DNA of 26,468 nucleotides from a virus. Within the stretch, counting starts at the first letter, position 1; every line of letters begins with the position of its first letter. The notes beneath the pieces were generated by a model. That model searched no databases. It was not told where the DNA came from and saw nothing but the letters and a program-made list of their open reading frames with translations. Shown here one piece after another: positions 1 through 26,468 of this stretch. Made by a program: the position numbers and the translations under genes. The stretch lies in IMG/VR virus record IMGVR_UViG_3300022538_000905, positions 1-26,468 of that record. One strand, written 5' to 3'.

Positions 1-25
1 GGAAGTAAAGTAAAAGGAGAGAGAA

Positions 26-271
26 ATGCCTAACGAAACCAGGGAATTTAAGGCAGAAGATATTGGCAGTATTAACCTGACGGAAGAAGCATCTCTAAGG
101 GTGAGTATTGTTAATGATGAGTATTTGAATATCAGAATATGGGTTGAATCAGAAAGGTATACTGGGCCGACCAAAAAAGGGATTTACTTTTCTTTATCCG
201 ATGACACTTGGGTACAGTTCAAAGAACTGATGGAGAAGGTTGATAAAAAGCATGAAGAGTTGGTGTCTTAG
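26..271 (+). CDS. hypothetical protein, 81 aa
   Basis: An acidic 81-residue protein. The start is well supported: an AAAGGAGAGAG ribosome binding site lies just upstream of the ATG. The middle reads as alternating beta strands (residues about 24-55) followed by a C-terminal helix rich in Lys and Glu. There is no signal peptide, membrane segment or cysteine. It is the first complete gene of the early plus-strand region, and its stop precedes a promoter for the RNA at 328. I do not recognise a family. Confidence 0.7.
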   Translation: MPNETREFKAEDIGSINLTEEASLRVSIVNDEYLNIRIWVESERYTGPTKKGIYFSLSDDTWVQFKELMEKVDKKHEELVS

Positions 272-293
272 GGTTTTGGTAATACAGAGGGAC

Positions 294-324
294 TTGACAA
301 AATGCTAGATTATGCTAGTATACT
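294..324 (+). promoter_or_regulatory. sigma-70-type promoter for guide-RNA-like locus 1
   Basis: A perfect -35 TTGACA (294-299) is followed 16 bases later by TGC-TAGTAT (-10 at 316-321, with an extended TGn), overlapping an alternative TATACT at 319-324. It sits directly after the stop of the 26-271 gene and before the RNA-like repeat, not before a convincing ORF. The TGC-TA extended -10 recurs at 11407 and 14355, ahead of the two other RNA loci. Confidence 0.6.
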
Positions 325-327
325 TGA

Positions 328-504
328 GGAGCATCGAATGAGCTTCTATAACATCCTCAACAATGTGGTAAAGCTCTTACTACCTAAGAGAGAAAGAACC
401 ATCAGGCCCGGGCAGGGCCTTCAGGAAACTGAGAATCCCCTTCCCCTTTTGGGGAATGTTAATTCGACTCTTGGGGAATGTCAAGCTCCTCAGGTATACC
501 TCTA
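328..504 (+). ncRNA. structured RNA with TnpB omega/reRNA-like 3' scaffold, copy 1
   Basis: Seen: a promoter at 294 is followed by consecutive hairpins. H1 is CUCUUA/UAAGAG (374-379/385-390, loop CUACC). A conserved purine-rich strand follows (391-404). H2 is GGCCC/GGGCC (405-409/415-419). H3 is CAG-GAAA-CUG (422-431). H4 pairs CCCC at 437-440 with GGGG at 473-476 around an inner CCCC-UUUU-GGGG hairpin. The locus ends GGGGAAUGUC-AA (473-484). Bases 386-424 are identical to 11541-11579, and CTGAGAATCCCC (429-440) is also shared. Known: IS200/IS605 right ends, which template TnpB guide RNAs, typically read GAATCCC...GGGGAG.GTCAA, with the guide immediately downstream. Inference: bases from about 485 (GCTCCTCAGGTATACC) would be the guide. 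No tnpB lies nearby. The 170-aa ORF across this locus is probably spurious. Exact ends are unknown. Confidence 0.65.
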
Positions 505-847
505 TAAAATGGAGAGGTTCATTGCATTAACCGGTTATGCTCCTCAAGCCCTAGTGTCAGGGATTGGCCTGGTTCCGGGGCGCAATATTTTATGTAAACT
601 TGCCAACAACTCGCCACTAGCTCACCATACAAGAGATAAATTAGGGTGCTGTATTATCTCTTATCGGAACATAATCACGTCTTTCCCGAGACGAGAAGAC
701 CGCAATTTTCTCTCAAACCTAAAGCTATTCTTAAATAGAGGCACTCCTACCCCACTCACAAACTTACACTTAACTAACTTGTATAGGTTATTTATCTTAA
801 TTTTGCTACCCTGAGGGTGACATAAAATCTACCTTAGGGGGTGTAAA
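505..847 (+). other. gene-free stretch with several hairpins
   Basis: No convincing gene is present. A long open frame runs through but has no ribosome binding site and overlaps the RNA-like locus. The stretch contains local dyads: AAGAGATAA/TTATCTCTT (631-639/654-662, 9 bp perfect), GTCTT/AAGAC near 680-701, CCCT/AGGG near 550-563, and ACCC-TGA-GGGT near 809-819. It could be the 3' part of a longer RNA, or the decayed remainder of a transposon. Nothing here decides between these. Confidence 0.4.
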
Positions 848-1297
848 ATGTTAAACAAGTGTTTAAGTTTGCAAACAAGCTACATTCCGGTAGGCACCAG
901 GCGCAAGGCTCTCAAGCGTGACCATTACCACTGTGTCTGGTGCGGGAAGCGGGAAGAACACGATGTATCGCACTTCATCCAGAAACAAGCTGGCGGTATC
1001 ACCACCAGTGATGATCTTATCACTACCTGTGAGACATGCAAACGAAAAAGGCATTACGATAGTCCAGCCGAATTCATTGAACTGCTCAAACTAGAGCAGA
1101 TAGACTTTCCCAGGGAGGTAGGAGCAATGAGAATCAAGGTTATATTTGCTAGTGGTCAAGAAGTGGAGGGAATAGTTGATAATCTCCCCATGCCTGAAAC
1201 CAAAGCATTTTACCTGCGTTCTGACGGTAACGGTGGAAGAGAGCTGATATTTACGGAGCCGGGGATGAGGATTGTAGAACTAGGAGGTGAGAAATAA
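848..1297 (+). CDS. HNH endonuclease-like protein
   Basis: A 149-aa protein whose first ~90 residues form a compact HNH (beta-beta-alpha-metal) fold. A zinc knuckle uses C29-x2-C32 and C61-x2-C64. The metal/catalytic histidine motif is DVSH (His42) and is followed by the DDLIT segment that normally carries the Asn/His. HNH proteins cut or nick DNA with one divalent metal. In phages they act as homing nucleases, packaging nucleases or recombination enzymes. Residues 94-149 form a separate beta-rich segment starting at an in-frame ATG (1127) with its own GGAGG site, so a second short product is possible. The gene lies just downstream of RNA locus 1. A link between them is speculative. Confidence 0.75.
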   Translation: MLNKCLSLQTSYIPVGTRRKALKRDHYHCVWCGKREEHDVSHFIQKQAGGITTSDDLITTCETCKRKRHYDSPAEFIELLKLEQIDFPREVGAMRIKVIFASGQEVEGIVDNLPMPETKAFYLRSDGNGGRELIFTEPGMRIVELGGEK

Positions 1298-1449
1298 TGG
1301 AAGAAGCACTAGCTACCAAGATAAAATGCCAGTGGTGTGGGGAGGAGATAGAGATACCTGGGCCATTAGCTCAGAATCCATCCAGACATACGTATTATTG
1401 TGGTGAATGCGGGCTGTATACCAAAGTCAATGGAGGTGAGAGAGAATGA
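1297..1449 (+). CDS. small zinc-ribbon protein, 50 aa
   Basis: This gene starts in a TAATG overlap with the HNH gene stop, behind a GGAGGTGAG ribosome binding site. The protein has two CxxC knuckles (CQWCG near residue 11 and CGECG near residue 35) with the spacing of a one-zinc ribbon. It ends in an ATGA overlap with the next gene, so the three are translationally coupled. Its function is unknown. Candidate roles are nucleic-acid or protein binding in early takeover. Confidence 0.65.
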   Translation: MEEALATKIKCQWCGEEIEIPGPLAQNPSRHTYYCGECGLYTKVNGGERE

Positions 1450-1580
1450 AAGCTCAACTCTGTCCTGTTTGCAATGGAAAAGGAACCACTCCCAACGATG
1501 AGCAATACAGCACCTCCAGTGCACCCGAAAAAGTTTGTCACGGTTGTGGTGGATGTGGTTGGGTAAGTGTGCCAGATTAA
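1446..1580 (+). CDS. DnaJ-type zinc-finger mini-protein, 44 aa
   Basis: This ATGA-coupled ORF has ribosome binding site GGAGGTGAG. It carries CPVCNGKG (residues 6-13) and CHGCGGCGW (31-39), the CxxCxGxG type of repeat that builds the DnaJ cysteine-rich domain. There is no J domain, so this is a free-standing zinc module of the sort common in phage early regions. The role is unknown. Confidence 0.65.
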   Translation: MKAQLCPVCNGKGTTPNDEQYSTSSAPEKVCHGCGGCGWVSVPD

Positions 1581-1598
1581 ATGCTAAAGGAGGATAAC

Positions 1599-1778
1599 AT
1601 GAAAGCACTTAAAATCCCTTTTTTCGCTAGTGCAGAGGACATTATCAGGATGGCCGAGAAGAAGCATGGCAAACATAAGAAGTTTGCGTTTGTTGAGTGG
1701 CCAGATGGTCATCCGTTCGGCTCAATAAGGCTTGTTGTGATGAGCGAGGAAGAGTGGGATAATTTCAATGAAGGTTAA
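1599..1778 (+). CDS. hypothetical protein, 59 aa
   Basis: The start is placed at the ATG at 1599, six bases after AAAGGAGGA, rather than at the in-frame ATG at 1581, which has no ribosome binding site. The product is a small mixed-charge protein with a helix rich in Lys and Glu (residues 13-30), two short beta strands and an acidic C-terminus. It overlaps the next gene by 11 bases. No family is recognised. Confidence 0.6.
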   Translation: MKALKIPFFASAEDIIRMAEKKHGKHKKFAFVEWPDGHPFGSIRLVVMSEEEWDNFNEG

Positions 1779-1956
1779 CATTAGCTACTGTTTAGAACGT
1801 CTCTGGGTAAAGGTAGAGGATTCACTGGGCGATGAATGTGTGATGCTGCTGAAACGGCACGAACTCCAGGAACTTAAAGTTGCTATAGAGAAATGGCAGC
1901 AAAAGCAACCATTTAGAGTAGCGAAGGAGGCTACGGGTCATGCAAACAAAAAGTGA
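1768..1956 (+). CDS. hypothetical protein, 62 aa
   Basis: The start lies within the end of the preceding gene, giving coupled translation. The N-terminal beta hairpin has a Trp and acidic residues, followed by a long helix at residues 27-50 (HELQELK...EKWQQK) and a basic tail. It overlaps the next ORF by 17 bases. No recognisable motif. Confidence 0.55.
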   Translation: MKVNISYCLERLWVKVEDSLGDECVMLLKRHELQELKVAIEKWQQKQPFRVAKEATGHANKK

Positions 1957-2212
1957 GTTAGCAGGGAAAAAAGTTATTATTAAGTCGGGTACATATAAAG
2001 GTGCAGAATATGTTGTTGAAGATTGGTGGGAAAATATTTATGGTAAAAGTTGGATGTTCTCCGAAGGAAATCCAGCCTGTTTGAAATATGCTATGCGAGC
2101 TGGCTTAAAGGATAATTTGCCCACAGATAACGAAGTTTTATATGGCAAGATAGGCGGGTTGGGAGAATTGATTCATATTAGCGAGATAGAAACGGCGAAT
2201 AAATGCAAATGA
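1940..2212 (+). CDS. hypothetical protein, 90 aa
   Basis: The start is supported by GAAGGAGG upstream of the ATG. The N-terminal part (KKVIIKSGTYKGAEYVVEDW) has the rhythm of a small KOW/SH3-like beta barrel, in which a Gly-containing turn links strands. The middle has several aromatics, and the tail is acidic. The function is unknown. A nucleic-acid or translation-related SH3-like role would be a guess. Confidence 0.6.
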   Translation: MQTKSELAGKKVIIKSGTYKGAEYVVEDWWENIYGKSWMFSEGNPACLKYAMRAGLKDNLPTDNEVLYGKIGGLGELIHISEIETANKCK

Positions 2213-2355
2213 AGTTGTGCTCTATCTGTGGCAAGTTTACTAAGGCGGGTGGACTGTGCTACGAGCACTCGCAGGCTATGTTTATTTACAACGAAGAACA
2301 AAAATGGAGGCTAGAGGATGAAGAAAACAAAGAAGCGGCTAGATGCCCAAGCTAA
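2209..2355 (+). CDS. small zinc-finger protein, 48 aa
   Basis: This gene starts in an ATGA overlap with the previous stop; an alternative in-frame ATG lies at 2203. CSICG (residues 4-8) and CYEH (17-20) form a CxxC...CxxH knuckle, followed by an acidic helix. It overlaps the in-frame extension of the next ORF by 38 bases, which bears on where that gene starts. Confidence 0.5.
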   Translation: MKLCSICGKFTKAGGLCYEHSQAMFIYNEEQKWRLEDEENKEAARCPS

Positions 2356-2563
2356 CGAATGGCTATGCACGTTAGAATGGCAAGAAGAAAAAGGGAGAGA
2401 AAACATGAATGAAGAATTTACATTAAAAAAGGTAGAAAATGGTTACATTCTTTCTGGGGGTGGTTTTACCGAAGTATATAATAATTTCAAGAATGTAGTG
2501 AAGAGACTAGAAATTGTATTTGGTGAAAGGAAGAAAGAAAAGAAAGGAGGTAAAAGAAAATGA
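2318..2563 (+). CDS. hypothetical protein, up to 81 aa
   Basis: There are two plausible starts. The ATG at 2318 follows TGGAGG at 7-base spacing but overlaps the upstream zinc-finger gene. The ATG at 2405 follows AAGGGAGAG and opens the part that looks structured (EEFTLKKVENGYILSGGG..., a beta hairpin then a helix), giving 52 aa. The C-terminus is a run of Lys, Gly and Glu. It is coupled to the next gene by a 4-base overlap. Function unknown. Confidence 0.5.
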   Translation: MKKTKKRLDAQANEWLCTLEWQEEKGRENMNEEFTLKKVENGYILSGGGFTEVYNNFKNVVKRLEIVFGERKKEKKGGKRK

Positions 2564-3597
2564 ACACCGAACTTGTAGAAGCACGTCCTTTTTTACTTAT
2601 GGACGCAGAGGACGAGAAACAAATTATCGCAGAAATGCGGGGAGAAATCATCAAACAGTATGTGTATAGCTACCGTGATAAGGGTAGATTAGTAGAGGGA
2701 CTTAGCCTAGCCGGTATAAATGCAGTATCAATTCACATGGCTGAGGTTGGTAATCCAATGAGAGTGCTTGAGCAAAACATTACAGAAGATGCCGAGTTTA
2801 TTAAGGCGGTCATTAAGGTTGGGCGCTACTCTGTTAAAAACGATGGGACAGAGGTTGGCTTGGACTCTGCTTACGGCGCAAAAAGACAGGCTAAGTTTTA
2901 TGCAAGCGGGAAGGCGAACCCCTTTGCTTTCGAGCAAGCTATATCAAAGGCAGAGAGGAACGCCAGGAAGAAGTTAATACCAGAGAAGGTAATTGTCGAG
3001 TTAATGAAGCAGTATAAGAAGGAGGGTAAGGTAAAAGAGATAAAAGCTACTGATGCAGACTTCGAGGTTCAAAAGGACAACTCTGATATTGCGGACATCA
3101 CCCCAGAGCAAATAGATGAGATTAAAAAACTAGCCAGGGAGATAGGGTATAAGAAGCTGGACACAAATGATTATAAAAAACATCCCGAAGCTTATCACGA
3201 AGATATGAAAATATTTAGGAAAATGAAAACGCTAATTAGTGAGGTTAAGGTTTTGCGTGAAGAGAGAGTACCTACCCCCGAGTTTTTAAGCAAATACGGT
3301 ATCTCAGATTGGGCTGATTTGCATCGCGTACCACCACACCGATTAGGCGAGATGATAGATGAACTTGGAAAACTTCCATTGGCTAACGCACCTGAGCGGG
3401 TGCAGCTAAAGAAGCTAACTAAGGCGGAGAAGATAGAGCTAATTAAGGATAAAATAAAGGAACTTGACTACAAAGAGGACTCCCCCCCAGTGACAGAGAT
3501 GCTCGCACCTTACAATGTGGCGAACGTTGATCAGTTAGTTTCGTTAGATGGCAAAACGCTGGATACGATACTAAAGGAAGAGTTTGGAGAAGAATAA
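2560..3597 (+). CDS. conserved phage protein, probable DNA metabolism/recombination
   Basis: A 345-aa protein starting in an ATGA overlap behind AAAGGAGG. The first ~150 residues form the conserved-looking core: GRLVEGLSLAGINA (about 43-56), beta strands, then ANPFAFEQAISKAERNARKK (about 119-138) and LIPEKV. This arrangement of a beta sheet plus a 'PFA..kAiSkAeRNA...LiP' helix recalls uncharacterised single-strand-annealing-type (Rad52/Erf/RecT-like) proteins of phages and archaeal viruses. I cannot confirm the family by eye. The C-terminal 190 residues are Lys/Glu-rich helices, possibly with helix-hairpin-helix-like segments around 245-300. It is among the largest early genes and lies in the same operon as the ATPase at 5712, which is consistent with a recombination or replication role. 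Alternative: a general DNA-binding protein. Confidence 0.6.
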   Translation: MNTELVEARPFLLMDAEDEKQIIAEMRGEIIKQYVYSYRDKGRLVEGLSLAGINAVSIHMAEVGNPMRVLEQNITEDAEFIKAVIKVGRYSVKNDGTEVGLDSAYGAKRQAKFYASGKANPFAFEQAISKAERNARKKLIPEKVIVELMKQYKKEGKVKEIKATDADFEVQKDNSDIADITPEQIDEIKKLAREIGYKKLDTNDYKKHPEAYHEDMKIFRKMKTLISEVKVLREERVPTPEFLSKYGISDWADLHRVPPHRLGEMIDELGKLPLANAPERVQLKKLTKAEKIELIKDKIKELDYKEDSPPVTEMLAPYNVANVDQLVSLDGKTLDTILKEEFGEE

Positions 3598-3743
3598 TGC
3601 AAAGCACAGTAACAAATGAAAAAAGGTCAATGGACATGATATGGTATGAGTACATCGTAGAGAGATATTTATGGATGCTTTATTCTGTACATTACGAAGG
3701 GCGAGAAGGAGGAATAAAATGGAATTCACAAAACAAGAAATAG
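3597..3743 (+). CDS. possible small protein, 48 aa
   Basis: A TAATG-coupled ORF rich in Met, Tyr and Trp. It has no independent ribosome binding site and overlaps the well-supported next start by 25 bases. It fills an otherwise gene-free gap in a tightly packed operon, which is the main argument for it. It may not be translated. Confidence 0.3.
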   Translation: MQSTVTNEKRSMDMIWYEYIVERYLWMLYSVHYEGREGGIKWNSQNKK

Positions 3744-3985
3744 CTCGAGCTAAGTATTTAATCTTGTTTATTCCCGACAAACAGGATGGCAAGGACTACT
3801 GGGTTGTTCATGGAAGGTTCAATGAAAATAGCATAATTACGGAGGGTGATACTCTTATGGAAGCATGGCGAAACCTATCAGATGCCTTACTTGCTACCGT
3901 AAAATCAATAGAAAAGGAGGTAGAGGATGCAAGCCTTCACAGCAAAAGGATTAAGCGAGGAATGGGTTATCACGCACAATGGTAA
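3719..3985 (+). CDS. HicB-like (partial RNase H fold) protein
   Basis: The start is at 3719 behind GAAGGAGGAATAAA; the longer in-frame ORF from 3671 has no such site. The 88-aa product contains a beta-beta-beta-alpha core: DYWVVHGRF, an acidic turn, IITEGDTLMEAWRNLSDAL (about 38-56) and a helix. This matches the HicB/UPF0150 pattern, in which a 'GdT.eEA..n..eAl' helix follows the sheet. No HicA toxin lies beside it, so it would be an orphan HicB-like protein. Such proteins neutralise HicA ribonucleases or act as repressors when fused to a DNA-binding domain. No such domain is visible here. Confidence 0.6.
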   Translation: MEFTKQEIARAKYLILFIPDKQDGKDYWVVHGRFNENSIITEGDTLMEAWRNLSDALLATVKSIEKEVEDASLHSKRIKRGMGYHAQW

Positions 3986-4235
3986 CATCCTGGATAAAAT
4001 AGTAAGCAAAACCAGCAATCTAGCAGTGACCCGCAAGCATACTACTATAACTTATATGCAAGGTGGCAAGGCTTTACCGGCTTTCCAGGTAGAGAAGAAA
4101 AAGGCATTAGCTAAGGGGTTAGAGATAAGCAACTTTGACTCTAGCGTCACGAGACCAAAGATAGTGGAAGTTAAAGCGGTGGTGCGACCAAAAAAGGTAA
4201 AGATATTCGGGCAACGTTATGCGTTGGAGAGTTGA
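3927..4235 (+). CDS. hypothetical basic protein, 102 aa
   Basis: The start follows AAAAGGAGG (6-base spacing) and overlaps the HicB-like gene by 59 bases in another frame. The protein is rich in Lys, Val and Thr, with an apparently unstructured basic second half. No cysteines or membrane segment. Function unknown. Confidence 0.5.
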   Translation: MQAFTAKGLSEEWVITHNGNILDKIVSKTSNLAVTRKHTTITYMQGGKALPAFQVEKKKALAKGLEISNFDSSVTRPKIVEVKAVVRPKKVKIFGQRYALES

Positions 4236-4252
4236 AAGGAGGTGAGAAGAAA

Positions 4253-4411
4253 ATGAAGCGAATAAATATGACTTTGTCGTATCAAATAGGCGATGAAACC
4301 AATGTGCTAAATAAAGCACTGGAACTCTATGAACAATGGGACACAAAATGTGGACGTAGCAGCAATGCAGACGATGAATTTACAATTACTATTCATCCGG
4401 GACTAATGTAG
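4253..4411 (+). CDS. hypothetical protein, 52 aa
   Basis: A very good ribosome binding site (AAAGGAGGTGAG) precedes the ATG. The protein begins with a beta strand, followed by a helix (NVLNKALELYEQW) and a short second strand. No known motif. Confidence 0.55.
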   Translation: MKRINMTLSYQIGDETNVLNKALELYEQWDTKCGRSSNADDEFTITIHPGLM

Positions 4412-4432
4412 AAAGAAGGAGGTGAGAGATTC

Positions 4433-4606
4433 ATGGTAACACCAGCAGATTTAGACACAAAGGATTTACAAAGAATAAAAGAAGCGGCTATAGATTACGC
4501 TGACACACCCGGAACGAGTCCACTTTGGCAACGGGCTTATCTTCGCCTTGCCGATGTTGCTGACCATTTAGATGCTATGAGGAAACGGTTAATAGTCAGG
4601 GAATAG
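4433..4606 (+). CDS. hypothetical helical protein, 57 aa
   Basis: Ribosome binding site AAGGAGGTGAGAG precedes the ATG. The protein is almost entirely helical and amphipathic (LKRIKEAAIDYADT..., then LRLADVADHLDAMRKR), which suggests a small helical bundle. It is followed by the structured element at 4615-4686. No function is recognised. Confidence 0.55.
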   Translation: MVTPADLDTKDLQRIKEAAIDYADTPGTSPLWQRAYLRLADVADHLDAMRKRLIVRE

Positions 4607-4614
4607 CTTATATA

Positions 4615-4686
4615 GCCTGCTCTGTGGGACTGACCACACGAACAAGTGTCCCCCTAGCAGCACGGGTTGAGGCTGGCAGAGCGGGC
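4615..4686 (+). ncRNA. structured RNA element, 72 nt, unknown class
   Basis: A 72-base intergenic segment is closed by a 10-bp stem, GCCTGCTCTG (4615-4624) with CAGAGCGGGC (4677-4686), containing one G-U. Inside are GTGG/CCAC (4624-4627/4634-4637), CTAGC/GCTGG (4655-4659/4672-4676 by eye) and a competing GGGAC/GTCCC pairing (4626-4630/4648-4652) that would form a pseudoknot or alternative fold. It ends just before the ribosome binding site of the next gene. The length matches a tRNA, but D, anticodon and T arms do not fit. It could be a cis-regulator or a processed RNA. Confidence 0.45.
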
Positions 4687-4703
4687 GAAAAAGGAGGATA
4701 ATA

Positions 4704-4913
4704 ATGCCAGTTAAAGCGTTTGTAAACGTAATTAAGTATGACCTAAAGACACGGGATTGTTTTGATCTCATTCCTGCCGATGGAAGAAGATCAAAAACCA
4801 ATAGTTTCGCCGAACTCTGTCGTTACCTTGCTTCTCATGTTGAGCAACAGATTGTGTTTCTCGGAATACAGAAGCCAATCAGAATTACTGTAGAGGAGGA
4901 GGTGAGGAAATAA
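4704..4913 (+). CDS. hypothetical protein, 69 aa
   Basis: An AAAGGAGG ribosome binding site precedes the ATG. The product is a small alpha/beta protein with a basic patch (DGRRSKT) and a C-terminal strand ending in an acidic run. Its stop overlaps the next start (TAATG), so the two are co-translated. No recognisable family. Confidence 0.6.
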   Translation: MPVKAFVNVIKYDLKTRDCFDLIPADGRRSKTNSFAELCRYLASHVEQQIVFLGIQKPIRITVEEEVRK

Positions 4914-5173
4914 TGTCTAAAACTTGGTATTTTTTAGCTTTCGGTGTTGGTGCATCTTCTGAAGCTGGCAATTTAAAAGATGCAGAGAGCAAGGTAAAAA
5001 AACGCATCTTGGAGGCCTGCGACGATCCCGAACATACTCAATGGCTTTTGAGGGAAGCTATAAATGCTGGTCCTTGTATTATCAAAGCAGCAAGAACTCA
5101 AGAGGGTCTTGCTGCTCTTTTAAAACAGGACGATGAGAAACTCACTAAGTGGAGGAAGGGTGAAAACAACTGA
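4913..5173 (+). CDS. hypothetical protein, 86 aa
   Basis: This gene is coupled to the previous one by TAATG, with GAGGAGGTGAGG upstream. It starts with a hydrophobic strand (TWYFLAFGVG) and continues as helices; the C-terminus is charged. The N-terminus is too short for a confident signal peptide. Function unknown. Confidence 0.6.
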   Translation: MSKTWYFLAFGVGASSEAGNLKDAESKVKKRILEACDDPEHTQWLLREAINAGPCIIKAARTQEGLAALLKQDDEKLTKWRKGENN

Positions 5174-5187
5174 AAGGAGCATAAATA

Positions 5188-5331
5188 ATGGTAATGATGG
5201 GTATTTGGGATATGGTTGATAAGTTATTAGCTAGGATAGCTGTACTGGAAAATAGGGTTAATACGATAGAGGAGTGGAAAAGTGAACAGCATCGACAAAT
5301 GCATGAGCAAGCCAGAAAGGAGCATAAATAG
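5188..5331 (+). CDS. short coiled-coil protein, 47 aa
   Basis: The ribosome binding site GAAAGGAGC precedes the ATG. Residues 9-40 carry a heptad pattern (LLARIAVLENRVNTIEEW), predicting a coiled coil. The sequence AAAGGAGCATAAATA before this start is repeated exactly at the end of the gene, immediately before a GTG at 5331. Confidence 0.5.
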   Translation: MVMMGIWDMVDKLLARIAVLENRVNTIEEWKSEQHRQMHEQARKEHK

Positions 5332-5432
5332 TGAATGTATCATCAAGTATCAGGAATGATACTAATGATACGAAAGATACATTAAAGGAGAAAAAAGATG
5401 GAAAATGCATTAGAGAAATGTCCAAAGTGTAA
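5331..5432 (+). CDS. possible 33-aa peptide, GTG start
   Basis: A GTG overlapping the upstream TAG follows the same AAAGGAGCATAAATA sequence used by the preceding gene. The frame runs 33 codons and overlaps the start of the zinc-ribbon gene at 5398. The peptide is Asn/Asp/Thr-rich because it spans the GATAC repeat cluster. It may be a leader peptide or not a gene. Confidence 0.25.
   Translation: MNVSSSIRNDTNDTKDTLKEKKDGKCIREMSKV
5334..5383. promoter_or_regulatory. cluster of five GTATC/GATAC half-sites (operator-like)
   Basis: GTATC occurs at 5337 and 5347, and GATAC at 5358, 5367 and 5376, spaced 9-11 bases apart. They form nested dyads: AATGTATC/GATACATT (5334-5341/5376-5383) and AGTATC/GATACT (5346-5351/5358-5363). 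The cluster lies immediately before the ribosome binding site of the 5398 gene. About one helical turn between sites suggests cooperative protein binding, or an RNA hairpin controlling translation. The same half-sites form the dyad at 10937-10954. Confidence 0.4.
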
Positions 5433-5709
5433 AGCTGAGGTAATTAGTGGGCAAAAGTTCTGTGCTGAGTGTGGAGCCGGGCAACAACTCCAAGTAAGAA
5501 CCAAGGAAGAGATTCAAGAGATGCTTAAAAGAATAGAAGAGATACTTAGCCTCAAGAAAAATAAGAGCGAGGGGGACAAAGATAGCATTGGGAGCATAAT
5601 GACTGTAATGTTACTACATATAATTTCGGACTCGTGTCTTAAGTGGGCGTTAGGTTTAGCTAATGACCGGGATTTAATTGGCATATTTGAAGCAGCTACA
5701 AAGAAGTGA
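5398..5709 (+). CDS. zinc-ribbon plus helical domain protein, 103 aa
   Basis: Ribosome binding site AAAGGAG precedes the ATG. The N-terminal zinc ribbon is CPKC (8-11)...CAEC (22-25), followed by a coiled-coil-like helix (RTKEEIQEMLKRIEEIL) and a weakly hydrophobic helix (GSIMTVMLLHIISD). The architecture resembles small bacterial zinc-ribbon proteins that hold a protein or nucleic acid partner. It ends against the ATPase gene with a stop/start overlap and may act with it. Confidence 0.6.
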   Translation: MENALEKCPKCKAEVISGQKFCAECGAGQQLQVRTKEEIQEMLKRIEEILSLKKNKSEGDKDSIGSIMTVMLLHIISDSCLKWALGLANDRDLIGIFEAATKK

Positions 5710-5711
5710 TA

Positions 5712-6599
5712 ATGGAGCCCACAAAGCGAGATATGGACAATCCAAGTAAAACAGTTGTAGAAGAATGGGTCAAGGGAACTACTGGGCAATTCAGCCTCAC
5801 TAATATATACAACGAGATGCGTATTCTCGCTCCTGAAAGTAAAGCGTACCTACGGGTAATAATGCGTAGGCTTGTTAAGGATAAGGTGCTTGTAGCCCTG
5901 GGTAAAAGGGATGGGCTATACCGCTTGATTGACGATGAAGCACCAAAGATAAATTGGCGGGGTGCGGATAAAATGAGTGTGCCGTTAAGATTTCCTTTCG
6001 AGTTAGAAAAATTGGTGAGGATTCTCCCCAAGAGTTTAATAATCCTCGCAGGAAGTTCCGGAGCGGGGAAAACTGCCCTGTTATATAACATAGTATATAT
6101 GAATATGAACGACTTTGAGATCCATCTTTTTAGTAATAGTGAGATGGGGGAAATGCAAATGGAGGAAAGGTTTAATGCCATTGACCCCGACATTCCCGAT
6201 CCTCTCCCCTTTGAGACTTGGCGCAGGGAGGATAACTACGCTGATGTAATTAAACCGGATGCTATTAATGTGATTGACTATTTGGATCTCGATAACGAGG
6301 TTTTTTTGATTGGCTATGAGCTAAAAAAGATAATCCAAAAGCTAAATCAGGGGGTGGCTATCGTAGCAATACAGAAGCCTCCCGGGAGAGATTTGGGTTA
6401 TGGTGCTGGATACTCTGTTAAAAGTGCCTCACTATATTTAGCTATGGATGGGCCGAAAGGCAGGGGGCCAGGCAAGCTCAAGATAGTCAAGGCTAGAGAG
6501 CGAGCGATTAGCGATGTTGACCCCCTGAATAAGACTTGGGGATTTCGCTTGGATAACAGAGGAGCAAACTTCATAGATATATCGGAGGACAAGCAATGA
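5712..6599 (+). CDS. winged-helix plus RecA-like P-loop ATPase
   Basis: About 295 aa; the start is the ATG at 5712 (TGATAATG) or the GTG at 5706. Residues ~10-75 form a winged-helix domain (SLTNIYNEM..., SKAYLRVIMRRLVKDKVL..., then a wing). A RecA/AAA-type ATPase core follows, with Walker A GSSGAGKT at ~114-121 and a hydrophobic strand ending in Asp (INVIDYLDL, ~185-193) as Walker B. A later VAIVAIQKPPG strand fits the sensor/Q position of RecA-fold ATPases (phage Sak4, DnaB-like, AAA_25). The likely role is an ATP-driven recombinase or helicase loader in replication, with the winged helix recognising DNA. No DnaB hexamer N-domain or DnaG-like partner is visible, so the exact role remains open. 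Confidence 0.7.
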   Translation: MEPTKRDMDNPSKTVVEEWVKGTTGQFSLTNIYNEMRILAPESKAYLRVIMRRLVKDKVLVALGKRDGLYRLIDDEAPKINWRGADKMSVPLRFPFELEKLVRILPKSLIILAGSSGAGKTALLYNIVYMNMNDFEIHLFSNSEMGEMQMEERFNAIDPDIPDPLPFETWRREDNYADVIKPDAINVIDYLDLDNEVFLIGYELKKIIQKLNQGVAIVAIQKPPGRDLGYGAGYSVKSASLYLAMDGPKGRGPGKLKIVKARERAISDVDPLNKTWGFRLDNRGANFIDISEDKQ

Positions 6600-6694
6600 A
6601 TTGGTTAAGTTTTGCATTCGGTTTCCTAATTGGTAGCGTTTATGGAAGTATAGTAGTAGCAGTATTTATGATGAAAAGAACTAAGCAAAGATAG
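6596..6694 (+). CDS. single-span membrane peptide, 32 aa
   Basis: This gene is ATGA-coupled to the ATPase gene, with CGGAGGAC before the ATG. The first 25 residues are one hydrophobic segment with small residues (FAFGFLIGSVYGSIVVAVF), then a basic tail (KRTKQR) expected on the cytoplasmic side. A bitopic micro-protein of unknown role. Confidence 0.5.
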   Translation: MNWLSFAFGFLIGSVYGSIVVAVFMMKRTKQR

Positions 6695-6713
6695 ATATTT
6701 CGGAGGAGGTGAG

Positions 6714-7025
6714 ATGAAGTTTACATCCGAGTACTCAAAGTTAAAGAAACAGAAGTTTACAACTATTAGGAAAAATAGAGGTTATTATAAGGTAGGAGCA
6801 AATTACCTTATAGGGACTCCTGAACAAACGTTTATAGCACAGGTTATTGATATACAAGCCATAACTAAGTCTCAGATTACAGACGAGCTTGCTCTTGATG
6901 ATGCTGACTGCACTGCTAATGAGTTAAAAAATAAGCTAGAGACTTGGTATGGCAAACAATACGATAATTTTATTTTGCTTACACTTAGAAGAATGCTTAC
7001 ATTCAGAGGAGATAGAGAGGCGTGA
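6714..7025 (+). CDS. ASCH-like domain protein
   Basis: A 103-aa protein behind CGGAGGAGGTGAG. KFTTIRKNRGYYKVG near the N-terminus, then a barrel strand (FIAQVIDIQAI), an acidic DELALDDADC segment and LETWYGKQYDNFILLTL at the end resemble phage and archaeal ASCH (PUA-like barrel) proteins. Members of this fold bind RNA or modified nucleotides, and some hydrolyse N4-acetylcytidine. The catalytic residues of the hydrolase subgroup cannot be confirmed by eye. The stop overlaps the next GTG start. Confidence 0.55.
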   Translation: MKFTSEYSKLKKQKFTTIRKNRGYYKVGANYLIGTPEQTFIAQVIDIQAITKSQITDELALDDADCTANELKNKLETWYGKQYDNFILLTLRRMLTFRGDREA

Positions 7026-7384
7026 TTGAACCACGAAAGTGCATTAAATGCGGGCAACTCAAAGCACCTACCGAGTATTATAGTGGCAGTGGCAATACCT
7101 GTAAGGAGTGCCTCAAGAAATACCAGAAGGTTAGATTTGCGCAAAAGAAACTTGTTATAAAAGAACTAGCCGAAAACAACATAGAACAGCGCCTTTGCTA
7201 TAACTATTGTCGTGCTGACTGCTGGCTCAATGGGATGCGGGTAATGAGGAGGGGTTCGCTAGTGGGTCAAGGAGGACGGGATTGGTGGCAACAAAAAAAG
7301 ATAAGACACGAGAAGTGGTTAAGAAGAAAGAGAAAGAAGGAAACAGCAGCCCTGCCAGCAGAGCGACTGAGCATAGAGGTCTAA
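7022..7384 (+). CDS. zinc-knuckle protein resembling endonuclease VII N-terminus
   Basis: The gene starts at a GTG overlapping the previous stop. Residues 7-30 (CIKCGQLKAPTEYY...CKECLKKY) match the zinc-binding opening of phage recombination endonuclease VII/HNH-type proteins. The following ~90 residues lack the conserved catalytic His/Asn segment and end in a strongly basic RRKRKK region. Further cysteines (CYNYCRADC) could bind a second metal. It may be a DNA-binding relative or a degenerate nuclease. Confidence 0.5.
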   Translation: MIEPRKCIKCGQLKAPTEYYSGSGNTCKECLKKYQKVRFAQKKLVIKELAENNIEQRLCYNYCRADCWLNGMRVMRRGSLVGQGGRDWWQQKKIRHEKWLRRKRKKETAALPAERLSIEV

Positions 7385-7397
7385 ATCGTGACAACAA

Positions 7398-7432
7398 CTC
7401 CTGCCAGTCATAGCTGGTGGGGCTACTAGGAG
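7398..7432 (+). promoter_or_regulatory. hairpin touching the ribosome binding site of the 7445 gene
   Basis: CTCCT (7398-7402) pairs with AGGAG (7428-7432), and inside it CCAG (7404-7407) pairs with CTGG (7414-7417). The 3' arm is the start of the purine-rich stretch AGGAGGAGGAG that supplies the ribosome binding site for the ATG at 7445. Folding could reduce translation, though part of the site stays free. Confidence 0.4.
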
Positions 7433-7444
7433 GAGGAGATAATT

Positions 7445-7666
7445 ATGACTTGTTCTGAGTGCGGTACAGAGATGTTATTTGATGAAGGCACTGCCTCAAC
7501 CAGTACAAGGGTAATAAATTGGTGGTGTCCTTGTTGTGGAAGAAGGGGACTAGAAGTATATGAAAAGCAAGCTGGCGGGGAGAAGAAAGAAAGCAGAGGA
7601 GAGAAGATAAATAGGCTTTTAAAGGATAAACCTGAGTGTGAATGGGAGCCGGGGGGATATAGATGA
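7445..7666 (+). CDS. zinc-ribbon protein, 73 aa
   Basis: Ribosome binding site AGGAGGAG lies 6 bases before the ATG. The ribbon is CSEC (3-6)...CPCC (28-31), followed by a charged, probably flexible tail. It is ATGA-coupled to the next ORF. A typical small phage zinc ribbon; partner unknown. Confidence 0.6.
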   Translation: MTCSECGTEMLFDEGTASTSTRVINWWCPCCGRRGLEVYEKQAGGEKKESRGEKINRLLKDKPECEWEPGGYR

Positions 7667-7875
7667 AAAGCACTCGCAAAAAGGAGGGAGAGATGGCGAT
7701 GAAGCCAAAACAACGAATTCAATTGGAAAAATTACGTGATGAGATAATCACCAACAAAAGAGGAGCAATTGCTCGATACGTTGAACATGTAATAAACGAA
7801 ACATGGAGTCATAGTATATCGGGACTTGTCGATCGAGTAAATAAATTAGAGAAAGCAATTGGGAAAAAGAAATGA
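7663..7875 (+). CDS. hypothetical helical protein, 60-70 aa
   Basis: Two starts are possible. The ATG at 7663 overlaps the upstream stop (ATGA). The ATG at 7693 sits 4-6 bases after AAAAGGAGGGAG and is the better-supported site. The protein is helical and basic, with a likely short coiled coil at the end (SGLVDRVNKLEKAIGKKK). No family is recognised. Confidence 0.55.
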   Translation: MKSTRKKEGEMAMKPKQRIQLEKLRDEIITNKRGAIARYVEHVINETWSHSISGLVDRVNKLEKAIGKKK

Positions 7876-8096
7876 TTCACTGCCATAATTGCCTTCACGC
7901 AATCAACCAAGGTGAGCCTTATCGTAAATGCTCTTACTGGAGTAGCAGGACAATCACGAAGCAAGTTATCTACGTCCATTATCCTCACTGCCCCGATGGT
8001 GCTGACCCTGATGCGCATTACCAGCAGAATGTGTTGTGCGGCAGAACGGAGTATAATTTCGTACCGGAAGTAAAGTATATTAAGGAGGGTATATAA
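7872..8096 (+). CDS. cysteine/histidine-rich protein, 74 aa
   Basis: ATGA-coupled to the previous gene. CHNC (residues 4-7), a Cys at ~20, HYPHC and a later Cys suggest a metal-binding knuckle, though the spacing is not a standard ribbon. It lies directly before the phosphoesterase gene (stop adjacent to start). Confidence 0.55.
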   Translation: MIHCHNCLHAINQGEPYRKCSYWSSRTITKQVIYVHYPHCPDGADPDAHYQQNVLCGRTEYNFVPEVKYIKEGI

Positions 8097-9155
8097 ATGA
8101 GAAATGAACAATTCTGGAAAGAGCATATCAAAGTATATAACTATATAAGGGATAATTATCAAAGTTTTACCGACTATGGTTTAACAATGGTAATTGCGGG
8201 GCACTTCGGAATTAACTTAGATCCCGAGGGAATAAGAAACTTAAGGCGTAGTAGAGGATGGAAAAAAAGAGTTTCACCAATGGCTGAAAGTGTGCAAAAG
8301 AATGAAAGCACTCCTAAAATAAGCGAGAAAGACCTTCGGCAAATTCTCTCTGAAAAAGGCTATCGAGTTGAAAAACTTACTCCAGATAAAATGGACATTA
8401 AGAAAAGGGTTGATACGTCAATGTTTGAGGGAGAAACAATAAAATTTGGAGTCATAAGTTGCTCTCATTTAGCCAGTAAGTATCAACAACTTACTTATTT
8501 ACGAACATTTTATACTTATGCCCAAGAGCAGGGAATAAAACTTATTCTTCATGCCGGGGATGTGATAGCTGGTATCAGAGTTTACAAGGGGCAAGAGTAT
8601 GAGCTTTTCTTACACGGTGAAAAAGCCCAGAGAGATTATGCTATTGAACATTATCCTAGAATGGAAAATGGCGGAAAAACCATAATGATAGCTGGTAATC
8701 ACGACTACTCATTTATCAAAGAGGCTGGTTGTGACATTGTAGAAGACATAGCTGATGGACGAGAAGACATTGAATATTGGGGTGCTTATGGTGCCTATCC
8801 TATTCTACCAAGGTTAAAAGTTTATCTTCAGCATACATCTGGAGGAGTTCCCTACGCTATTTCTTATCGCTTGCAGAAAAACATAGAGCAGTTTGCCCCC
8901 GATGCCAAGCCAGACATATATTTTATGGGGCATCTTCATAAGAGTTGCGCTCTCTTTCAATACCGGAATGTCACCGCTTTTAGCCTTCCTTGCTTTGAAA
9001 GCCAAACGCCTTATTTGCGAAGGAAAGGTTTATACCCAGAAATAGGAGGACTCATCGTGGAATTTTTTGTCAATGATAAAGGTAGGAAAGATAATCTAGC
9101 AAGAATGAAATTTGAATGGGTCCCGTTTTATAAGCCCATTGAAAAGGATTATTAA
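8097..9155 (+). CDS. calcineurin-like phosphoesterase with N-terminal DNA-binding-like region
   Basis: A 352-aa protein with ribosome binding site AAGGAGGG. Residues 1-60 look like a small helix-turn-helix region (VIAGHFGINLDPEGIRNLRRS). From ~115 it follows the metallophosphoesterase motif order: FGVISCSHLA (motif I), HAGDV (GD at 154-155), AGNHD (200-203), LQH (His246) and GHLH (278-281). These motifs bind two metals and hydrolyse phosphoesters. In this phage family the enzyme may act on nucleic acid ends or nucleotides. Motif I normally reads D-x-H; here it is C122-S-H124, so one metal ligand is changed. This is the last gene of the plus-strand early region; convergent minus-strand genes begin 16 bases later, with no clear terminator between. 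Confidence 0.75.
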   Translation: MRNEQFWKEHIKVYNYIRDNYQSFTDYGLTMVIAGHFGINLDPEGIRNLRRSRGWKKRVSPMAESVQKNESTPKISEKDLRQILSEKGYRVEKLTPDKMDIKKRVDTSMFEGETIKFGVISCSHLASKYQQLTYLRTFYTYAQEQGIKLILHAGDVIAGIRVYKGQEYELFLHGEKAQRDYAIEHYPRMENGGKTIMIAGNHDYSFIKEAGCDIVEDIADGREDIEYWGAYGAYPILPRLKVYLQHTSGGVPYAISYRLQKNIEQFAPDAKPDIYFMGHLHKSCALFQYRNVTAFSLPCFESQTPYLRRKGLYPEIGGLIVEFFVNDKGRKDNLARMKFEWVPFYKPIEKDY

Positions 9156-9171
9156 GGCAAGCTATTTACAG

Positions 9172-9366
9172 CTAAGTTGACTTCCTTTTCCCCTCAAACT
9201 TAAATACAACTTCTTGGTTGCCCAATTCATCCGCTATTTGCTCCTCAATGGGATAAGGTATTACCTTACAGTATAATCCTTCAAATTCTATTACTACCCA
9301 TTCCCCTTGCTTTAGAGCATTAACTGCTACTTCAGAAAATTCTACGTAATACTTCTCGTCAGACAA
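9172..9366 (-). CDS. hypothetical protein, 64 aa, TTG start
   Basis: The start is a TTG overlapping the upstream stop (TAATTG), at 5-base spacing from GGAGG, so it is well supported despite the rare codon. The protein is acidic and beta-rich (a strand-turn-strand around EWVVIEFEGLYCKVIPY). It is transcribed leftward with the 9367-9543 gene. Function unknown. Confidence 0.55.
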   Translation of the reverse strand: MSDEKYYVEFSEVAVNALKQGEWVVIEFEGLYCKVIPYPIEEQIADELGNQEVVFKFEGKRKST

Positions 9367-9543
9367 TTATTCCTCCAGTTCTACGTGATTATATATCTGA
9401 TCCGCCGCTTCCTTACATCCACAGCATAAGAGCTTATGATGGAACTTGCCTATTAATTTATGGTCGTAAAGCCTTATCTGAATAAGATATTCAATGGGCA
9501 TAATTCTGGTGCAGTGAAAGCAAATCCCGTACTCAAGATTCAT
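9367..9543 (-). CDS. zinc-finger-like protein, 58 aa
   Basis: The start is the ATG at 9543, seven bases after TTGGAG; the longer frame from a TTG at 9576 lacks a site. CFHC (8-11) and CCGC (39-42) are spaced like a zinc knuckle. The promoter at 9560-9588 sits just upstream, so this is the first gene of a two-gene leftward unit. Confidence 0.55.
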   Translation of the reverse strand: MNLEYGICFHCTRIMPIEYLIQIRLYDHKLIGKFHHKLLCCGCKEAADQIYNHVELEE

Positions 9544-9559
9544 TTTGTACTCCAAATAG

Positions 9560-9588
9560 GTTATAATTGTACTCAAAAAGTATTACAA
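9560..9588 (-). promoter_or_regulatory. leftward sigma-70-type promoter
   Basis: On the minus strand TTGTAA (9588-9583) is separated by 17 bases from TATAAC (9565-9560). Transcription would start about 10 bases before the coding start at 9543. A perfect palindrome AGTATACT lies just upstream (near 9592-9599) and could bind a regulator. Confidence 0.5.
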
Positions 9589-9610
9589 CTTAGTATACTT
9601 ACGAGTTCAC

Positions 9611-9826
9611 TCAACTTGACAAAACTGTAATTATGTCCAGCCAAAGGTAAAAGTTCCATAATCCTAAGAATATGAGGAAACAAACTTCAACAAATATTTT
9701 AGCTGCATTAAGATATGATGGTATATTCTCCCGCCAGCGAGCAGGAGAAGGCAAGCTCGTACCTGCTGTTCCAGCACTCTCCTTGGCCATCTTAACAAAC
9801 CCATCCCAATTATCGTAGATGCCCAT
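9611..9826 (-). CDS. small membrane protein, 71 aa
   Basis: The ATG overlaps the protease stop (TAATG), behind a strong TTGGAGGAATA site. The first 40 residues are polar; residues ~43-68 (IFVEVCFLIFLGLWNFYLWLDI) form one membrane span. Its coupling to the secreted protease suggests a joint function, such as an anchor or partner. Alternatively it is a holin-like protein. Confidence 0.55.
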   Translation of the reverse strand: MGIYDNWDGFVKMAKESAGTAGTSLPSPARWRENIPSYLNAAKIFVEVCFLIFLGLWNFYLWLDIITVLSS

Positions 9827-10368
9827 TATTCCTCCAAAAACATTTTGATTGTCTTAGCGGGTATTGCCGTCAGCAGCCAGTCACCCATTCTGGTTGAGCC
9901 ATAACCACTCCTGACTATCCCAAGTAGTCTTCCCCTTCTATCAAAAACACCACCCCCAGAGCTTCCAGCAATTACCTTTGCATCCACCAGTAACCATTTC
10001 TCAGTAATACCTGCTATCCTACCAAACACAACAATATCCTCATAGTAACCCCCTGGAGCAGATATAACATAAACACGTTCACCAAGCTTGGGATTTAGCC
10101 TGAGCTTCGCATACTCGTGCTTACCTTCAACCTTTATTAAAGCCATGTCTAACGTTACGTGCCGTTTCATTATGCTTCCAATAGCCTTCTTTCCATCGAT
10201 TCTAAGTGCTGGCTTGTCAGTAAACCTAACCACATGATTCGCTGTGATTATCATGCTTTCCCCAATAAATACTCCAGAGCCACTATCTACAACAACCACA
10301 GACTTAGCTTGTAGAAGATTTAGGAATATTACCAATGAGCTAACACCAATTAAAAGTCTTTTCATCAT
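9826..10368 (-). CDS. secreted trypsin-like (S1/DegP-type) serine protease
   Basis: About 180 aa from the ATG at 10368 (an in-frame TTG lies at 10374). It opens with a signal peptide or anchor (MMKRLLIGVSSLVIFLNLLQA). The triad is clear: His45 in ITANHVV, Asp74 in TLDMALI and Ser137 in AGSSGGG. LLGIVRSGYG follows as the usual substrate-pocket strand. The length equals a bare protease domain; there is no PDZ. It should act outside the cytoplasm. In phage context it could degrade envelope or surface proteins at lysis, or alter the lysogen surface. It is co-translated with the 71-aa membrane protein downstream, and two operator-like dyads lie in front of it. Confidence 0.8.
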   Translation of the reverse strand: MMKRLLIGVSSLVIFLNLLQAKSVVVVDSGSGVFIGESMIITANHVVRFTDKPALRIDGKKAIGSIMKRHVTLDMALIKVEGKHEYAKLRLNPKLGERVYVISAPGGYYEDIVVFGRIAGITEKWLLVDAKVIAGSSGGGVFDRRGRLLGIVRSGYGSTRMGDWLLTAIPAKTIKMFLEE

Positions 10369-10383
10369 GTTCAAGCTCTCTTT

Positions 10384-10430
10384 ATGTTCACTCGCTATTG
10401 AACATTAGTCATTGTATAAAAATGTACAAT
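10384..10430. promoter_or_regulatory. two dyads upstream of the protease gene
   Basis: ATGTTCA-N8-TGAACAT (10384-10405, perfect 7-bp arms) and ATTGTA-N8-TACAAT (10411-10430) share the same 8-base spacer and lie within 65 bases of the protease start. On the minus strand the second contains TACAAT, a possible -10. A good -35 at the right distance was not found. These look like binding sites for a dimeric repressor. Confidence 0.45.
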
Positions 10431-10499
10431 AGTTCCGTTTATAGTGGGTATCGTGAAAAATAATACAATAGACTTAGGTTTAATAAATTAGACAGAAGG

Positions 10500-10580
10500 T
10501 TAAGTTACCAGGATTAAAAATATAGTAATTAGAAGCACACAAAATATTGCTAGTATTGAATTTGTTTTACCTTTTTCCAT
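10500..10580 (-). CDS. possible 26-aa membrane peptide
   Basis: Charged N-terminus (MEKGK) followed by one hydrophobic span (ILAIFCVLLITIFLILV). It overlaps the tail of the broken homing endonuclease in another frame and has no strong ribosome binding site. Weak candidate. Confidence 0.3.
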   Translation of the reverse strand: MEKGKTNSILAIFCVLLITIFLILVT

Positions 10581-10879
10581 CTATACTGTCGTTTCCAAGG
10601 ATTCTCCAAAACTTCATAAACTTGTGCTTTTTTCACTATTACATATGGTGCTATTGCAGACAGAAAGTCTAATATATATTCTTGCTTGGTGATCTTATAT
10701 TGATATTTAGTTTTATCTTGATATATTTGTCCATAACCTACAAATTTCCGAATTTCATCAAGAATATGTTTGTTTTTTTGACTAATTGAAATTACATAAT
10801 ATTTATGCGGGGAACTTTTATTCGTCCTAGAGAGACATCCCTCTCCATCAAAAAAACCCGCAATATATTCCTAACTCAT
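10550..10879 (-). pseudogene. LAGLIDADG homing endonuclease, broken by an in-frame TAG at codon 3
   Basis: Read leftward, the frame gives ATG-AGT-TAG and then 106 uninterrupted codons to a stop at 10550. The first motif is YIAGFFDGEGC, a classic LAGLIDADG helix with its metal-binding Asp/Glu. Next come YYVISISQKNKHIL, FVGYGQIY, a YQYKIT strand and IAPYVIVKKAQVYEVLE. This is the standard order of a single-motif homing endonuclease, normally a homodimer that makes a site-specific double-strand cut. The only lesion visible is TAG at 10871-10873; no alternative ATG, GTG or TTG precedes the catalytic helix. The ribosome binding site is weak. It could be a recent nonsense mutation, read-through or amber suppression, an unusual ATT start, or a sequencing error. 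No intron or intein boundary is apparent. Confidence 0.75.
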
Positions 10880-10936
10880 TGTAATATTCTTCATTGGAAA
10901 GTTATATTTCTGAATGGTAATAAAACATACCAAATA

Positions 10937-10970
10937 GTATCACCATAGTGATACAAAATGGTGTTTTTTT
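10937..10970 (+). terminator. intrinsic-terminator-like hairpin overlapping a GTATCAC dyad
   Basis: Two alternative folds overlap. GTATCAC-CATA-GTGATAC (10937-10943/10948-10954) is a perfect dyad. CACCAT (10941-10946) pairs with ATGGTG (10958-10963) and is followed by seven T (10964-10970), giving a rightward terminator. No rightward gene lies immediately upstream, so it may stop antisense transcription, or the dyad may be an operator related to the GTATC cluster at 5334. Confidence 0.45.
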
Positions 10971-11008
10971 ACCTATTATACTCGTTATAAAAGATGTCAT
11001 CATAATGA

Positions 11009-11143
11009 TTAAAATGACACTTCTTTATCTAACGTATTAACCCATTCTGTACCACAATGGGGACAGCTATAATATGCTTTTCCCTGGAGAGTTACTGGAG
11101 TATCGAAGTCCTTTTCGCAAAAGGGACAAGAATCGTATTCCAT
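11009..11143 (-). CDS. zinc-ribbon mini-protein, 44 aa
   Basis: Not detectable by length alone, but clear on reading. CPFC (6-9)...CPHCG (27-31) forms a one-zinc ribbon with the FD.PV..QG.A.Y turn typical of rubredoxin-like knuckles. It follows the 11151-11366 gene directly, using the AGGAAG at that gene's end as a distant ribosome binding site. Function unknown. Confidence 0.6.
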   Translation of the reverse strand: MEYDSCPFCEKDFDTPVTLQGKAYYSCPHCGTEWVNTLDKEVSF

Positions 11144-11150
11144 TGTTCTT

Positions 11151-11366
11151 TTACTTCCTCAGAAAGACAAGAAGCACATCCTGGAATTCTTTAACGACTC
11201 GCTTGAGCTCCTCCACGGTAACGTCATCATCTCCTAGCACTTCATCCAATGCCACAAAAGCTTCCTTTAGCTCTTTCACCAGAAGTTTGAATTTACTAAA
11301 ATAACTTCCAGCGAAAATGGCTGCGAATGCAGTTACCACGATTGCTACTACATTGAACCATTCCAT
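11151..11366 (-). CDS. small membrane protein, holin-like
   Basis: A 71-aa protein with ribosome binding site AAAGGAG before the ATG. One N-terminal span (VVAIVVTAFAAIFAGSYF) is followed by an amphipathic acidic helix pair (LLVKELKEAFVALDEVLGDDDVTVEELKRVVKEF). This 'TM + D/E-rich VTxEEL helix' layout is common in small phage proteins annotated as holin-like. It lies beside other membrane and secreted products in the probable lysis/host-interaction region. Alternative: a membrane accessory protein without lytic function. Confidence 0.5.
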   Translation of the reverse strand: MEWFNVVAIVVTAFAAIFAGSYFSKFKLLVKELKEAFVALDEVLGDDDVTVEELKRVVKEFQDVLLVFLRK

Positions 11367-11384
11367 TTTTTTTCTCCTTTTATA

Positions 11385-11412
11385 TTGACTTTTTAAAACT
11401 TTTTGCTATACT
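11385..11412 (+). promoter_or_regulatory. sigma-70-type promoter for guide-RNA-like locus 2
   Basis: TTGACT (11385-11390), a 16-base spacer and TATACT (11407-11412) with an extended TGC before the -10. It faces right, away from the 11151-11366 gene, and the only thing downstream on that strand is the structured RNA. Confidence 0.65.
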
Positions 11413-11417
11413 TAAAA

Positions 11418-11642
11418 CAATACGCCGGATAATAAAGCTGAAAGGCTGAGAGTGCTATCAGCGTTCTCCGGGGCCGGCTCTTTGAAATCAAAAGTAGAAG
11501 GTTCCGGCAGAAAGGCTGCCGGGTAAAACTTTTGCCACCCAAGAGAGAAAGAACCATCAGGCCCGGGCAGGGCCTTCAGCTTCGGCTGAGAATCCCCCGA
11601 CTTTAGTTGTGGGGAGCGTCAAATTGACATTTTCCTTAATGT
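11418..11642 (+). ncRNA. structured RNA with TnpB omega/reRNA-like 3' scaffold, copy 2
   Basis: From the promoter, in order: a composite stem CCGGA/UCCGG enclosing GCUGA/UCAGC; CAAAAGU/ACUUUUG enclosing the 7-bp hairpin CCGGCAG/CUGCCGG; H1 CUUUUG/CAAGAG (11529-11534/11540-11545, loop CCACC); the conserved strand; H2 GGCCC/GGGCC (11560-11564/11570-11574); H3 CAGC-UUCG-GCUG (11577-11588); H4 CCCC..GGGG (11594-11597/11611-11614, 8 bp with one bulge); then GGGGAGCGUC-AA (11611-11622). H1 and CAAAAGU/ACUUUUG share bases and are alternatives. Bases 11541-11579 equal 386-424. The 3' half matches the usual IS200/IS605 right-end pattern. The presumed guide would begin near 11623 and runs antisense into the 3' end of the 11619-12059 gene. 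A perfect TTGACATT/AATGTCAA dyad (11624-11645) lies there. The 3' end is unknown. Confidence 0.7.
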
Positions 11643-12059
11643 CAACGAAACTCCGAACCACCATTCATCTTGTGACCAGTAAAATCCCAGGGGAAACCGC
11701 TCTAAAAGTTTCCCAGGCATCTGAATCTCCAAGCCCCAAAACACATAACGTGGCTTGTTATTCACAAATCTTGCCCCACCAACAAGGTTGACTCTCTTAT
11801 GAAGAAAGCCCTCCATTAGTGTCAGTCCAAATCCCGATGAGCCATTTTGATTTTCTTTATTCCACATTACAGTAGGTTTCCCAGTTTTAAGTAGTTGCAT
11901 CAAAACAGTCAGTCCATAGTCTATTCCCTCGTAAGTATATTCAAGGACATTTACTGGTCGCTTTTTGATTTTCTCTGAAAGCTCTCCCGCCCAAGCAGAC
12001 GAACCAAACAGACCTATGATTAGCAACACCGTTATCAAAATTGGATATTCTTTCCTCAT
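11619..12059 (-). CDS. secreted, probable outer-membrane beta-barrel-like protein
   Basis: A 146-aa protein with a textbook Sec signal peptide (ILITVLLIIGLFGSSAWA, cleavage probable after residue ~24). The mature part alternates polar and aromatic/hydrophobic residues with Gly and Trp (LVGGARFVNN..., YVFWGLEIQ, LGFYWSQDEWWFGVSLTL), as in short outer-membrane strands. This implies a diderm host. Phage-encoded outer-membrane proteins can change surface receptors or exclude superinfection. The stop codon lies inside the GTCAA end of the opposing RNA (11619-11621), so the two transcription units overlap tail to tail. Start: the ATG at 12059 just follows the subtilase gene end region. Confidence 0.55.
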   Translation of the reverse strand: MRKEYPILITVLLIIGLFGSSAWAGELSEKIKKRPVNVLEYTYEGIDYGLTVLMQLLKTGKPTVMWNKENQNGSSGFGLTLMEGFLHKRVNLVGGARFVNNKPRYVFWGLEIQMPGKLLERFPLGFYWSQDEWWFGVSLTLRKMSI

Positions 12060-12063
12060 TTAA

Positions 12064-13116
12064 TTACCCTCCTTCAGTTCTATATTCCTCATCGCCTATA
12101 TAGTAGGCAGCTATGAACATGGCCAGACTCATTAGCCAATTCATATCCAGTTTCAAACTAACTTTTTCCAATAGCATAAATTCATGCACAGCGACTGAAC
12201 CCCAGCCACTATCAGGCTGCCATCCAGTGTTTCCAATATCTTCTGAAGTGAACACAAATCGAATAATAGCCTCAGTAAGACTTAGGGCGTGCTCTTGCTC
12301 TTCCAATGATAGAACACCAGCCGCCATTGGACTGGCCATACTAGTACCGCTTACCTTGGCATATTCGTCATTCAGCCAGCACCCAAGTAAATCTACTCCT
12401 GGAGCCATCACTACAAGTCTAGGGCCAAAATTACTCCAATCCGGTCTTTCTCCCTTTTCGTCAATAGCTCCTATAGCGAGGGTATGCTTATCATTAGCTG
12501 GGAAGAACAACAGATCCCCTGCATTCCCTCCAGCACAGACTACGATGATTCCCTTATCAGCCATCCTCTTCAAAATGGGCTGAATCCTGTCACCACTATA
12601 ATCTCCCCCAGCACTGATATTAACTACTTCACACTCTTCCTGCTCGGCCCATAACAGTCCCTTCTCTAGCCAACTCCAATCTCCCGAACCATCATCTCCC
12701 AGAATCTTCGCAATATAGAGTTTACATTTCGGAGCAATCCCTTTGAACCTTCCATCAGCACCAATACAACCCGTTACCCAAGTGCTATGTCCATTACTAT
12801 CTTCAACAGGGTCATCACTGAAATTAACTGACTTTTCAACTACGATGTCCTCATGAACAGGCAGTCCGGTATCCAGCACTGCAACCCGCACACTCTTGCC
12901 TGTAATTCCCTTTTCCCATATTTCCTTGATCCTCATGCGCCTGATGCCCCAGTTAGAAAGCTCTTCCTCTGCAAGCATCATTGGCACTTTCTCCACCCTG
13001 TAGGGTGGCAGGTGAAACTTGTCTTTTTTCATTTTACTTTTTTCCTCCTCGGTAAAACTTGCTTCCTGAGTAAAAGTTTTCTGACTATCTCCTCGGATAA
13101 AAAATCTCTTAGACAA
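12064..13116 (-). CDS. subtilisin-family (S8) serine protease
   Basis: 350 aa from a TTG at 13116, five bases after GGAG. The catalytic triad is Asp82 (VAVLDTG), His110 (NGHSTWVTG) and Ser259 (GTSMASPMAAG). The oxyanion Asn is Asn198 (AGGNAGD). The first ~70 residues resemble a short propeptide, and there is no signal peptide. A hydrophobic segment near the C-terminus (MNWLMSLAMFIAAYYIG) could anchor it in a membrane. Phage subtilases are rare. Possible roles are cleaving host surface or S-layer proteins, processing virion proteins, or promoting lysis. It is the second serine protease in this window. The gene is followed at 4-base spacing by the outer-membrane-like gene, indicating one operon. 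Confidence 0.85.
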   Translation of the reverse strand: MSKRFFIRGDSQKTFTQEASFTEEEKSKMKKDKFHLPPYRVEKVPMMLAEEELSNWGIRRMRIKEIWEKGITGKSVRVAVLDTGLPVHEDIVVEKSVNFSDDPVEDSNGHSTWVTGCIGADGRFKGIAPKCKLYIAKILGDDGSGDWSWLEKGLLWAEQEECEVVNISAGGDYSGDRIQPILKRMADKGIIVVCAGGNAGDLLFFPANDKHTLAIGAIDEKGERPDWSNFGPRLVVMAPGVDLLGCWLNDEYAKVSGTSMASPMAAGVLSLEEQEHALSLTEAIIRFVFTSEDIGNTGWQPDSGWGSVAVHEFMLLEKVSLKLDMNWLMSLAMFIAAYYIGDEEYRTEGG

Positions 13117-13175
13117 AATAGCTCCATAGAGGGCTTAAATTTGAACTTAGATTTTTTACTTGATGTTTGTATCAT

Positions 13176-13352
13176 CTAAAGAAGTTTGCCTAGAACAATG
13201 CCCGTTATAATAACTCCTATTATCCACCAGAATCTCTTATCGAGCCTGTTGAGCCGAGAAACGATATGATTTTCCAGCACTTCTTCCAAGTGTTTCAACT
13301 TCTCATCAATTTTCACCTGCCAGCGGATGTTATAGTTCTGTGATTCTTTCAC
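13176..13352 (-). CDS. XhlA-like coiled-coil/C-terminal TM protein
   Basis: The most likely start is the GTG at 13352 (GTGA overlap with the upstream stop, GGTGG five bases before), giving 58 aa; another GTG at 13367 gives 63 aa. A heptad-bearing helix (VKIDEKLKHLEEVLENHIVSRL) precedes a C-terminal span (FWWIIGVIITGIVLGKLL). This is the layout of haemolysin XhlA-like lysis-associated proteins. It supports calling the area a lysis module, although no peptidoglycan hydrolase was identified. Confidence 0.6.
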   Translation of the reverse strand: MKESQNYNIRWQVKIDEKLKHLEEVLENHIVSRLNRLDKRFWWIIGVIITGIVLGKLL

Positions 13353-14332
13353 TTTATCCACCCCCACCCTTTCAGAGATTTATATTGATGCTCAATCTTT
13401 ATATCATCTACAAAGGAAACTCTAGCATAAGGAATAGTTAAGTTGCTAAATGTTCGATAACTTCTTCTTCTTGCCTCATTGGGTGTTCTACCATAGCTGG
13501 TGATGAAAAGAACCAAGCCATCTTGACCTGCCGAGAAAATGCCGTTATCTTGCCGGTAAACATCCCTTAGCCAGATATGCCTTTTATTCTCTGTGGTTAT
13601 GCCCTCCACAGGAATATCCTTTCTAAGTAATGTTACAACTGGCAATTCAATTATCCAATCAGAAGAAAAATTTAAACTCTTTAACTTAGTCAAGGCTAAC
13701 TCTGAGAAAAAGTCTGAGAGTTTCTTTTTTAAAGTTTCAAATACGGAATAGCGAAATCGTCTCTCAAAGCCGATAACTACGAATGCCATCTCATCAAGTA
13801 ATACCCTCAAAGCAACTGGGCCTTTATAGTCCATACCCCGCAAGGGCTCTTCCAGTTTCAAAAGGCTCTCCTGGTAAAGAGGAGAGTCTGGGTCTATCTT
13901 TTTCAAGAGGCAATCCAAGATAATATAAGGTGGTTTTAAGAACCGATCTCCATTGAAGTAAGCCTCAACGACAACCTCAAGTCTATCTGATTTAACCGGC
14001 ACAGCATTATTCCCCCCGGGATAAATCCCCTCGCTGGTAAAAACAGGCTCATTTAAGACAGGAATATTGACGGTAGCTAGGACTGCCTGCATATATTCTC
14101 TGGAGGTAAGTAGAGTATTAGTAGCTTTACTTCCCCCAATTTTGGGATGATCCGGGGTGAGAACATTAACCCCATCAAGGATATTTATATCCGCTGGCTC
14201 TTTCTTTTTCTTCTCAAAGAACCCCTGCCCCGCTTGGGAGTTATTGAGGAAGAAAACGGTATGACCATCTTCCTCTAACCTCAAGGCTAGTCCCAGAGCG
14301 TTGGACGCTTCTGATATAAATTGAAACTTCAT
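13349..14332 (-). CDS. PurD (GAR synthetase)-like ATP-grasp protein, probably degenerate
   Basis: 327 aa. The N-terminus (MKFQFISEASNALGLALRL..DGH) matches the opening Rossmann strand of phosphoribosylamine-glycine ligase. LEVVVEAYFNGDRFLKPP corresponds to the ATP-grasp 'EvSveal.dG..v.pl' segment, and GPVALRVLLDE...VVIGFERRFRY to the metal-binding 'G.l...l....VlEfNcRfGDPE' strand. In the latter the expected Glu and Asn are not in their usual places. EARRRSYRTFSNLTIPYARV matches the C-terminal PurD element. It may have lost ligase activity or changed substrate. At 327 residues it is shorter than cellular PurD (about 420). Its ribosome binding site (AAGGAG) is 13 bases from the ATG, and the first codon overlaps the -35 of the opposing RNA promoter. 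Confidence 0.6.
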   Translation of the reverse strand: MKFQFISEASNALGLALRLEEDGHTVFFLNNSQAGQGFFEKKKKEPADINILDGVNVLTPDHPKIGGSKATNTLLTSREYMQAVLATVNIPVLNEPVFTSEGIYPGGNNAVPVKSDRLEVVVEAYFNGDRFLKPPYIILDCLLKKIDPDSPLYQESLLKLEEPLRGMDYKGPVALRVLLDEMAFVVIGFERRFRYSVFETLKKKLSDFFSELALTKLKSLNFSSDWIIELPVVTLLRKDIPVEGITTENKRHIWLRDVYRQDNGIFSAGQDGLVLFITSYGRTPNEARRRSYRTFSNLTIPYARVSFVDDIKIEHQYKSLKGWGWIK

Positions 14333-14360
14333 TGTCTTTTTTTGCTCCTTGTGCTATTAT
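14332..14360 (+). promoter_or_regulatory. promoter for pseudoknot RNA (locus 3)
   Basis: TTGTCT (14332-14337), 17 bases, then TATTAT (14355-14360) preceded by TGC (extended -10). It lies in the divergent gap between the PurD-like gene and the moron cassette. The predicted start, near 14366, coincides with the first G of the GGGGGAAG stem. Confidence 0.55.
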
Positions 14361-14365
14361 ATTGC

Positions 14366-14497
14366 GGGGGAAGCTGTTGAGCTATTGCGGTGGCTGAAAA
14401 GCCTCCTTTTGGTCCGCAGTAATTCAACTAGCCCAGTAACCTGGGTGAAAACTTCCCCCACTTACTTCAGCCATCCATCGTAAATGGAAACTCCCCC
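14366..14497 (+). ncRNA. pseudoknot-capable structured RNA of unknown class
   Basis: Closing stem GGGGGAAG/CUUCCCCC (14366-14373/14452-14459). Inner arm GUUGAG/UUCAAC (14376-14381/14423-14428) continuing into UAUUGCGG/CCGCAGUA (14383-14390/14414-14421). The tip is GGCU-GAAA-AGCC. A side hairpin CCCAG/CUGGG lies near 14432-14445. UGGCUGA (14391-14397) is exactly complementary to UCAGCCA (14467-14473), just after the closing stem, so the tip can either close on itself or form a 7-bp pseudoknot. A last hairpin UCCAU/AUGGA (14474-14478/14484-14488) precedes CUCCCCC, which could compete for the 5' GGGGG. No ORF is present. The geometry resembles small CRISPR/omega RNAs and riboswitches, but there is no sequence match I can name. 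Confidence 0.55.
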
Positions 14498-14525
14498 TTG
14501 ACATTCTTAAAAATTATGGTATATA
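14498..14525 (+). promoter_or_regulatory. promoter of the moron-like cassette
   Basis: A consensus -35 TTGACA (14498-14503), a 16-base spacer and TATATA (14520-14525) with an extended TGG. The start would fall about 10 bases before the ATG at 14547. A dedicated promoter on the strand opposite to the late genes is typical of phage moron genes. Confidence 0.65.
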
Positions 14526-14546
14526 ACTTCCTCGAAAAGGATCCAA

Positions 14547-14699
14547 ATGAGTATTATTTGTGTAGAATGTAGAAAAATAACCAAAATTAAAGATACAAGA
14601 GGATGTTATATACATCCCTATTGTAAAAAATGCTTCAAAAAAGTCTGGAATAATGACTATGATGCGTATGGTCGTTTTCTGAAAAAGACCTATTTTTAA
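14547..14699 (+). CDS. small zinc-ribbon protein, 50 aa
   Basis: First gene of the rightward cassette, with an AAAAGGA site 6 bases before the ATG. CVEC (5-8)...CKKC (25-28) forms a zinc knuckle; the C-terminal third is aromatic and basic. It is expressed from its own promoter, hence probably independently of the lytic programme. Possible regulator or host modulator. Confidence 0.6.
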   Translation: MSIICVECRKITKIKDTRGCYIHPYCKKCFKKVWNNDYDAYGRFLKKTYF

Positions 14700-14722
14700 C
14701 TAAAAATATCGAGGAGGTAAAA

Positions 14723-14959
14723 ATGAGACAAATCTTTACTAAAGCACAGCTAGTGGTTCTGTGGTTATCGGGTCTTATTATTTCGGGGATACTTTATCTC
14801 CACTCGGTAAAACCCTATATAACAAATCACGGAATTCCAGTGCCAGAGAATCCAAACATAGCGTATGAATATTTCGATTGCTTTCAAGGCTATGTGATTC
14901 CAATAATAATAATTACCGTTCTCTTGATAATCAGCCTTATGCCTAAAAAATCCCATTAA
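14723..14959 (+). CDS. two-span membrane protein, 78 aa
   Basis: Ribosome binding site GAGGAGGTAAAA precedes the ATG. There are two hydrophobic spans (about residues 9-27, LVVLWLSGLIISGILYL, and 53-73, GYVIPIIIITVLLIISLMP) separated by an acidic ~25-residue loop with one Cys. It is the second gene of the moron-like cassette and converges with, and overlaps by 4 bases, the end of the 1127-aa virion gene. It may be a superinfection-exclusion or holin-type membrane protein; the sequence does not decide. Confidence 0.6.
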   Translation: MRQIFTKAQLVVLWLSGLIISGILYLHSVKPYITNHGIPVPENPNIAYEYFDCFQGYVIPIIIITVLLIISLMPKKSH

Positions 14960-17900
14960 GGTAATACCTTCTCTAATCCCCAAAGTAGTCCCTTCTGCAT
15001 CTGTGCAAAAACATCAAATCCGCTAGGCTCTTCCCGTAGGACTTTCTCTCCTCTTTGTAAAGCTCGTTTTTCAACAGCCTCAGTTGCATCCAGCGGTGGC
15101 CCTTTGGGATAAACTTCTTCAGGATATTTCCATCTAAGATATGCCCGTGCCTCTGGGTTTAGTCGTTGCAATCTATAGTATTGATATATTTCTGGTCTTT
15201 CTCTAGTGTAAGCACTAACAGCTAAGAAGCGTAGAAGCCTATCTCTTAAATCTTGTTGTTCACTTGTAAGCATCTCAATGCCTTCTAGGGGAGGAAAAGC
15301 ATTCTTTAGAAGAAAGTAAGCTATTTGTGTTGCTTGTTCAGGTTTACCCCCGGGTGAACCTGGATAATAAACCGGATCTCCCTTCCAATCTCTATTTTTA
15401 TCAATTGCATACCAAACATAAATTGGTACGGAGGATTGAAGATTAAATTGACCAAATGGTCCTCGTCCAAGATATTTTTGTATCTCAGCTATGGGACCAG
15501 GAATAACAATAACATGTTCCTTGTCTCCTTCTATTTTTTTTCTTGCCCGATAAAACTCGTTTAATTGGTAACCACCGATTGTTGCTCCGGCTGCTATCCC
15601 AAACCAAGCCAAGAGGAGACGAGAAAGGGGGCCCTTATATTTAATTGGATGACGAAACATACTGCCATAAACCTTTGCCATTCCAATGCGATAAGTAGGA
15701 GTTAGGAGAACCAAGTTTGACATACGTCTTGCTGCTTGGGGCAAATCAGCATAATCCACATGGAAAAATCTAGCCTCCTCTACTGCATCTTCTAATTTCA
15801 TTCCCTTATCCATTAAACGCTTCACTGTATTCATCCTCTGAATTCTATCGGCAGTCCAAGTTACATTCCAGAGCATATTATATGCACCCTTAAGAGAGCT
15901 ACCCAATGCTTGAAGGGGATTCTTACCCTTGAAGTTCCAGTCGCCATTAGTAGCTTTTTCAATAGCACGAGCTACCTTGGGATAATTCTTATCCATGTGG
16001 CGAACCCACATCATTACCATTTCATCCTGGGTTTTTTGAGAGGGTCTTATATCGGGAGGAGTAGGAAATAAATCACGTTCTATAAATTTTCGGTAAATTG
16101 GGGTATCCCCCGATAATTGTCTAATACTCCAATTCCAGAGCCTTGGATCGAGTGCTGCTCTTGGGCCAGCAGCTAAATAAGACTGCTGTATATTATTCAT
16201 TATCATAATGGTTGGAATATAGAATTTTAAACGTTTTAAATGGCTTGTTAATTTAGCCCAATAATAAAGTGGTTCCCACGTTTTTCCTCTGATTCCCGCT
16301 ACTTCCTCCATAGCATCTACTAGGGCTGGGTGAACAACATAGCCTTTGAATGGTCGCAAAGCCACTTTTTGCCAATCCCCTGGATTCTGGTCTTCTGGAA
16401 GAACTAAATCAGGGTCTTCTATAAGTTTCTTTGCCAATTCAGCTTTGGCTATCTCTTCTTGAACATAAAGTAAATACTTCCCCATAATAGTTCTAGCATC
16501 AAGTTCAGGGACAAACCCTTCTTTGGCTGCTTGCTCTAAGGTAGGAATTTTTCTCTTTTTAATTTCTTTAAAAGTGGGTCGTAAAACGCTACTATATTGG
16601 CGAGGGATAAGAGCCAAAACATCTTTATCTGCTGACTCCTCAATGATAAGGTTATGAACTCTACCATGATAGCGATGAGGGAGATAACGAACGGTTACCA
16701 GAAGGGCTATTAATTCCTCCAGCTGTTCTATTTTAGCCAATTTTCTCTTAATGGCTTGAGGCTGTTTTAGATAAGTAATTTCTTCTTTCAACATCTCAAT
16801 TTGCTTATGAGAACGTGTTATCATAGACTGAGGAAATGGTTCTTTGTAAACATCGTAGCTCTGTAAAACTTTATCAAAGAACTCATATACTGCTATTTGC
16901 TTTTGAGCTATTGCCTTCAGTCTATCGGGGATGGGGTATTTCTCAGGCATTTCTTGATGAAGGGAAAGAGCAATAGCATCCTCGGTTGTTATGGTGCCAA
17001 AGGTGTGTTGAAGCCATTTTTGGGTATCTTTTTCTCTTAGCTCTCTTGTAGAAAAGAAATTCCTAAATAGCATATCGGCTTCAGGTTTATTCAGATTGAA
17101 TCTCAAAGCATAGTTCCTATAGAAATTCCTTCCGATAAAATCCTTTACTTTACTAAAAGTGCTCAATGCTTCCTGCTCGCTGAATTTTACTGCATCATCA
17201 ATGTTGAGAGAGGGAAAAGTTGGTGGCTGACCACGTTTTATCTCTTTAATACTCAAGCCAAGTGCTTCAACCCCACCGGGTTCTGTCACTTCTTTTGCTA
17301 TTTCTTTACCAGCTTCTAAAGCAGCATATTCCTCTGGGGTTTCGGTGAGTGGCCTTAGCATTTCTCTATCTACAATTTCTTCCTCTGGTGTTATTTTTGG
17401 CTTTTCAAAAGGAACAACGGCTCCGCCCTGATGTATAACAGAGTCAAGCATTGGTGGGATAAATTTATTCAGAGTATCAATAGTAGCTTGACCAAATTCT
17501 AAGGTAATTTCTCCTGTCTTCGGTGAACCAGTATAATGCTCAATTGTTTTTATAAATGGTTCAAGTGCTTTTGGGGCTGGTTTAATGCCTACTTGATTAA
17601 AGAAATTTATTACTTGCTGAGTAAGGTTAGCTTTAAACTCTGAAGTAGGAGCAGCCTTTGGTAGTGGTTGAAGTAAGCGACTTCCCAATTCCTTGAGTTT
17701 TCCCATTGTAGTAGGTAAATAAGTTGTTTCTACTGTGGGGTGGATAACTCCTCTCAAAGAAGCCTGAGCTAGACTCTTGGCATCTTCTAAGGTTTTAACT
17801 TCGGGATTTAATTTCTTTATCTGAGCAAGGTATTGAGTAGCAAATTTGCCAGCAATTTTATCAGCTTTTCCATAAGCTAGATATTTAGCCAGAGAAGCAA

Positions 17901-18339
17901 TTGATGTAACGCCTGTATAACCAATCAAACCCGCTAATGCGACAAGACTGGTAGCTTGACCCAAAGTAAGGGCTTGTCGCCAAATTGGTTGGTCTAAATA
18001 ATCGGGGAGGTCTTCTTGGTTGGGGCAAATTCTAGCAAGATAAGTAGCACCTTGTCCTACTCCTGCACCCGCTTGAGTTAATAAATCTCCCCACTGATAG
18101 GGTAGATTTTCTATTCCAGAGGGATACATCCACTGGTAAATATCCTTTACCTTTTCTGTAATCGGCTTGGGAGTAGTCTCTTCAAATTTCCATCGGGGAA
18201 TATCCTCATCTTGCTTTGTTTTTTTAATCCATTCATTCACTAAATCAGGAGGTTCTGCCTGCTTTAACCAATCATCCACTAAACCTGGAGTCTCTGTTGC
18301 TTGTGTTTTCCTGAGCCAGCTGTCTATTAAATCAAGCAT
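14956..18339 (-). CDS. very large virion (internal/ejection-type) protein, 1127 aa
   Basis: The start is the ATG at 18339, one base after the upstream stop; an in-frame TTG at 18351 would overlap that gene. The N-terminus carries three short repeats of an [LV][IV][DN]xW[LI] motif (Trp at about residues 8, 24 and 37), possibly for docking to other virion proteins. A Gly/Ala-rich hydrophobic region (~80-150) and long helical stretches follow. The C-terminal third (NVTWTADRIQRMNTVKRLMD..., RHPIKYKGPLSRLLLAWFGIAAGATIGGY) includes a likely membrane-active segment. Size, place at the end of the late operon and membrane-like parts suit a podovirus ejection protein (the role of T7 gp16). No transglycosylase or protease motif was found. 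Confidence 0.6.
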   Translation of the reverse strand: MLDLIDSWLRKTQATETPGLVDDWLKQAEPPDLVNEWIKKTKQDEDIPRWKFEETTPKPITEKVKDIYQWMYPSGIENLPYQWGDLLTQAGAGVGQGATYLARICPNQEDLPDYLDQPIWRQALTLGQATSLVALAGLIGYTGVTSIASLAKYLAYGKADKIAGKFATQYLAQIKKLNPEVKTLEDAKSLAQASLRGVIHPTVETTYLPTTMGKLKELGSRLLQPLPKAAPTSEFKANLTQQVINFFNQVGIKPAPKALEPFIKTIEHYTGSPKTGEITLEFGQATIDTLNKFIPPMLDSVIHQGGAVVPFEKPKITPEEEIVDREMLRPLTETPEEYAALEAGKEIAKEVTEPGGVEALGLSIKEIKRGQPPTFPSLNIDDAVKFSEQEALSTFSKVKDFIGRNFYRNYALRFNLNKPEADMLFRNFFSTRELREKDTQKWLQHTFGTITTEDAIALSLHQEMPEKYPIPDRLKAIAQKQIAVYEFFDKVLQSYDVYKEPFPQSMITRSHKQIEMLKEEITYLKQPQAIKRKLAKIEQLEELIALLVTVRYLPHRYHGRVHNLIIEESADKDVLALIPRQYSSVLRPTFKEIKKRKIPTLEQAAKEGFVPELDARTIMGKYLLYVQEEIAKAELAKKLIEDPDLVLPEDQNPGDWQKVALRPFKGYVVHPALVDAMEEVAGIRGKTWEPLYYWAKLTSHLKRLKFYIPTIMIMNNIQQSYLAAGPRAALDPRLWNWSIRQLSGDTPIYRKFIERDLFPTPPDIRPSQKTQDEMVMMWVRHMDKNYPKVARAIEKATNGDWNFKGKNPLQALGSSLKGAYNMLWNVTWTADRIQRMNTVKRLMDKGMKLEDAVEEARFFHVDYADLPQAARRMSNLVLLTPTYRIGMAKVYGSMFRHPIKYKGPLSRLLLAWFGIAAGATIGGYQLNEFYRARKKIEGDKEHVIVIPGPIAEIQKYLGRGPFGQFNLQSSVPIYVWYAIDKNRDWKGDPVYYPGSPGGKPEQATQIAYFLLKNAFPPLEGIEMLTSEQQDLRDRLLRFLAVSAYTRERPEIYQYYRLQRLNPEARAYLRWKYPEEVYPKGPPLDATEAVEKRALQRGEKVLREEPSGFDVFAQMQKGLLWGLEKVLP

Positions 18340-18340
18340 T

Positions 18341-19726
18341 TTATTTTCCAAACAAGCTATTTATCTCATCATCAGAATAACCCAAACCCTTGAGGTATTC
18401 TCGTGCTTCAGGACGAGTTGCATTCTCATTTCTCTGCAAGAATGTATTTAAATCGTCACGGATATTTCTAGTGCTCGGCTGTTCTACTTTTTGTTCGCCA
18501 CCAAAAATGAAGTCTTTTATCATTTTATTAATATCTGTAGCTGTTAATCTACCTTTTTGCTTTCCTAGAGGAACTTTAACTTCCGCTTTTTCCGCAATCA
18601 TAAACTCTCTTGCCAAGTTGCTATAATAACTTTTATCGTCACTAGTCAGATTGGGTTCAGTTTTTAGATAATTGACAAACAAGGGATATGCCCGTTTCAT
18701 TACTTCTTTGCTGTATTGAACTCGCCCCTCAGGACTCATTCCACTTAAAAACGCAGTAGGATAAGTCTTTTTAATATCAGTAATAGCCTTACCCATTAAA
18801 TTCATAAAGATATTCTTCTGTTTCTCTGGATCAGCAGGCATCTCTTTTAACTTAGTGAGTGGCCTTTCCGCTCTTGCCCCATATTCAAATAAAGTCTCAC
18901 CGGGTTGAAGTTTTATAAGCTCGGGTTGCTCCTCTACCCATTTATCAAACTGAAATTTCTCTCTAGCAAGTTTTTGGTCAACCAGCGTTGCTTCTTTATC
19001 CCAATTGCCAATTAGTATCCTTGTTTCATTGGCCATCTTTTGCCATTCATCACTTTTAAATAATTTAGCCCATCCCAATTGGTCTTGAAGCTCTGTTTTT
19101 AACTGTTCTAACTTTAAGGTAGCATCAGCCCTTGTCTGTTTTAATTCCTCAATGCTTTGCTTCCAGAAAGATTCTTTAGTATTTCTGTCTTCTGTTTTCA
19201 GCTTCATCTGCTGGGTGAATTTATCTACATTTACTAATCGTGCATGTGTCTTCTCGAACTCTACTTTTCGTTGCGCAAGGATTGATTCTTGATGTTTAAT
19301 CTTTCCAGCTTCAGTAGCAGGTGGTTGAGTCTTCCAATGCACTCTTATGCGTTCGGGCCATTGTTCCGGCGGAATACCCTGCTTCTCTAATTCTTTTGTT
19401 TTTCTTATAATGTATTGTTCTTGTGTCTCTGGTCTTTCTTCTTTAACAGGCATTATCATCTTCCCGCCAGGCATCATAGTAGATAAACCATGTTTAGACA
19501 TTAGAGCTTGGAATTGAGCCCAGTTAGGTTCAGCTTCCATGGCTCGTCTGCCCTCTTCGTCTGTACCTTGATAAGCCGCTATAATAGTAAATAGAAGTTT
19601 TTTTTCCTGTTCTTCTTTTTGTTGCTGTTTATTTTGAAGCATCTGAGCCAAAGGAGCACCAGCTTGTATACCAGAAGTTAAATCATCCATAAAGGTTCGT
19701 TTCTGTAAAGTTCCTATAAAAGCCAT
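18341..19726 (-). CDS. internal virion protein, coiled-coil rich, 461 aa
   Basis: Ribosome binding site AAGGAGAC precedes the ATG. The N-terminus includes a Gln-rich run (MLQNKQQQKEEQEKK). The middle (~140-300) is a long charged helical region consistent with coiled coils, and the last 30 residues (TRPEAREYLKGLGYSDDEINSLF) form a UBA-like three-helix segment. It sits between other presumed ejection proteins in the late operon and is adjacent to the 1127-aa gene, whose start lies one base beyond its stop. Likely a core/ejection component; no enzymatic motif. Confidence 0.6.
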   Translation of the reverse strand: MAFIGTLQKRTFMDDLTSGIQAGAPLAQMLQNKQQQKEEQEKKLLFTIIAAYQGTDEEGRRAMEAEPNWAQFQALMSKHGLSTMMPGGKMIMPVKEERPETQEQYIIRKTKELEKQGIPPEQWPERIRVHWKTQPPATEAGKIKHQESILAQRKVEFEKTHARLVNVDKFTQQMKLKTEDRNTKESFWKQSIEELKQTRADATLKLEQLKTELQDQLGWAKLFKSDEWQKMANETRILIGNWDKEATLVDQKLAREKFQFDKWVEEQPELIKLQPGETLFEYGARAERPLTKLKEMPADPEKQKNIFMNLMGKAITDIKKTYPTAFLSGMSPEGRVQYSKEVMKRAYPLFVNYLKTEPNLTSDDKSYYSNLAREFMIAEKAEVKVPLGKQKGRLTATDINKMIKDFIFGGEQKVEQPSTRNIRDDLNTFLQRNENATRPEAREYLKGLGYSDDEINSLFGK

Positions 19727-19736
19727 TTTAGTCTCC

Positions 19737-20705
19737 TTATAGTGCTCCTCCTAATGTATATCCCGCAGTCTCCGCTGGAGGTTGAACTGGCCAAGAGGGA
19801 GAATATGTTCCGCCTTCAGCGGGAGATAAATATCCCCAATTTTCACGCTCCCTTTGCTTTAACTGTTCCAGCGCTGCCCATCGTTGTAGTTCCTGCGCCC
19901 TTGCCTGCATTGCTGCCTGAGCATTTGCTAGTTCCGCTTCAAGGGATTGTGCTCTTTGCTGCACTTCGTGAGGAGCAGCCTGCATAGCCATCGCATAAGG
20001 ATAAGTTCTTCCAGTAAAGGCTTGCTGTTCTAATTCCATAGCTCTTCCAGCAGCACCCAAAGCAGTCTGTCTTTGTGACTCAAACATTCCTGCCCTTTGA
20101 GACATTAAGGCTTCCTGAAAAGTTTCACCCGCTCTTTGCTCTGCTCCTGCTCTCATACTAGACCAGTAAGTTCCTGGCCCAACAAATCCTCTTCTTAAAT
20201 GGGGAAGAGTTTGTTCCTCAAAATATCTTGTAGCGGGAACTTCTATCTGAGCCCGATAACGCTCCTCAATTGCCTCTGGGGATAAAGATAGAAGTTCTTG
20301 TAGGGTTGTGCGAATAGGTCCCAATCCTGTTTCTAATTGACCAATAATATCCCGAATTTGTTGTGTCTGTGCTAACCTTCGAGCCTCAGCAGCCCAATCG
20401 TATGGAGCGGGTGCTTGAACTCTGGGTATAGGAGCTGAATAAATAGAACCAGTGGGCCCAGTAGGAAAGTCATAGCGAGGTGGTATCCAGGGTTCAGGTG
20501 TAGGCTCGGGCATGGGCTCGGGTGTGGGTTCTGGTGTAGGTTCAAGTGTAGGCCCAGGTGGAAACCTAGATGCAAGAAAAGCTTCATATCCCTCCTGAGT
20601 TGAGTAGGGTAACGTTACACTTGAAGAGGTACCACCACCGCCTCCTTCTGTTGGTTCTGAAGGCGGACCTAGAGGTGTAACTGAAGATTTATACCACACT
20701 GACAT
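19737..20705 (-). CDS. virion protein with Pro-Glu repeat, probable ejection protein, 322 aa
   Basis: Ribosome binding site AAGGAGG precedes the ATG. A Gly/Ser/Pro-rich start is followed by a TPEP/MPEP-type repeat (~residues 50-76), then a Gln/Ala/Arg-rich helical domain (~100-290) with many alternating Ala and Glu, typical of podovirus internal proteins that form a core. The C-terminus is Pro/Gly-rich. The repeat would act as a rigid spacer. No enzyme motif. Confidence 0.6.
   Translation of the reverse strand: MSVWYKSSVTPLGPPSEPTEGGGGGTSSSVTLPYSTQEGYEAFLASRFPPGPTLEPTPEPTPEPMPEPTPEPWIPPRYDFPTGPTGSIYSAPIPRVQAPAPYDWAAEARRLAQTQQIRDIIGQLETGLGPIRTTLQELLSLSPEAIEERYRAQIEVPATRYFEEQTLPHLRRGFVGPGTYWSSMRAGAEQRAGETFQEALMSQRAGMFESQRQTALGAAGRAMELEQQAFTGRTYPYAMAMQAAPHEVQQRAQSLEAELANAQAAMQARAQELQRWAALEQLKQRERENWGYLSPAEGGTYSPSWPVQPPAETAGYTLGGAL
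20478..20558 (-). repeat. short tandem repeat encoding Thr/Met-Pro-Glu-Pro
   Basis: Degenerate 12-base units (GGTTCAGGTGTA-like on the plus strand) encode the PTPEPTPEP... spacer of the 322-aa virion protein. Units differ at third positions, so it is an old or selected repeat rather than a fresh duplication. Copy number could vary by slippage. Confidence 0.7.
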
Positions 20706-20723
20706 TTTATTCCTCCTTAAATT

Positions 20724-21020
20724 TTATAAAGATTTCCCTAACGGCATAGGCATGGGTTTTGATTGCCCAATAACTTGCCCACACATTGGACAACGTTGTG
20801 ATTGCGCAACCATTCTCTGAGCAAAAGGCGAATCCTGGGGTTGCCAACCATGCCGCCCAATCCACACCATACCAGGTTTATAGGCTGGATTAGTAAAACC
20901 AGTTCTAGGATATTGAGTTCTATCCTCTCCTCCGGAAGAAGATGACTGCCAAATTGCTCTCCTGCTTGCGGATTGTGCAGGCGTAAGCCTGTTAGGCATT
21001 AAAAGATCACTTAATGTCAT
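20724..21020 (-). CDS. small late protein with CxxC, 98 aa
   Basis: Ribosome binding site AAAGGAGAG precedes the ATG. The protein is Gln/Ser/Pro-rich and low in predicted secondary structure, with one CPMCGQ pair near residue 77 that cannot form a full zinc site alone but could in a dimer. It lies among the internal virion genes. Function unknown. Confidence 0.55.
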   Translation of the reverse strand: MTLSDLLMPNRLTPAQSASRRAIWQSSSSGGEDRTQYPRTGFTNPAYKPGMVWIGRHGWQPQDSPFAQRMVAQSQRCPMCGQVIGQSKPMPMPLGKSL

Positions 21021-21039
21021 TTATCTCTCCTTTAATTCT

Positions 21040-21522
21040 TTATAAGTATTTTCCTAATAAACTTGGAATAGCCATCCCCGCTAATTGCATAAATGGATTC
21101 GGCGCTGGCTGCTCCATGTAAGTATTCGTCATAGGAGTACCAAGATAGCTAAGTCCCATCTGATATGGCTCTTGCCAAATTCGCTGGGCATGAGGAACAG
21201 CAGCAGTAGATGCCTGAATAGCCCTCAGTCCCATCATTCCATAAGTAAAAGCAAAACGAGGATCTACTGCTAGGGCTCGTTGTAAAGCAGCTATAGCTGG
21301 CTGTTCTAATTCAGCGCCGAAAGGTTGACCGCCCTGACCATTCGCACCTACTCCAGAAGGATAACCCAATCTTTGAGATAAACGAGGCTGCATTTGCTCA
21401 GATATTAACTGTTGTTCAGGGCTTAAACTGGAAATAGTCTTTGGGCCACCACCGCCTCCTCTTCCACTAAAAAGTCCTCCCAATAATGCTCCTCCTAATA
21501 TTGGTAAAATTGGAAATGCCAT
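21040..21522 (-). CDS. small virion protein with Gly-rich hydrophobic N-terminus, 160 aa
   Basis: Ribosome binding site AAAGGAGGAAA precedes the ATG. It starts with a hydrophobic glycine-zipper-like segment (LPILGGALLGGLFSG) and a Gly run, then a Gln/Ala-rich helical region (~60-120). This resembles small podovirus internal or membrane-inserting virion proteins. Role inferred from position only. Confidence 0.55.
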   Translation of the reverse strand: MAFPILPILGGALLGGLFSGRGGGGGPKTISSLSPEQQLISEQMQPRLSQRLGYPSGVGANGQGGQPFGAELEQPAIAALQRALAVDPRFAFTYGMMGLRAIQASTAAVPHAQRIWQEPYQMGLSYLGTPMTNTYMEQPAPNPFMQLAGMAIPSLLGKYL

Positions 21523-21536
21523 TGTTGTTTCCTCCT

Positions 21537-21821
21537 TTACGTCATATTCAAATACCGTAAGACACCATTTATTCTTGTATATAATCTTCTTACGCTCACT
21601 CCATTGTCATACAGGAAAAACTCACCCTCATTTAAATCACTCACTGTGGGAGCTGAAGATGAAATCTTAAAGGAAATATTACCATTAGAAATATCCTGAT
21701 GTATATCTCTTACTAAATCATCAAGTAGAATCTGCCATTTTCTAAAAAACACCTTTTGCTCTTCTGGCATCTCTTCGGGAAGTTCAGGCCAAGTTATAGA
21801 CTTTGGAGTTTTTACTCTCAC
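21537..21821 (-). CDS. small tail/hub-associated protein, 94 aa
   Basis: The GTG start overlaps the stop of the gp10-like gene (GTGA). An N-terminal Pro/Glu-rich helix precedes a beta-rich end (APTVSDLNEGEFFLYDNG...RLYTRINGVLRYLNM), a pattern seen in many small phage tail proteins encoded beside the hub or fibre. Probably a tail accessory protein. Confidence 0.55.
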   Translation of the reverse strand: MRVKTPKSITWPELPEEMPEEQKVFFRKWQILLDDLVRDIHQDISNGNISFKISSSAPTVSDLNEGEFFLYDNGVSVRRLYTRINGVLRYLNMT

Positions 21822-23335
21822 TGTGCTTTTTCCTGATACATAAGGTCGTATTTTGATTGAATCTCAAAAGTTTCAGATTCAGTATTATTGCGAAATCTTA
21901 TTCGACATCTATCAGCCGTTACATCAAAGTTCTGGGTATATTCTACCCAGGAGGAAGTTAAGGTTACAGTTCCCGCATTCGTCCAGCTTGTCCCCTCGTC
22001 AGTGGAATAATCAATTGTTACTCCATCTCCCTTGCCATAAAATCTTACTCCCAACCATCTACCAATCAGGGGGCGATCTGATTTCTCTTCCTTTACCGTA
22101 TAATCTGGAGTCTCAAAATATCCGTCAATGGCAGAGCCAGCATCATTGATGGAGAGATAATTGTATCTTCGGACATATCCATCGCTTGTTCCGAAGAATA
22201 GAGCCGAGAAAACTTCTGAGAAAACCTTATCATCCCAGGATTGCGATAACTCATCCCAAGTAGCATCAATAGCATCCCAAGAGGTGGTAGCCTGAGCTTT
22301 CCATAATCCCCCTGCCGTAGCACTTAATTTGAACTTAAACCAAGATTTCTCTTCCCAATTATATACCCAGGCTGTATCTGGATATTCTCCTGTCGTTGGA
22401 ATACAAAGCCAGTATTGATTATATTGATCTAGCTTAAAGGCAAAAATCCTATCTTTATACGGTGCATTAAGAGTAGAAAAAAGTTCGTGTTTAATAGAAT
22501 TACCAATAGGATAGACAATATTTGAGCCATCATAGGAATAAACATTATCAGTCCCCAAGAAAAAGTGCCTATCTTTGATATTAACCAGGCTTCCTTGAGC
22601 AAAAAGCCCGCTTCCTGAAACTTTAGTTACAAAAGCAAAAATAGATGTTCCCCCAGCCCAATCACAAAGGATAATACAATCCTCTTTGTAAATAACTAGA
22701 TGATCGCCTAAAAGGTCGGCCCCTATAATCCAGCCAGGGAAATCAACTAAATCGTTAGTTCCAGCATCTCCTGTGTCCCAGTCCTCTGGGTCTCCCACAT
22801 CAGACCACCTAACTCTTTGAGGAACAGCGTTGCCACTTTCCATTGTATTGAGAAGCATAAGATGATTATAGAATTGACGAATTATCTTTGCCTTATAATT
22901 AGTAGCTCCCCCCAAATTAGCCACATCTCCATTTCCCGTCCATTTCTTTATATTGTCAATGTAGTTGGTAAAAATGAGTTTATCGTTCATCTCCGTAAAA
23001 GAGACCGGATAATCTATATCTCCTGACAAAGAGCCCGATAAAGAACCCCAAGTATCAGTAGTTGAATCATATTTATAAATATCTCCCGTAGTAATAGCTA
23101 AAAGGAAGTTATCTCCCGCAAAGGTCTCAAACTCAACCACTGCTCCCACTGGCTCCCCAGTAAAAGGTAATCCATTCCCAAAATTGACCTGACCAGTTCT
23201 TTTTTTCCCTATGCTTCTGTAAATCCAGAAATTCTGAGCGTTAGGAGAGAAACCTGGCTCTAACTCCCAACCCGCTTTTCTATATTCTAATCCCTTTTTG
23301 GGCAGTGGTATTGGTCTAATTTTAATCTCAGGCAT
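21818..23335 (-). CDS. P22 gp10-like tail hub/stabilisation protein, 505 aa
   Basis: The opening is typical (GLEYRKAGWELEPGFSPNAQNFW, followed by a strongly beta-rich body with YKYDSTTDTWGSLSG-type blades, NDKLIFTNY and KIIRQFYNHLMLLNT), matching the beta-propeller tail hub proteins of short-tailed phages. The length is close to P22 gp10 (472 aa). WSDVGDPEDWDTGDAG is a typical ring-loop element. The C-terminal ~120 residues look like a separate beta-sandwich (RWLGVRFYGKGDGVTIDYSTDEG). It extends the portal-adaptor channel and plugs it. The ATG at 23335 lies one base after the upstream stop. Confidence 0.65.
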   Translation of the reverse strand: MPEIKIRPIPLPKKGLEYRKAGWELEPGFSPNAQNFWIYRSIGKKRTGQVNFGNGLPFTGEPVGAVVEFETFAGDNFLLAITTGDIYKYDSTTDTWGSLSGSLSGDIDYPVSFTEMNDKLIFTNYIDNIKKWTGNGDVANLGGATNYKAKIIRQFYNHLMLLNTMESGNAVPQRVRWSDVGDPEDWDTGDAGTNDLVDFPGWIIGADLLGDHLVIYKEDCIILCDWAGGTSIFAFVTKVSGSGLFAQGSLVNIKDRHFFLGTDNVYSYDGSNIVYPIGNSIKHELFSTLNAPYKDRIFAFKLDQYNQYWLCIPTTGEYPDTAWVYNWEEKSWFKFKLSATAGGLWKAQATTSWDAIDATWDELSQSWDDKVFSEVFSALFFGTSDGYVRRYNYLSINDAGSAIDGYFETPDYTVKEEKSDRPLIGRWLGVRFYGKGDGVTIDYSTDEGTSWTNAGTVTLTSSWVEYTQNFDVTADRCRIRFRNNTESETFEIQSKYDLMYQEKAQ

Positions 23336-23336
23336 A

Positions 23337-23816
23337 TTAAGCTCGGTTGTAATATAGAGTTATAGTTAAGTGGTCTCCACCAGCCGTAGTTGAACCAACC
23401 TGGTCTATGTCATAAGAAAGTCTATCGCCTAGCGCTACAGCCGTAACACTTGGAGTACCAGAAGAGCCAGCATTACTTCCATCGGCAATCGTGACCAATG
23501 TAGAGGTTGTAAGAACTGAACTACCATTTTTGTTTATATCCACAAGAAGTGCTGCACCAGTCGGAGCGGTATCAGCGTAGGCTTTCGCCTTAAGAAGAGT
23601 TACAGCCCAGGGCATTACTACTGAGGAAATCTTCGCTCCCGTAGCTGCATTAGAATCATAGCACCAGGCTAGAGCTCCAGAACCTTTAGAAGAATCAGCA
23701 AGTTGTGGCAGGCAAGTCTCTATGGCTGACCAATTAGCTCTTATTAAATCATCCGAAGTTTTTAGCGAATCTGTTCCTGCGGGCTTGGCTTTATTCCAGC
23801 TTCCTATTGCTGCCAT
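23337..23816 (-). CDS. beta-rich tail/fibre protein, 159 aa
   Basis: Ribosome binding site AAAAGGAGT precedes the ATG. The N-terminal 45 residues are helical. The rest (LLVDINKNGSSVL..., VTIADGSNAGSSGTP, DRLSYDIDQVGSTTAGGDHLTI) has the Gly/Ser/Thr-rich strands of a jelly-roll receptor- or carbohydrate-binding domain. Located between the hub and the discoidin-like gene, it is a candidate fibre tip or virion surface protein. Confidence 0.55.
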   Translation of the reverse strand: MAAIGSWNKAKPAGTDSLKTSDDLIRANWSAIETCLPQLADSSKGSGALAWCYDSNAATGAKISSVVMPWAVTLLKAKAYADTAPTGAALLVDINKNGSSVLTTSTLVTIADGSNAGSSGTPSVTAVALGDRLSYDIDQVGSTTAGGDHLTITLYYNRA

Positions 23817-23828
23817 AATTTACTCCTT

Positions 23829-24287
23829 TTATTCCATAAATATTGGTGATTGTAGGCTTCTCTCCATCATGTCCATTTCATGAATAATATAAGCATTACC
23901 CGTCGTGACGGTCATAACAATTCTATAATAACGATAAGCAGTAGTGTTGGAAAAAGTAAAGGATTTTTTCTCATCATTAGGATTCCAAGAAATACCTGAT
24001 TGAGTATCTAAAACATCCCAGTCCGAATCGTTATTAGAACCTTCAAATGTCCAAGCAGTAGGATGGAAGTCTGCCCCACTAATATGACTTTGAAAATAGT
24101 ATTTAATTACTGTTTTGGCATTTCCATCACCTAAATCATATTTTAGCCAATGAGTTCCTGATGTGCCACTATTCCATCTGTTGGTGTCGCTATCCCAAAT
24201 ATCATTAAAGGCCTCAGCTACAGAACTTTCGCTGTCAGCACTTGCAGAAGGTGTTCCACCAGTAGCTACATCAGGACCATAGGCCAT
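23829..24287 (-). CDS. F5/8 type C (discoidin)-like domain protein
   Basis: The start is the ATG at 24287 (TGATG overlap) behind GAGGTGG. The protein of about 152 aa is one discoidin fold: ESSVAEAFNDIWDS at the start, HWLKYDLGDGNAKTVIKYYFQS, HPTAWTFEGSNNDSDWDVLD, then YRYYRIVMT. Such domains bind sugars or lipids. In a virion it probably decorates the head or tail and contacts the host surface. It is translationally coupled to the adaptor gene. Confidence 0.75.
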   Translation of the reverse strand: MAYGPDVATGGTPSASADSESSVAEAFNDIWDSDTNRWNSGTSGTHWLKYDLGDGNAKTVIKYYFQSHISGADFHPTAWTFEGSNNDSDWDVLDTQSGISWNPNDEKKSFTFSNTTAYRYYRIVMTVTTGNAYIIHEMDMMERSLQSPIFME

Positions 24288-24973
24288 CAATCCACCTCTT
24301 TCACAAAAGGATTAGCCCAATATTCTCCGATAGAACCACCCTCAGCACCAGAATCATATCCTCTAGCTACGGGACTCCAATCTGGGTCTTCCATATCACC
24401 TCTTACTGCCATAACCAGCATTCTATTATATCGAGCCTCCCACATCTTTATGTCATTAACATCACCAATGGAATAAGAAAGCTCTAAGGCTGTAGCCGAG
24501 ACAATTAAATCATCCTTGTTGGTTAAATCTGGTGTCTCGCCATCGGTGGTAACGTCAGAAGCCCACTTAGAGTATCTAATCCAGACATCATAAGCAGTAT
24601 CGGGATACCTGAAAAATCTAACCTGAGTCCCTTCTCTGATATACCAGTTGGGTTTGCCCGTTGTATATTGAGAAGGGTCAGAGACAATCTTATCATAATA
24701 GCGAGGTAAAACCTTATGTAGCTTCCTAGAGTTAGCGCTATCTTCTAAAACCAAACTCAGGATAACTCGGCAATTAGTGGGAAGGGCTGCCGTATCAGCA
24801 GCAGAGGTTGTGTCCATAGTCGTTTTGTCAAAGGTATCCAGCTCACTCCACATATGGGCCCTGGTTATACGCTTCAGGGCCCAACCAACATAGGTTTGAA
24901 TCTCGGTAGTCTTATCAGTTCTACCTGTTACACCTTCAACTTCAGTAACAATCTCGCCTCTATTCAACGCCAT
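24287..24973 (-). CDS. head-tail adaptor (P22 gp4-like), 228 aa
   Basis: The start overlaps the upstream stop (TAATG). The helical N-terminus (EIVTEVEGVTGRTDKTTEIQTYVGWALKRIT) with ITRAHMWSEL, a central beta domain (WYIREGTQVRFFRYPDTAYDVWIRYSKW) and a helical end (ALELSYSIGDVNDIKMWEARYNRML) are the signature order of podovirus gp4/tail-tube-A-like adaptors. They bind the portal ring and carry the tail. Position between head and tail genes agrees. Confidence 0.65.
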   Translation of the reverse strand: MALNRGEIVTEVEGVTGRTDKTTEIQTYVGWALKRITRAHMWSELDTFDKTTMDTTSAADTAALPTNCRVILSLVLEDSANSRKLHKVLPRYYDKIVSDPSQYTTGKPNWYIREGTQVRFFRYPDTAYDVWIRYSKWASDVTTDGETPDLTNKDDLIVSATALELSYSIGDVNDIKMWEARYNRMLVMAVRGDMEDPDWSPVARGYDSGAEGGSIGEYWANPFVKEVD

Positions 24974-25293
24974 TAAATCATCCCTGTAGCAATAAAGTTT
25001 ACCTCACCCGCATCGCCACTAGCAAGTTCAGTCATCGGGCCACTGGTGTTAGTAATGGTAAAGCAATGGAAACACTTGTCAGTGGTATCCCAGCGAACCG
25101 GGTACAGATTATCGGTTGTGCCATCACAAACTACCCGCTTAACTGTTTTGAAATACTTGGTAATGTCGGTAATCTCAGCCCCAGTCGTGCTATAGGTTGT
25201 GATGTCACACTTACCAATAACCATACCTAGATTGCGAGATATTCTCTCAGCTCTCGGATGATCCACAGTTGTAGTACTTGCATAAGTTGCCAT
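24973..25293 (-). CDS. small virion structural protein, 106 aa
   Basis: Ribosome binding site GGAGGAATTAA precedes the ATG. Thr/Asp-rich beta strands (CDITTYSTTGAEITDITKYF...RVVCDGTTDNL) and a closing EVNFIATGMI suggest a small head-decoration or head-completion protein. It sits between the capsid/decoration genes and the adaptor. Confidence 0.5.
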   Translation of the reverse strand: MATYASTTTVDHPRAERISRNLGMVIGKCDITTYSTTGAEITDITKYFKTVKRVVCDGTTDNLYPVRWDTTDKCFHCFTITNTSGPMTELASGDAGEVNFIATGMI

Positions 25294-25314
25294 TTAATTC
25301 CTCCATTTTTAGGA

Positions 25315-25352
25315 GGGGGAGGAGTGTCGGAGTTCAACCGTTTCCCTCCCCC
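25315..25352 (-). terminator. GC-rich hairpin between late genes (partial terminator or processing site)
   Basis: GGGGGAGG (25315-25322) pairs perfectly with CCTCCCCC (25345-25352) around a 22-base loop. No clear U-run follows on the minus strand, so it is not a full intrinsic terminator. It could lower expression of genes after the decoration gene or stabilise the upstream mRNA. Confidence 0.4.
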
Positions 25353-25365
25353 GTTATTTTTCCTC

Positions 25366-26184
25366 TTACGGTTGTATCATTAGATACAATGCCATACATC
25401 CAGCAGCATCACCCACTTCTAGTATGTAACCAACGAAATGCTCGGTGAAAACGTCAGAAACCTGAACTGCTCCTTCGGTGCCATCACTCACACACGCTAC
25501 ACTTCCCTTGGCCCCAACCGCAGAAGTATCAGCAAGAGCGGTGCATGGTCCCCACGTTTGCAGCCAACCATACGGAGCCTCCGATACATCAATTGCCGTG
25601 GGAGCAACTCCCATAGCACAATCGTCGTCTGCCGCACCAGAAACCGCTTGTCGTAGGTTATCATAGAGACAACCCGTGATAGCAAAATCAGTTGCGTCAT
25701 TCCCAAGGGCTACTACTATTGGATCGTAAAGCTCAAGCATAAATGAGGTAGTTGCATTAAGAGCTGGGTCAGTTGGATAGAGTTTTTCCCCAGTTTTACT
25801 GTTTCTCTTAATTCCATAGCAGTAACCTATTCCAGCACCATCAGTAATGTGGAAAAAACCATCTACCCAGTTATCCTTAGTTTGAGCAGCTAGAAGAATC
25901 TCGACCTTAGTAGCTCCCGCAGCCGCAGCGTAGTTTCCATCACAGACAATGACATTATCAGTATCAACTATACTCCCAGCACTCTCGTCTTGACCCACCA
26001 AATATCCCGCAGCCGTATCTGCTACATACTTGGCATAGTAGAAAACTCTCGGCCCAACTCTAATTCTTGTACCCAAGCGACAAACTGCTTTGTCTCTTGT
26101 TTCATAAATCCCCTGTTTTGGAGCAATGGTAGCTTCTTGTGATACAAAGCCCTGCACTGGTCCAATGTGTTCAACTTCAGCCAT
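25366..26184 (-). CDS. head decoration-like virion protein, 272 aa
   Basis: Ribosome binding site AAAGGAGGG precedes the ATG. Ala/Gly/Asp-rich with many short beta strands (RVFYYAKYVADTAAGYLVGQDES..., DNVIVCDGNYAAAAGATKVEI). The last part repeats short Ala/Gly/Ser/Val strands. It follows the capsid gene directly, the usual place for a decoration or capsid-stabilising protein. An alternative is a capsid-associated scaffold product, though no protease motif is seen. Confidence 0.55.
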   Translation of the reverse strand: MAEVEHIGPVQGFVSQEATIAPKQGIYETRDKAVCRLGTRIRVGPRVFYYAKYVADTAAGYLVGQDESAGSIVDTDNVIVCDGNYAAAAGATKVEILLAAQTKDNWVDGFFHITDGAGIGYCYGIKRNSKTGEKLYPTDPALNATTSFMLELYDPIVVALGNDATDFAITGCLYDNLRQAVSGAADDDCAMGVAPTAIDVSEAPYGWLQTWGPCTALADTSAVGAKGSVACVSDGTEGAVQVSDVFTEHFVGYILEVGDAAGCMALYLMIQP

Positions 26185-26222
26185 TTTATTACCCTCCTTT
26201 TGGTATTTTTGGCTTACCTCAA

Positions 26223-26246
26223 GGGGCTGGTTAGCGTTCCAGCCCC
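26223..26246 (-). terminator. hairpin after the capsid gene
   Basis: GGGGCTGG (26223-26230) and CCAGCCCC (26239-26246) form a perfect 8-bp stem with an 8-base loop, between the capsid stop and the decoration gene. Only UUGAG follows on the minus strand, so termination would be partial. Such attenuating hairpins after capsid genes set a high capsid-to-downstream ratio. Confidence 0.5.
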
Positions 26247-26264
26247 AGAAGGATTATTTACTTA

Positions 26265-26468
26265 CTAACTTGTCTCTCCAATATCAAACAACACACCCTG
26301 TCTTTCGAAATTCGTAAAGACAAGATTACCAGCCACGATTACCTGAGCTACTCGGTCATTAACCTGATTTGGAATGGATTTCCAATCAGTCATAGCAAAA
26401 TTCGCTCCTTCCTGAGCCACCCATTCGATATACTTAGAATTCAAGAAATACATTGAATTCTCTTTACA
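26265..26468 (-). CDS. major capsid protein, C-terminal fragment (runs off the window)
   Basis: Only the last 67 codons are inside. The visible part (NSMYFLNSKYIEWV..., NQVNDRVAQVIVAGNLVFTNFERQGVLFDI) matches the end of HK97-fold podovirus capsids, in which an 'N.MYFLN.kYi.l' helix precedes the 'aGNL...nrR..g.l' strands of the axial domain. It lies at the head of the leftward late gene order seen here. The start and most of the protein are to the right of base 26468. Confidence 0.65.
   Translation of the reverse strand, partial: CKENSMYFLNSKYIEWVAQEGANFAMTDWKSIPNQVNDRVAQVIVAGNLVFTNFERQGVLFDIGETS

Follow-up and report, generated by a model that had tools for sequence, protein, structure and literature searches.

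Two related RNA copies in a phage genome are most likely 3′ scaffolds of TnpB-type omega RNAs (reRNA) that come with no nuclease gene. TnpB is a transposon nuclease and the ancestor of CRISPR-Cas12, and its guide RNAs are normally tied to their tnpB gene. In the DNA analyzed here (the window, a virus record of 26,468 bases), we consider it probable that the two copies are orphan omega RNAs from an IS605-type element, copy 2 being served in trans by a host TnpB and copy 1 being a decayed fragment. The first-pass annotation had taken compensatory changes between the copies as proof of a conserved fold and as an argument for selection on RNA; it did not recognize the RNA as an IS200/IS605 TnpB-type omega-RNA scaffold.

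The copies share a 58-nt core on the plus strand, at 367-424 (copy 1) and 11522-11579 (copy 2), with 91% identity and a spacing of 11155. Hairpin H1, which is weak and competed, pairs CUCUUA with UAAGAG around a CUACC loop in copy 1 (374-390, +) and CUUUUG with CAAGAG around CCACC in copy 2 (11529-11545). H2 (404-420 and 11559-11575, both +; loop GGGCA in copy 1), which the annotation had not stressed, is invariant. H3 is UCAG-GAAA-CUGA in copy 1 (421-432, +) and UCAGC-UUCG-GCUGA in copy 2 (11576-11589, +), a typical exchange of a GAAA for a C(UUCG)G hairpin loop. H4 has CCCC/GGGG in both copies and a different interior. All of the base-level differences originally described for H1, H3, and H4 are present in the sequence; however, the H4 interior of copy 1 contains a 22-nt tandem duplication (441-462/463-484), so what had been called a fully different interior is in part a degenerate right end. 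Folding energies mark copy 2 as clearly structured (z -3.5) and copy 1 as not clearly structured (z -1.4).

H4 together with the terminal GUCAA is the right end of IS200/IS605 elements. It is canonical in copy 2 (GAATCCCCCGAC-TTTA-GTTGTGGGGAGCGTCAA, 11590-11622, +), where H4 carries a UUUA tetraloop and a GUCAA-type end follows, and degenerate in copy 1 (433-484, +), which holds the duplication and a GUCAA end. The UUUA tetraloop, there in stem 4, and the terminal CAA are also features of the ISDra2 omega RNA (PMC10097598); the omega-RNA scaffold terminates with the 3′ transposon end, and the guide lies beyond the element (PMC10278001). A BLAST search of copy 2 against plasmids matched only ~11588-11625, in Finegoldia, Bifidobacterium, and Ligilactobacillus. 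The Bifidobacterium match sits behind tnpA-tnpB and the Finegoldia match behind a protein with a weak, below cut-off match to OrfB_IS605. The right-end consensus GAATCCCCCGACTTTAGTCGTGGGGAGTGTCAA immediately follows tnpB in Nostoc, Pseudomonas, Enterococcus, and Geoalkalibacter, where the proteins were confirmed as TnpB, and occurs in other genomes also without an adjoining tnpB.

A covariance model built from both phage copies (R1), a home-made model whose E-values are rough, matched five genomes of Actinomycetota (the phylum being that of G006, an Aquiluna record), all of one class, and a search of that class added one further genome. Among the matches are loci of 41-48 bits in which the end of the gene for a 371-aa TnpB is overlapped by H2 (20/22 nt alike), H3, and H4. 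In two of the genomes (G1378 and G1509) the model matches the terminal part of tnpB itself, which encodes NILRLGQSLQGAETLVSAMN and a stop: AAGGCTCGGGCAGAGCCTTCAG aligns to CAGGCCCGGGCAGGGCCTTCAG, and CUGAGAAUC, the UUUA hairpin, and GUCAA come after it. Read in this frame, the phage cores can give TIRPGQGLQ and thus look like a tnpB 3′ end of which the rest of the gene has been lost. Another genome, G1452, holds many copies, most of them with no neighboring match to the Actinomycetota TnpB. Four loci of this Actinomycetota genome (L166, L169, L171, and L176) are multi-copy solo elements of ~320 nt with a TnpB-type right end and a left palindrome, CCCCGCATTTTAATGCTGGGG, near TTTAC.

The whole 58-nt core was found only in this phage pair, and no exact source element turned up; exact and gapped core patterns gave 11 genome and ~90 viral matches that are chance by context, with only the sister phage real. 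R1 detected no additional copy in three related phages and nothing in ~1,170 genomes of three other phyla, and the right-end pattern found nothing in viral contigs. No Rfam covariance model matches either copy; weak matches to STnc320 and a plastid element are due to chance. Neither a Y1_Tnp domain nor the TNB domain of TnpB was detected in five phage records (the window and four related ones) in searches that recovered their controls, although the latter search could miss a protein that has lost its TNB domain; likewise, no tldR gene was found beside the guide (TNB domain absent). By eye, no clear GAC that could form a pseudoknot with GUCAA was seen in 11414-11622. A template repeat of a diversity-generating retroelement (DGR) was rejected, as the changes are transitions of several kinds and not A-specific, and so was HEARO/IscB, suggested by the neighboring HNH gene, whose product is an ordinary short phage HNH protein.

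H1, which had been the lead argument for a conserved fold, does not sustain it. A single pair differs at both bases (A-U to G-C), and a second at one base only. Five random transitions placed in the first 24 nt yield a two-sided change within a stem of 6 bp or longer in 10% of trials, and in 5% when placed anywhere in the 58 nt; requiring a second pair-preserving change lowers these values to 7% and 1.5%, and shuffling the first 24 nt gives 1.2%. H1 is weak (-3.3 kcal/mol in copy 1, -2.0 kcal/mol in copy 2; pair probability ≤0.09). Each copy can form a more stable rival hairpin, GGUAA..UUACU/UUGCC (-4.5 and -4.1), which also accommodates every one of the five changes. None of the homologues found aligns clearly across H1. 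Since H2 is identical in both copies, their comparison is uninformative for it, and the evidence from the two copies alone is barely above chance.

Homologues back the pairing of H3 and H4, which two copies could not prove. In an alignment of 14 right-end sequences covering 13 pairs of H3 and H4, with copy 1 entered minus its tandem duplication, 96.1% of cells are paired and 8/13 pairs show two-sided changes, figures that relatedness inflates because cells count sequences rather than events and the rows come mostly from one Actinomycetota class, several from a single genome. None of 500 shuffles reached this two-sided count or the covariation of 0.469 (0.198 in shuffles), and slid-partner controls never exceeded 5 two-sided pairs or 54% paired cells. 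In H2, a C-G pair becomes U-A, its one two-sided change, in two tnpB-bearing Actinomycetota genomes and one solo locus. The general conclusion of a conserved fold thus holds for H3 and H4 and likely extends to H2. Selection on RNA operated at least within the transposon family that gave rise to the copies; the argument does not extend to current selection on the phage copies, and the right end of copy 1 has decayed.

Copy 2 lies in a 239-nt segment (11384-11622, +) that contains no ORF for TnpB or TnpA and sits between two late genes; the late phage genes also include one for a subtilase-family protease (12067-13116, −). To its left is TTTAT, a TAM/target-like motif (11379-11383, +). When the left flank, CTCCTTTTAT, and the right flank are joined at 11383/11623, they align without gaps to a related phage, L114 (CTCCTTTTATATTGACATTTTCCTTAATG against CTCCTTTTATATTTTCATTTTTCTTAATG), in which the neighboring gene ends in LRKMKI, and the joined sequence regains the stop codon of that gene; this match could be partly convergent, as the left 10 nt include a Shine-Dalgarno motif. 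Given this colinear empty site, the best interpretation of 11384-11622 is an element that inserted behind TTTAT in the IS605-type manner, with no target duplication. The sister record G001, >99.9% identical over most of the window, stops 5 bases before the insertion and resumes 31 bases after it, which could reflect a mixed population or a mere contig break.

A promoter motif with a good extended -10 (TTGACT-16-TGC-TATACT, 11385-11412, +) begins at base 2 of the insertion. We propose that this sigma-70 promoter at the left edge would drive transcription of a solo 239-nt omega-RNA unit. Its RNA would comprise, in this order, the 5′ stems, H2, H3, H4, and GUCAA, and then ~16 nt of flanking phage sequence as a guide. 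Stem A (11425-11471, +; CCGGA..UCCGG with an inner GCUGA..UCAGC) was paired by eye and stem B (11504-11522, +) pairs CCGGCAG with CUGCCGG; the putative guide, AUUGACAUUUUCCUUA (11623-11638, +), is antisense to the 3′ end of ORF 11619-12059. A TnpB-family protein made by the host may bind this RNA in trans. The guide together with TTTAT matches the site when it is free of the element but not when it is occupied; cutting of element-free sibling phage genomes would therefore be the likely outcome, and the element would thereby be retained or spread. A retention or gene-drive effect of this kind has been described for IS200/605 elements in plasmids (PMC11870625). The model predicts that host TnpB loaded with copy 2 RNA cleaves TTTAT-ATTGACATTTTCCTTA. 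As a pointer to the host, the Actinomycetota matches offer only a hint.

The main rival to this model, which we hold to be possible but not the likely case, is that both copies are dead IS200/IS605 remnants hitch-hiking in the phage, with an unused RNA and fold changes that predate insertion. Absence of tnpA and tnpB from the phage records searched, the decay and duplication at the right end of copy 1 together with its low folding z, and the occurrence of right-end-like hairpins away from tnpB in other genomes all fit such remnants. So does the left end of copy 2: no palindrome is seen near 11384, unlike in the G1452 solo elements, and its mobility is therefore doubtful. An alignment of the 5′ half of copy 2 to those elements was suggestive, but this homology failed nhmmer and shuffle tests. 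Against this reading, the extended -10 promoter of copy 2 is still good and its H2-H3-H4-GUCAA intact, and small phage genomes tend to shed what is useless. A solo, nuclease-free scaffold under its own promoter could also act as a decoy or sponge, an RNA anti-nuclease that occupies a host TnpB or a related Cas12 protein with no useful guide; the anatomy offers nothing to separate a decoy from a working guide, and we regard this as very improbable.

Copy 1 is most likely what is left of a second omega RNA, a 3′ fragment whose right end has decayed and which lies within the 5′ portion of an early leader. The leader, ~500 nt long, is common to two relatives, L111 and L112, which differ in sequence here, and no insertion boundary of copy 1 was found in it. 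A sigma-70-type promoter with an extended -10 (TTGACA-16-TGC-TAGTAT, 294-321, +; 10/12) precedes it, in a layout that recurs at other promoters of the sister phage. Upstream of 307, inside this promoter and between -35 and -10, the window and G001 diverge, and the -35 part resembles another sister-phage promoter, which suggests recombination at promoters. A Shine-Dalgarno sequence, GAGGAG (326-331, +), precedes ATG 338 of a leader ORF; both are kept in the window, L111, and L112.

The leader upstream of the HNH gene (window 326-840, L111 2280-2735, L112 2270-2870) is conserved at the nucleotide level, with the motifs AAATTAGGGTGCT..TCTTATCGGAACATAA. Its ORF stays open in each of the three phages, but a coding explanation was rejected, as codon positions change almost evenly (24/88, 19/89, and 29/89) and L112 has the best-kept motif in a shifted frame. 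The leader has no match in Rfam, Pfam, or PHROGs; in viral contigs its motif recovers only the known relatives, the remaining matches being chance.

The guide position of copy 1, GCUCCUCAGGUAUAC (485-499, +), is complementary at 14/15 positions to the start of its own promoter (318-332, −; from the end of the -10 to ~+5), a match that the other 26,224 15-mers of the window all fail to reach. The sister phage has its single mismatch at a different position, and both mismatches are G·T wobbles. This raises a domesticated guide, by which the phage would steer a host TnpB or a nuclease-dead TldR so that copy 1 represses its own early promoter. Phage TldR guides with 6-nt seeds do act on promoters (PMC13418256), a precedent for such targeting. 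About half of the self-match (8/15 nt), however, is accounted for by conserved anti-Shine-Dalgarno pairing in the leader, leaving GTATAC to cover the -10 end; moreover, the TAM would be TTCGAT rather than TTTAT, the copy 1 scaffold lacks 5′ stems, and the copy 2 guide has no significant match to its own promoter. A guide acting on its own promoter is thus possible but not needed, and we find domestication improbable, as we do the wider scheme in which both orphan guides borrow a host TnpB or TldR, one to destroy element-free siblings and the other to control its own early promoter. A more plausible but still tentative reading takes copy 1 as no more than a variable leader arm, in which GCUCCUC (485-491) is an anti-Shine-Dalgarno folding onto GAGGAG (326-331). 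The three leader segments complementary to the Shine-Dalgarno (354-360, 485-491, and 537-548) would then be alternative partners that control translation of the leader ORF. Three phages have the spacing from Shine-Dalgarno to ATG in common; the window shows perfect pairing of the distal partner over 12 nt, and L112 maintains the distal pairing through a UU/AA to CC/GG change. L111, however, retains this pairing only in part, and an arm would leave the right-end hairpin, GUCAA, and the second copy at 11.5 kb unexplained.

The closest known counterpart is the omega RNA of ISDra2-type IS200/IS605 TnpB, which shares the 3′ hairpin with a UUUA loop, the terminal (GU)CAA, the guide position outside the element, and a 5′ TAM-like motif; H2-H3-H4 are also alike at the Actinomycetota tnpB end. 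The phage differs in having no tnpB in cis (window and four related records), in the promoter of its own at the left edge of copy 2, and in a truncated, degenerate copy 1. Solo (non-autonomous, PATE/MITE-like) IS200/IS605 elements likewise have the right end without transposase or tnpB, but the copies described here are phage-borne and copy 2 has no recognized left-end palindrome. TldR systems with phage guide RNAs share a phage-borne TnpB-type guide, and the would-be guide of copy 1 points at a promoter; here, however, no TldR gene was found and the target would be the phage's own promoter. HEARO/IscB omega RNA and RAGATH-18 (IS607 reRNA) are transposon guide RNAs too, yet neither copy has an Rfam match and the neighboring HNH protein is not IscB.

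Separation of the guide from its nuclease is thought to be a step en route to CRISPR-Cas12 (PMC10097598). If the proposed model is true, promoter-driven orphan guides on a phage show how a guide parts from its nuclease, and phages gain a means to exploit a host nuclease. Two further loci were noted. In Nodularia phage vB_NspS-kac68v161 (L116, 2501-2534), a TnpB-type right-end hairpin with GTGTCAA overlaps a small XRE gene, with no tnpB annotated nearby. On the Ligilactobacillus salivarius plasmid NZ_CP123973.1 (L005, 2700-3040), CRISPR-like repeats, GACATAGGTGTAAGAC, lie between two tnpB-family genes, and a right-end-like hairpin sits just past the array.

What the first reader, a model, noticed from the sequence alone, without database searches (positions are those of the whole stretch)
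11418..11642. Second guide-RNA-like gene, antisense to the end of an outer-membrane-like gene
The same 39-base core (11541-11579) and scaffold recur 11 kb away with a different upstream half, its own TTGACT-16-TATACT promoter and a different presumed guide starting near 11623. Two copies with different guide regions are expected for a multi-target guide system and not for a single transposon relic. The guide region is antisense to the last codons of the 11619-12059 gene and contains a perfect TTGACATT/AATGTCAA dyad.
Basis: partly seen in the sequence, partly recalled or inferred. Interest (0 to 1): 0.85.

Follow-up and report, generated by a model that had tools for sequence, protein, structure and literature searches.

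The report
Transposon-end insertion in a phage
The supposed second guide-RNA gene is a 239-base leftover of an IS200/IS605-type jumping gene that landed at the very end of a phage gene; it keeps the transposon's guide-RNA-like end but no nuclease, and its 'guide' is just the neighbouring phage gene, so it is mostly ordinary.

Summary
A 58-nt stretch is 91% identical (39 nt perfect) between 367-424 and 11522-11579, and the promoter, dyad and antisense position are all present.

A model built from nine right ends (RE) of tnpB-bearing IS200/IS605 elements, none from this phage, finds copy 2 at 11585-11626 (44.1 bits, E 1.6e-12) and copy 1 second (E 0.013). Copy 2 parses as a 239-bp element, 11384-11622: TTAT before its left end, TCAA closing its right end. 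Joining the two flanks gives a gap-free match to a related phage (L010) without the element.

The 'guide' from 11623 is native coding sequence of the 146-aa gene. The insertion leaves that protein unchanged (...LTLRKMSI*). The dyad is not conserved in the relative. No TnpB was found in this 26-kb record, the near-identical 40-kb phage G001, or the relative G002.

Best reading: an ends-only (PATE-like) IS200/IS605 insertion carrying an omega-RNA-like 3' end. It could load a host TnpB, but nothing shows it is a dedicated guide gene. Copy 1 is a related fragment inside a separate conserved non-coding region of this phage group, which may be the more interesting lead.

The parts
11380..11383 (+). 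TTAT, presumed left cleavage/target site (and TAM) retained 5' of the element
   Evidence: Sequence; TTAT is the most frequent left-end cleavage motif among 39 tnpB-containing IS elements (PMC9956272)
11384..11622 (+). 239-bp ends-only IS200/IS605-type element (copy 2). A 6-bp repeat ATTGAC at both junctions allows the boundaries to shift by up to 6
   Evidence: Joined flanks align gap-free with empty-site relative L010; TTAT/TCAA parse
11385..11412 (+). predicted promoter TTGACT-16-TATACT inside the left end
   Evidence: 0.5 expected in shuffles; inference only
11424..11470 (+). nested imperfect palindrome CCGGA..GCTGA..TCAGC..TCCGG in the left half
   Evidence: weak
11522..11579 (+). 58-nt core shared with copy 1 (39 nt perfect at 11541-11579)
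11569..11622 (+). right end: hairpin, GAAT guide motif, CCCCCGAC/GTTG-T-GGGG stem, ends at TCAA
   Evidence: covariance model of nine tnpB-adjacent right ends, E 1.6e-12 at 11585-11626
11623..11638 (+). presumed guide, ATTGACATTTTCCTTA = antisense of the 3' end of the 146-aa gene
   Evidence: no other target with fewer than 4/16 mismatches in the window or G001
11619..12059 (-). 146-aa gene whose stop codon is now supplied by the right end; protein unchanged
   Evidence: filled and joined alleles both end ...LTLRKMSI*
367..484 (+). copy 1: related core plus right-end-like hairpin with a tandem 22-nt duplication (441-484)
   Evidence: model rank 2, E 0.013 at 428-466

Best explanation
Bases 11384-11622 are a non-autonomous, ends-only (PATE/MITE-like) IS200/IS605-family element inserted between TTAT and the last codons of the phage's 146-aa gene. 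Shown: the right end belongs to the class found at the 3' end of tnpB genes; the insertion junction; the protein-neutral effect; no tnpB found in the phage records. Inferred: it arrived as single-stranded DNA moved in trans by a Y1 transposase (TnpA) supplied by a host element, after internal deletion of tnpA/tnpB. If transcribed from its left-end promoter it would give an RNA ending in an omega-RNA-like 3' scaffold, followed by whatever flank it landed in. A compatible host TnpB could load that RNA and cut the empty allele TTTTAT|ATTGACATTTTCC, which favours element retention. That last step is the generic TnpB behaviour, not something shown here.
For: Independent right-end model hits copy 2 with E 1.6e-12, best in the window, and copy 1 second. 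The same right-end motif lies 3' of (or overlapping the end of) annotated tnpB or OrfB_IS605 genes in Bifidobacterium, Peptoclostridium, Mycolicibacterium, Natronomonas, Acidithiobacillus, Megamonas, Geobacillus virus E3, Nodularia phage kac65, and a Finegoldia gene with a sub-threshold OrfB_IS605 match. Gap-free empty-site alignment to L010. TTAT/TCAA are the commonest left/right cleavage motifs, and GAAT/TCAA are the right guide/cleavage motifs of IS608. Both alleles encode the same 146-aa protein. G001, 99.98-99.99% identical elsewhere, has contig ends at 11379 and 11653, bracketing the element. A 271-nt PATE-like IS605 element built the same way is described in Halanaerobium (PMC7290912). 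Orphan right ends without an annotated tnpB occur in other phages.
Against: No full-length parent IS was found in viral, species-genome, plasmid or phage collections. The left-end palindrome is weak and AT-rich. The 54-codon open frame across the core has no TnpB match in Pfam or NCBIfam. Left-flank homology to L010 across the junction is short (about 13 nt, partly a ribosome-binding site). The 6-bp ATTGAC repeat could also be read as a target duplication, which Y1 elements do not make.
Confidence: 0.87

Rival explanations
1. A dedicated phage guide RNA (exapted omega-RNA) that uses a host TnpB or TldR in trans to cut or repress chosen targets, with copies 1 and 2 as two guides.
For: Omega-RNA-like 3' end with a flanking guide, predicted promoter, some structure, two copies with different flanks. 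Phage-encoded TnpB-derived RNA-guided regulators (TldR) are known (PMC13418256).
Against: The guide is native flanking coding sequence with no other target below 4/16 mismatches in the window or G001. No nuclease/TldR gene found in the phage records. Absent in relative G002. No conservation of scaffold with changing guide was found.
Confidence: 0.08
2. A phage small-RNA gene duplicated within the phage from the copy-1 non-coding RNA, unrelated in function to transposons.
For: Both loci have a sigma-70-like promoter with a 16-nt spacer and a TG before the -10 box, and share the 58-nt core.
Against: Copy 2's right end matches tnpB right ends at E 1.6e-12, and the copy-1 locus in relatives L018/L019 lacks the core, so the core looks like the guest, not the original RNA.
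Confidence: 0.05

Closest known systems
PATE / ends-only IS200/IS605 derivatives (e.g. the 271-nt element of Halanaerobium hydrogeniformans, PMC7290912)
   Same: Short element keeping a left-end piece, little or no ORF, and the complete right end; no terminal inverted repeats
   Different: 239 bp, in a phage; left-end hairpin weak; parent IS not identified
TnpB omega-RNA (reRNA) of IS200/IS605 and IS1341-type elements
   Same: Right-end hairpin with GAAT before the stem and a TCAA end; the flank would act as guide
   Different: No tnpB found in the phage records; transcription and processing untested
Orphan right end in Nodularia phage vB_NspS-kac68v161 (L021 1997-2038)
   Same: Same right-end hairpin, no annotated tnpB nearby, antisense to the end of a gene (XRE regulator)
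   Different: Upstream scaffold has no evident sequence similarity

Membership tests
IS200/IS605 ends-only element (PATE) | Right end of the tnpB-element type (subterminal hairpin, GAAT, TCAA end) | tested here: met
   Model built without window sequence: 44.1 bits, E 1.6e-12
IS200/IS605 ends-only element (PATE) | Insertion precisely 3' of a short target motif, empty site restored by joining flanks | tested here: met
   TTAT before, TCAA at end (motif frequencies PMC9956272); joined flanks gap-free with L010; left homology is short
IS200/IS605 ends-only element (PATE) | Left-end imperfect palindrome | tested here: inconclusive
   AT-rich 11-pair fold at the tip, z -1.8 for 96 nt
IS200/IS605 ends-only element (PATE) | Related autonomous element that can move it in trans | tested here: inconclusive
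   None found in the collections scanned; host unknown
TnpB omega-RNA | Linked tnpB | tested here: not met
   No PF07282 match in G000, G001, G002
TnpB omega-RNA | Transcribed and bound by TnpB, cuts a target next to its TAM | not testable with these tools
   Needs RNA-seq and cleavage assay
TldR guide RNA | Adjacent catalytically dead TnpB homologue in the phage | tested here: not met
   No PF07282-type gene in the records; no protein near 11.4 kb resembling TnpB

The most novel reading that the evidence does not exclude
The phage carries TnpB-less omega-RNAs that borrow a host TnpB to cut empty-allele sibling phages, a nuclease-free homing system. Filled genomes would be immune because TTAT is replaced by TCAA next to the guide.
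Probability: 0.07. Interest if true: 0.7.

Novelty: new member of a known kind. Interest (0 to 1): 0.27.

Why it matters
It turns an apparent multi-guide system into a documented phage insertion of a transposon end, with a defined junction and a protein-neutral landing site. It also shows that guide-RNA-like ends without a linked nuclease recur in phages, so finding such scaffolds should not by itself be taken as evidence of a phage RNA-guided system.

Tried and rejected
Rfam: no family. Search for the parent IS by exact core, relaxed core, left end and peptide in viral, species-genome, plasmid and phage collections: only G001 copy 1, one archaeal right-end-like site (L012) and no parent. Idea that the 54-codon frame over the core is a tnpB tail: open in both copies and 4 of 5 differences fall in one codon position, but there is no HMM match, and 4 of 5 is not significant; left open. 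Idea that guide 1 (485-500) targets its own promoter (14/16): equally explained as the RNA's terminal stem, and the neighbouring motif is CGAT, not TTAT. Host not identified.

Full report
What is there. The window is an IMG/VR virus record of 26,468 bases. The 58-nt repeat (367-424 and 11522-11579, 91%, 39 nt perfect) is real and is the best direct repeat in the window. RNA from 11418-11642 folds somewhat better than shuffles (z -2.9).

What it is. Short blastn matches to the 3' end of copy 2 fell next to tnpB genes in plasmids, so I collected nine right ends lying at the 3' end of tnpB-family genes in bacteria, an archaeon and two phages. The Finegoldia gene is only a sub-threshold OrfB_IS605 match; the other eight are annotated. 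I built a covariance model from these nine, with no window sequence. In the window its best match is 11585-11626 (44.1 bits, E 1.6e-12) and its second is copy 1 at 428-466 (15.4 bits, E 0.013); the third is at noise level (E 0.67). E-values from this short calibration are rough. Copy 2 therefore ends in an IS200/IS605-type right end: GAAT, hairpin, TCAA. GAAT and TCAA are the right guide and cleavage motifs of IS608 (PMC5934647). Among 39 tnpB-containing IS elements, TCAA and TTAT are the most frequent right and left cleavage motifs (PMC9956272). In the window, TTAT is at 11380-11383 and TCAA at 11619-11622, giving a 239-bp element.

Empty site. A related phage (L010, in G002) encodes an 81% identical 146-aa protein and has no element. 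Joining the window flanks at 11383/11623 gives a gap-free alignment to L010 across the junction (CTCCTTTTATATT..CATTTT.CTTAATG). The right flank is solid: about 75% identity over 1.4 kb up to 11628. The left homology at the junction is short, about 13 nt, and includes a ribosome-binding site, because the next gene differs in L010. Both the filled allele and the joined allele encode the same protein ending LTLRKMSI*: the reverse complement of TCAA supplies the last base of the isoleucine codon and a TGA stop. The near-identical phage G001 (99.98-99.99% over 25.9 kb) has contig ends at window 11379 and 11653, on either side of the element, and no element sequence except the copy-1 core. G001 cannot say filled or empty, but an assembly break exactly here is what a polymorphic or multicopy mobile element would cause (inference).

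The 'guide'. Bases from 11623 are the native 3' end of the 146-aa gene in antisense. The TTGACATT/AATGTCAA dyad is part of that coding sequence and is not conserved in L010. No other site in the window or G001 matches the 16-nt guide with fewer than 4 mismatches. No PF07282 (TnpB) match exists in G000, G001 or G002, though the records may be incomplete.

How it most likely works. Shown: a transposon-type right end, a defined junction, a neutral landing site, no linked nuclease found. Inferred: an internally deleted IS200/IS605 element moved in trans by a Y1 transposase. The construction matches the 271-nt PATE-like element of Halanaerobium, which keeps 28 nt of left end, the last 58 nt of tnpB and the whole right end (PMC7290912). 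If transcribed, its RNA could be used by a compatible TnpB against the empty allele; that is generic TnpB behaviour and untested here.

Known versus new. Orphan right ends without an annotated tnpB nearby occur in other phages and plasmids: Nodularia phage kac68v161 (antisense to the end of an XRE gene, the same arrangement), mycobacteriophage SG4, Gordonia phage Powerball, and a Nostoc plasmid. This is a new member of a known kind.

Copy 1. It lies inside a separate region, window about 318-830, that is conserved in L018 and L019 with the same promoter context and a 37-nt block (AAATTAGGGTGCTGTATTATCTCTTATCGGAACATAA) almost invariant, while those relatives lack the core. The 5' stem CTTGAGGAGC/GCTCCTCAAG of the window corresponds to CCGAGGAG/CTCCTCGG in L019, two compensatory changes read by eye. 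RNAalifold on three sequences gave only a modest covariation term and a different 5' pairing. Rfam and the phage collection have no match. This candidate RNA deserves its own study.

Noticed in passing
window 318-830; L018 2283-2725; L019 2268-2845: Candidate conserved structured non-coding RNA of this phage group: promoter, 5' terminal stem with apparent compensatory changes, variable insert, and a nearly invariant 37-nt block; no Rfam match. RNA 318-500 folds with z -6.0.
   Followed up: partly
L028 1796-1837 (mycobacteriophage SG4), L029 1797-1835 (Gordonia phage Powerball), L021 1997-2038 (Nodularia phage kac68v161), L023 1796-1837 (Nostoc plasmid): tnpB-type right ends with no annotated tnpB nearby; the SG4 motif is also hit in mycobacteriophages Enby and Lorde. 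Orphan omega-RNA-like ends in phages may be common.
   Followed up: partly
window 1-306 versus G001 11074 onward: Two phages 99.98% identical elsewhere diverge abruptly at the copy-1 promoter; L018 carries a related promoter twice, so recombination between repeated promoters may reshuffle this region.
   Followed up: partly
window 441-484: Tandem 22-nt repeat (82%) TTCCCCTTTTGGGGAATGTTAA/TTCGACTCTTGGGGAATGTCAA at copy 1's right-end-like hairpin.
   Followed up: no
L008 2300-2500 (Ligilactobacillus salivarius plasmid): CRISPR-like direct repeats (TTCTGAACCTA..GTTAA..CATAGGTGTAAGAC) between two tnpB-family genes, possibly a type V-like locus.
   Followed up: no
window 9826-10374 and 12064-13116: The phage encodes a trypsin-like protease with a signal-like N-terminus and a subtilase-family protease.
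   Followed up: no
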